Shown piece after piece: positions 1 to 51,961 of a DNA stretch of 51,961 nt. The stretch is from an uncultured Chromatiaceae bacterium (lineage in GTDB: Bacteria; Pseudomonadota; Gammaproteobacteria; Tenderiales; Tenderiaceae): contig CAMYNQ010000005.1 of the NCBI GenBank assembly GCA_947259785.1, positions 1 to 51,961 of the forward strand. The letters are read 5' to 3'. How positions within the stretch are numbered: the first letter of the stretch is position 1; every line of letters begins with the position of its first letter. A model generated the notes under the pieces. The model was not told where the DNA came from. It ran no database searches and saw nothing but the letters and a program-made list of their open reading frames with translations. The position numbers and the translations under genes are program-made.

Positions 1-85
1 TTTACCTTGCCAAGGCTAACTTCATAGCTAAAAGTGAAAACAATGCCATTTATACCAGGCTAAATAACGACCTGTAAGGCTGAGA

Positions 86-262
86 CTAATCTAGATTCAA
101 CAAATCATCATAATCATCACCCAGCTGCTGACGCAGCATTGCTTGCTCTTTACGTTGTTCCAGTTTTCGTCGTGCTTCCAAGCGTCGCTGACTTAGATTC
201 TTCTTACCTTCAGTACTGCCTTCTTCTGGAATATCATCATTCATATCCACATCATCACACAT
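86..262 (-). CDS. Small charged protein of unknown function (58 aa), absent from the ORF track
   Basis: Manual translation MCDDVDMNDDIPEEGSTEGKKNLSQRRLEARRKLEQRKEQAMLRQQLGDDYDDLLNLD*; AGGAG Shine-Dalgarno about 7 nt upstream of the ATG. Confidence 0.7.
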   Translation of the reverse strand: MCDDVDMNDDIPEEGSTEGKKNLSQRRLEARRKLEQRKEQAMLRQQLGDDYDDLLNLD

Positions 263-402
263 ACTTCACTCCTGCATTTTTACCGTGAAATAAAACAAAA
301 ACATTGATGACAAACTCACATCAAACACCATTCATGTCGGCGGCATTCTATATACAAAAATGATTTTTTCAAGCTTGAAAAACAAACTATTTTTTGCGCC
401 AT

Positions 403-432
403 AAAAAAAGCCCTACCGTTGCCGGCAGGACT
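403..432 (-). terminator. Rho-independent terminator of groESL
   Basis: Minus strand GTCCTGCCG-GCAA-CGGTAGGGC followed by TTTTTTT, just downstream of the groEL stop; two wobble pairs. Confidence 0.88.
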
Positions 433-459
433 CTTTTATAACAGCGTTTGGGCTGATGG

Positions 460-2103
<1,644 letters not shown>

Positions 2104-2130
2104 TTATATCCTCTAAAAATTTCAGAAGTC

Positions 2131-2418
2131 TTATTCAACTACGGCGAAGAGATCGTCTTCGCGCATAACCAGGTAATCCTCACCTTCGATCGAGACTTCG
2201 GCGCCGGCAAACTTACCGAACAAAACCTTGTCGCCGGTTTTAACATCCAGAGCTGCCTTGTCGCCGTTGTCCAGCACACGCCCCGCACCCGCAGCGACAA
2301 TCGCACCCATCAAGGGTTTCTCCTGCGCAGAACCAGGCAGCACAATGCCACCAGCACTCTTCTCATCACTGCCCAGGCGTTTGACCACCACACGATCATG
2401 CAAAGGGCGAATATTCAC
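2131..2418 (-). CDS. groES: 10 kDa co-chaperonin GroES
   Basis: MNIRPLHDRVVVKRL... 95 aa directly upstream of groEL. Confidence 0.99.
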   Translation of the reverse strand: MNIRPLHDRVVVKRLGSDEKSAGGIVLPGSAQEKPLMGAIVAAGAGRVLDNGDKAALDVKTGDKVLFGKFAGAEVSIEGEDYLVMREDDLFAVVE

Positions 2419-2505
2419 AACACATTCCTCCTGAGAAACATAACTTATTGATTGAACAATTTAATTAATAATCTGGCCCTTCTCGGAGGAAGGGATCGGA
2501 CTGTT

Positions 2506-2534
2506 ATATTGGGTTAACATGACTGCGTTTCAAG
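2506..2534 (-). promoter_or_regulatory. Candidate sigma-32 (RpoH) promoter for groESL
   Basis: Minus strand CTTGAAA-N14-CCCAATAT, close to the CTTGAAA-N13-15-CCCCATNT consensus, upstream of groES. Confidence 0.82.
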
Positions 2535-2668
2535 GGGACACATCATTTTTTTAATGAGACTGTCCGCCCCTTCGCCAAGCCAGCAGCAACGACTCCCAGC
2601 AGACAGCGCTGCTTCAGTGGATTTTTAGAGATACCCTTAAGACGACAAATGCGGCTCTAGAAAACCTG

Positions 2669-2689
2669 CCCCCGCCCTTGCAGCGGGGG
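2669..2689 (-). terminator. Probable terminator after glgP
   Basis: 7-bp stem CCCCCGC/GCGGGGG with 7-nt loop; minus strand continues CAGGTTTTC (short T tract). Confidence 0.55.
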
Positions 2690-2703
2690 GGACGCTTCAA
2701 AAT

Positions 2704-5205
2704 TTAACTATCTACACTAACCGGCGTTAGTTTCCAGATTTCACTATTGTATTCCCGCATAGTTCTATCAGTCGAAAACTTACCACTACAGGCTGCATTC
2801 ATGATACTCATTCGCACCCAGCGATCCTGATCCAGATAGGCTTCTGCAGCAGACTTCTGTGCATCGATGAAATCGCGAAAATCTGCCGCCACCAACCATG
2901 GGTCATGCGGATTACAAATTGAATTGATAATATTATCAAACAGGCCAAGTTCGAACTGATTGAAATGGCCACAACTAAGCAGCTTCATCACCCGGCTTAA
3001 ATCTTCGTCTGCGGCAATAATGGCACTTGGGTCATAGTGTCCACGTGTCTGCGCCACTTCCTCAGCGGTCAAACCAAACAGGAAAAAGTTTTCATCGCCG
3101 ACTTCTTCACGAATTTCTATATTTGCACCATCAAGAGTGCCGATGGTGACAGCACCATTCATCATGAATTTCATATTACCGGTACCGGAAGCCTCTTTAC
3201 CGGCGGTAGAAATCTGCTCAGACAAATCTGTACCCGGGCAGATAAGCTCCATCGCGGTGACACAATAGTTGGGCAAAAAGGCAACCTTGAGTAAATCACC
3301 AACGGCAGGATCATTATTAACCATGAAGGCAACATTATTGACCAGCTTGATAATGTCTTTTGCAATGGCATAACCCGGTGCCGCTTTACCACCGATCAAC
3401 ACACAACGTGGTGTCCAGTTATCCGTATCACCGCGTTTGATTCGATCATAGAGATGAATTACATGCAGGATGTTCAGCAGCTGACGCTTGTATTCATGAA
3501 TACGTTTGACCTGCACATCAAATATCGCCTCGGTCTTAAAGACAACACCACACTCTTCTTCAACCAAATTCGCCAGACGTTGCTTGTTAGCCTGCTTGAC
3601 TTTGCGCCACTGTTTACGAAAGCCAGCTTTATCCGCATAAGGTTTAAGCTTTTGCAGGTGCTCCAGTTCTGTCACCCAGTCATCACCAATAGTGTCACTA
3701 ATCAGCTGACTCTGTTGTGGATTACACCAAGCCAACCAACGACGCTGAGTCACACCATTGGTCTTGTTATTAAACTTGTGTGGCCATAGTTCATAAAAAT
3801 CATGAAACAGGCCTGCTTTTAACAATTCAGAATGCAGCTCGGCCACACCATTGATGGAGTAACTGCCGACAATGGCCAGATAGGCCATACGCACCTGTGG
3901 TTCACCACCTTCTTCGATAATCGACATCCGTGCCAGACGATCTGTGTCACCCGGCCAGTGCTGTGCCACCTCACCCAGAAAGCGGGCATTGATCTCGTAA
4001 ATGATTTCCAACAGGCGCGGCAACAACTGAGCAAACATCCGCACCGGCCAGCGTTCCAGTGCCTCGGGCAACAAGGTGTGATTGGTATAGGCCATGGTGC
4101 TGGAGGTAATCGACCAGGCGTCTTTCCAACCCAGGCAGTGATCATCCATCAGCTGACGCATCAACTCAGCGATGGCAATCGTCGGATGCGTATCATTGAG
4201 CTGGAAGCAGTTCTTTTCAGCAAAGCTACTAAAATCCAAACCATGGTCACGAATCCAGCGACGAAATACATCGCTCAGAGAAGAGGCGGCAAGAAAGTAT
4301 TGCTGCTTCAGGCGCAGCTCTTTACCGTTTTCACTGGCATCGTTGGGATAGAGCACCATGGAAATATGCTCAGCACCATTTTTGTTGGCAACCGACTCGG
4401 TGTAATCACCGGCGTTGAACTCATCAAGATTAAATTCATCGGTGGCGGCTGCGCTCCACAGACGTAAGGTATTGACGGTGCCGTTGCGGTAACCCGGCAC
4501 AGGCACATCGTAAGGTACGGCCAGCACATCCTGGGTATCTACCCAACGCGAACGAGTAACACCGTCAACATCGCGATACAGCTCAGTACGACCACCAAAA
4601 TGTATGCGCTGGGTAAATTCAGGTCGTTCCAATTCCCAAGGATTGCCGTTACGCAGCCAGTGATCCGGCTCTTCAACCTGATGACCATTTTCGATATGCT
4701 GCCTGAACATGCCATATTCGTAGCGAATGCCGTAACCAATCACCGGTAACTGCAGGGTGGCGCAACTATCGAGAAAACAGGCCGCCAGACGCCCCAGACC
4801 GCCATTACCCAAACCGGCATCGTGCTCGGCCTCAGCCACCTCTTCCAGCTCAATGCCGTAACGTTCCAAAGCCGCAGTTGCTTCATCGTTAACACCCAAA
4901 TTCAACATGGCATTACCCAGAGCACGGCCCATCAAAAACTCCAAGGACATGTAATGGGCGCGCCTGCTGTCAGTTTCCTGATAGACATAACGGGTGTTCT
5001 TCCAGCGCTCCATCAAACGGTCACGTAACACCAAGGCCAGCGCGGTATAGGGGTAATGAGTCGACATGCAAAACCTGTCACGCCCCAAAGTAGTGCTAAA
5101 GTGACGACGAAAATCCTCGGCCAGATCTGCTGTTTTCATACCCAGCGTAGGCACTTCAGTCAGCTCAGGATGAGGCTGGCTGTTTTTTAGGGGTTTAAAA
5201 ATCAT
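2704..5205 (-). CDS. glgP: Glycogen/starch/alpha-glucan phosphorylase
   Basis: 833 aa; GLGNGGLGRLAACFLDS and EASGTGNMKFMMNGAVTIGTLDGANIEI motifs. Confidence 0.97.
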   Translation of the reverse strand: MIFKPLKNSQPHPELTEVPTLGMKTADLAEDFRRHFSTTLGRDRFCMSTHYPYTALALVLRDRLMERWKNTRYVYQETDSRRAHYMSLEFLMGRALGNAMLNLGVNDEATAALERYGIELEEVAEAEHDAGLGNGGLGRLAACFLDSCATLQLPVIGYGIRYEYGMFRQHIENGHQVEEPDHWLRNGNPWELERPEFTQRIHFGGRTELYRDVDGVTRSRWVDTQDVLAVPYDVPVPGYRNGTVNTLRLWSAAATDEFNLDEFNAGDYTESVANKNGAEHISMVLYPNDASENGKELRLKQQYFLAASSLSDVFRRWIRDHGLDFSSFAEKNCFQLNDTHPTIAIAELMRQLMDDHCLGWKDAWSITSSTMAYTNHTLLPEALERWPVRMFAQLLPRLLEIIYEINARFLGEVAQHWPGDTDRLARMSIIEEGGEPQVRMAYLAIVGSYSINGVAELHSELLKAGLFHDFYELWPHKFNNKTNGVTQRRWLAWCNPQQSQLISDTIGDDWVTELEHLQKLKPYADKAGFRKQWRKVKQANKQRLANLVEEECGVVFKTEAIFDVQVKRIHEYKRQLLNILHVIHLYDRIKRGDTDNWTPRCVLIGGKAAPGYAIAKDIIKLVNNVAFMVNNDPAVGDLLKVAFLPNYCVTAMELICPGTDLSEQISTAGKEASGTGNMKFMMNGAVTIGTLDGANIEIREEVGDENFFLFGLTAEEVAQTRGHYDPSAIIAADEDLSRVMKLLSCGHFNQFELGLFDNIINSICNPHDPWLVAADFRDFIDAQKSAAEAYLDQDRWVRMSIMNAACSGKFSTDRTMREYNSEIWKLTPVSVDS

Positions 5206-5461
5206 GGCAATAACTCACGGTTGGTCAATTCAAAACAGTTGGTTGCAGTTTTAGTGCCACTTTAAAGCCAACAACAACCTGCTGTCGTGTTAGATTGATA
5301 AAAAATTGCAGGGCGCGATTATACTCCTAAACCATGAAACCGACCCAATTTTCTGTGAACCAAAAAAACACTCACTAGTCATACTTGGCAGCAAGGCTTG
5401 CTGCTTTGATTGCGGTTGGTAAAATCAACAACATTGAAATAACAGCGGTTAAAGGTTGTCC

Positions 5462-6421
5462 ATGTCATATCAAAAAGAAATACAGCTACTCAAACAACAC
5501 ATAAGTCAACAAATCATCGGCCAAGAAACCCTGGTCGATCGCATGCTCATCGCCTTGCTCTGTGACGGCCACCTGCTGGTGGAGGGAGCACCCGGCCTGG
5601 CCAAGACCCGCGCCATCAAAAGTCTCAGCGAATCCATTGAAGGCGACTTTCACCGCGTCCAGTTCACCCCTGACCTGCTGCCCGCCGACCTGACCGGCAC
5701 CGAGATATTTCGACCGCAAGACGGCAGTTTTGAGTTTCAGGCCGGACCACTATTCCACAACCTAATCCTCGCTGACGAGATCAACCGCGCCCCGGCTAAG
5801 GTGCAGTCGGCTTTATTAGAAGCCATGGCCGAACGACAAATCACCGTCGGCGCCGTGACCCACAAACTGCCCGATCTATTTTTGGTGATGGCGACCCAAA
5901 ACCCAATCGAGCAAGAAGGCACCTACCCCCTGCCCGAAGCGCAGCTAGATAGATTTTTATTGCATGTCTTTATTGACTATCCCGAGGCCGAGGCCGAACG
6001 CCAGATTCTGCAAATGGTGCGCAACGAGGCCCAGACAAGTGCTAGCAGTGCCACCACCATGATCACCCAGGAAGCCCTGTTCGGCGCCCGCAATGAGGTG
6101 CTGCAAATCCACATGGCCGACAACCTGGAAGAATACCTGCTACAGCTCATCCTGACGACGCGCAAACCGACAGGCCATAGTGCCGAGCTGGCGCAGTGGA
6201 TTGAATACGGTGCCAGCCCACGCGCCACCATTGCCCTTGACCGCACCGCCCGTGCCCATGCCTGGTTACAGGGACGCGACTATGTCGCACCGGAAGATAT
6301 TCAGGCCATGGCCCACGATGTCTTGCGCCATCGCATCATTCTCAGCTATGAGGCCGAGGCCAATGGCATCACTGCCGACAAATTCATTAACGAGCTAATT
6401 CATACCGTCGCTGTTCCATGA
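5462..6421 (+). CDS. MoxR-family AAA+ ATPase
   Basis: Walker A region GAPGLAKT, ADEINRAPAKVQSALLEAM, ATQNPIEQEGTYPLPEAQLDRF. ATG at 5462 sits 6 nt after AAAGG, so preferred over the TTG at 5456. Confidence 0.95.
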   Translation: MSYQKEIQLLKQHISQQIIGQETLVDRMLIALLCDGHLLVEGAPGLAKTRAIKSLSESIEGDFHRVQFTPDLLPADLTGTEIFRPQDGSFEFQAGPLFHNLILADEINRAPAKVQSALLEAMAERQITVGAVTHKLPDLFLVMATQNPIEQEGTYPLPEAQLDRFLLHVFIDYPEAEAERQILQMVRNEAQTSASSATTMITQEALFGARNEVLQIHMADNLEEYLLQLILTTRKPTGHSAELAQWIEYGASPRATIALDRTARAHAWLQGRDYVAPEDIQAMAHDVLRHRIILSYEAEANGITADKFINELIHTVAVP

Positions 6422-7383
6422 GCCTGTTCGATCGCCGCACAAAGCCCATTGACCTCAAGTCTGTCGATAGCGTTGCCGATGGCGACAACCTGGTGCATGT
6501 TTCTCCGGCAACGCTGATTGCCCTGCGCGGCGCTGGAGAAGGTCTTGCACTCAAGGCCAGCCGCATCGCTGCACGCCAGAGCGGCAACTACCTGTCGCGT
6601 TTCAAGGGCCGTGGCATGGAGTTTGACGAGGCCCGCCTATATCAACCGGGTGACGATGTCCGCACACTCGATTGGCGCGTCACTGCCCGCACCGGCAAGC
6701 CTCACACCAAACTATTTCGTGAAGAACGCGAACGGGCGGTACTGACCTGGGTCGACATGCGCCCAACCATGTTCTTTGCCACCCGCGGTGCCTTCAAGTC
6801 AGTGATCGCCGCCCGTGCTGCCGCCCTGATTGCCTGGAGCGCCAACCAGCAAGGCGATCGCCTCGGCAGTTTGATCTTCAATGCTGACAACCATCATGAA
6901 CTGCGGCCCAAACGCGGCAAGTCGGCGGTGCTGCAACTGCTGCAACAATTAAGCGCCGCCTCCCACTGGCACAGCCAACACAACGAACAAGAGCCCGATG
7001 CCAACAATGCCCTGGCCCGCCTGCGCCGTGTCGCCAAACCCGGTAGCCTGATCTTTCTGATCAGCGACTTTCGCAATCTGGGACCACAGGCCGAGTCACA
7101 CCTGGCACAGTTATCACGCCACAATGACGTGGTGTTATTGCATATCCACGACCCGCTGGAACAAGCACTGCCTCAACGCGGCCAGTACCGCGTTGCCTGG
7201 GGACAACGCAGTAATGTATTTAGCAGTGGCAACAAGTCAGCACAAAGCAATTATCAACAGCAGTTCGAGCAACACTGCCAACAACTGCAACAGCTGAGTC
7301 GCTTTCCCGGCATTCACTACCTCAGCTGCTGCACCAGTGATGATGTGCTGCAATGCCTGCAACAGGGTTTAAGAAGACGATGA
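6418..7383 (+). CDS. DUF58 domain protein
   Basis: DEARLYQPGDDVRTLDWRVTARTGKPHTKLFREERER; ATGA overlap with the upstream moxR-like gene. Confidence 0.93.
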   Translation: MSLFDRRTKPIDLKSVDSVADGDNLVHVSPATLIALRGAGEGLALKASRIAARQSGNYLSRFKGRGMEFDEARLYQPGDDVRTLDWRVTARTGKPHTKLFREERERAVLTWVDMRPTMFFATRGAFKSVIAARAAALIAWSANQQGDRLGSLIFNADNHHELRPKRGKSAVLQLLQQLSAASHWHSQHNEQEPDANNALARLRRVAKPGSLIFLISDFRNLGPQAESHLAQLSRHNDVVLLHIHDPLEQALPQRGQYRVAWGQRSNVFSSGNKSAQSNYQQQFEQHCQQLQQLSRFPGIHYLSCCTSDDVLQCLQQGLRRR

Positions 7384-7868
7384 ACCCCGAGTTAGATCAA
7401 GCACTGCCCCTGCGCGACATTCATCTACCCGAAGCAGTCAGCTGGTGGCCCTTAGCCATCGGTTGGTGGCTGTTGTTAGCCTTGCTGATTTTACTGCCAA
7501 TCATTATCTGGGCCATACAAAAACTCATCGCCCGGCGACGACTGCGCAAACTGGCCTTGGCAGAACTAAGCAGCATTGAAGCCAACTTTGGCCAACATCA
7601 AAACAGCCAACAATTGGTCAGTGAAATCTCCATCCTGCTACGCCGCACTTGCATCAGTCGTTTTCCACGCAGCGATGTTGCCGGGCTAAGTGGTAAGGCA
7701 TGGATCCACTTTTTAAATTCACAGGCCAACAGCTTTGATGCAGAAACCAGTCAGGCACTCATTAGTGGCCCGTTTCAAAAACAGTGTGACATCGATGACC
7801 AGGCCTTGATCAACGCCTGTCGCCACTGGGTTGAACAACTACAAGCCGCCAAAGGAACACAACCATGA
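7380..7868 (+). CDS. DUF4381 domain membrane protein
   Basis: MNPELDQALPLRDIHLPEAVSWWPLAIGWWLLLALLILLP; ATGA overlap at 7380 makes this the likely start rather than 7353. Confidence 0.88.
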   Translation: MNPELDQALPLRDIHLPEAVSWWPLAIGWWLLLALLILLPIIIWAIQKLIARRRLRKLALAELSSIEANFGQHQNSQQLVSEISILLRRTCISRFPRSDVAGLSGKAWIHFLNSQANSFDAETSQALISGPFQKQCDIDDQALINACRHWVEQLQAAKGTQP

Positions 7869-8875
7869 TTCAGTTCGAATGGTTATGGGCCTTTGCCGCC
7901 TTACCCCTACCCCTGCTATTGCGTTTTATCCTACCGGCAGCCAAGAGCCGACAAGACGCCGCCCTGCGTGTACCCTTCATCGAAGATTTCCAGGGCATCA
8001 GTACCACCATGGTTGCCAGCAAACAAAGACGCTGGCCATTGCTGCTGGCAAGTCTGGCCTGGCTTTGCCTAGTCGTTGCCGCAGCACGACCACAATGGAT
8101 CGGTGAACCGATTGAACTGCCCACCTCAGGCCGCGACCTAATGCTGGCCGTGGATCTGTCCGGTAGCATGGATACCCGCGATTTCCAGATCAAAGGTGAG
8201 ATGGTTAATCGACTACAAGCCACCCAGGTGATCGCCGGTGAATTCATCAAGCGTCGTGTTGGCGATCGAGTTGGTCTAATCCTGTTTGGCGAACAGGCCT
8301 ACCTGCAAACACCGCTGACCTTTGATCGCGACACGGTCCGCATCCTGCTCTACGAAGCGGCCATCGGTCTGGCCGGAAAGGCCACCGCCATTGGTGATGC
8401 CATCGGCCTGATGGTGAAACGACTGGCCGATGAAGAGGAGATCCAACAGGTGATGATTCTGCTCACCGATGGCGCCAACACCGCCGGCGAAGTGGCACCG
8501 GTCAAAGCCGCCGAACTGGCCGCAGGGAAAGGCCTGAAGATCTACACCATTGGCATCGGTGCTGACGAGATGCTGGTGCGTAGTTTGTTTGGCACCCAGC
8601 GCGTCAATCCATCCGCCGACCTGGATGAAAATACCCTCACCGCTATCGCCGAAAAAACCGGTGGCAAATATTTCCGCGCCCGTGACAGCGAAGAGCTATT
8701 AAAAATCTACGACCTGATTGACAAACTGGAACCCACCGAACAAGAGGCCAAACTGTTTCGCCCCATGCGCGCACTGTATGTCTATCCCTTGGCTACGGCC
8801 ATGGCTCTGGCAAGCCTGTTGATACTGGCGCTAAGTTTTACGGGGCTGAAACAAGATGGGAGGCAACATGGATAG
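7865..8875 (+). CDS. VWA domain protein (BatA-like)
   Basis: MIDAS motif AVDLSGSMDTRDF, N- and C-terminal TM segments, ATGA overlap with upstream gene. Confidence 0.93.
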   Translation: MIQFEWLWAFAALPLPLLLRFILPAAKSRQDAALRVPFIEDFQGISTTMVASKQRRWPLLLASLAWLCLVVAAARPQWIGEPIELPTSGRDLMLAVDLSGSMDTRDFQIKGEMVNRLQATQVIAGEFIKRRVGDRVGLILFGEQAYLQTPLTFDRDTVRILLYEAAIGLAGKATAIGDAIGLMVKRLADEEEIQQVMILLTDGANTAGEVAPVKAAELAAGKGLKIYTIGIGADEMLVRSLFGTQRVNPSADLDENTLTAIAEKTGGKYFRARDSEELLKIYDLIDKLEPTEQEAKLFRPMRALYVYPLATAMALASLLILALSFTGLKQDGRQHG

Positions 8876-10652
8876 TTGTCAGTTATTGCGACCGGACTGG
8901 TTATGGTTGTTGCTGCCCTTGGCGCTGTTAGTGTGGCTGCTAGGGCAGCGCCGCAGTCAGGCTGGCAGTTGGCGGTCAGTTTGTGATTCGCAACTGTTGC
9001 CCTACATTCTGCAAGGGCGTGAAGCCAAGGCCAGTCACTGGCCCTTGATTGTCACAGGCCTGGCGGGATTGTTGGCCATCATTGCCCTCAGCGGCCCGGT
9101 TTGCGAACAGCGCGAACAACCAGTATTTCGTGATCAATCAGCACTGGTCATTGCTCTCGACCTGTCACGTTCGATGGATGCCACCGACCTCAAACCCAAC
9201 CGACTGGTTCGCGCTCGACTGAAACTGATCGACATCCTCAAACAACGTAAAGAGGGCCAGACCGCCTTAATCGTCTATGCCGCCCAGGCCTTTACCGTCT
9301 CACCGCTGACCGATGACAGCGACACCATTATCGCGCTGGTCAGCAGCCTCGACAGCAACATGATGCCGCAGCAAGGCAGTGACAGCTCCATCGCCATTGC
9401 CCAGGCAGCACAACTGCTACAACAGGCCGGCGTACCCAAGGGTGACATCCTCTTGATCACCGACGGCATCAATGACAACAAGCTGCAAGCCACGCTGAAT
9501 GAGGCCAAAGCGTATCAACACCGAGTCTCAGTGCTGAGTGTCGGCACCCGCGAGGGCGCACCGATTGATCTGCGCGACGGCGGTTTTCTAAAAGACAGCA
9601 GCGGTGCCATTGTCATCCCCAAACTGAATGAAGCACCATTGCAACAGCTGGCCCAGCAAGCTAACGGCCGCTATCACCGCATTAGCGCCGCAGACAGCGA
9701 CATCAACTACCTGCTTGATATCGTCAGCGCCGAAGGTGAATCCAAAGAAGCGGTCAAAGGCCTGAATAGCGATCAGTGGCGTGAGGAAGGGCCATGGTTA
9801 TTGTTGCTATTGTTGCCGCTAGCGGCACTGGCATTTCGACGCGGTTATCTAGCCATTGTCGTGCTGCTGATCATACCAATGCCTGATGATGCCTACGCCA
9901 TGGATCTGCAACAACTGTGGCTCAACCAGAATCAACAAGCGCAACAACAACTACAACAAGGCAATGCGCAACAGGCCGCCGAATTATTTAACAATACAGA
10001 ATGGAAGGCTGCGGCCCACTATCGTGCCGGCCAATACCAACAAAGCATCGATGCCCTGCAAGGCATCAACAGCGCTGACGCACTCTATAACAAAGGCAAC
10101 GCCCTGGCGCGCTTAGGCAATATTCAAGAGGCCATCGCAGCCTATGAAGAAGCCCTGAAACTGCAACCCCAACATGAAGATGCTGAATACAACCTCAATT
10201 TATTAAAACAGCAGCAACCCGATCAGGGCGATGAAAAAGGTGACGAATCCAAACAGGATTCGCAAGGCGAAAATCCACAAAAGCAAGGTCAGGGCCAGCA
10301 AAGCGATCAATCGTCAGCTGAACAGCAACAAAACCAACCCGGTGATCAACAGCAACAATCTAATCAGCAGAATAGTGACGAACAACAGACACAACAACAA
10401 GCCGAGCAAGAGACTGAGCAGATCGAACCTGAACAACAGCAACAGGGCCAGCAACAAGATGGCGAAAATAATGAAGCTGAAGAACAGGCCAAGCCAAGTC
10501 AGGAATACAGCGAGACCTCAGAAGATGACATTGCTACCGAACAGTGGCTGCGGCGTATTCCCGATGACCCAGGCGGGCTGATGCGGCGCAAGTTTCAATA
10601 CCAATACCAACAACAATCTCAACAACGTAATAGTGAGATAGAACCATGGTAA
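8856..10652 (+). CDS. VWA plus TPR protein (BatB/BatC fusion-like) with Gln-rich C-terminus
   Basis: ALDLSRSMDATDL MIDAS motif; TPR stretch ALYNKGNALARLGNIQEAIAAYEEALKLQPQHEDAEYNL; long Q/E/N-rich tail. Confidence 0.92.
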   Translation: MGGNMDSCQLLRPDWLWLLLPLALLVWLLGQRRSQAGSWRSVCDSQLLPYILQGREAKASHWPLIVTGLAGLLAIIALSGPVCEQREQPVFRDQSALVIALDLSRSMDATDLKPNRLVRARLKLIDILKQRKEGQTALIVYAAQAFTVSPLTDDSDTIIALVSSLDSNMMPQQGSDSSIAIAQAAQLLQQAGVPKGDILLITDGINDNKLQATLNEAKAYQHRVSVLSVGTREGAPIDLRDGGFLKDSSGAIVIPKLNEAPLQQLAQQANGRYHRISAADSDINYLLDIVSAEGESKEAVKGLNSDQWREEGPWLLLLLLPLAALAFRRGYLAIVVLLIIPMPDDAYAMDLQQLWLNQNQQAQQQLQQGNAQQAAELFNNTEWKAAAHYRAGQYQQSIDALQGINSADALYNKGNALARLGNIQEAIAAYEEALKLQPQHEDAEYNLNLLKQQQPDQGDEKGDESKQDSQGENPQKQGQGQQSDQSSAEQQQNQPGDQQQQSNQQNSDEQQTQQQAEQETEQIEPEQQQQGQQQDGENNEAEEQAKPSQEYSETSEDDIATEQWLRRIPDDPGGLMRRKFQYQYQQQSQQRNSEIEPW

Positions 10653-12352
10653 ATAAAATTTTTCTTCTATTTAGTTTTGTTTTGTTGTCATTCAACAGCC
10701 AAGCCGCCAATATTGCTGTCGGGGTTGATCGTGACCCGATATCTATCGATGAATCATTTGTAATCACCTTTGAAGCCGATGACCACATCAAAGACAGCCC
10801 AGATTTCAGCCCACTGCAACAGGACTTTGAAATTCTCACTCGCAAGCAAAGTGAAAGCATGAAATTTAGTCGTGGCGAATACAGCAAAAAGACCCGCTGG
10901 AATTTACACGCCGTAGCCAAACGCAGTGGCAAACTCACTATCCCATCAATACATTTTGGCAATGACCGTAGTCCCAGCATCAGTATCACAGTGAATAAAA
11001 ACACTAGCAACAACAAAAGCAGCGGCGCCACTAAAAACAGTGAGATGTTCATTGAGGTAGAAACAAAAACCGACAGCGCCTATGTACAACAACAAATTCT
11101 CTACAGCATTCGCTTTTATCGCGCCGTCAATATTAATGCCGCTAGCATGTCAGAGCCAAGCATAACTGGCGGTGAAGTGATCATAGAAAAACTCGGGGAT
11201 GACAGCAATTTTGAAACCCAGCGCAATGGTCGTCGTTATATTGTCATCGAACGAAAATATGCCCTATTCCCGCAACAGAGTGGCGACATCACTATTGAGC
11301 CGATCACACTCGATGCCCAGATTGCAGTGTCTGGCCGCGGCGTGTTTGATCCATTTGGCCAAAACAGCACCACCAAACGACTCAAGTCAGACAGCATCAC
11401 ACTCAAGATAGAGCCCATCCCGGCCAACATGCGCAACCAGCCATGGTTGCCCGCCAGCGACATGAAAATCACTGAAAACTGGTCACAACAAGCACCTGAA
11501 TTTATCGTCGGCGAACCCATTACCCGTACCCTGACGCTCAAGGCCGAAGGCCTGACCGCAGCACAACTGCCATCACTGGAAATGGCAGACACACAACAGT
11601 TCAAGTCCTATCCTGATCAACCACGCTTTAACAACAAACGCGGCAGCCGTGGCATTAGCGGTACACGCCAAGAAAAGATTGCGCTGATCCCAACCCAGAC
11701 CGGACAACTCAAGCTGCCAGAAATTCAGATCAATTGGTGGAACGTCAACAGCAACAAAATGGAAACTGCCACCCTACCCGCTCGCACTGTGCAGGTGCAA
11801 CCTGGCGAAAACACTGCGCCAACAAGCCCAGTAACAGCCCTACCGCAACCAGCAGCTGTTGCCCCGCAAACAACGCCGCCTGCAACAGAGACCATCACTG
11901 TTGTTAAAGAAGAAAACGGCCTCTACAGCAGACTAAGTATAATATTTGGGCTCGGCTGGCTAATCACCATCATCGCCTGGTGGATCAGCAGGCACAACAA
12001 CAAAGCCACTAACAGCATAGAGATAACAACAAAAAAACAGCCACCAAAGGCATCACTCAATGCCGTCAAAAAGGCCTGTCTAAGCAACAACCCACAACAA
12101 AGCAAAATCGAGCTGCTTAACTGGGCAAGACGGCATTGGCCCGACCAGCCACCCGCCAGCATTGGCGAGATTGGCACGCGCATGAATCAACCAACACAAC
12201 AAGAGATCGAAAAACTAAACCAGGCACTCTATGGTTCGACGGGCGAAAGCTGGCAGGGCAGCCAACTATGGCAACAGCTTAATGTTGCTGCAAAAACAAA
12301 AAATAAGAAACCGCGAAAAGAAGACGATGTATTGCTGCCTCTCTATCCTTAA
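10646..12352 (+). CDS. BatD family protein
   Basis: Signal peptide, oxygen-tolerance-type repeats (FVITFEADDHIKDSPDFSPLQQDFEIL), C-terminal TM; last gene of the Bat cluster. Confidence 0.9.
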   Translation: MVNKIFLLFSFVLLSFNSQAANIAVGVDRDPISIDESFVITFEADDHIKDSPDFSPLQQDFEILTRKQSESMKFSRGEYSKKTRWNLHAVAKRSGKLTIPSIHFGNDRSPSISITVNKNTSNNKSSGATKNSEMFIEVETKTDSAYVQQQILYSIRFYRAVNINAASMSEPSITGGEVIIEKLGDDSNFETQRNGRRYIVIERKYALFPQQSGDITIEPITLDAQIAVSGRGVFDPFGQNSTTKRLKSDSITLKIEPIPANMRNQPWLPASDMKITENWSQQAPEFIVGEPITRTLTLKAEGLTAAQLPSLEMADTQQFKSYPDQPRFNNKRGSRGISGTRQEKIALIPTQTGQLKLPEIQINWWNVNSNKMETATLPARTVQVQPGENTAPTSPVTALPQPAAVAPQTTPPATETITVVKEENGLYSRLSIIFGLGWLITIIAWWISRHNNKATNSIEITTKKQPPKASLNAVKKACLSNNPQQSKIELLNWARRHWPDQPPASIGEIGTRMNQPTQQEIEKLNQALYGSTGESWQGSQLWQQLNVAAKTKNKKPRKEDDVLLPLYP

Positions 12353-12538
12353 CCATAAAGATTAAACCAAGACAGCTATCAGGAAATACTTTAGAGCAAA
12401 GTACCTGTAGACCAAATCAAACTTGAGGACAAAAAAGGAGGCTTGTTCTGGTCAAACCAAACCTGAATTCAATCTTTGTTTTAGCACCAGCCATTCATGC
12501 GAACAAAGATACTCGGCACGCTTGGGTGGGCCTTGTTT

Positions 12539-15070
12539 CTAGTCAGATTCATTCGGGCTGTAGACCAGTTTAGGCATATCAATTCCATAACCCTGGGCAT
12601 AATCCACACCGATCTTTTTTAATACTGCCAATATTTCTTCATTTTCAACAAACTCGGCGATGGTCTCCATACACATGATGTGAGCGATGAGGTTGATTAC
12701 TTCCACCATGGCACGGGCGATTTCATCGTCTACAATACGCTTAATCAATGTACCGTCGATTTTGAGATAGTTCACCGGTAGATTTTTTAAATAACTAAAC
12801 GACGCCATGCCTGAGCCAAAGTCATCCAGGGCAAATTTGAACCCAGACTCTTGCAAGATTTTGATAACCTCGCGCGCATCATTAAGATTGCTGATTGCTT
12901 CAATTTCTTTGATTTCAAAACAGATATGTGAAGGCTCAACCCCGTACTTATTCATCTGCTCAAGCACAAAATCTATTAATGTTCCTTCTGCCAAAGAGTC
13001 GCCAGCCAGATTTATACATAACAGGCCAGGCTTTGTATTTTTCTTAATTTGATGGAAATAGTATTCAAATGCATGAGAGATTACCCAATGGTCAATATTC
13101 GGCATAGCATTGTAACGTGTAGCTGCCGGTAGAAACGCCCCCGGCGGGATGTGGGAACCATCCTCATCTCGCATCCGTATGAGCAGTTCCTGATGATTTT
13201 CCTGCTTTACATGGCCAACGGAAACGATATTCTGTCCATATAAAACAAACTCATTGTTCTCTAGGGCCGCGTTAATGCGGCCAACCCAATTGGTTTCTTC
13301 TGCACGGGCAGCAACGACCTCGTCGCTGGGTTCATAAACATGAACCTGATCACGACCTAGATCCTTGGCGGTATAGCAGGCCATGTCTGCGGCACTCAAC
13401 ACTGACGCGAGATTATCACTTTCCGGTGTAATGGGAATAACACCAATACTGACACCTATTTGAAAAGTTTTTCCGTCCCATGAAAAACGATAGTCGCGGA
13501 CAACGTTTAAAATCTTTTCGGCCAGACGTACGGCAGGCGTGACGCTACAATAACCTAGAAGGATGCCGAACTCGTCACCCCCTAACCGGGCAAAGGTGTC
13601 ACTGGCACGTAGCAAGGCCCTTATTTCTTCAACAACCTGTTTGAGCAATTCATCCCCGGCTGTGTGTCCACAGGTATCATTTACAATCTTAAATTGATCC
13701 AGATCGAGGTAAAGTAAAGCGTGAGATTTGACGTCTTGCTTAGCTGTGACCAGAGCTTCAGTTATTCGACTCTCAAACTCCCTACGATTCACCAAACCAG
13801 TCAACGCATCGTGGCTAGCTTGGTGCTCTAGTTTGCGTGCCATCCTGTGTGCCGACGTCACATCATCAAACACCATAACCACACCATCCAGCAACCCCTT
13901 GTCAGTCATAATAGGTGCTGCAGAGTGCTCTACAACAACTCCACTTTTGCGATTGGTGATAAGAACAGCATGCTCACCCGGACGTGCATGCTGGCTGGTT
14001 CGTAAACAACTGCGAACGCTATTTTCAACCAAAGAACCGCCTTCATCGGCAACGACCTTGAATATTTCCTCAATCGGCCTGCCTTGAGCATCCTTGGTGG
14101 CGATTTCGGTCAGTTGCTCAGCCATAGGATTCATAAACTGAACCAGCCCCAGGTTGTCCGTGACGATTACGCCATTACCAATAGAGCCAAGCGTCACTTC
14201 GGCGCGTTGCTTCTCTCTAGCCAAGGCAACGGCATTACGTGCCACAAGAACCAGTGTGTATGCGACTAACAAAACAAAGCCGAATATCACAGCAAACAAA
14301 TACTGGCGATAGGTTTCCTGCTTTTTACTGAGTGCTTCGTGTGATTTAAGATAAGTATCGTTAATGCCATCAATGATGCCATTGATGGGTATCCTGCTTT
14401 CAATTTTTGACAGTCTTGAGAGTGAACTCGCACCCTCTAGTAACAACCGAGAATGCGCGATAAAGTTGGCCATAAATATTTTTGCTTCGGAATCTTTAGC
14501 GGCCATTCGCTGCAGTTTTTTTTCCAGTTTTTCTAATGTTGTTATTGCCTGTGTCCGCCAAATTGAATCCCCACTAAGCGCATAATAGATAACATTTTGT
14601 GCCAGGCTTCCGTAGAATTCGATCATTCCCTTGTCTGCCGAACTTTGTCTGATTTCTGACATGATATTAGGGTAATAGTCGAGAGAGTTTTTAAACCGTG
14701 CGTGATGTTGCTTGAATCGGTCTATATATTCGTTTTTTCGATCCAGTTCATTTTCTAGTGAACTAAGCCGATCATCTAGGTCCATTCTGTCTAAGGCCTT
14801 AAGCGCAGCTAAGTTATTTTCAACTTGGCTACGTGCAATTACGACATTCTGTTGGGCGTGACTGAGGTTGGAGTAATGCCTGACGCGGTTAGTGCTTACC
14901 TCAAAAAGGTCCTGGTTAAGTTCATTGTTTGCTTGTTTAAGCGCCCGAATACTATCAATCACCGCATTCTGTTGTTGAACATTCACCACCGGTGCATTGA
15001 CATAAATAAAACCAAATAACACGAGAAGTAGTGCACCTATGATGATGGGAAAACTAAGACCATGTCTCAT
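12539..15070 (-). CDS. Membrane PAS-GGDEF-EAL protein (c-di-GMP turnover)
   Basis: TM helices flanking a helical periplasmic sensor; RLGGDEFGIL; EAL-domain residues in QELLIRM, INLAG, FEIKE, LDDFGSG, LKID, TIAEFVE and QGY. Confidence 0.93.
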   Translation of the reverse strand: MRHGLSFPIIIGALLLVLFGFIYVNAPVVNVQQQNAVIDSIRALKQANNELNQDLFEVSTNRVRHYSNLSHAQQNVVIARSQVENNLAALKALDRMDLDDRLSSLENELDRKNEYIDRFKQHHARFKNSLDYYPNIMSEIRQSSADKGMIEFYGSLAQNVIYYALSGDSIWRTQAITTLEKLEKKLQRMAAKDSEAKIFMANFIAHSRLLLEGASSLSRLSKIESRIPINGIIDGINDTYLKSHEALSKKQETYRQYLFAVIFGFVLLVAYTLVLVARNAVALAREKQRAEVTLGSIGNGVIVTDNLGLVQFMNPMAEQLTEIATKDAQGRPIEEIFKVVADEGGSLVENSVRSCLRTSQHARPGEHAVLITNRKSGVVVEHSAAPIMTDKGLLDGVVMVFDDVTSAHRMARKLEHQASHDALTGLVNRREFESRITEALVTAKQDVKSHALLYLDLDQFKIVNDTCGHTAGDELLKQVVEEIRALLRASDTFARLGGDEFGILLGYCSVTPAVRLAEKILNVVRDYRFSWDGKTFQIGVSIGVIPITPESDNLASVLSAADMACYTAKDLGRDQVHVYEPSDEVVAARAEETNWVGRINAALENNEFVLYGQNIVSVGHVKQENHQELLIRMRDEDGSHIPPGAFLPAATRYNAMPNIDHWVISHAFEYYFHQIKKNTKPGLLCINLAGDSLAEGTLIDFVLEQMNKYGVEPSHICFEIKEIEAISNLNDAREVIKILQESGFKFALDDFGSGMASFSYLKNLPVNYLKIDGTLIKRIVDDEIARAMVEVINLIAHIMCMETIAEFVENEEILAVLKKIGVDYAQGYGIDMPKLVYSPNESD

Positions 15071-16086
15071 AACGGTTCCCCCTTAAATTCCCCAGTTAAG
15101 GTATTTAGGAACTTCACAATGAGGGCTTGATGGGCTTCAGGAATTTTTCGTCCAAGCATGTATATCCCCATAAGGTCGACCGCATCTTCTAGGCTTTCTA
15201 CTGAGCCATCATGAAAGTAAGGAGCGGTCAGGGCGATATTGCGCAATGAAGGTACTCGAAAAACATAACGATCATTTTCATCTTTGGTTTTTTTGTAACG
15301 ACCCACATCCATTTTAACGGACTGACCCTCTTCAATAAAAAACTCCCGAAATAGATTATTGGAGGCAAACATATTCCCTCCCAGCAATTCACCCTGATGA
15401 CATGAGGCACAACCATAGCTTTTGAAGAGCTGGTACCCACCAAACTCTTCTTTAGTCAGCACCATTTCTTCACCACGAAGATAGCGATCAAAACGGGAAT
15501 TAGGCGTGATAAGCGAGCGCATATATTCGGCCATGGCGTCTTTGACATTGTTTACATTGATGCCATCCGGATAGCTCGCGGAAAATTGCCGAACATAGTT
15601 TGAATCGCCCTGTAGGTAGGGGATGATAGCGGGCCAGTCGTTAGCCAACCCCTTTTTACTTTTGATAATTGCTTCGCTCAGGCCTTCTAACGTATTAGAC
15701 ATGCCTAACCAGCCATAAAGAGAATAAAGGCCGACGTTAAAGATAGTAGGTGTATTCGTTGCGCGTTCTCCTCCGTCAATGGAGGGTGATAACACTTCGC
15801 CATCTCCACCGCCTTTATTAAAAAGATGACAACTGCGACATGCCATCGAACCATCACTGGATAAGCCTTTGTCTTCAAACAAGCGTAGACCGAGAGCCAC
15901 CTTTCCTTGGTCTACTTCAACATGTAACGGAATAGGTAAAATAGGTTCCGACAATATGGAGGATTCTTGAGCTTTGTTTGGCGCTAGCGTGGTTGCCCCA
16001 GAGGGCGTAAAATCATATGCGCTCAGGTTCGTTGCCCAGCAGCTTATAAGCAGAGAGAAAGCCAACATCCATGTTGAATAATTCAT
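15067..16086 (-). CDS. Diheme cytochrome c peroxidase-like protein
   Basis: Signal peptide; two CXXCH motifs (CRSCH, CASCH); VPSLRNIALTAPYFHDGSVESLEDAV. Confidence 0.92.
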   Translation of the reverse strand: MNYSTWMLAFSLLISCWATNLSAYDFTPSGATTLAPNKAQESSILSEPILPIPLHVEVDQGKVALGLRLFEDKGLSSDGSMACRSCHLFNKGGGDGEVLSPSIDGGERATNTPTIFNVGLYSLYGWLGMSNTLEGLSEAIIKSKKGLANDWPAIIPYLQGDSNYVRQFSASYPDGINVNNVKDAMAEYMRSLITPNSRFDRYLRGEEMVLTKEEFGGYQLFKSYGCASCHQGELLGGNMFASNNLFREFFIEEGQSVKMDVGRYKKTKDENDRYVFRVPSLRNIALTAPYFHDGSVESLEDAVDLMGIYMLGRKIPEAHQALIVKFLNTLTGEFKGEPL

Positions 16087-16199
16087 TTTGCTAATTCTCC
16101 ATCACCATTCATCCTAGCTTAATATCGGGTTATCTGAGAAAAGCTTTATAGACTATTCTTTGTCAGCTACTTGCCTATCACAACACCAATAATAAAATA

Positions 16200-17090
16200 C
16201 TAGGCAACCAGCTTCTCTACCATGACATCAAGGTCTGAAGCCATCTCATTAAGGTTCGCCAAAACTCTTTCTATGGCCGCCTCATCCAAGCCTAGTTCAG
16301 CAAACATAAGCAAGTCTTTATCAGAATATGTAACCCCATCACTCATATGAATTAGCCGATTCGCTAGATATACCAGTTTGGCGTAGATCGCATGTTTACC
16401 GTCATATTCAGGAAAATGATGTTCGGCTACGGCAGTTACCACTTCTTCAGGAAGACTCCAGTTGTGCAACAACTGACTACCAATCATGTCATGGCTAATG
16501 CCAAGGCAATGAAACTCTAGTTCACGCGCCTCCATCTGATTATATGTTCCAACAGTTCTGTTAAGCGCCGCAAACTCTTGCGGATATAAGACACCCAACA
16601 CTAAGAAACCTATCTCGTGTAATAGACCGGCAAGATAGCTCAACCCTTCGTTGGGACGGTTTTCGCTGGGCAGCTCTTTTGCCAGAAACTGACTCACTAG
16701 CGCGTTTTTTAAAGAGTTCTGCCATGTTGCTTTCGCCCCCAACGGGCCATCCATTTCTATGCGCAAGCTTTTTCCGGCAGATAAACCCATCGCCATATAC
16801 AAGGCCTTTTCATAACCAAGCACGAGCTGTATTACCTCATCAATGCTTTCAATTCGCTCACCATACCCATAGATGGCCATGCGCCCATAGCGCATGAACT
16901 GAGCTGATATAACGGGGTCTTTAGTTATGATGCGAACTACGTCTGCAACATCTGCGCTCGGCCGGTTTCTTAACAAAATTAACTCATGGGCCACGTCAGG
17001 TAAGACGGGAAGATCCACTCCCGTTTTCAAACGGCTGCGTAACTCATCGTTTAAGCGCTGCTTTCTCGTTGAGTCAAATATAAGCTCCAT
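16200..17090 (-). CDS. HDOD domain protein
   Basis: LPVLPDVAHELILLRNRPSADVADVVRIITKDPVISAQFMRY and LAGLLHEIGFLVLG. Confidence 0.88.
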   Translation of the reverse strand: MELIFDSTRKQRLNDELRSRLKTGVDLPVLPDVAHELILLRNRPSADVADVVRIITKDPVISAQFMRYGRMAIYGYGERIESIDEVIQLVLGYEKALYMAMGLSAGKSLRIEMDGPLGAKATWQNSLKNALVSQFLAKELPSENRPNEGLSYLAGLLHEIGFLVLGVLYPQEFAALNRTVGTYNQMEARELEFHCLGISHDMIGSQLLHNWSLPEEVVTAVAEHHFPEYDGKHAIYAKLVYLANRLIHMSDGVTYSDKDLLMFAELGLDEAAIERVLANLNEMASDLDVMVEKLVA

Positions 17091-17216
17091 AGCCCCTGCG
17101 GCCCCCCTCTGGAATAAGCACGATTGTTACAACTCTGCGACTTAAGTTTGTATCGGCACCCTGACAAGGCTACTTAAACCAAGCACTGGCTATCTTAGTT
17201 TTATCCTTTACAACAA

Positions 17217-18164
17217 TCACTTGCCAACATTAAACATAGACTTTATTGCTGCTAGCTTTTGTCTGGTCACCTCCTCTCCAGCGGCAATTGCTACGCTGGC
17301 ACGGTGAAATTCTAATGGGCTGATTTGCATCAATGCTGGCGTTAACAAGATATCCGGCGGATCAGCCGCAAGCCGATAATGGGTAATACGATCCTGAGTA
17401 ATATTGATGGAGCCAGCGATGGCATCAAACAGCCCTGGCGGGGTGTCATTACCAGCCTTGTGATTCATTAAAAGGGCGTCAGAATATTCTTTCACAGTAC
17501 GACTGATTGCATCCATCCAGCTGTCTGAACCAGCTAAGGGCTTAGTCGCCTCCAGCTTGTTATTATTTGGAATTTGGCGGAAATGTTTTCCGGCAATATC
17601 ACCATTAAGGTTGACGGCAATCACTACATCCGCGCCCATGGCACGGCAGGTAGAAATGGGAACCGGGTTGACCAACCCACCATCAACCAGCCAACGATCT
17701 TCATTCTTGATCGCTGGAAACAAACCCGGAAGTGAGATAGATGACCAAACAGCTTCGATCAACCGCCCTTGTGACAACCAAACCTCATTGCCACTGGCCA
17801 GGTCAGTCGACACTGCGGCAAACCGCTTTGGCAGATTCTGAATCAAACAATCATCAGCACAGATATACTGATTAAGAAACTGATGCAGGCGTTCCTTATT
17901 CACAAAGCCATTCAGGCTGGTATTGAATTCAAAAAATCGAATCACATCGAGCCGGGTAAGCGATCGCACCCAAGCCTCAAGCTGCTCCAGCTTACCTGTA
18001 ATATAAGATGCGCCCACCAAGGCGCCAATCGAACTACCGGCAATAATGTCAGGTTCAATGCCATTTTCAACCAGCATCTTGATGACGCCAATATGCGCCC
18101 AGCCACGTGATGAGCCACTACCAAGCGCCAAACCTATACGAGGCCTTTGCTCCAAAACCAACAC
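17217..18164 (-). CDS. Patatin-like phospholipase (RssA/YchK type)
   Basis: GSGSSRGWAHIGVIK, AGSSIGALVGA, VDGGLVNPVP. Confidence 0.92.
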   Translation of the reverse strand: MLVLEQRPRIGLALGSGSSRGWAHIGVIKMLVENGIEPDIIAGSSIGALVGASYITGKLEQLEAWVRSLTRLDVIRFFEFNTSLNGFVNKERLHQFLNQYICADDCLIQNLPKRFAAVSTDLASGNEVWLSQGRLIEAVWSSISLPGLFPAIKNEDRWLVDGGLVNPVPISTCRAMGADVVIAVNLNGDIAGKHFRQIPNNNKLEATKPLAGSDSWMDAISRTVKEYSDALLMNHKAGNDTPPGLFDAIAGSINITQDRITHYRLAADPPDILLTPALMQISPLEFHRASVAIAAGEEVTRQKLAAIKSMFNVGK

Positions 18165-18250
18165 CCTCTGTTATTCTCCATACAGTTATAATGATTCCGC
18201 CCTGAACGAATAACAAGCTAAACCGCATTAAATATTAAATATTAACGCCT

Positions 18251-19390
18251 ATGAAAATCTCTGTTGTAGATGAACTCGCTACGATTGATCAGCAAGCCTG
18301 GAATCGGCTGGTTGCAGATAACAACCCCTTTCTAAAACACGAATTTCTGTCAGCGCTGGAAAGGCATAACTGCGTCAGTAGTGAGTGCGGCTGGCAACCA
18401 CAACACATTCTCATTCACGATGATAACAGCTGTTTAATTGCTGCCTCACCGCTTTATATTAAATATCACTCTCATGGTGAGTTTGTGTTTGACTGGGCCT
18501 GGGCTGAGGCCTACCAACGCAACCATATGGTCTATTACCCAAAGCTTGTGTCAGCTATTCCCTATACCCCGATGACCGGGCAACGGCTTTTGATTGCGCC
18601 TGAAATAAACAATGCAGAGGCTGGCAAACTGCTAGTTGAAGCGACCATTGAACTTGCCCAGACAAACAGTTTTTCGTCTATTCACTGGCTATTTCCAACG
18701 GAAAAACAAAAGTATTTGTTTCAGCAGCAAGGACTATCTATACGGCTCGGCTGCCAATATCACTGGCACAACCAGGGCTATGAGAGCTTTGACCACTATC
18801 TCAGCCATTTCAGTTCACGCAAACGCAAAAATATCTTAAAAGAACGGCGTCAGGTACAACAGCTTGGCCTTGATTTCAAAATCAAACACGGCAATGAGGT
18901 CAGCCATGAAGAATGGCAACTGTTTCACCAATATTATCGTGACATCTATGATCGCAAGTGGGGCTATCCCTCATTGACACTAGGCTTTTTTGAGGAGATC
19001 GGCAGAACACTAGGGCAACAGGTCGTCTTGGTACAGGCTTATCGGGGTAATGAATGCATTGCCAGCGCGCTTAATCTTCGCAGTGATGACACGCTCTATG
19101 GCCGCCACTGGGGCTGTGGTGAACAACTGCCGGGACTGCACTTTGAAACTTGTTATTACCAGGGTTTGGAATACTGCATCCAACACGGTCTGCAGCGCTT
19201 TGAACCTGGCGCCCAGGGAGAGCACAAGATTGCCCGCGGTTTTCTGCCATCAAAGACATGGTCGGCACACTGGATTGCCAACCCTCAATTCCGCGATGCG
19301 GTTGATCATTTCACTAAGACTGAAGCGGAAGAAATGAAAGCATTTATGCAACAACTGGAAAAAAAATCACCGTTCCAGAAAAATAATTAA
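18251..19390 (+). CDS. FemAB/GNAT-like N-acetyltransferase
   Basis: HILIHDDNSCLIAASPLYIKYHSHGEFVFDWAWAEAY..., typical of the peptidogalycan-biosynthesis/GNAT family. Confidence 0.85.
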   Translation: MKISVVDELATIDQQAWNRLVADNNPFLKHEFLSALERHNCVSSECGWQPQHILIHDDNSCLIAASPLYIKYHSHGEFVFDWAWAEAYQRNHMVYYPKLVSAIPYTPMTGQRLLIAPEINNAEAGKLLVEATIELAQTNSFSSIHWLFPTEKQKYLFQQQGLSIRLGCQYHWHNQGYESFDHYLSHFSSRKRKNILKERRQVQQLGLDFKIKHGNEVSHEEWQLFHQYYRDIYDRKWGYPSLTLGFFEEIGRTLGQQVVLVQAYRGNECIASALNLRSDDTLYGRHWGCGEQLPGLHFETCYYQGLEYCIQHGLQRFEPGAQGEHKIARGFLPSKTWSAHWIANPQFRDAVDHFTKTEAEEMKAFMQQLEKKSPFQKNN

Positions 19391-19576
19391 GCAGTATTGT
19401 TGGTGCAGACTTGTCGGTAACGCCCTACTTTGTAGCATTCACACCATAGTCTAGATGAGCGACTGTCAACTCACCAGCTAAAACCAACAAGTTACCTAAC
19501 AACTATCCCACCCCTCATGCTGGCACACATATTGATAGGTTATTTCTATCAATCAATTTTTAAAGGGGGAAATAAT

Positions 19577-19768
19577 ATGAACCACTCTATTAATTACTCA
19601 GGCTTTGTTGACCTAGCAATGGAGACTATGGAGACTAGCGCCGTCATCCCCAGCAATCACAACACCGAAAACTGCAAACCTGCTTTAGCTATGCATCTAC
19701 ACAAGGATTATGATGACGAGCAGCTAAAACATGGGACGGCATCAACCACCCCATCCAGTTTTGATTAA
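19577..19768 (+). CDS. Orphan small protein (63 aa)
   Basis: MNHSINYSGFVDLAMETMETSAVIPSNHNTENCKPALAMHLHKDYDDEQLKHGTASTTPSSFD*; AAAGGGGGA about 7 nt before ATG. Confidence 0.6.
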   Translation: MNHSINYSGFVDLAMETMETSAVIPSNHNTENCKPALAMHLHKDYDDEQLKHGTASTTPSSFD

Positions 19769-19788
19769 AACTGATTAAATCACAGCCT

Positions 19789-21159
19789 TTATTTTATGAC
19801 CTTGTAACAAGGTGTATAGGTTTTGCCTGGCAACTTCATACGCTGTTGTTCAACAAAACTCTGTAGGAGTTTATCCAGTGGATCCATGATGCTTTGATCG
19901 CCACGAATTTCGAACAGGCCATGCTCTTCAATCGCTTTAATACCATCGGCTTTAACATTGCCGGCCACCACACCCGAGAAGGCACAACGTAGGTTTGCCG
20001 CTAACTGATGACTATCCTGGTTCTTATGCAGTTGCAGTGACGACATGTTCTCATGAGTCGGCTCAAAGGGTTTCTGAAAGGCCTCGTCGATATTTAGCAA
20101 CCAGTTGAAGTAATAGGCGTCACTCTTCTCGCGCCTGAACGCTCTAACCTTTTCACTGCCCTGCTCCATCTCGCGGGCAACCGCCTCAGGATCATCAATA
20201 ATGATTTTGTAGAGTTTCTGAGCTTCAGGCCCCAGGGTTTGGGCAATGAAGCTATCAATGCCATTGAAGTACTCTTCTGCATGCTCAGCACCGGTAAAAA
20301 CCAACGGAAAGGGAATATCTTTATTGTCTGGATGTAACAAAATACCGAGAATATAGAGGATCTCTTCTGCCGTGCCAGCACCACCTGGAAAGACCACAAT
20401 TCCGTGCGCGGTACGAACAAAGGCCTCAAGACGCTTTTCAATATCCGGCAAAATCACCAGTTCATTGACAATCGGATTGGGTGACTCAGCAGCAATAATG
20501 CCCGGCTCTGAGATGCCCAAATAACGGCCACCATTAATACGCTGCTTGGCGTGGCCAATAGTGGCGCCCTTCATCGGTCCTTTCATCGAACCTGGACCAC
20601 AACCGGTACAGATATTCAGGCTACGCAGCCCCATCTCATGGCCAACTTCTTTGGTGTAATCATATTCACCGCGTTTGATTGAATGACCACCCCAGCAAAC
20701 CACCATATTGGCATCCATATTGGGTTGCAGCACACCGGCATTGCGCAAAATATGAAAAACGGCATTAGTCACACCACCGCTAGTGTCAATATCAAATTTA
20801 CAGGTGCCATGAATCTCATCATTGACGTAGACCACGTCACGCAAGACCGCGAACAGATGCTCACTAATTCCCTTGATCATCTTGCCATCGACAAAGGCGC
20901 TGGCTGGCGCCCCCTTGACCTCAAGCTTTATACCGCGTTCCTGCTGCACTACCCGAATATCAAAGTCTTTATAGCGGGCCAGCAATTCACGCCCATCATC
21001 CAGGTCGCCACCGCAATTCAACACTGCCAGTGAACAATTACGGAAGATTTCATAAAGCCCCCCCTGGCTGGTATCCATTAGTTTAGCAACCTCTAACTGC
21101 GAGAGGATATCCAAATGGCCTGCGGGGGTAATTCTTGCATCAACAACTTCATATTTCAT
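19789..21159 (-). CDS. ppnN: Pyrimidine/purine nucleotide 5'-monophosphate nucleosidase (LOG family)
   Basis: CTGCGPGSMKGPMKGATIGHAKQR, VFPGGAGTAEEILYILGILLHP. Confidence 0.94.
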   Translation of the reverse strand: MKYEVVDARITPAGHLDILSQLEVAKLMDTSQGGLYEIFRNCSLAVLNCGGDLDDGRELLARYKDFDIRVVQQERGIKLEVKGAPASAFVDGKMIKGISEHLFAVLRDVVYVNDEIHGTCKFDIDTSGGVTNAVFHILRNAGVLQPNMDANMVVCWGGHSIKRGEYDYTKEVGHEMGLRSLNICTGCGPGSMKGPMKGATIGHAKQRINGGRYLGISEPGIIAAESPNPIVNELVILPDIEKRLEAFVRTAHGIVVFPGGAGTAEEILYILGILLHPDNKDIPFPLVFTGAEHAEEYFNGIDSFIAQTLGPEAQKLYKIIIDDPEAVAREMEQGSEKVRAFRREKSDAYYFNWLLNIDEAFQKPFEPTHENMSSLQLHKNQDSHQLAANLRCAFSGVVAGNVKADGIKAIEEHGLFEIRGDQSIMDPLDKLLQSFVEQQRMKLPGKTYTPCYKVIK

Positions 21160-21264
21160 CTCTATTCCCTCACCTTCTACCCGTGTTTTCCATATTATTT
21201 AGGGGCGTAACTACTATATCGTCAACCGGCCATGAAAAGCTTAGTTTCGCCAGTCCCTTAAACG

Positions 21265-21293
21265 CAAAAAACCCCTTGCGTTTAAGGCAAGGG
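21265..21293 (-). terminator. Rho-independent terminator downstream of cysH
   Basis: Minus strand CCCCTTGC-CTTAAAC-GCAAGGGG-TTTTTT; 8-bp perfect stem. Confidence 0.9.
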
Positions 21294-21323
21294 GCAATGG
21301 TAATAACTGATATAAAAAACAGC

Positions 21324-22037
21324 CTAGACGTGCAGGCCACACTCCGATTTTGATGAATCAACCCAGCGTCCACAGCGGTCATCACCAGGCCGGGTACAAT
21401 GAGTACAACCGACAGAAGAATAACCTTTGGCGACCATAGGGTGAAATGGCAATTTATGGTCACGGATGTAACCATCACGTTCTTCTTTAGTCACATCAAG
21501 CAATGGGTAGAACTTAATCATGCCACCGCGATATTCAAAGATATCAAGATTGGCGCGATGCTCAGTCTGCCAGCGAATCAGGCCCGAGACCCAGACGTTA
21601 AAGTTTTTCTTAACCTCCTGCAAAGGCTCAACTTTATTAATCGAACAGCAGAAATCGGGATCTGTTTTCCAGGTCTGATCCTTGACGGTGTATTCATGCT
21701 TCCATTCTTCCGGGTGCACATCTACCACCTTGAGATGATATAAGTCGGTTAACTGCTGTTTATATGCCAGCGTCTCAGGGAAATGAAAGCCGGTATCAAT
21801 AAAATGAATCACCTGCTCGGGGGCAGTGGTTGCAAACAAATGCAGCAGAAAAGCTGAGTTGGTGGCAAATGATGAGGTCAGCATGACTTCACTAAGATCA
21901 AAGTCTTTATAAAGCTGTTTTACCCGCTGTTCCGGGCTCAGATCATGATAACGTTGATTGAGCTCATTAAGCCGCTCTTCAATTGTCTGACTTGACTGCT
22001 GTTGAGCCGTTGATGTTGTCATAGAAAATAGTTCCAC
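21324..22037 (-). CDS. cysH: Phosphoadenylyl/adenylyl-sulfate reductase
   Basis: FIDTGFHFPETLAYKQQL; CC...CxxC pairs (FCCSINK, GCTHC) of Fe-S APS-reductase type; C-terminal ECGLHV. Confidence 0.93.
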   Translation of the reverse strand: MELFSMTTSTAQQQSSQTIEERLNELNQRYHDLSPEQRVKQLYKDFDLSEVMLTSSFATNSAFLLHLFATTAPEQVIHFIDTGFHFPETLAYKQQLTDLYHLKVVDVHPEEWKHEYTVKDQTWKTDPDFCCSINKVEPLQEVKKNFNVWVSGLIRWQTEHRANLDIFEYRGGMIKFYPLLDVTKEERDGYIRDHKLPFHPMVAKGYSSVGCTHCTRPGDDRCGRWVDSSKSECGLHV

Positions 22038-22188
22038 TTCGGCATAAGATTGATTAGGTATATAAGCAGTATCGGCCTATATTTTATATAAGATAACACT
22101 ATCAACAAAAGAAATATTATATTTATTTACTATATAATATAGCCGGTCGCTATAACTTTTGATTGGCAAAACAAAACCGGGCAACTGA

Positions 22189-23844
22189 ATGGATTTAGGC
22201 ATCAGCAGCAGCCTCCTGGGGGGGATAGGCCTTTTCCTGCTAGGCATGTTCCTCATGAGCAACGGCCTGCGCCTAGCCACGGGCCGTAACCTGCAAAACA
22301 TCCTAGAAAGCTGGACCCGCACCACAGCACGCGGCATCCTGACCGGCATCACCATTACCTCACTGGTGCAGTCCTCTAGCGCTGTCACTGTTACCACTCT
22401 CGGATTCGTCAATGCCGGCCTAATACAGCTAAAACAAGCCATTACCGTCATTTATGGCAGTAACATAGGCACCACCATGACCGCCTGGCTGGTGGCGCTG
22501 ATTGGCTTTCATATCGACATCAAATTATTTGCCCTACCCGCCATCGGTATAGGCATGGCCATGCGCCTGCTTTGGAATAACCAACGATTGGGGGCCTTTG
22601 GTGAGGCCATGGCCGGTTTTGGTGTCTTTTTTCTTGGCATCGAAATACTGAAAACTGGCTTTGAAGGCATGGGTGGGTCAATCCAGTTTGCCAATCTCGA
22701 ACCAAGTGGTGCGGGCCTACTTCTTCTGCTAGGTAGTGGCTTTATGATGACCGTGTTAATGCAGTCCTCAAGCGCCTCAATGGCTATTATTCTGACAGCA
22801 GCAGGCGGTAATGTAATCCCACTGCCTGCGGCGGCTGCCATGATCATCGGCGCCAATGTCGGCACCACCAGCACTGCATTGCTGGCGGTGATTGGCGCCA
22901 CAGCAAATGCCAAGCGTGTCGCTGCAGCCCATGTCTGTTTTAACCTGCTTGCCGGCCTGGTGGCGGTCCTGATCCTGCCGTGGATGCTAGCGGCAGTCCA
23001 ACTGGCTCAAACCCAACTCGGCTACGCTACCGAAATTCCCATAGTTCTGGCGCTGTTTCACAGCCTGTTTAACATACTCGGTGTCATACTTTTATGGCCA
23101 CTTACCGATACCCTGGTCAATTTCCTAAAACAGCGTTTTCGCTCAAGTGATGAAGATAAAGCCAAACCACGTCATCTTGATCAAACACTGTTAGGGACGC
23201 CGGTGCTTGCCTTTCAGGCGCTGGGACTGGAGTTACAACGCATCGCTGATATTGGTCGAAAACTGGCCAAGGGTGCTATCAGTGCCGAATTGGGGCCAGG
23301 TGGCCAACTGCTTTCTGACCGATACATTCAAAATCGGCTAGTCATTGCTGCAGGCGAATACTGTACGGCCTTGCAGAAAACAAAACTACCGACTGAACTC
23401 GCCGAAGCTCTGCCGAATGCCATCAGGGTTGGACGCTACTATACTGCCGTTGCCCATCTTGCTGAGCACTTTGCCAACCAGCAACACCGCCATTACAGCA
23501 TTCCGGAAACCACGCTAATGGATGAAATCAGCCACTTTAAAAGTAACGTGGTGCAACTAATTGATGATGCTAATGCAGAACTTGAACACTATTCCAGTGA
23601 GACCTGTTCCATAGCGCTGGCCAGACTGCAGGATGATTATCAGTCGCTCAAGACAAAGTTGTTACGCGCGGGCACTGAAGAACGCATCAAAACGACTGAA
23701 TTGGTCATTCAGCTTGAGCAAATGAGCCAGCTGCGCCGCCTGGCCGAACAGATTGAAAAAGGCGCTCGCTATCTAGCCAGCTTTCAAGCCTGCAGCCCAG
23801 CAGAGCCGTTAGAAGAACAAGAGCATATTTCAACCAATGAGTAA
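22189..23844 (+). CDS. Na/Pi cotransporter family protein with PhoU-like C-terminus
   Basis: Duplicated QSSSA motifs (TSLVQSSSAVTVTTLGFVNAG, VLMQSSSASMAIILTAAGG) and GANVGTT. Confidence 0.93.
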   Translation: MDLGISSSLLGGIGLFLLGMFLMSNGLRLATGRNLQNILESWTRTTARGILTGITITSLVQSSSAVTVTTLGFVNAGLIQLKQAITVIYGSNIGTTMTAWLVALIGFHIDIKLFALPAIGIGMAMRLLWNNQRLGAFGEAMAGFGVFFLGIEILKTGFEGMGGSIQFANLEPSGAGLLLLLGSGFMMTVLMQSSSASMAIILTAAGGNVIPLPAAAAMIIGANVGTTSTALLAVIGATANAKRVAAAHVCFNLLAGLVAVLILPWMLAAVQLAQTQLGYATEIPIVLALFHSLFNILGVILLWPLTDTLVNFLKQRFRSSDEDKAKPRHLDQTLLGTPVLAFQALGLELQRIADIGRKLAKGAISAELGPGGQLLSDRYIQNRLVIAAGEYCTALQKTKLPTELAEALPNAIRVGRYYTAVAHLAEHFANQQHRHYSIPETTLMDEISHFKSNVVQLIDDANAELEHYSSETCSIALARLQDDYQSLKTKLLRAGTEERIKTTELVIQLEQMSQLRRLAEQIEKGARYLASFQACSPAEPLEEQEHISTNE

Positions 23845-23911
23845 GTCAATTTACCTAGATTCGGCAAGTACTGGCATGCTTCAGTCTGGATCTAAACTGG
23901 CGTGAACTAAA

Positions 23912-24540
23912 ATGCCAGATATCAACAAATTATTTGAATACAATAAATCCTGAACCGATGCGATTAACGCCGAAGACCCGGAGTTTTTCAAAAAACTCTC
24001 AGCCCAGTAGGCACCGGAATAGCTGTGGATTGGTTGCGCCGACAGTCGTGTGCCAGCCAATGAAATTGTCGGCCTGTTACCGGGCGAGCTGTTTGTCCAT
24101 CGCAACACCGCCAATGCCGTCATCCACACCACCCTAAACTGCCCGTCGGTAATTCAATATGCCGTCGATATTTTAAAGGTTAAACATATCATCGTCTGCG
24201 GCCATTATGGTTGTGGTGGTATGCAAGCAGCAATGAAAACCAATCTTTTGGCATCGTCGATTACTGGCTGCGTCACCTCAAGGATCTATACCAGAAACAT
24301 CAACCGGCCCTCAAAACCATTGCCGACGAGGAAAAACGCTGGGATCGCATGTGTGAATTGAATGTTGTTGAACAGGTCTATAACGTCTGTCATGCCAACA
24401 TTATTCAGGGCGCCTGGGAACGCGGCCAGGAACTTTCGATACACGGCTGGATTTACAGCATCAACGACGGACTGTTACGAGATTTGAAAATCGACTTCGA
24501 CAACAAAAAAGATATTTCCAAGCTTTACCGCATGTCTTAG
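23912..24540 (+). pseudogene. Beta-carbonic anhydrase pseudogene
   Basis: [62 protein letters not shown]...[12 protein letters not shown], then frameshift to [23 protein letters not shown]...ISKLYRMS. Three in-frame stops (23951, 24008, 24020) and one frameshift near 24226-24242. Confidence 0.93.
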
Positions 24541-24557
24541 GCAGAAGGGTAAGCCGC

Positions 24558-25652
24558 TTAGACGGCATAATCACGCAGGCGGACCGGCAGGCGTTTGGCT
24601 CCCCAGTCACCGGCCTTACCCTCAAACAGGCCACTGCACTTAGTGCCACAGTATTCGCAGTGGCCATCGTCTGTCAGATGCCAGTCAGATAACACATACC
24701 AATCTCGCCCGATCACCCGCTTGCCGCAGCTATGGCAATAAGTGCTCTCACCTGACTTGTCATGGACATTGCCGGTATAAGCGTAACGTACACCATTGGC
24801 CAAAGCGATCTCTCTGGCCCTTATCAAGGTTGATATAGGCGTCGATGGCACATCCATCATCTTCCACTCTGGATGGAAGGCAGTGAAGTGCATGGGCACA
24901 TCGGGCCCCAGTTTTTCCACCACCCACTCGGTCATAAGCTTAAGCTCTTCATCTGAATCATTCTTGCCCGGAATCAACAGCGTGGTTATCTCAAGCCAGA
25001 CATCAGTTTCATGTTTGATGTAGACCAGAGTATCCAGCACGTCCTGCAAATGGCCACCACAAATTTTATAATAAAACTCCTCTGTGAATGCCTTCAGGTC
25101 AACGTTGGCCGCATCCATATGTTCAAAAAAAAGCTTGCGCGGCGCCTCGCAGATATAACCCGCGGTCACAGCCACTGATTTAATATCAAGTTCGTGACAC
25201 GCCTTGGCCACGTCAACCGCATACTCAAGAAATATAACTGGATCGTTGTAGGTGTAGGCGACACTGGAGCAACCCAGCTGCTTGGCCGCCGTGGCAATCA
25301 ATTCGGGCGAGGCTTGATCGGCCAGGATATCCATCTCCCTGGCCTTGCTCATATCCCAGTTCTGACAAAACTTGCAGGCCAAGTTACAGCCAGCGGTGCC
25401 AAATGACAGCACCGGCGTGCCGGGCAAAAAATGGTTCAGCGGTTTCTTCTCAATGGGGTCAACACAATAACCACTGGATCGGCCGTAGGTGGTCAGAACA
25501 ACCTGGTTGTTCTGGTTGGCCCGGACAAAACACAGCCCCTGCTGGCCTTCATGTAGCTTGCAGTAGCGTGGACACAAGTCACACTGCACCCGGCCATCAG
25601 CCAGCGGATGCCAGTACTCTGTTGCTACCACGGTGTTAAGTTCTGAAGTCAT
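24558..25652 (-). CDS. amrS: AmmeMemoRadiSam system radical SAM enzyme
   Basis: CNLACKFCQNWDMSKA radical SAM CxxxCxxC; CDLCPRYCKLHEGQQGLC; HFTAFHPEWKMMDVPSTP; divergent from Memo/AMMECR1 genes. Confidence 0.93.
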   Translation of the reverse strand: MTSELNTVVATEYWHPLADGRVQCDLCPRYCKLHEGQQGLCFVRANQNNQVVLTTYGRSSGYCVDPIEKKPLNHFLPGTPVLSFGTAGCNLACKFCQNWDMSKAREMDILADQASPELIATAAKQLGCSSVAYTYNDPVIFLEYAVDVAKACHELDIKSVAVTAGYICEAPRKLFFEHMDAANVDLKAFTEEFYYKICGGHLQDVLDTLVYIKHETDVWLEITTLLIPGKNDSDEELKLMTEWVVEKLGPDVPMHFTAFHPEWKMMDVPSTPISTLIRAREIALANGVRYAYTGNVHDKSGESTYCHSCGKRVIGRDWYVLSDWHLTDDGHCEYCGTKCSGLFEGKAGDWGAKRLPVRLRDYAV

Positions 25653-25770
25653 CGCAAAGTCTCAAGCCCACTATTAAATTGATAGCTTTACGGCCATGAA
25701 AATTCAAGCACAATTGGCATTTTATTTCCTATACTTATGTTGTTGTCTTTAGATTTGCGTGAGGTGTGAC

Positions 25771-26556
25771 ATGACCAGCATCAGACCCGCCGCCGTTGCC
25801 GGAATGTTTTATCCTGCTGATGAGACAAGTCTGAGAAGTATGGTGCAGCAGTTTCTTGCTCAGGCCATCTCAAACGGGCCACCGCCAAAAGCCATTATTG
25901 TGCCGCATGCGGGTTATATCTACTCTGGCCCCATCGCCGCTAACGCCTATCATTTACTTGAAAACAGCAGTGAAAGCTTCAGTCGTGTTGTCCTGTTGGG
26001 GCCTTCACACCGGGTTCCCCTGCTTGGTCTGGCCGCCACCAGTGCCACCAGCTTTGCCACACCACTTGGCCTGGTAGAGATTGATCAGGACATGATCAAA
26101 AAAATATCCAAACTAAAGCAGGTCAAGATAATGGACGAGGCGCATTCCATGGAACACAGCCTTGAAGTCCAACTGCCATTCTTGCAAACCATTCTGACAG
26201 ACTTCAAACTAATCCCCTTGGTTGTCGGTAACGCCTCAGCACAGGAGGTATGCGAAGTCCTGGAACTTGCCTGCCAGGATCAACAAACATTAATCGTTAT
26301 TAGTTCAGACCTGAGTCATTATCATGACTATGCAACAGCAAACAAGCTGGACTCGCAAACCTCACAAGCCATCGCAAGTCTTGATAGCGATAAGATTGGC
26401 TATGAAGATGCCTGTGGCCGCACACCAGTCAATGGCCTGCTGATGTTTGCCAGCGCACATGGCCTGAAGGCGGAAATCATCGACCAAAGAAATTCCGGTG
26501 ACACCGCTGGCGACAAAAAGCAGGTAGTCGGTTATGGCGCCTATGCCTTTAGATAA
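25771..26556 (+). CDS. amrB: AmmeMemoRadiSam system protein B (MEMO1 family)
   Basis: IRPAAVAGMFYPADE, IVPHAGYIYSGPIAANAYHLL, EHSLEVQLPFLQ, SSDLSHYHDYA. Start at ATG 25771. Confidence 0.93.
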   Translation: MTSIRPAAVAGMFYPADETSLRSMVQQFLAQAISNGPPPKAIIVPHAGYIYSGPIAANAYHLLENSSESFSRVVLLGPSHRVPLLGLAATSATSFATPLGLVEIDQDMIKKISKLKQVKIMDEAHSMEHSLEVQLPFLQTILTDFKLIPLVVGNASAQEVCEVLELACQDQQTLIVISSDLSHYHDYATANKLDSQTSQAIASLDSDKIGYEDACGRTPVNGLLMFASAHGLKAEIIDQRNSGDTAGDKKQVVGYGAYAFR

Positions 26557-27208
26557 GCCTTTAGATAAGCCTTTAGATAAGCCTTTAGATAAGCCTTTAG
26601 ATAAGCCTTTAGATAAGCCTTTAGATAAACCTTCAGATAAGCCTGCACAGACATTGATCACTGAAGCACAGCAGCAAACACTGCTGTCAGTCGCCAGGCA
26701 AAGCATTCTTTATGGTCTGCAACACCACCAACTAATATCGTTGCAGCTGGAACACTACCCACCACAACTACTACAAAAGCGCGCCACATTTGTCACCTTG
26801 AATATTGCAGACCAGCTACGTGGCTGTATTGGCACACTTGAACCACATCGACCGTTGGTGCTTGATGTTACCCATAACGCCTATGCTGCCGCCTTTAGCG
26901 ACCCACGCTTTTTACCGCTAAGCCAGCCTGAATATGAGCCGCTTGAAATACATATCTCGATTTTAAACCCAGCTGAAAAAATGACGTTTACGTCTGAACA
27001 AGACCTAATCGAGCAACTTCGCCCCGGTGTCGATGGTTTAATCATGAAGGAGGGGCGACAGCAGGGCACTTTTCTGCCGATTGTCTGGCAACAACTACCT
27101 GACCCAAAACAATTCATCCAACATCTAAAACATAAAGCAGGCCTGCCCACTGACTACTGGTCAGATGAGTTGCGAATCTGGCGTTACACCACCAGCTCAT
27201 TCCCATAA
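26534..27208 (+). CDS. amrA: AmmeMemoRadiSam system protein A (AMMECR1 domain) with (PLDK)n N-terminus
   Basis: ATFVTLNIADQLRGCIGTLEPHRPLVLDVTHNAYAAAFSDPRF, LEIHISIL, KEGRQQGTFLPIVWQQLPDPKQFIQHLKHKAGLP. Overlaps amrB; start codon uncertain (an in-frame TTG also lies just after the repeat). Confidence 0.88.
   Translation: MAPMPLDKPLDKPLDKPLDKPLDKPLDKPLDKPSDKPAQTLITEAQQQTLLSVARQSILYGLQHHQLISLQLEHYPPQLLQKRATFVTLNIADQLRGCIGTLEPHRPLVLDVTHNAYAAAFSDPRFLPLSQPEYEPLEIHISILNPAEKMTFTSEQDLIEQLRPGVDGLIMKEGRQQGTFLPIVWQQLPDPKQFIQHLKHKAGLPTDYWSDELRIWRYTTSSFP
26546..26641 (+). repeat. Eight tandem 12-bp units CCTTTAGATAAG encoding PLDK
   Basis: Six identical units, a 7th ending AAA, an 8th CCTTCAGATAAG (PSDK); read directly from sequence. 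Confidence 0.98.
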
Positions 27209-27210
27209 AC

Positions 27211-28122
27211 TCAGTTCAGCGGGATACAGCCCCCCACGGAACCATCGGCACAACGCTCACCGTCTATCCAGATTGTTTTATCCAACCTTGCGCCTTCGAG
27301 ATTTACCCCAACCATTTGCGCCCCCTCAAGGTTGGCATAAGAGAGATCGGCACCCGCCAAGTCGGCACCACGCATATCACTGTTACGGAAATTACTGCCA
27401 ACCAGGCTGGCACCACGCATATCGGCCAGGCGCAGATTGCTCAGACCAAGATTGCTATAAGCCAGATCCACACCCTGCAGATTGGCACGAAAAAACACCG
27501 CGGAAGAAAGATTGGCATTACGAATATGCGACTTACTCAAATCAACCGCACTCAGATCGGCACCTTGCAGGTCGCAATTACTCCAATTCACCCCGCTTGC
27601 CGGGGCCGTAGTGCAATCAATATCTGGAATGGCCTCATCAGGATCAGAGAAGATCATCAGCCCCAGAATAACGGCACAAACCACAACCAAGACCACTGTC
27701 ATAATTGTATTCTGTCGTTTAGCCTTTTGCTCTGCCTCGGCCAGTCGCTGGCTCATCCGCGCCTGTCTTTCAGTATGTTTATCAACAGAGTCGACAATAC
27801 GCCGTTCACCCTCGCGCTGCTCCTGGTGCTCAGGATCATCCTCATGGCGGCGTTCTTCACCACTACGTTCATCCGCACCATGTTTACTGGCCTCAAGATT
27901 TGACCGCTTAACCGGGTCAGTCAAATCAGCCTTCATCACCTCGGACACCAACTCTTCGATATCATCTATTGCCTGCCAGACCTGCTGGTCTTCACTGACC
28001 TCATCAAACTTGTGCAGCCGCCCAACCAATAAAAACTGAGAGATGGCCGTTGTTGGAAATGGGCCACGGACGTCACCATTACGACGCACAAACCATAATT
28101 TACGTACCTTTGAACTAGCCAT
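27211..28122 (-). CDS. Membrane-anchored pentapeptide-repeat protein with N-terminal GYF_2-like domain
   Basis: LWFVRRNGDVRGPFPTTAISQFLLVGRL; single TM TIMTVVLVVVCAVILGLMIF; repeats such as ANLSSAVFFRANLQGVDLAYSNLGLSNLRLADMRGASLVG. Confidence 0.88.
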   Translation of the reverse strand: MASSKVRKLWFVRRNGDVRGPFPTTAISQFLLVGRLHKFDEVSEDQQVWQAIDDIEELVSEVMKADLTDPVKRSNLEASKHGADERSGEERRHEDDPEHQEQREGERRIVDSVDKHTERQARMSQRLAEAEQKAKRQNTIMTVVLVVVCAVILGLMIFSDPDEAIPDIDCTTAPASGVNWSNCDLQGADLSAVDLSKSHIRNANLSSAVFFRANLQGVDLAYSNLGLSNLRLADMRGASLVGSNFRNSDMRGADLAGADLSYANLEGAQMVGVNLEGARLDKTIWIDGERCADGSVGGCIPLN

Positions 28123-28240
28123 GCAAAACCCTTAAAAAAACAGAATTGGATTCAATAATCATAATTACCTATACAAGCATATATTGACTGGGCAATATAG
28201 GTGTCATCGGACAATTTTAACCTGCCTTTATTATTTATCT

Positions 28241-29548
28241 ATGGAAATCAACGGCCCATCACCCAACATTATCAAACCGACACCGTTGCCTAGCGCTATC
28301 AGCAATTGGCAAGTCGGACAAGTACTGCAAGCTACGGTCGTCAAACAAGCCAGTCCGCAGAACCTGGTTATTCAAATTGGCAATCAACAACTACAAGCCG
28401 ACAGCACGGTCAATCTGCCTATCGGACAAAAATTGGAATTACGTGTCAGCCAACTTGGTGTCAAACCAATCCTGCAGGCTCGCATACTCAGCCCGACACC
28501 GCCGACGCTCAACACATCGCAGATTACAGCCACCACGCAACCCAACCGGCCAGTGGCAACAGATGTTGCCATTAATAATATTTTGAAACAGGCTTTACCC
28601 AAACAGACCAGCATGGCCACTCTGCTGGCCAACCTGGCCTGGCTAAATCAGCCGGCAAGTAACACCCTGCCTATTCCAGTCATCATTCTCGATATCGCCA
28701 AGCAATTGATCAACCAGCTTCCAAGCAAGCAGCAATTCAGTAATAGTGGTCAATTAAAACAGAACATACTTAATTCAGGCATTTTTCTCGAAAGCAAACT
28801 CAAGCAACTTAGCAGTGACAAGACGGCGCAAGCACTGCACATAGGAAATGCCACCCGTCCAACAAACAAGCCGCCGACTGATTTAAAGCTCAGTTTGTTA
28901 CGTCTGCTCGGCGCAATACAACAAATTACCAGAGCGGCTGACACAACGACACTGAAAAACCCACTTAACCTAGCAAGCCCCCAGCCATTGCCCTTCACTC
29001 CCCCCCCCTTGCGCGGCAGTACACCGCAGCCTCAGTCCCAGGCAAATGCAAACTTGGCCGGCTTGACCAATCTGCCACTATTATTGTTAGAACTAGGAAA
29101 ACAAGTTGAATCAAGTCTGGCCCGCACCCAACTACATCAGGCCGCCTCGCTACCCAGCAGTGAACAGTCCCCAACCAACCTGGCCTTTGAACTACCTATC
29201 CGCAACAATGGACAAATTGACATCTTTGACATTGTCATCAATGAACAAGATAAAGAAAACCAGGATGAAAAAGATGGCAAAGACCAGTGGGGCATTAGCC
29301 TCGCCTTTGACCTTAAAGGGCTGGGGCCTGTTCACGCAAAATTGAGAATGATTGACAACAAAATTTCCACCACCTTTTGGGCCGAAAATGCGGAAACCAC
29401 CCAACTATTTAATCAAAACCTGGAAAACCTGCGTCAACGCTATCATCAAGCAGGTCTGGAGAGCAGTGAGCTATGCTGCTACCCAGGCACACCGCCAGCA
29501 GCCACAACCAGCAGGCTGCCCCACATTGTCTTGGATATAAAGGTATGA
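28241..29548 (+). CDS. FliK-like hook-length control domain protein
   Basis: C-terminal Flg_hook-like region [60 protein letters not shown] at 28241 preferred. Confidence 0.85.
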
Positions 29549-29829
29549 GCGACAATAAAAAGCCACCAAAGGCCGTTGCCCTGCAGTGGGATGGCAAAGC
29601 TGCACCCAAAGTTACCGCTAAAGGTGAGGGTGATTTAGCAGAGCAGATTTTAAAAATCGCCCGCGAACATAATATTCCTATTCAGGAAGACAATGAGGTG
29701 CTGGTTAGCGCCCTGGCTCTGATAGAACTGGGAGACGAGATACCCGAAAGCCTTTATTTAGCTGTGGCCCAGGTGATTGCCTTTGCCTATTACCTATCAG
29801 GTAAACAGCCACTCACGGAAAAAGCCTAG
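29545..29829 (+). CDS. FlhB C-terminal-domain-like protein (EscU/YscU/FlhB switch-domain paralogue)
   Basis: [69 protein letters not shown] overlap with FliK-like gene. Confidence 0.9.
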
Positions 29830-29838
29830 GTAACCTTC

Positions 29839-30225
29839 CTAGCCCAATGACTGAACGCCATGCATACGCATTAACAGATCGGCCTCTTCACGACGCAGAC
29901 CATGACGAACCAGCTCATCGGTTGAAGCGCCACCCTGAATAAGCTCAATCGCCTCGCTATAACTTTGATGAGTAGGATCTTGTTCATCCAGCTGTTCTTG
30001 ACGATCTGACAACTGACCGAGCTGCTCTTCAATACGGGCTAAATGATTACCCTGACCCGCCGCCCCGGCATAAATTGCTTTTAACTCTTCCATAAGTTGC
30101 TCAATGCGGAGTTGGCTTTCAGACAACTGAAACTGCAATTTAGATTGTTTTTTGGCGAGTACCAACAAGGCCACAATTAACACTACGGCCACGGCTATGA
30201 CGGCTAAAACAAATAAATCATCCAT
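29839..30225 (-). CDS. DUF2802 domain protein
   Basis: N-terminal TM, coiled coil, YSEAIELIQGGASTDELVRHGLRREEADLLMRMHG. Confidence 0.85.
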   Translation of the reverse strand: MDDLFVLAVIAVAVVLIVALLVLAKKQSKLQFQLSESQLRIEQLMEELKAIYAGAAGQGNHLARIEEQLGQLSDRQEQLDEQDPTHQSYSEAIELIQGGASTDELVRHGLRREEADLLMRMHGVQSLG

Positions 30226-30248
30226 AAATCCGATTTCCCTAAACTGAC

Positions 30249-30428
30249 TTAAACATATTCATCAATATGAAATGAGTCATCATCCTTGTCTTTTTTATTA
30301 TTCGGTTTGCTTTTGTCCTGTTCCTGCCTACGCCGTTCATCCTTGGGGCTATCATCTTCTTCAATCTTGCGCGCCGGGCGCTGTGGCCAAACAGGTGATA
30401 ACGGATTTGTTCCATCAATTTCCGCCAT
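30249..30428 (-). CDS. Small charged protein (59 aa) between cheW and DUF2802, absent from the ORF track
   Basis: Manual translation MAEIDGTNPLSPVWPQRPARKIEEDDSPKDERRRQEQDKSKPNNKKDKDDDSFHIDEYV*; AAGGAGGGG ribosome-binding site. Confidence 0.8.
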   Translation of the reverse strand: MAEIDGTNPLSPVWPQRPARKIEEDDSPKDERRRQEQDKSKPNNKKDKDDDSFHIDEYV

Positions 30429-30489
30429 ATCCCCTCCTTATTCTGACTATCAAAACACCTCCCTTCATGTGTTTGCTAGTCGACTAAGA

Positions 30490-30966
30490 TCACATACTAT
30501 TGAACTCCTTCCACTCATCATCAGTCAGGAGCTTATCCAGATCTACCAAAATCAGCAGGCCCTCATCACGATTGGCCACACCTTGAATGTAGCGTGAACT
30601 TTCCTCATTCCCAACATTGGGAGCAACCTCAATATCAGATTGTTTGAGATAAACCACTTCCGCGACGCTATCAACCATAATTCCAACAACTTGATCTTCT
30701 GCCTCGATAATCACAATTCGCGTTGCATCGTCGGCCTCATGGGGCGGCAAGGCAAAACGACTTCGGGTATCCATAACCGTCACCACATTACCGCGCAGAT
30801 TTATAATACCCAATACATAACTGGGCGCGCCAGGCACTGGCGCTATATCTGTCATACGCAGCACTTCCTGTACCTGCATGACATTCACACCATAGACCTC
30901 TTCTTCCAAGCGAAAGGTCACCCATTGCGTGACGGGATTATTTTCTGCCTGTTCACTCTGGTCCAT
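30490..30966 (-). CDS. cheW: Chemotaxis protein CheW
   Basis: VTFRLEEEVYGVNVMQVQEVLRMTDIAPVPGAPSYVLGIINLRGNVVTVMDTR. Confidence 0.95.
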   Translation of the reverse strand: MDQSEQAENNPVTQWVTFRLEEEVYGVNVMQVQEVLRMTDIAPVPGAPSYVLGIINLRGNVVTVMDTRSRFALPPHEADDATRIVIIEAEDQVVGIMVDSVAEVVYLKQSDIEVAPNVGNEESSRYIQGVANRDEGLLILVDLDKLLTDDEWKEFNSM

Positions 30967-31048
30967 AATATTGCTCCTGGTATTGCGAATTATTACTCAA
31001 TAAATTTGGCACTGAATTCATATCAAATCAACCGGTTCTATGATGTCT

Positions 31049-31753
31049 CTATGGTATTTCGTCCAAAGATACGCCTTCCTTTAACATTTCGATAAAACTA
31101 TCCACATCGAGCAGCGCAGTCATTTGCTCAATCATGGTTCCGGCCAGCCAGGGACGACTGCTGCGATCTTCTCGCCAACGAATTTTATCGCCGCTCAGTT
31201 TCACGACTTGACCTAGCTCATCACAAGCAAAGCCAAATTTGCCACCATCCACCAGCAGCAAATGCTTAAACTGTCGCTCTGCCGCAATTGCTTGCCGCGA
31301 TTTATGATTCTCAGGAATAACAAACTTTGCAATATCAATCACTTTCACCTGCTGACCGCGATTTGAGATCAAACCCAAAAACCAATCTGCATGGCCTGGA
31401 ATCGGTGTTATCTCAGCATTCCATTTCATAATTCCATTCAATCGAGCCAATGGCACAGACAGAGTCAAAAAACCTGCCACCTTGAAAAGCAGGTATTCAA
31501 CAACCTCGTCAGCAGCAGGAACAGGCTGTTCATGTGGTGGATTGGCCTTTGCCAAAACCGTCGTTTCTGCGACAGCAGTTTCAAGCGATGCCTCTGCTTC
31601 ACTCTCTACCACTGTTGGTTCTGCAACAACTACAACCGCTTCAGGAGGGGCCTCGATTACTTCTGGCTCTAGTAGCAGGGCATCAATATAGACCTTCAAC
31701 GCCACCTCATGCTCAAACTCAGTCTGAGCCGGCTTGTTTTCTTGTCTGCTCAT
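31049..31753 (-). CDS. CheW-like domain protein with acidic/Pro N-terminus (ParP-like)
   Basis: N-terminal low-complexity region then LFKVAGFLTLSVPLARLNGIMKWNAEITPIPGHADWFLGLISNRGQQVKVIDIAKF; 4-bp overlap with ParA-like gene. Confidence 0.85.
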   Translation of the reverse strand: MSRQENKPAQTEFEHEVALKVYIDALLLEPEVIEAPPEAVVVVAEPTVVESEAEASLETAVAETTVLAKANPPHEQPVPAADEVVEYLLFKVAGFLTLSVPLARLNGIMKWNAEITPIPGHADWFLGLISNRGQQVKVIDIAKFVIPENHKSRQAIAAERQFKHLLLVDGGKFGFACDELGQVVKLSGDKIRWREDRSSRPWLAGTMIEQMTALLDVDSFIEMLKEGVSLDEIP

Positions 31754-32535
31754 ATCACTGCCGCCTGCGGTTGCTTGGCATCATGGCTAAGCAGAGTATC
31801 CAGCAAGTGCTCATAGGCTATTACACCACGCGACTGCGGCAATAGCATTGGCAGTGGCACCCCCATGCGACTCGCTTCACGGAACTGGGTGTCCACAGGT
31901 ATCACCGAGTTCCACAGGTCATCGGCATAGCGAGTTCGTAACAATCTAAGGGTCTCTGTTGATGCTCGAGTACGGCGATCAAACATGGTCGGTACAATCG
32001 TATAAGGCAGACGAATGCTTCTTGAGCGGGTAATCATGCTCAGGGTTTTCAACATTCGCTCCAAACCTTTCAAGGCCAGAAATTCGGTCTGCACCGGAAT
32101 CACCAGATGATCACAGGCAGCCATCGCATTCACCATCAACACGCCAAGCATCGGCGGGCAATCGATCAGGGCATAATCATATTTTTCCTCCATGGCCTTC
32201 AGTGCCTTATTAATGACCAACCCCATACCACTCTTGGCGCCGAGTTGACGATCTAAGGTCGCTAACCCGATGGTCGCAGGTAAAATATGCAAGCCTTCAA
32301 AACGTGTCGGTCGTACCAGGCTATACGGATTGACAGCCTGATTCTGAAACAGGGTAAAAATACTGCTTTCCAGGTCATCTGGGCTATAGCGAAAATAGGA
32401 TGTCAAAGACCCCTGTGGATCAATGTCCAGTATCAGGACACGATAACCACGTTGGGCCAGGACACCGCCTAAACTGACAGCCGTTGTGGTCTTTCCTACC
32501 CCTCCTTTCTGATTGGCAACCGCCCAAATCTTCAT
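31750..32535 (-). CDS. ParA-family ATPase (ParC-like)
   Basis: WAVANQKGGVGKTTTAVSLGGVLAQRGYRVLILDIDPQGSLT. Confidence 0.93.
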   Translation of the reverse strand: MKIWAVANQKGGVGKTTTAVSLGGVLAQRGYRVLILDIDPQGSLTSYFRYSPDDLESSIFTLFQNQAVNPYSLVRPTRFEGLHILPATIGLATLDRQLGAKSGMGLVINKALKAMEEKYDYALIDCPPMLGVLMVNAMAACDHLVIPVQTEFLALKGLERMLKTLSMITRSRSIRLPYTIVPTMFDRRTRASTETLRLLRTRYADDLWNSVIPVDTQFREASRMGVPLPMLLPQSRGVIAYEHLLDTLLSHDAKQPQAAVI

Positions 32536-33584
32536 GGCGTCTCCCCTTGAGTATCTGCAGCCTCATCGACAATCTCCATAATCGTCATCAAGCGATCCTG
32601 CTCATCGGCATTGCCGGAACTACCACCACGACCACGTAACGGTAGACCTTCCGGAAAGCCCTGCTCAGGCACGGGCACTGTTGAGGTCATAATAGGCACT
32701 TCAATCAGTGACGGTGGCTCGTCAAGGTCAATATTCTGCAACCGCTTGCTCGCAGGGGTAATCTCAATAACCTGTTCATTGTCATATAGCTTTGATGCCG
32801 CCTCGGACATAATCACCACCACAACCCGACGATTGCGCTCGCGCCCTTCGGCGGTGGTATTTAACGCAACCGGCCGAAATTCACCGTAGCCTATTGCCGA
32901 CATCCGGAACGGATCGACCCCTTCATCACTGAATAGATGAACAACACTTGAAGCACGCCCGGCCGACAACTCCCAGTTCGACGGATAGGCAAAGGTTTCA
33001 ATGGGGATATTGTCAGTATAGCCTTCGACCTGAACCGCATTAGGGAATGACTTAATTGAAGCGGCAATGCCCGTCAACACCGACACAGCCTTGGCCTGAA
33101 TCAGCGCCTTGCCACTATCAAACAAAATAGAAGAGTTGATTTCAACTTCCAAACCCTTAGCTGTACGCTTAACCGAGATCAAATCACGCTCGATCATTGG
33201 TCCGAGGGAGTTTTCGAGCTGTTTCTGCATTTTATTTAGATTCTGGCGATCCCGCTGGCCACCTTGTCCCTCTTGCTGCAGGCGTTTCTCTTGTGCCGCC
33301 TCAGGTTTCACCTCGGGAACCGTTTTCAATTGTGGCCGACTATCAGGAAAAATGCTTGGCAGCGCCTTGATGGGATCACCAATCTGAATCGGTCTCAGGC
33401 TTTGCGGGGCATCTTCGAAGGCGGCAACCAGGGAATCAGACAGAACCCTATATTTGCCTTCATTGACTGATGACAAGGAGTACATAACAACAAAAAAGGC
33501 AAACAACAGCGTAATGAAGTCGGCGTAGGAAACCAGCCAGCGTTCATGATTCTCATGTTCTTCAGGTTTCTTTTTGCGCGCCAT
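32532..33584 (-). CDS. motD: Flagellar motor protein MotD (MotB family)
   Basis: ENHERWLVSYADFITLLFAFFVVMYSLSSVNEGKY; OmpA-like VEGYTDNIPI...NWELSAGRASSVVHLF. Confidence 0.94.
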   Translation of the reverse strand: MARKKKPEEHENHERWLVSYADFITLLFAFFVVMYSLSSVNEGKYRVLSDSLVAAFEDAPQSLRPIQIGDPIKALPSIFPDSRPQLKTVPEVKPEAAQEKRLQQEGQGGQRDRQNLNKMQKQLENSLGPMIERDLISVKRTAKGLEVEINSSILFDSGKALIQAKAVSVLTGIAASIKSFPNAVQVEGYTDNIPIETFAYPSNWELSAGRASSVVHLFSDEGVDPFRMSAIGYGEFRPVALNTTAEGRERNRRVVVVIMSEAASKLYDNEQVIEITPASKRLQNIDLDEPPSLIEVPIMTSTVPVPEQGFPEGLPLRGRGGSSGNADEQDRLMTIMEIVDEAADTQGETP

Positions 33585-33685
33585 GACTAAGGTTCAATCA
33601 ATTCCTATTCATAATGAGTCAAAATTCTGACCACCACAGGAATCAAAGCAATATCCATGCCTTCTAGGAAAACCCAAGAAAAAAA

Positions 33686-34426
33686 CTATCCCAGATAACC
33701 TTCCAGTTTGGTTTCGATATTCCTCGGATTTTCACCCTCGGCAATGGAAATCACCCCTTCAACCACCATTTCACGAAACTGAGCCTCATTGTGAATATGG
33801 CCTTTCAGTTTATTCGCGACAGGCAAAAAAATGAGATTGGCCAGCCCCACACCATAGATCGTGGCGACAAAGGCAACAGCAATGCCCGAGCCCAACTTGC
33901 TGGGATCAGCAAGATTATTCATTACATGAATCAAGCCCATCACCGCTCCGATAATACCGATGGTGGGCGAATAGCCGCCGTAACCTTCATACACCTTAGC
34001 CGCTTGAGTATCAAAGTGCTCTTTTACGCCAATCTCAACTTCAAGAATATTCCGAATCACCTCAGGTTCACTGCCATCCACTAACAACTGCAGCCCCTTC
34101 ATGGCAAATGGATCAGTCTCTGATTCAACCAAGGACTCTAAGCCCAGCAATCCTTCTTTACGAGCGATGTTGCTCCAGCCAACAATCTTTTCAACTGCCG
34201 CCCTCTGTTCGACTTTTGGTGGCATAAGAACCCATAACAACATCTTGAGAGAACGGACAAAGACAGCAAGCTGAGTTTGTACCAACACTGCACCCACAGT
34301 GCCGCCGAGCACGATCAAGCCCGCGGTCATTTGCATCAGTGATGATGTATGCCCCCCTTCAAGGATGTTACCGCCGATGATGGCACCAAAACCCAGCAAC
34401 AAACCTAAAAGCGTTAAAATATCCAT
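33686..34426 (-). CDS. motC: Flagellar motor protein MotC (MotA family)
   Basis: GGYSPTIGIIGAVMGLIHVMNNLADPSKLGSGIAVAFVATIYGVGLANL. Confidence 0.94.
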   Translation of the reverse strand: MDILTLLGLLLGFGAIIGGNILEGGHTSSLMQMTAGLIVLGGTVGAVLVQTQLAVFVRSLKMLLWVLMPPKVEQRAAVEKIVGWSNIARKEGLLGLESLVESETDPFAMKGLQLLVDGSEPEVIRNILEVEIGVKEHFDTQAAKVYEGYGGYSPTIGIIGAVMGLIHVMNNLADPSKLGSGIAVAFVATIYGVGLANLIFLPVANKLKGHIHNEAQFREMVVEGVISIAEGENPRNIETKLEGYLG

Positions 34427-34433
34427 GTGTTAA

Positions 34434-35498
34434 TCAAACACTTTCCATCAAAGCTGAGGCGATGGCATCCAAAGCTAAGATATTATCTGCCAGCCCCGCC
34501 TCGGCAATCGCCGCGGGCATACCATAAATCACGCTGGTTTCCTTATCCTGAGCCCAAACAGTGGAACCATGACTTTTCAACATTTTTGCACCTTCACGTC
34601 CGTCAGCCCCCATCCCTGTCATGACCACTGCAAGCACATCAGCAGCAAACAGTTTTGAAGCCGAGCCGAAGGTAATATCGACACTGGGTTTATAGGTTTG
34701 GCCGGGCTGGCTTTCAACAATCCTGATCACCTGCGCCCCACGCTGATCCTCTACCAGCATCTGTTTGCCACCGGGTGCCAGGTATGCCCAACCCTTTTGC
34801 AAATGGTCGCCATCACACGCCTCTTTTATTGAAATACCGCAAAGTTTGTTAAGCCGTTCAGCAAACGCTGGCGTAAAACTGGCAGGCATATGCTGAACCA
34901 ATAAAATGGGTAATGGGAATGTGGCAGGCAAACTGGTTAACACTTTTTGCAGAGCCACCGGACCGCCTGTTGAGGTGCCTAAAACAACTAAACGATACCC
35001 CCCCCGACGCGTCCTTGTCGGCATCGCCGGTTTAGCCAACATAGGTTCTGTTGTTTGTAGCTTAGGTCGAGCACCTACCGCGGCATCAGCTTTTTTCAGC
35101 CCCTTAGCACTAATCAATCGCACCCTGGCACAAAGCTGCCGTTTGGCAGCTTCACGATCCTGGGAAATATCCTCCAGCCGCTTTGGCAAAAAATCGACTG
35201 CGCCAGCCTCAAGCGCATTCAGAGTCGCCTGTGCACCATCCGTAGTCAGAGATGAAAACATCAGAATAGGCAGTGGGTTGGTCTGCATGATTTTTCTGAC
35301 CGCTGTAATGCCATCCATAATTGGCATTTCAATATCCATGGTCACCACATCTGGCTTAAGTTTCTTTACAAGATCAATTGCTTCGTGACCATTGACAGCT
35401 GCACCAATAACTTCAATATGTTTATCACTATTGAAAATCTCGGTTAGTCGTCGCCGAAAAAACGATGAGTCATCAACGACAAGAACCCGAACCGCCAT
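34434..35498 (-). CDS. cheB: Chemotaxis response regulator methylesterase CheB
   Basis: VLVVDDSSFFRRRL...DVVTMDIEMPIMDGITAVRKIM; GTSTGGPVALQKVL; VVMTGMGADGREGAK. Confidence 0.97.
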   Translation of the reverse strand: MAVRVLVVDDSSFFRRRLTEIFNSDKHIEVIGAAVNGHEAIDLVKKLKPDVVTMDIEMPIMDGITAVRKIMQTNPLPILMFSSLTTDGAQATLNALEAGAVDFLPKRLEDISQDREAAKRQLCARVRLISAKGLKKADAAVGARPKLQTTEPMLAKPAMPTRTRRGGYRLVVLGTSTGGPVALQKVLTSLPATFPLPILLVQHMPASFTPAFAERLNKLCGISIKEACDGDHLQKGWAYLAPGGKQMLVEDQRGAQVIRIVESQPGQTYKPSVDITFGSASKLFAADVLAVVMTGMGADGREGAKMLKSHGSTVWAQDKETSVIYGMPAAIAEAGLADNILALDAIASALMESV

Positions 35499-35507
35499 GT
35501 TCTTCTC

Positions 35508-37658
35508 CTAAATACGACTGGCATAGGTTTCCATCAACCCTGGCATATCAAGTATCAGGGCGATGCCACCATTACCTGTGATAGTTGCACCTGAGACACC
35601 TTTGGTTCCGTGTAACATGGCGCCCAACGGTTTGATCACGACCTCTTCCTGACCAACCAGCTGATCAACGACACAGCCAATGTGCTGGCCACCAATGGTG
35701 GCAACAACGACAAAACCCTCACCTTCAGTATCGCCATCAGCTACCATGGCAGGGCTATTCACTAACCAGTTACTTAGCCGCACCAGTGGCACCGCCTTTT
35801 CACGGATAATGACAACCTCCTTGCCATCCACGGTGCTAAGTTTGGCTGACTCCATATCAAATATTTCATTGACATTAGCAAGCGGTAAGGCAAATACCTG
35901 CCCGCCAAGCTCCACCATCAATGTCGGCATAATCGCTAGTGTCAACGGCAGTTTAATGGTCAGGCGACTACCCTTACCTAGAGTAGAATCAACCTCTACC
36001 GCGCCATTCAATTGCGAAATTCTGGTCTTGACCACATCCATGCCAACACCGCGCCCAGAGACATCCGAAATTTCCGTCTTGGTTGAAAAGCCCGGCGCAA
36101 AAATCAAGTTGTAACATGCCTTGTCATCCAGTCGAGCAGCAGCATCCTCATCCATCATGCCTTTTGTTACCGCGCTCGCACGCAATGTATCGGCATCCAT
36201 GCCTTTGCCGTCATCATCGATCGTCAGCAGGATATGGTCTCCCTCCTGCGTTGCCGATAAAACAACCGTACCGGCCCTTGGCTTACCTGCCCGTTCGCGT
36301 TCATCAGGCATTTCAACACCATGGTCCACCGCATTACGAACCAGATGCACCAGCGGGTCAGCCAGGGCCTCTACTAAGTTTTTATCAAGATCGGTTTCTT
36401 CGCCAATCAATTCCAGATTAACTTCTTTCTTGAGACTGCGGGCAAGGTCGCGAACAACCCGAGGAAAACGGCCAAACACCTTTTTAATCGGTTGCATCCG
36501 TGTTTTCATCACCGAGCTCTGTAGATCCGCTGTGACTAGATCGAGATTCGCAATAGCTTTGGCAACCTCTTCATCGGCCGTCATGGTCTCTTTCAACGTA
36601 GCCATACGGTTGCGCACCAGCACCAGCTCACCGACCAGGTTCATGATGTCATCGAGTCGTTTGGTATCTACCCTGACTGTCGTTTCCGCTGCAGGGGCTT
36701 CTTTGCCTGCCTTGGCCGCAGGTTTTGATTTTGGTTCTGACTTGGCTTCCGGTTTCGGCACAGGAGCCGGTTCGGGCTTAGCGACCGGTTGCGGCGCTGG
36801 CGCTGCTTGCGCAGGCTCAACTTTTACAGGCTCAGGTTCCTGCACCGTCGATGCGGCGGCCTTTTTCTTGGCATCAAGATCATCCAACAGGGCCTCAAAT
36901 TCATCTTCACTAATCTCATCCGATGAATGAGTGCTCACAGCCTCTGGCTCACTACTTTCTGGCTCAGCAACAGAAGGCTCTTCAACAAGGGGGGCTTCTT
37001 GCTTTGAAGCTGAATCATGCAACTGATCTAACAATGCTTCAAACTCATCTTCAGTAATCTCATCAGAATCAGCTTCGACTTCGACTTCGGCTGGGACCTG
37101 GCTGTTGTCTGCCTGGCCATGCAAATCATCCAACAAGGCTTCAAATTCATCATCGGTAATTTCATCTGCCGATGTCGTAGCCACAACAGGTTCAGCCACC
37201 ATTTCAGGCTCTGGCTCTGGCGCTACCTCAGCGGCAGGCTCAGCAGCAACGGCGGGTTCAGCAACGTCTTCACCTTTCAATATTACCTCAAGCGCTTGCA
37301 ACAAAGCAGGCTCAGCAGCATCAGGCTCTTCACCGGAACGAATACAGTCCATCATTTCGTTAACAACATCGGTAACCTGCAGAATCACATCCATTAACTG
37401 CGGTGTTACCTGTCGCTCACCCTGGCGCAACAGATTAAAAACATCCTCTGCACGGTGACAGACTTCAACCAGGGTATTCAGGCCTAAAAAACCACCACCA
37501 CCTTTAACCGTGTGAAAGCCACGAAATACAGCATTCAAGAGATCCAGATCGTCCGGCGCACGCTCTAGCTCGACTAGCTGTTCGCCGAGCAACTCAAGTA
37601 TTTCACCAGCCTCAACCAGGAAGTCCTGCAGAATTTCATCATTCAGATCAATTGCCAT
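35508..37658 (-). CDS. cheA: Chemotaxis histidine kinase CheA
   Basis: Hpt FRGFHTVKGGGGFLG; NLVGELVLVRNRM; HLVRNAVDHGVEMPDERERAGKP; CheW-like C-terminus. Linker carries three DEI(T/S)(D/E)DEFEALLD motifs. Confidence 0.98.
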   Translation of the reverse strand: MAIDLNDEILQDFLVEAGEILELLGEQLVELERAPDDLDLLNAVFRGFHTVKGGGGFLGLNTLVEVCHRAEDVFNLLRQGERQVTPQLMDVILQVTDVVNEMMDCIRSGEEPDAAEPALLQALEVILKGEDVAEPAVAAEPAAEVAPEPEPEMVAEPVVATTSADEITDDEFEALLDDLHGQADNSQVPAEVEVEADSDEITEDEFEALLDQLHDSASKQEAPLVEEPSVAEPESSEPEAVSTHSSDEISEDEFEALLDDLDAKKKAAASTVQEPEPVKVEPAQAAPAPQPVAKPEPAPVPKPEAKSEPKSKPAAKAGKEAPAAETTVRVDTKRLDDIMNLVGELVLVRNRMATLKETMTADEEVAKAIANLDLVTADLQSSVMKTRMQPIKKVFGRFPRVVRDLARSLKKEVNLELIGEETDLDKNLVEALADPLVHLVRNAVDHGVEMPDERERAGKPRAGTVVLSATQEGDHILLTIDDDGKGMDADTLRASAVTKGMMDEDAAARLDDKACYNLIFAPGFSTKTEISDVSGRGVGMDVVKTRISQLNGAVEVDSTLGKGSRLTIKLPLTLAIMPTLMVELGGQVFALPLANVNEIFDMESAKLSTVDGKEVVIIREKAVPLVRLSNWLVNSPAMVADGDTEGEGFVVVATIGGQHIGCVVDQLVGQEEVVIKPLGAMLHGTKGVSGATITGNGGIALILDMPGLMETYASRI

Positions 37659-37680
37659 CTAAATCACCGCCCCGTTATGC

Positions 37681-38433
37681 TCAAAAGCCCAGACTTGATA
37701 AAAGATCATCAACATCATCCTGATTGGCTACGGTGTCACCTTTATCAACACCGGGCACTGCAGGTCCCGCCGCTTCGATATCTGGCCCAACCTTATTTTT
37801 ATCTTTCTGGGTTGCTGGGGCATTCATTTTCGACCCGGTCATGCGAATCAATCCCACTAGGCCTTCTTCAACATCCTGCACCAATGTAATCACTTTACCA
37901 ATAATCTGCCCAGTCAAATCCTGAAACCCTTGGGCCATCATGATGTCTGAAAGACTCGAACTAATTTCAGGATTTTTTTGATCCAGCCACTGAAAAAACT
38001 CATCCAGTTCCGCACTCATAATGCGAAACTCATCCACATCCATGTCACGCTTTCTAAAGCGACTCCAGTTTTCGTGTAGTTTCTCACTCTTGTGCCTGAG
38101 GGCATCAAAGAGAGTCATTGAAACTTCAACAGAAGAAAGTGTTTTTTCAGCCGCCTGTTCTGTCATGGTTATCACATGGCTAAGACGCTCTTTGGCATCA
38201 GAAATATCAGCTTCTGCCAAGTTGCTAATTTTAGTATCAAACTGAAATCCCACCATGGTGTCATGCAGATCACGGGTAAGCTTACCCAACTCCTGAAACA
38301 GGTGACCCTCACGCAATGCCGACAGGTCTTCCATCACCTTTTCGGCGTCTTCTTGGTTGCCTTGTTCTATGCACTCAACCAGTTTCCTTGCATACTCAAG
38401 GCCTGCATCACTGCAAATCAAATTTTCACTCAT
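37681..38433 (-). CDS. cheZ: Chemotaxis phosphatase CheZ
   Basis: MMAQGFQDLTGQIIGKVITLVQDVEEGLV; C-terminal VDDLLSSLGF. Confidence 0.96.
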   Translation of the reverse strand: MSENLICSDAGLEYARKLVECIEQGNQEDAEKVMEDLSALREGHLFQELGKLTRDLHDTMVGFQFDTKISNLAEADISDAKERLSHVITMTEQAAEKTLSSVEVSMTLFDALRHKSEKLHENWSRFRKRDMDVDEFRIMSAELDEFFQWLDQKNPEISSSLSDIMMAQGFQDLTGQIIGKVITLVQDVEEGLVGLIRMTGSKMNAPATQKDKNKVGPDIEAAGPAVPGVDKGDTVANQDDVDDLLSSLGF

Positions 38434-38472
38434 CCTGAAATCTCTTTATCTCTGAGGCTGGGAATTAAAACC

Positions 38473-38862
38473 TTAACCGGCTTCGATGCGTTCAAAAATC
38501 TTGTCGATTTTTTCTTTCAACGTGGCTGCAGTAAAGGGCTTGACCACATAACCGTTAACACCGGCCTGCGCAGCTTCGACAATCTGTTCTTTCTTTGCCT
38601 CTGCAGTAACCATCAGGACAGGGAGACTTGCTAGTTTAGGATCGGCACGAACGGCCTTAAGGAGGTCTATCCCCTGCATACCTGGCATATTCCAGTCAGT
38701 CACAAGGAAATCAAAATTACCTGACTGAAGCTTGGGTAACGCAGTGTTACCATCATCCGCTTCATCAGTGTTGCTAAAACCCAGATCTCTTAATAGGTTT
38801 TTTATGATCCTGCGCATTGTAGAAAAATCGTCCACAACCAGGATTTTCATATTCTTGTCCAA
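38473..38862 (-). CDS. cheY: Chemotaxis response regulator CheY
   Basis: [24 protein letters not shown]...[21 protein letters not shown]. Confidence 0.97.
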
Positions 38863-38984
38863 GACTAGAAACCTCCATTTACCTAGTGACTCTTGAAAGA
38901 GCTATGGACTCCATAATTGTTACCGTTCCATAGTCTCCCTATTGTTATCTGCACTTGGCTGGAAATGTTTAGGCCTGATTTGAG

Positions 38985-39749
38985 TTAATCCACATCCTTT
39001 TTCGTCCACTGCCCCAAACGAGCCTGTAAACGTATCAAAGCTTGACTATGAATTTGACTTACACGGGATTCGCTAACCCCCAGAACCGAACCTATTTCAC
39101 GCAGATTCAACTCTTCATCATAATAGAGTGTCATTACCAAACACTCACGTTCGGGTAAACCTGCAATAGCTTCAGCTAGACTGCGTTTAAAATCTTCTTT
39201 TTGCAGCCCATCAAACGGCGTCATTGCCGCGGAAGAAAGATTGATATTAGTTGCAACAGCTTCATCATCTGCGCCCAGGTCGTCAAAACTGAGCACTAAG
39301 TATCCACTCGCCGCCTGCAGCGTTTGATGATATTCACTCAACGACATATCAAGCGCCTCTGCCACTTCGTTATCACGGGCATCACGCCCCACCATACTTT
39401 CTATCTGGCGTACCGCTTCAGCCACTTTTCGGGCCTTACGATGGACTGAACGGGGTGCCCAGTCATTTTTACGGATTTCGTCAAGCATGGCTCCACGGAC
39501 TCGAATACCCGCATAGGTTTCAAAGCTAGCGCCCTGCGTTGAATCATAATTGCGGGCAGCTTCTAACAAGCCAATCATGCCTGCCTGAATCAGGTCATCA
39601 GCCTGAACACTAGGAGGTAAGCGACACATTAAGTGATAGGCAATACGTTTTACCAGTGGCGCATGCAGCACGACTAGGTCATCTCTATCTCTGTTACTGT
39701 TCTTTTTTGTTGGTTGCATATTCTTGCTACACGTTGCGAGTCCATTCAT
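38985..39749 (-). CDS. fliA: RNA polymerase sigma-28 factor FliA
   Basis: HAPLVKRIAYHLMCRLPPSVQADDLIQAGMIGLLEAARNYD; LREIGSVLGVSESRVSQIHSQALIRLQARL. Confidence 0.97.
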   Translation of the reverse strand: MNGLATCSKNMQPTKKNSNRDRDDLVVLHAPLVKRIAYHLMCRLPPSVQADDLIQAGMIGLLEAARNYDSTQGASFETYAGIRVRGAMLDEIRKNDWAPRSVHRKARKVAEAVRQIESMVGRDARDNEVAEALDMSLSEYHQTLQAASGYLVLSFDDLGADDEAVATNINLSSAAMTPFDGLQKEDFKRSLAEAIAGLPERECLVMTLYYDEELNLREIGSVLGVSESRVSQIHSQALIRLQARLGQWTKKDVD

Positions 39750-39767
39750 TGCGGTATCCCCTCATTA

Positions 39768-40634
39768 TTATTGCGCACTCTGAATCAGCCTTTCCACAAA
39801 AAACTCTAGATGCCCTCCTGCGCTTCTAGGTATCGGCCAATTGTCGGCCCTCTTGGCTAAGGTCTTAAATGACATGGCCGCTTTGCTTCTAGGATACGCG
39901 TCGATAACCGCCCTTTGTTTCTGCAATGCCTTTCTCAGATATTCATCGTAAGGCACTGTTCCCATAAAATCCAAGGCCACATCAAGAAAACGATCAGTAA
40001 CCTTAACCATTTTATTAAACAGCTCTCGACCCTCTTGCATGCTGTGAGCCATGTTCGATAGTACCCTAAATCGTTGAATTCCGTAATCTCGATTCAACAG
40101 TTTTATCAGGGCATAAGCATCGGTTATAGACGTAGGTTCGTCACAGACAACAATGATCACTTCCTGGGCCGCTCGGGTGAAACTAATCACAGAATCAGCG
40201 ATCCCTGCTGCAGTGTCAATAATCAGCACATCCAGGTCATGACCAACCTCGCTGAAAGCCTGAATTACACCGGCATGCTCGGCTGGTGTCAGTTCTGCCA
40301 TATTCTGAGTACCGGATGACGCGGGAATAATCTGTAAACCATTGGGACCATCAACAATGATTTCTTCCAACGTACGCTCACCGTTAATAACATGAGACAG
40401 ATTATATTCAGGATGCAGACCAAGCATAATATCTATATTGGCCAAACCAAGATCAGCATCCATCAGCATGACCTTCTTACCCTCGGCCACCATCGCCAGC
40501 CCCAAATTTACTGAGACATTGGTTTTACCGACACCACCTTTGCCACTCGCCACCGCGATGACCCTGACCGGCCCCGGGTTGCTCACTTTTCTTAGTCCTG
40601 CCGCCTGATCCATCTGACTCTCCATCATGAGCAT
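39768..40634 (-). CDS. fleN: MinD-like flagellar number regulator FleN/FlhG
   Basis: VIAVASGKGGVGKTNVSVNLGLAMVAEGKKVMLMDADLGLANIDIMLGLHPEYNL downstream of flhF. Confidence 0.96.
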   Translation of the reverse strand: MLMMESQMDQAAGLRKVSNPGPVRVIAVASGKGGVGKTNVSVNLGLAMVAEGKKVMLMDADLGLANIDIMLGLHPEYNLSHVINGERTLEEIIVDGPNGLQIIPASSGTQNMAELTPAEHAGVIQAFSEVGHDLDVLIIDTAAGIADSVISFTRAAQEVIIVVCDEPTSITDAYALIKLLNRDYGIQRFRVLSNMAHSMQEGRELFNKMVKVTDRFLDVALDFMGTVPYDEYLRKALQKQRAVIDAYPRSKAAMSFKTLAKRADNWPIPRSAGGHLEFFVERLIQSAQ

Positions 40635-41893
40635 TAACTACCGACCTCAGCAACCTGAATCCCCGTCATCAGTTCATCTTCAATCAAGTCTGCACTTTCC
40701 TGCATTACCGCCACACTTCGACTCACCAAGGTATGCGCCCTGGCCGGTTGCAAGTCTTCGGGAACACGTTGACCATCACTCACATAGGCAACCGGTAGCT
40801 GCTGCTGAATCACCACATCAAGCGCGTGGCCAAGGCAAGTACTTTCATCCACCTTGGTCAAAATACAGCCGCTCAAATCAACACCTTTGAAACCACGTAC
40901 CACCTCTTGCAAACTAGACAGCCTGGAAGTTGTTGATGCCACAAGATAGGTTCTCACTCTGTCACTCTCATCCTGCAACACGGAAAATTGCTCAGTCAGA
41001 CGTAGATCCCGCTGACTCATGCCAGCCGTATCAATTAATACCAGCCGCTTATCGCAAAAATGATCCAGCGCCGCCTGCAGTGTTTCAGCCGAGTTGGCAG
41101 AACGAATAGGCACGTCCAAAATTCGGGCATACGCCTTCAATTGCTCATGGGCACCAATACGGAAATTATCAGTCGAGATTAACGCCACACTGCGTGAACC
41201 ATGACGCATGGCGAAACGTGCCGCCAGCTTGGCAACCGTAGTGGTCTTGCCAACCCCGGTAGGACCAATCAAGGCCACTGCACCACCCTGAGTTAAAATA
41301 TCATCATCAGTCACTGAAAGCTTAACTGCAATTTTACCCAATAGCCGGCGCCATAAGTCATCGGCAGAGCCCTCCAGTGGTAAAGACTGAAGCAACTCGC
41401 TGGCGAGTTTTGAACCCAAACCAAGCCGAGCCATACGTTGCTTTAATTCATATTCAAAAGGGTTCGAAATTTTATGCTCTTTCAGGGCCAGCTCAGCAAG
41501 CTGTGTTTCCAACAAACCGCGCATTGTTTTCATTTCACCACGCATCTCCATCAGGGTTGGTTCCTGACTCCATATCACTTGCGGTTTTTCTTTGTTTATT
41601 TCTCTGACATTATTATTGCCATTGTCACCGGGTTGTTGAGCCAATTCGGAATAATCTTGTTTCTGCCGATGCCTAACATCATCCGCAACCATATCAGTGG
41701 ATCGTTTTTCAGATGCTTGCTCCTGCTGAACCTCGCTACGTAAGGCATTTTCGTCATAATCAATGGCAGAAATAATTTCAATGCCACCATTGACACGCTT
41801 ATTGGAAAGGATGACCGCATCTTCGCCCAGCTCTACCTTAACCATGCGCATCGCTGACCTGACGTCAGACGCAAAAAAACGTTTTATTTTCAT
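40634..41893 (-). CDS. flhF: Flagellar SRP-like GTPase FlhF
   Basis: MKIKRFFASDVRSAMRMVKVELGEDAVILSNK; GPTGVGKTTTVAKLAARFA; LIDTAGMSQRD. Confidence 0.97.
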   Translation of the reverse strand: MKIKRFFASDVRSAMRMVKVELGEDAVILSNKRVNGGIEIISAIDYDENALRSEVQQEQASEKRSTDMVADDVRHRQKQDYSELAQQPGDNGNNNVREINKEKPQVIWSQEPTLMEMRGEMKTMRGLLETQLAELALKEHKISNPFEYELKQRMARLGLGSKLASELLQSLPLEGSADDLWRRLLGKIAVKLSVTDDDILTQGGAVALIGPTGVGKTTTVAKLAARFAMRHGSRSVALISTDNFRIGAHEQLKAYARILDVPIRSANSAETLQAALDHFCDKRLVLIDTAGMSQRDLRLTEQFSVLQDESDRVRTYLVASTTSRLSSLQEVVRGFKGVDLSGCILTKVDESTCLGHALDVVIQQQLPVAYVSDGQRVPEDLQPARAHTLVSRSVAVMQESADLIEDELMTGIQVAEVGS

Positions 41894-41935
41894 CGCTGCT
41901 TACCTCACTCCGCATCTCAATCACATCGACTTCTT

Positions 41936-44047
41936 TTAACTCAATGACGGCGCTTGCTGCCCCCCCACCGTCGACATGATCTTGATCTGCTTGTCGTCTG
42001 GTATCTCGTTATAAGACAATACTTTCAAGGCAGGAATTGAAGCCTTGATCAAGCGCGCCAATACCGGTCTGATCAACGCCGACACTAATAACACCGCCGG
42101 CAGACCGTCCATCTCTTGTCGCTGTGTCGCCTCACCCAGTGCAGAAAACATATTTTCTGCCAGACCGGGTTCAAGTCCAAGGCCGCCACCTCCTGCTGTC
42201 CTAACAGACTCTTGCAATAACTGTTCCAATGCAGGATCAAGCGTAATCACAGCCAACTCTGACGCTATCCCATTGATTTGTTGAATAATTGACCGACCAA
42301 GCGCAATTCTGACCATCGACGTCAAAATAGCGGGGTCTTGACTCCTGGCACCCTCATCCGCCAAGGTTTCGACGATTCGGCGCATATCACGGATTGGAAT
42401 CCCGTCCTCAAGCAGACTCTGTAACACCTTCACCACACCACCCAGTGGCAAAATATCTGGCACCAGCCCTTCAACCAACTTAGGCGCGACCTTGGCGACA
42501 TTATCGAGTAATTGCTGCACCTCTTCACGGCCCAGCAACTCGTAACCATGGCTACTAATAATATGACTCAGATGCGTTGCGACAACCGTGCTTGGATCAA
42601 CCACGGTATAACCCATGGTCTGGGCCTGATCACGCTGCGAAGGTTCGATCCAGGTCGCATCAAGACCAAAGGCCGGGTCTTTACCGGGAATACCTTGCAA
42701 AGCGCCATAGACCTGGCCAGGATTAATGGCTAGCTCACGGTCTGGATGGATAGTCGCCTCGCCCACCGTAGCGCCAAGCAGGGTTATGCGATAAGTATCA
42801 GGCGACAGTTCAAGATTATCGCGAATATGCACCGAAGGAATCAAAAAGCCTAGGTCTTGGGTCAGCTTCCTGCGAATGCCTTTAATTCGCCCCATCAGCT
42901 GACCTCCCTGGTTTTTGTCAACCAGAGGAATCAAACGATAACCCACTTCCAAACCCAGGGTATCGACTGGAACCACATCATCCCAACTCAGCTCCTTCAC
43001 CTCAGGGGTAGGCTCTTCAGTCGCCTTAATTTCTTTCGATGCAACGTCCACTGCCTGCTGTTTCCGCTGCGCTTGCATTTTCATATAGGCGGCACCAGCA
43101 AACACTGCCGCTAAAGTCAAAAAAGCCAGATTTGGCATGCCAGGGATGATGCCAAGCAAGCCGAGAATGCTGGCAGTCACTACCAATACACGAGGGTCAT
43201 CAAATAGCTGACCAAGGATCTGCCCACCCATATCCTGCGAACTGGTAACGCGAGTTACAATAATGGCAGTCGCCGTTGATAGCACCAGGGAAGGAATTTG
43301 AGCCACCAGTCCATCACCAATCGTCAGCAAGGTGTAGTTTCTAACGGCATCTGAAAACTGCATGTCGTGCTGAGCAATTCCGATCGATAAACCACCAATA
43401 ATATTGATGAACAGAATCAGAATACCGGCAACCGCATCACCACGAACGAACTTACTTGCACCATCCATAGAGCCATAAAAGTCGGCCTCTTGAATAACAT
43501 CCTGACGCCGCGCCTGGGCTTCTTCTTGGTTCAAAAGTCCGGCATTCAGGTCAGCATCAATCGCCATTTGTTTGCCTGGCATCGCATCCAAAGTAAAACG
43601 GGCCGACACTTCTGAGACACGCCCAGCACCCTTGGTCACCACAACAAAATTAATAATCACCAAAATACCGAACACCACCAGACCAACCGCATAGTTACCG
43701 CCAATAACGAACTCACCAAAAGCCTCGATTACCTTCCCTGCGGCATCAGTGCCCGTATGCCCCTCCAACAACACCACCCGTGTTGAAGCGACATTCAAGC
43801 CCAAACGCAATAATGTTGCCAGCAGGATAACGGTGGGGAAAACAGCAAACTCAAGCGGACGCTTGGCATAGACAACTGCCAACAAGACAATAAGAGAAAG
43901 GGAGATATTAAACGTAAACAAGGCATCAAGGCCCAGCGCAGGCATAGGCACAATCATCATACCTAGCATGAGCAGCAGCATCACTGGTACACCCAAGCCC
44001 TGACGCATCAGATCTGACAATGTAGGCATATTTTTAATATTTTCCAT
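41936..44047 (-). CDS. flhA: Flagellar export protein FlhA
   Basis: Full-length 703 aa with FHIPEP-type ARFTLDAMPGKQMAIDADLNAG. Confidence 0.98.
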   Translation of the reverse strand: MENIKNMPTLSDLMRQGLGVPVMLLLMLGMMIVPMPALGLDALFTFNISLSLIVLLAVVYAKRPLEFAVFPTVILLATLLRLGLNVASTRVVLLEGHTGTDAAGKVIEAFGEFVIGGNYAVGLVVFGILVIINFVVVTKGAGRVSEVSARFTLDAMPGKQMAIDADLNAGLLNQEEAQARRQDVIQEADFYGSMDGASKFVRGDAVAGILILFINIIGGLSIGIAQHDMQFSDAVRNYTLLTIGDGLVAQIPSLVLSTATAIIVTRVTSSQDMGGQILGQLFDDPRVLVVTASILGLLGIIPGMPNLAFLTLAAVFAGAAYMKMQAQRKQQAVDVASKEIKATEEPTPEVKELSWDDVVPVDTLGLEVGYRLIPLVDKNQGGQLMGRIKGIRRKLTQDLGFLIPSVHIRDNLELSPDTYRITLLGATVGEATIHPDRELAINPGQVYGALQGIPGKDPAFGLDATWIEPSQRDQAQTMGYTVVDPSTVVATHLSHIISSHGYELLGREEVQQLLDNVAKVAPKLVEGLVPDILPLGGVVKVLQSLLEDGIPIRDMRRIVETLADEGARSQDPAILTSMVRIALGRSIIQQINGIASELAVITLDPALEQLLQESVRTAGGGGLGLEPGLAENMFSALGEATQRQEMDGLPAVLLVSALIRPVLARLIKASIPALKVLSYNEIPDDKQIKIMSTVGGQQAPSLS

Positions 44048-44063
44048 ACTTCATTACCTCTCG

Positions 44064-45218
44064 CTACACGTCCCGCTTACCACTGGCATCAAACTGCATT
44101 TCATCAGGAATTGGTAAATCACCCATTTCATGATCACCCGGCTTGCCTGTACTAAACTGCTGCCGCAAATGAAAGACATAGGCCAATACTCTGGCCACGG
44201 CCAGATACAAACCCTCAGGTATTTCATCATCAATTTCAGTGGTAAAGAACACCGCACGCGCAAGGGCTGGTGATGTCATAATTGGTACGCCAGCTTCCTT
44301 GGCCACGTTTCTGATTTCAAAGGCAATCAAGTCAGCACCTTTAGCAACCAAAATGGGGGCCCGCATATTTTCCTGGTCATATTTAATTGCTACCGAGAAA
44401 TGGCTAGGATTGGTGATAATCACATCGGCTTCAGGAACAGACTCCATCATCCGGCGCATTGCCATATCCATCTGCGTGCGGCGAATTCGCCCTTTCAGTT
44501 CAGGACTACCATCAGTATCCTTATTTTCATTCTTGACCTCTTGCTTAGTCATCTTAAGTTGACGCTTGTGATTCCAAAGCTGAAATGGCACATCGACAGC
44601 GGCAACAACTATCAACGAAGCACTCACCGCCATGAAGCCCCAAAAAATCAACTCGCCAGAATGTGCAATCGCCTTTTTTACCGGCTCTAGCCCCAAACCA
44701 AGCACCGGGTTAGAGGTCATATACAAGACAACCACCCCAATAGTTGAGATAACAAAAAACTTAGCCAAGGCCTTACCAAGTTCCATCAACCCTTGCGGTC
44801 CAAAAATCCTTTTCATGCCAGACATTGGGTTGAGCTTGGAAGGCTTTACCGCTATTGCCTTAACACTAAAATTCCAACCGCTTAAGGCAATAGCACCCGC
44901 AATCGCAGATATCACCAACAATAGAGCAAATGGTGCTAACGCAACCAACATCTGTGAAACAGAGTCAAGGAAAGTGTCCATCATATATGTCGTATCAAAC
45001 ACATGAGCGCGTTTGATAGCAAAGCTGTTCCGCATCACGTTACCAAGACCTGAGACAATCATGGGCCCGAACATCAGCAAGCCAACTGATGAAGATAACA
45101 TCATCACTGTCGTAGTCAGTTCACGAGAACGGGCAACGTTACCTTTCTCCCGCGCATCACGAATTTTTTTATCCGTGGGTTCTTCTGTTTTTTCTTGGCC
45201 GCCTGAAGATTCCGCCAT
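44064..45218 (-). CDS. flhB: Flagellar export switch protein FlhB
   Basis: EKTEEPTDKKIRDAREKGNVARSRE; autocleavage site reads NPSH instead of NPTH. Confidence 0.97.
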   Translation of the reverse strand: MAESSGGQEKTEEPTDKKIRDAREKGNVARSRELTTTVMMLSSSVGLLMFGPMIVSGLGNVMRNSFAIKRAHVFDTTYMMDTFLDSVSQMLVALAPFALLLVISAIAGAIALSGWNFSVKAIAVKPSKLNPMSGMKRIFGPQGLMELGKALAKFFVISTIGVVVLYMTSNPVLGLGLEPVKKAIAHSGELIFWGFMAVSASLIVVAAVDVPFQLWNHKRQLKMTKQEVKNENKDTDGSPELKGRIRRTQMDMAMRRMMESVPEADVIITNPSHFSVAIKYDQENMRAPILVAKGADLIAFEIRNVAKEAGVPIMTSPALARAVFFTTEIDDEIPEGLYLAVARVLAYVFHLRQQFSTGKPGDHEMGDLPIPDEMQFDASGKRDV

Positions 45219-45222
45219 GACC

Positions 45223-45999
45223 TTAGCTCACTACCAGCATATTGCGCATAAACATAAACCCCTCATTAAACAACATCGCCAACTGTGGCAATGCCGTTGA
45301 AAGAGTCACCATAATGACAATAAAACCTGCGGTAATCGTGATAGAAAACCCCACTGCAAAAATATTCATCTGTGGTGTTGCACGGGTAATCACACCCATC
45401 ACCATATTTATCATCAGCAACGCGACCACCGCTGGCAAAACCATTATCAGAGCCCCTGAAAAAATCCAGGCAGAAAAATATACCAGCGATTCAATTGCAG
45501 ACAGAGGCAAGCCAACACCAGCAATAGGGATCAAATTAAAACTCTCACCCAGGATCTGTATAAGAACCAAATGGCCATTAATCGACAAAAACAGCAACAC
45601 GGCAATGATGTTATAAAATTGACTCACTACCGGAACATTCACGCCGGTTTGTGGATCCATCATCTGCGCAAATCCCAACCCCATTTGCATACCAATAACC
45701 TGCCCGCCCATCACCACTGCTGCAAAAATAAATTGCATAACAAACCCAAGTGAGACACCAATCAAGACCTGTTGAAAAATCAACAACACCATTTCTAATG
45801 ACACTGGATCAACAGAACTATCCGGTGTGAGAGAAGGAAATATAGCGATTGAAATAGCAACCGAGATAATCATCCTGACATTCACTGGAATCATCGCGGT
45901 ACTTAGGATAGGTGCCGCCATAACAAATGCCGCGACCCTGAATAAAGGTAAAAGATACCAGACTAATTCATTAACAAGCTGATCATAATTGATATTCAC
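45223..45999 (-). CDS. fliR: Flagellar export protein FliR
   Basis: Polytopic 258 aa, GQVIGMQMGLGFAQMMDPQTGVNVPVVSQFYN; position between fliQ and flhB. Confidence 0.96.
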   Translation of the reverse strand: MNINYDQLVNELVWYLLPLFRVAAFVMAAPILSTAMIPVNVRMIISVAISIAIFPSLTPDSSVDPVSLEMVLLIFQQVLIGVSLGFVMQFIFAAVVMGGQVIGMQMGLGFAQMMDPQTGVNVPVVSQFYNIIAVLLFLSINGHLVLIQILGESFNLIPIAGVGLPLSAIESLVYFSAWIFSGALIMVLPAVVALLMINMVMGVITRATPQMNIFAVGFSITITAGFIVIMVTLSTALPQLAMLFNEGFMFMRNMLVVS

Positions 46000-46011
46000 A
46001 ATTCAGCCTTA

Positions 46012-46281
46012 TCATCCTATGACATTTGGAATATTCGAAATCAGTCTTTGAAAATAGTCCACTAGCAGGTTTAAAAGCCATGGCCCGGCAACCATGATCA
46101 CACCAAAAGTCACCAGCAACTTTGGAATAAAACTCAGCGTTTGCTCATTCACTGAGGTTGCCGCTTGAAAAACACTGACCACTAGACCAACAGCCAGGGC
46201 TGGCAACAATATAATCATCACCATTATGGTCAAAACCTCAAGTGCTTCTCTACCTATATCTAATACAATCTCAGGCGTCAT
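46012..46281 (-). CDS. fliQ: Flagellar export protein FliQ
   Basis: 89 aa; VGLVVSVFQAATSVNEQTLSFIPKL. Confidence 0.97.
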   Translation of the reverse strand: MTPEIVLDIGREALEVLTIMVMIILLPALAVGLVVSVFQAATSVNEQTLSFIPKLLVTFGVIMVAGPWLLNLLVDYFQRLISNIPNVIG

Positions 46282-46293
46282 AAACAGTCACCC

Positions 46294-47034
46294 TCAAGCC
46301 ACATAGAAACTTGATGCTAACGTGCCCAGCACCAGCACCCAGCCATCGATCAGAACAAACATCATGATCTTAAACGGCAGTGACACAATCAGCGGCGACA
46401 GCATCATCATGCCCATTGCCATCAGGACACTGGCTACCACCAAGTCGATGATCAAGAAAGGAATGAAAATCATAAAACCAATCTGAAAGGCTGTCTTCAA
46501 CTCACTGGTAAGAAAGGCGGGCACCAAAACGGAGAACGGGATATTATCAATATTTTCTTCATCAATTTCTGTTCCGGACATATCAACAAATAAGGCTAAG
46601 TCTGTCTCTCTCACCTGATCCAGCATAAAGCGCTTAAATGGCTTGCCTGCTTGCATAAGCGCAACTTCGCTGGAAATTTCTTCGTTCATATAGGGTTGAA
46701 AAGCCTCGTCATAAACCCGGTCAAACACTGGCGCCATGACAAAAAAGGTCATAAACAGAGCCAGACCGATAATAATCTGATTAGTCGGCGTCGACATTGT
46801 GCCGATGGCCTGTCGCAACAAGGCCAGCACAATCACAATTCGGACGAAACTGGTCATCGCCAGGATGCCTGCTGGGATAAAAGTCAGCAGCGTCATCAAT
46901 ATCAGCACCTGGATACTCAGGGAGTAAGTCTCGGTACCATCTTGATTAACACTCATCGACAGGGCATTTAACCCTGGTTCGGCATAGGCCATAACGGGGA
47001 ACAACGCAAAGATAAAAACAACCAAGGACTTCAT
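46294..47034 (-). CDS. fliP: Flagellar export protein FliP
   Basis: SFVRIVIVLALLRQAIGTMSTPTNQIIIGLALFMTFFVMAP. Confidence 0.97.
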   Translation of the reverse strand: MKSLVVFIFALFPVMAYAEPGLNALSMSVNQDGTETYSLSIQVLILMTLLTFIPAGILAMTSFVRIVIVLALLRQAIGTMSTPTNQIIIGLALFMTFFVMAPVFDRVYDEAFQPYMNEEISSEVALMQAGKPFKRFMLDQVRETDLALFVDMSGTEIDEENIDNIPFSVLVPAFLTSELKTAFQIGFMIFIPFLIIDLVVASVLMAMGMMMLSPLIVSLPFKIMMFVLIDGWVLVLGTLASSFYVA

Positions 47035-47492
47035 TTCTTATCCAGCCGTGTCAGGCTCTGTTTAAGTTTTTCCGCAAAAGCAGATTTTGGCATTTCATTG
47101 TTAACGCTTACTTCTTCTCCCTTTTCAAGGGCATAAAGCATATTGACCTGACCAGGGGCGACCCCTACCAAAATTTGGCGTTCACCCGCTTGAACCAGAA
47201 CAACCCTTTCTTTCTGGCCAACTGATACGCCGGCAATTGTTTTTAATGACGTGTTGACAATAAGACTTGAACCAACATATTTCTTAAATAAAAATGCCAA
47301 CAGAAAGATCATCATTAATACAAACAACAATCCAAGCACCATCTTGATTAGCTGCTCACTGCCGGTGTGGGGTAATGTTTTCTGAACCACCTCGTTAGCT
47401 TCTTCTGCAGCAATAGCGACAGTGGAAAATAGCGGTATCATAAAAACAAATGACTTTGTCATTGTCTTGGCTATTTCAGATAAAGTCCTCAC
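47031..47492 (-). CDS. fliO: Flagellar protein FliO
   Basis: Single TM, VGQKERVVLVQAGERQILVGVAPGQVNML; overlaps fliP by 4 bp. Confidence 0.93.
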   Translation of the reverse strand: MRTLSEIAKTMTKSFVFMIPLFSTVAIAAEEANEVVQKTLPHTGSEQLIKMVLGLLFVLMMIFLLAFLFKKYVGSSLIVNTSLKTIAGVSVGQKERVVLVQAGERQILVGVAPGQVNMLYALEKGEEVSVNNEMPKSAFAEKLKQSLTRLDKK

Positions 47493-47510
47493 TGCATCAT
47501 CTCTACCAGT

Positions 47511-47933
47511 TTATTTAAGCTTTTTAATACGTTCTTGTGCGCTGATCACATCAGTCAAACGAATACCAAATTTCTCATTGACGACAACAACCTCACCATG
47601 AGCAATGAGTGTGCCATTCACCAGTACATCCATAGGTTCACCAGCTAAACGATCCAATTCAACAACAGATCCCTGATTCAGCTGTAATAGATTACGAATA
47701 CTGATACTGGTACGACCAATCTCCATCGAAATGGTGACTGGAATATCAAGGATCACCTCCATGCTTTCATCAGCTGTGCCAAAACCGCCATCTGTAAACT
47801 CATCCAGCTGCGCAGGCTCGACATCGACCTGAGCGGCCTCTTCCGTTTCCTGCTCGGCCAAGGCAGCAGCCCAGGCATCCTCTGCCGCTGCATCATCCTC
47901 GCTGGCAACTGGATTTTCTGTTTCGTCATTCAT
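47511..47933 (-). CDS. fliN: Flagellar switch protein FliN
   Basis: ILDIPVTISMEIGRTSISIRNLLQLNQGSVVELDRLAGEPMDVLVNGTLIAHGEVVVVNEKFGIRLTDV. Confidence 0.97.
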   Translation of the reverse strand: MNDETENPVASEDDAAAEDAWAAALAEQETEEAAQVDVEPAQLDEFTDGGFGTADESMEVILDIPVTISMEIGRTSISIRNLLQLNQGSVVELDRLAGEPMDVLVNGTLIAHGEVVVVNEKFGIRLTDVISAQERIKKLK

Positions 47934-48937
47934 TTGCTAACTCCTAACTGGGAAACGACAGGAACATTTGATTTAACCGGCTCGATAATACGAATAGCAT
48001 TGTTATTCTGATGCACCCCAAATTTTCCACGATAAATTGGCACATTATCGTCCGTTGTTAAGGTCACGTTCTCTGGAAATTCAAAAGGAATAATATCCCC
48101 AACCTTCATGTCTACAATATCTTTTAGACTGACATCTACATTCGCTAGAACACTCTTTACATCTATGCTCGCATCCTTAATATCTTCTTCAAGCGCGGTG
48201 ATCCAACGCTCATCAACTTCTGAGCGGTCACTTACTGTGCCCGCATCGAGCAGCTCACGAATTGGCTCAAGCATTGAATACGGAATCGTGACATGGATGT
48301 CGCCGCCACCGCCATCAAGCTCGACATGAAAAGTGCTAATCACCACCACCTCGGTTGGACTAACAATATTGGCAAAATGTGGGTTCACCTCTGAATTTTG
48401 GAATTCAAATTCAATATCAAGAACCGGTGACCAGGCTTCAACCATGTCGGCAAAGCACTTTTCCATCATAATCTCGATAATTCTGTATTCAGTGCTGGTA
48501 AATTCACGTCCCTCAATTTTGTTATAAAACTTGCCACTACCACCAAAAAAATTATCAACGACAATAAAAACAAGTTTGGGATCGAAGACAAATAGTCCGG
48601 TACCACGCAAAGGTTTTATATTAACCAGATTCAAACTAGTAGGGACAAACAAGGTGTGTACATATTCTGCAAACTTAAGCATTTGCACGCCACCAACGGC
48701 AATTTCCGGAGACCTTCGCAACATATTGAACAGGCTGGTTCTGAAATAACGAGCAAAACGCTCATTAATCATTTCCAGCGTAGGCATACGCCCACGCACA
48801 ATCCTGTCCTGGCTAGTGAAGTCATACGACTTCGCCTCACCGTCAAAAATATCGTCATCCGTAGCAACATCGCCATCATCTACGCCATGCAATAGCGCAT
48901 CGATTTCGTCCTGGGATAATAAATCGTTTACTGACAT
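47930..48937 (-). CDS. fliM: Flagellar switch protein FliM
   Basis: N-terminal LLSQDEIDALLHGVDDGD; RMPTLEMINERFARYFRTSLFNMLRR. Confidence 0.98.
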   Translation of the reverse strand: MSVNDLLSQDEIDALLHGVDDGDVATDDDIFDGEAKSYDFTSQDRIVRGRMPTLEMINERFARYFRTSLFNMLRRSPEIAVGGVQMLKFAEYVHTLFVPTSLNLVNIKPLRGTGLFVFDPKLVFIVVDNFFGGSGKFYNKIEGREFTSTEYRIIEIMMEKCFADMVEAWSPVLDIEFEFQNSEVNPHFANIVSPTEVVVISTFHVELDGGGGDIHVTIPYSMLEPIRELLDAGTVSDRSEVDERWITALEEDIKDASIDVKSVLANVDVSLKDIVDMKVGDIIPFEFPENVTLTTDDNVPIYRGKFGVHQNNNAIRIIEPVKSNVPVVSQLGVSK

Positions 48938-48941
48938 AAAA

Positions 48942-49454
48942 TTATTGCATCACAAAATTAGTGAAATAAACTTCTTCAACGGTGGACTCAGTTTTGTATT
49001 TATCCAAGATTGCCTGTATTTCATTCAACATTCTTTGGCGAATTTCCTTCTTACCTTCAACGCTAATCAAGTCGCCATAAGTCTGATTGCTCAGCAGCAA
49101 AATTATATTATTCTTGATGACTGGCATATGAGCCCCAACCGCATCGATAGCGACCTGGTCATAACTCATAATCTCGACACTCACTTGAAGAAAGCGTAGC
49201 CCCTGATCTGTTTCAAAGTTGACGGTGAATGCTTTAGGAAAGGCGAAATATATAGGAATATTTTTTACTTCTTTATGCTCTTCCTTTTCTTCTGCTGCTT
49301 TACCAGAGCCGCCACCAAGCATCCCCATAAAATAGAGCGACCCACCCACACCACCACCGCCTAACAGCAGTAGCGCAAGAATCATGATAATCAGCTTTTT
49401 CTTGCCGCCGCCTGTGGCAGCTTTTTTGTCGCCATCTTTCTCTGCAGACATCAC
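48942..49454 (-). CDS. fliL: Flagellar basal body protein FliL
   Basis: N-terminal TM then FTVNFETDQGLRFLQVSVEIMSYDQ...LLSNQTYGDLISVEGKKEIRQRMLNEI. Confidence 0.95.
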   Translation of the reverse strand: MMSAEKDGDKKAATGGGKKKLIIMILALLLLGGGGVGGSLYFMGMLGGGSGKAAEEKEEHKEVKNIPIYFAFPKAFTVNFETDQGLRFLQVSVEIMSYDQVAIDAVGAHMPVIKNNIILLLSNQTYGDLISVEGKKEIRQRMLNEIQAILDKYKTESTVEEVYFTNFVMQ

Positions 49455-49492
49455 ACACCTCTGAGCTCACTAAATCGTATTAGCTTAGATTT

Positions 49493-49508
49493 AGCAATTA
49501 ATGTGCCA
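49493..49508 (-). promoter_or_regulatory. Candidate sigma-54 (RpoN) promoter for fliL operon
   Basis: Minus strand TGGCACATTAATTGCT versus TGGCACGNNNNTTGCW, about 39 bp upstream of the fliL start. Confidence 0.85.
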
Positions 49509-49648
49509 TGGAATTTATTTGTTTATTTACAATGAGTTATAAGCAAACAACGAGAAGTGACGTATTTTTGACTTCTATTTTTACTCTAAAAGAAAGCACT
49601 GCGCCGATAAAACGACACCAACATTGCAAAAGTGAGGAGAATACTAAG

Positions 49649-50956
49649 TTAAGCGTAGAGATCCAGCGCCCTGGCAGAAGTCACTGCTGATAGGTCTATT
49701 TGTGAAATCAATTTTGTTTGTTCATTCATAGATAGGTCTGTGTCAGTCATACCATGCTGATCCCCAGTTTCAGAGTCTCGCCCTTGTTTGTGCTGATCCC
49801 GTAGAGAATGCTCAGAAACATTGGCATCTGCCAGCATCAAACCTGAGTTGTTAAACATTTCCCGTAGACGTGGCAATGATGACTCAATGGCATCCCGAAC
49901 CACACCATGCTGCGCCGAAAATGTAATTGATGCCAGATCATCCTTCATCACAACTCGAACCTCGATGGGTCCCAAATGGGCCGGATTAAGACGGATTTCA
50001 GCGACCTGATTTTGCCCCTGAGTGGCGACGCGGGACATCATCATCAACCTGTCACCAAATTCAGATTGCCACTGCGGTGCAGCTAATGGAGCTTGAATAA
50101 AACTGGACATAGGCCGCGAGCCACTGCTTGCCTGCAGCCCCGCTGTTTTTCCAAGTTGAACAATGGAGTCAGGAACCTCCGTCGTATCTAAGCTATCCAA
50201 CAGGCCAGCACTTAACTGCCGCTCGTTCGACAGAGCAGACATACGATCAAGCAATACTGGCATTGGCGTAACCACAGCATTACCAGTAAAGTCCCTTGCG
50301 ATAACAGAATTTGAAACTGAATCATTGCGTTCGCCCGTTTGGCTAAGCCCTGATTCAGTAAATGCCTGTCGTAAATTCATTCCAAATTTAGCAACACCGG
50401 CAGACTGTGATTGTTGAGCCAACTGCTCTACCCTGCCTAAATTTGCCATCATTGTTTGTGAAAGCTGGGATGACGAACCAGACGAACCTGTACTTCCAAG
50501 AAGTTGACGAATATTCGCAAACACAGCATCCACTTGTTGCGCCTGCTGTGAAGTGGCCAATTTCGACCCAGTCAGTCCAGATTGCCCTTGCAGCAAACTA
50601 GCTAGCCGGTTCACCAGCGCCTCTGCCCCCTCCCCCTGTAGCTGTGAAATTAGTGAAAGAACATCTTCATTACTCATATCAGCGGCAACACCTTGCCCTT
50701 CAAGTAACGGCAATCCAGTACCCGTTGTTGCCGCATGCTCTGTTAGCAGGCCGTTAACCGCACGCAACGGACCGTTCTGCTCAGCCTCTGACTGCAACGC
50801 TTGGGTAGACTGATCAAACGAAGAAGAGAATGATGACCGCCCTGATTTTCCATAATTATCAACAGCTTGAGAAGAACCAGCTGCAGACATGCCGGTCCCT
50901 TGCCCTGAGGTCAGGCTAGCCAGTAAGAATGAACTATTGTGAGTCGCTGCGTCCAT
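49649..50956 (-). CDS. fliK: Flagellar hook-length control protein FliK
   Basis: C-terminal VAEIRLNPAHLGPIEVRVVMKDDLASITFSAQHGVVRDAIESSLPRLREMFNNSGL; upstream of fliL. Confidence 0.93.
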   Translation of the reverse strand: MDAATHNSSFLLASLTSGQGTGMSAAGSSQAVDNYGKSGRSSFSSSFDQSTQALQSEAEQNGPLRAVNGLLTEHAATTGTGLPLLEGQGVAADMSNEDVLSLISQLQGEGAEALVNRLASLLQGQSGLTGSKLATSQQAQQVDAVFANIRQLLGSTGSSGSSSQLSQTMMANLGRVEQLAQQSQSAGVAKFGMNLRQAFTESGLSQTGERNDSVSNSVIARDFTGNAVVTPMPVLLDRMSALSNERQLSAGLLDSLDTTEVPDSIVQLGKTAGLQASSGSRPMSSFIQAPLAAPQWQSEFGDRLMMMSRVATQGQNQVAEIRLNPAHLGPIEVRVVMKDDLASITFSAQHGVVRDAIESSLPRLREMFNNSGLMLADANVSEHSLRDQHKQGRDSETGDQHGMTDTDLSMNEQTKLISQIDLSAVTSARALDLYA

Positions 50957-50991
50957 GGCACCACTTACTTGTTAATCATATTAAGATTAAA

Positions 50992-51007
50992 GGCAATATT
51001 CATACCA
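50992..51007 (-). promoter_or_regulatory. Candidate sigma-54 promoter for fliK
   Basis: Minus strand TGGTATGAATATTGCC: correct GG-N10-GC spacing, 36 bp upstream of the fliK start. Confidence 0.6.
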
Positions 51008-51052
51008 GATAAACAGAAAAGAAAAAGTAGTCGTAACATACTGCCTAAAAGA

Positions 51053-51961
51053 TTAGTCCTGAACCAGCTCTACAACTTTTTTGCAGACTTTATTAAGCGG
51101 CAAAATGAAATCAACACCACCACGGCTTACCGCCTCACCCGGCATACCCCAAACCACGCTGGTCTTTTCATCCTGAGCAATGGTCTTGGCGCCAGCCTCA
51201 TGCATTTCATACAAACCAGTAGCGCCATCATCGCCCATACCGGTCAAAATCACACCAACAGCATTAGGGCCCGCATTTTGTGCAACCGACCTGAATAAAA
51301 CATCAACAGCAGGTTTATGCCTGTTCACTGCTGGGCCATCATTCAATTTACAGCGATACTTGGCGCCATCACGAATCACCATCAAATGGGCATTACCCGG
51401 GGCTATATAGGCATGACCGGGCAGGATCTGCTCATTGTCTTCAGCATGCCGAACATTAATTGCACAAAGGCCATCCATTCGCTTTGCAAAAGGCTCACTA
51501 AATGCCTCTGGGATATGTTGAGCAATCACAATGCCTGGTGAATCAGGGGGCATGGTAATCAGAACGTCCTTAATGGCCTCTGTGCCTCCCGTCGATGCTC
51601 CAATTGCAATTAGCCTATCAGTGGTTCGATTTCGATAGTGTTTGGTAACAGTTTTCTCCAACACCACATCAGCGGATTTTTTTTGTGTACCACTCAGACT
51701 TGAAGCACGCATCAATAAAGCCGTTTTACTCACTGCTGCAGCAGTTTTTATTTTTTCAATCAGTTCGCCCTGATAGCCAATAAGGCCATCGGCAAGATCA
51801 ATTTTTGGTTTGGTAACAAAATCAATGGCACCGGCTTCCAGTGCTCTAAGAGTGACATCTGCCCCCTGTTCAGTTAGAGACGAGACCATAACGACGGGCA
51901 ACGGGTGAAGACGCATTAGGTTTTTCAGGAAGGTAAGGCCATCCATCCGCGGCATTTCAAC
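51053..51961 (-). CDS. Second CheB-type methylesterase, 5' end truncated by window edge
   Basis: ...[60 protein letters not shown]; reading frame runs off the window end. Confidence 0.94.

Follow-up and report, generated by a model that had tools for sequence, protein, structure and literature searches.

The window, by which we mean the whole 51,961-nucleotide stretch of DNA analysed here, encodes a CheA chemotaxis histidine kinase of the F6 type, a class name taken from earlier work (PMC7184735). Both the order of its domains (P1, P3, P4, P5) and its flhA-flhF-fleN-fliA-cheYZAB-mot-parC-parP-cheW neighbourhood place the kinase in this class. The genes and domains on which the analysis bears are as follows.

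35508..37658, minus strand: cheA, F6-type chemotaxis histidine kinase, 716 aa (open reading frame and Pfam)
37359..37637, minus strand: CheA Hpt (P1) domain, aa 8-100 (Pfam PF01627, E 7e-17)
36705..37328, minus strand: CheA Pro/Ala/Glu-rich linker, aa 111-318 (AlphaFold2 pLDDT)
36501..36683, minus strand: CheA dimerisation (P3) domain, H-kinase_dim, aa 326-386 (Pfam PF02895)
35940..36359, minus strand: CheA HATPase_c (P4) domain, aa 434-573 (Pfam PF02518)
35529..35921, minus strand: CheA CheW-like (P5) domain, aa 580-710 (Pfam PF01584)
38473..38862, minus strand: cheY, the proposed partner (Pfam PF00072)
37681..38433, minus strand: cheZ (Pfam PF04344)
37684..37728, minus strand: CheZ C-terminal CheY-binding peptide, ANQDDVDDLLSSLGF region, aa 236-250 (top FliM-profile score in CheZ, 12.9)
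48890..48919, minus strand: FliM N-terminal CheY-binding segment LSQDEIDALL, FliM aa 7-16 (sequence; source for the profile)
34434..35498, minus strand: cheB, an alternative partner (Pfam PF01339 and PF00072)
31750..32535, minus strand: parC, ParA-like ATPase (Pfam AAA_31; orthologues 41-59% identical)
31049..31753, minus strand: parP, N-terminal tail and CheW-like AIF domain, partner in a rival reading (Pfam CheW; AIF profile 178.6 bits)

Two further reading frames were noted in the window: another CheB-like gene close to its end (51053-51955, minus strand), in addition to the cheB listed above, and a frame on the plus strand (26534-27208) that starts with several tandem DKPL repeats and overlaps the preceding frame by about 20 bases.

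The initial annotation had found no recognisable P2 in this kinase, and our searches agree. Pfam reports neither a P2 nor a CheY-binding domain in the window CheA, and neither profile (P2 of the T. maritima type, CheY-binding of the E. coli type) matches any of 60 F6 CheA proteins, that of the window included. A sequence search of the PDB with the window CheA matched the P1 and P3-P5 chains of E. coli CheA and no isolated P2 chain, of the kind that an E. coli CheA query does find. The linker instead carries three 16-residue repeats, which had been described previously and proved correct to the base.

37119..37166, minus strand: repeat 1, DEITDDEFEALLDDLH, aa 165-180 (exact match; predicted helix 169-179; FliM-profile score 12.1)
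37017..37064, minus strand: repeat 2, DEITEDEFEALLDQLH, aa 199-214 (exact match; predicted helix 203-215; FliM-profile score 13.0)
36873..36920, minus strand: repeat 3, DEISEDEFEALLDDLD, aa 247-262 (exact match; predicted helix 251-269; FliM-profile score 15.9)

The DNA of the three copies is 77-83% identical pairwise, and each pair differs synonymously at four to six conserved codons, compared with two to three amino-acid changes. Since their synonymous sites have diverged, the repeats do not stem from a recent DNA duplication; this divergence, together with the conservation of the motif across families, also led us to reject an assembly artefact. An AlphaFold2 model, run on an alignment of 60 CheA sequences, predicts the linker to be mostly disordered, with a pLDDT of about 37-62 per 10-residue block between aa 131 and 320 outside the repeats. 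The ordered exceptions are a helix adjoining the Hpt domain and the three repeats, exactly at which the model places the helices listed above, with block pLDDT values of 71-83. As modelled, each repeat has the character of a disordered segment that forms a short helix.

To place these repeats in a wider context, CheA relatives were drawn from a class-wide sample of 185 genomes, the motif having played no part in their selection; a set of genome contigs that had been partly seeded with the motif was left out of the prevalence figures. Strict copies, numbering one to six, are present in 61 of the 64 F6-type linkers in this draw (up to eight copies when variants are counted), two of the remaining three linkers carry a single relaxed copy, and the third (L071, genome G025) holds degenerate versions only. 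Among homologues, the motif is strongly conserved and its copy number varies. Over all sets, 345 copies in 144 related linkers yield the consensus D[ED]I[TS][DE][DE]EF[ED]xLLDxLHGKG, in which the F is conserved in 100%, the E in 99%, the two L in 95 and 99% and the D in 95% of copies. The repeats are spaced by a median of 42 residues and, the helix next to the Hpt domain aside, are the sole conserved feature of a linker that is otherwise low in complexity. One such linker (L051, genome G033), 564 residues long, holds six strict repeats, two or more variants and, after these, a long tandem repeat of PAKPAA.

The motif is also specific to one gene. With a 22-residue profile, every match at E<1e-3 in 143 gammaproteobacterial genomes falls in the F6 CheA gene, where a few genes interrupted by a contig end or a frameshift were counted as one, the splitting being inferred from position; the idea that the motif is a general docking signal was dropped, as it was found in no other protein of these genomes. 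In a phylum-rank draw of 299 genomes, matches occurred in 40, every one of them a member of this class, and lay without exception in frames that are CheA-sized or split by contig ends; because the draw apparently consists mostly of that class, it is a weak test of whether the motif is restricted to Gammaproteobacteria. No solved structure containing the motif was found, and none of 60 CheA proteins joins the repeats to a receiver domain. A literature search by motif sequence, which covered few subscription papers, returned no match, and an earlier description may exist.

The N-terminal helix of FliM, alphaN, contacts CheY through the alpha4-beta5-alpha5 face of the latter (PMC11528121), and the same source cites Guhaniyogi et al. 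2006 for the binding of CheY by the C-terminal peptide of CheZ. The initial annotation had likened the CheA repeats to both of these segments. We built a profile of the CheY-binding decamer of FliM, to which related genomes contributed 13 of the 14 sequences and E. coli FliM the other, and scanned it over 9,246 open reading frames in CheA loci. CheZ, whose peptide is the other established binder of CheY, was absent from the building of the profile and served as a built-in positive control. Only two families stand out, CheZ and CheA: in 160 CheZ frames the median score is 15.4 and the top position falls within the last 25 residues in 160/160, and in CheA the median is 12.1 and the top position lies at the repeats in 164 of 169. 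Scores of at least 12 are reached by 64% of CheZ and 69% of CheA frames, whereas no other annotated family of five or more members exceeds 1.8% and unannotated frames stand at 0.3%; only four frames in the scan were assigned to FliM, one of them with a true N-terminus. In the window CheA, the repeats give the three highest scores, followed by a next best of 3.9, the C-terminus of the window CheZ gives the top score of that protein, and in E. coli CheZ the profile picks residues 200-209 at 17.1 (next -0.9). The observed median was reached by 0.3% of shuffled linkers and 0.1% of permuted motif decamers, and with the register shifted by one residue or more the median fell from +10.9 to roughly -10 or lower. 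The resemblance is thus well beyond chance, and at the level of sequence the repeats bear the signature of a CheY-binding helix.

When compared residue by residue, FliM LSQDEIDALL and the repeats share a register (hydrophobic, S/T N-cap, acidic pair, I/F, acidic, A, L, L) and are both free segments that form a helix, predicted in the case of the repeats. Unlike the FliM segment, the repeats sit in a kinase rather than the switch, occur in one to eight copies per chain, have a DxLHGKG extension, carry F where FliM has I/V and are more acidic, with a mean net charge of -6.8 per 17-mer; the last two differences speak against docking to CheY. The C-terminal peptide of CheZ, SQDEVDDLLSSLGF, is found by the same FliM profile, and differs from the repeats in its place at the chain end, its single copy and its LGF ending. 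A further caution comes from the Pfam family SHOCT, whose ITxEEF helix start the repeats share. SHOCT matches 45 of 60 F6 CheA proteins; in the window CheA its whole-protein score of 28.3 exceeds the cut-off of 27, with only model positions 11-27 of 28 covered and no single stretch passing by itself, so that the likeness is to half of the model. The similarity to FliM may in part reflect a common grammar of helix N-caps (the I-T-x-E-E-F half-match), which likewise counts against the CheY-docking reading; the FliM profile nevertheless shows no preference for the SHOCT-like ITEEEFEAKK, at 1.7 bits.

The repeats occupy the same place as P2, between P1 and P3, and would do the same job, although P2 is a folded domain. 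Among 17 CheA proteins of other, non-F6 types, 16 lack the motif (L230 alone carries it), one has a Pfam CheY-binding match, and about ten have a domain-like block with a W-x-I-x-F-x-P signature at the place of the linker, which neither profile comparison nor the PDB search confirmed as P2. The distribution supports, and does not prove, mutual exclusion of repeats and P2. Replacement of P2 by the repeats appears likely rather than proven, because the block in the other kinases is not confirmed as P2 and only one of the 17 has a Pfam CheY-binding match. In E. coli CheA (L273), a P2 helix at residues 203-212, IAEDDITAVL, ranks second within that protein with the FliM profile and likewise with the CheA-repeat profile; this resemblance is weak and possibly convergent, and we do not claim homology.

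Next, we considered which partner the repeats have in common across genomes. Docking to CheY or CheB had been proposed at the outset, and CheB is not needed: a 95% complete genome with no CheB match (G154) keeps two copies, so that CheB was rejected as an obligatory partner. The locus of that genome (L043) reads cheZ-cheA-cheW, and ParC, ParP and CheB were found nowhere in the genome. Repeats are likewise kept without CheZ (G022, G170 and G148) and without FliM (the single-contig genome G034). Two of the genomes without CheZ, G022 and G170, belong to one genus and have F6 clusters that lack cheZ, parC and parP (L067 and L068), with a single CheA repeat of the variant form QFSDAEFEALLDRLHGKG. 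G034 encodes a complete cheY-cheZ-cheA-cheB-cheB-parC-parP-cheW cluster (L154) with three CheA repeats and no FliM found, apparently an F6 system without a flagellar switch. Covariation of the repeats with FliM was uninformative, the FliM N-terminus being near-invariant whatever the type of CheA. Since the repeats survive the loss of ParC/ParP, CheB, CheZ and FliM, CheY is the sole shared partner among those tested; elimination alone does not single it out, because no genome with repeats lacks CheW, the receptors or CheA itself.

The CheY side offers a further comparison. Ortega et al. reported that CheY, on moving from F6 to the P2-bearing F7 CheA, underwent the changes R92K, Q94N, V103A and K117E, of which the first three face P2 in the E. 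coli complex and the last is a charge reversal (PMC7184735). These residues lie on the matching face of CheY. In an alignment with E. coli CheY, the window CheY carries the F6 hallmarks Q94, V103 and K117 (E. coli numbering), and among 138 CheY proteins encoded beside F6 CheA, the window included, Q94 is found in 136, V103 in 137 and K117 in 119, while position 92 is R or K in all. Such changes would agree with a P2 domain having taken over from an acidic peptide. The genome with degenerate repeats, G025, has A117 and K92 in its CheY, a single case on a long branch.

The region that holds the repeats has until now been linked with ParP. In Vibrio, a CheA segment named LID, between P2 and P3, binds the AIF domain of ParP and is reported solely in species with ParC and ParP (PMC5706961, PMC7534058). 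The repeats lie in the same part of CheA, between P1/P2 and P3, and in the same class of systems; the window itself encodes ParC and ParP, and parC/parP are found at 107 of 144 F6 loci, many of the others being truncated. Because the linker has no other conserved part except the helix next to Hpt, the repeats probably overlap with the LID, which weighs against CheY as their partner. However, unlike the LID as reported, the repeats persist without ParC and ParP in six genomes (four copies in G001, two in G010, one each, of relaxed form, in G022 and G170, two in G154 and three in G472), and genomes lacking both proteins retain them in all but one case. ParC was scored absent where the best match was at most 38% identical, the range of chromosomal ParA, compared with 41-59% for ParC, and ParP where it was at most 38 bits, compared with at least 72 for true ParP, a threshold that a very divergent ParP could escape. 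At four of the six loci, the flanking genes lie too close together for both parC and parP. On a CheA tree, the ParC/ParP-less state requires six changes, five of them forced by supported branches (the bootstrap not being settled). One locus (L170, genome G179) encodes a ParP-like protein, at 100 bits, without any ParC orthologue.

These observations bear on two alternatives. The one that survives best, although we regard it as rather doubtful, overlaps with our preferred reading: the repeats would bind CheY and ParP alike, with polar arrays recruiting ParP through what was ancestrally a peptide for docking CheY. It unites the ParP data (PMC5706961), the FliM/CheZ-like signature and the persistence without ParP, whereas copy number and sequence are visibly unchanged after ParP loss, when a shared site might have drifted. 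That the repeats are simply the LID, binding the ParP AIF domain and tethering chemoreceptor arrays to the cell pole, was the main rival, and is weakened to the point of being unlikely: it draws on the published binding and species distribution, on the parCP genes in the window and at most F6 loci and on the isolation of the repeats in the linker, and it leaves both the at least five independent changes to a ParC/ParP-less state, with close flanking genes at four loci, and the FliM/CheZ-like sequence unaccounted for.

A partner within the array itself, with the repeats docking CheW, the receptor tip or another part of CheA and so regulating kinase activity, is distinctly improbable, even though all three occur in every genome with repeats and the moderate AlphaFold2 confidence of the helices could reflect packing; the repeat sequence matches CheY-binding peptides, and we are aware of no such ligand for either CheW or P5. 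Highly improbable is a mere convergence of N-capped acidic helices, the repeats being spacers or solubility elements, as the SHOCT half-match and the acidic, Pro/Ala-rich linker might suggest, given that F, E, L, L and D are near-invariant across 345 copies, that the FliM profile scores the SHOCT-like decamer so low and that permuted decamers so rarely reach the observed score.

The repeats are probably short linear CheY-docking peptides that act in several copies and do the job of the missing P2. From the sequences and their distribution, we infer binding of the repeats to CheY, its register and affinity, the competition for CheY and the kinetic effect. Each repeat would be disordered alone and would fold into an amphipathic helix that is short and N-capped, [IL]-[TS]-x-[DE]-E-[FI]-[ED]-x-L-L. 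This helix would dock on the alpha4-beta5-alpha5 face of CheY as the FliM N-terminus does, in the same register, and its acidic residues would face the basic F6-type positions R/K92 and K117. With several copies tethered flexibly next to P1, the local concentration and occupancy of CheY would rise, and phosphotransfer would thereby be faster. Phospho-CheY would then leave CheA before reaching the motor (FliM) or the phosphatase (CheZ), as it must, because FliM and CheZ use the same CheY face.

A broader proposal, on which we find ourselves evenly divided, is that in F6 kinases as a class an array of FliM-like peptides, rather than a P2 domain, docks CheY, that kinase, phosphatase and motor compete for a single CheY face by means of variants of one peptide code, that copy number (one to eight) sets the avidity of the kinase, and that CheY positions 92, 94, 103 and 117 record how peptide docking gave way to domain docking when a P2-bearing CheA recruited CheY in the E. 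coli lineage.

The repeats are not a local peculiarity, since many gammaproteobacterial CheA proteins without a folded domain to hold CheY carry one to eight copies. Berry et al. reported P2 to be missing from more than half of CheA proteins and considered the domain dispensable (PMC10782961). If the F6 kinases of Pseudomonas, Shewanella, Alteromonas and Photobacterium use peptide repeats, docking in this class of CheA would have been solved differently rather than being dispensable. The changes in CheY previously mapped to the CheA P1-P2 interface (PMC7184735) could then be read in another way, and the CheA linker hitherto tied to ParP may have a second role. If true, kinase, phosphatase and motor would rely on one common peptide code in their competition for CheY.
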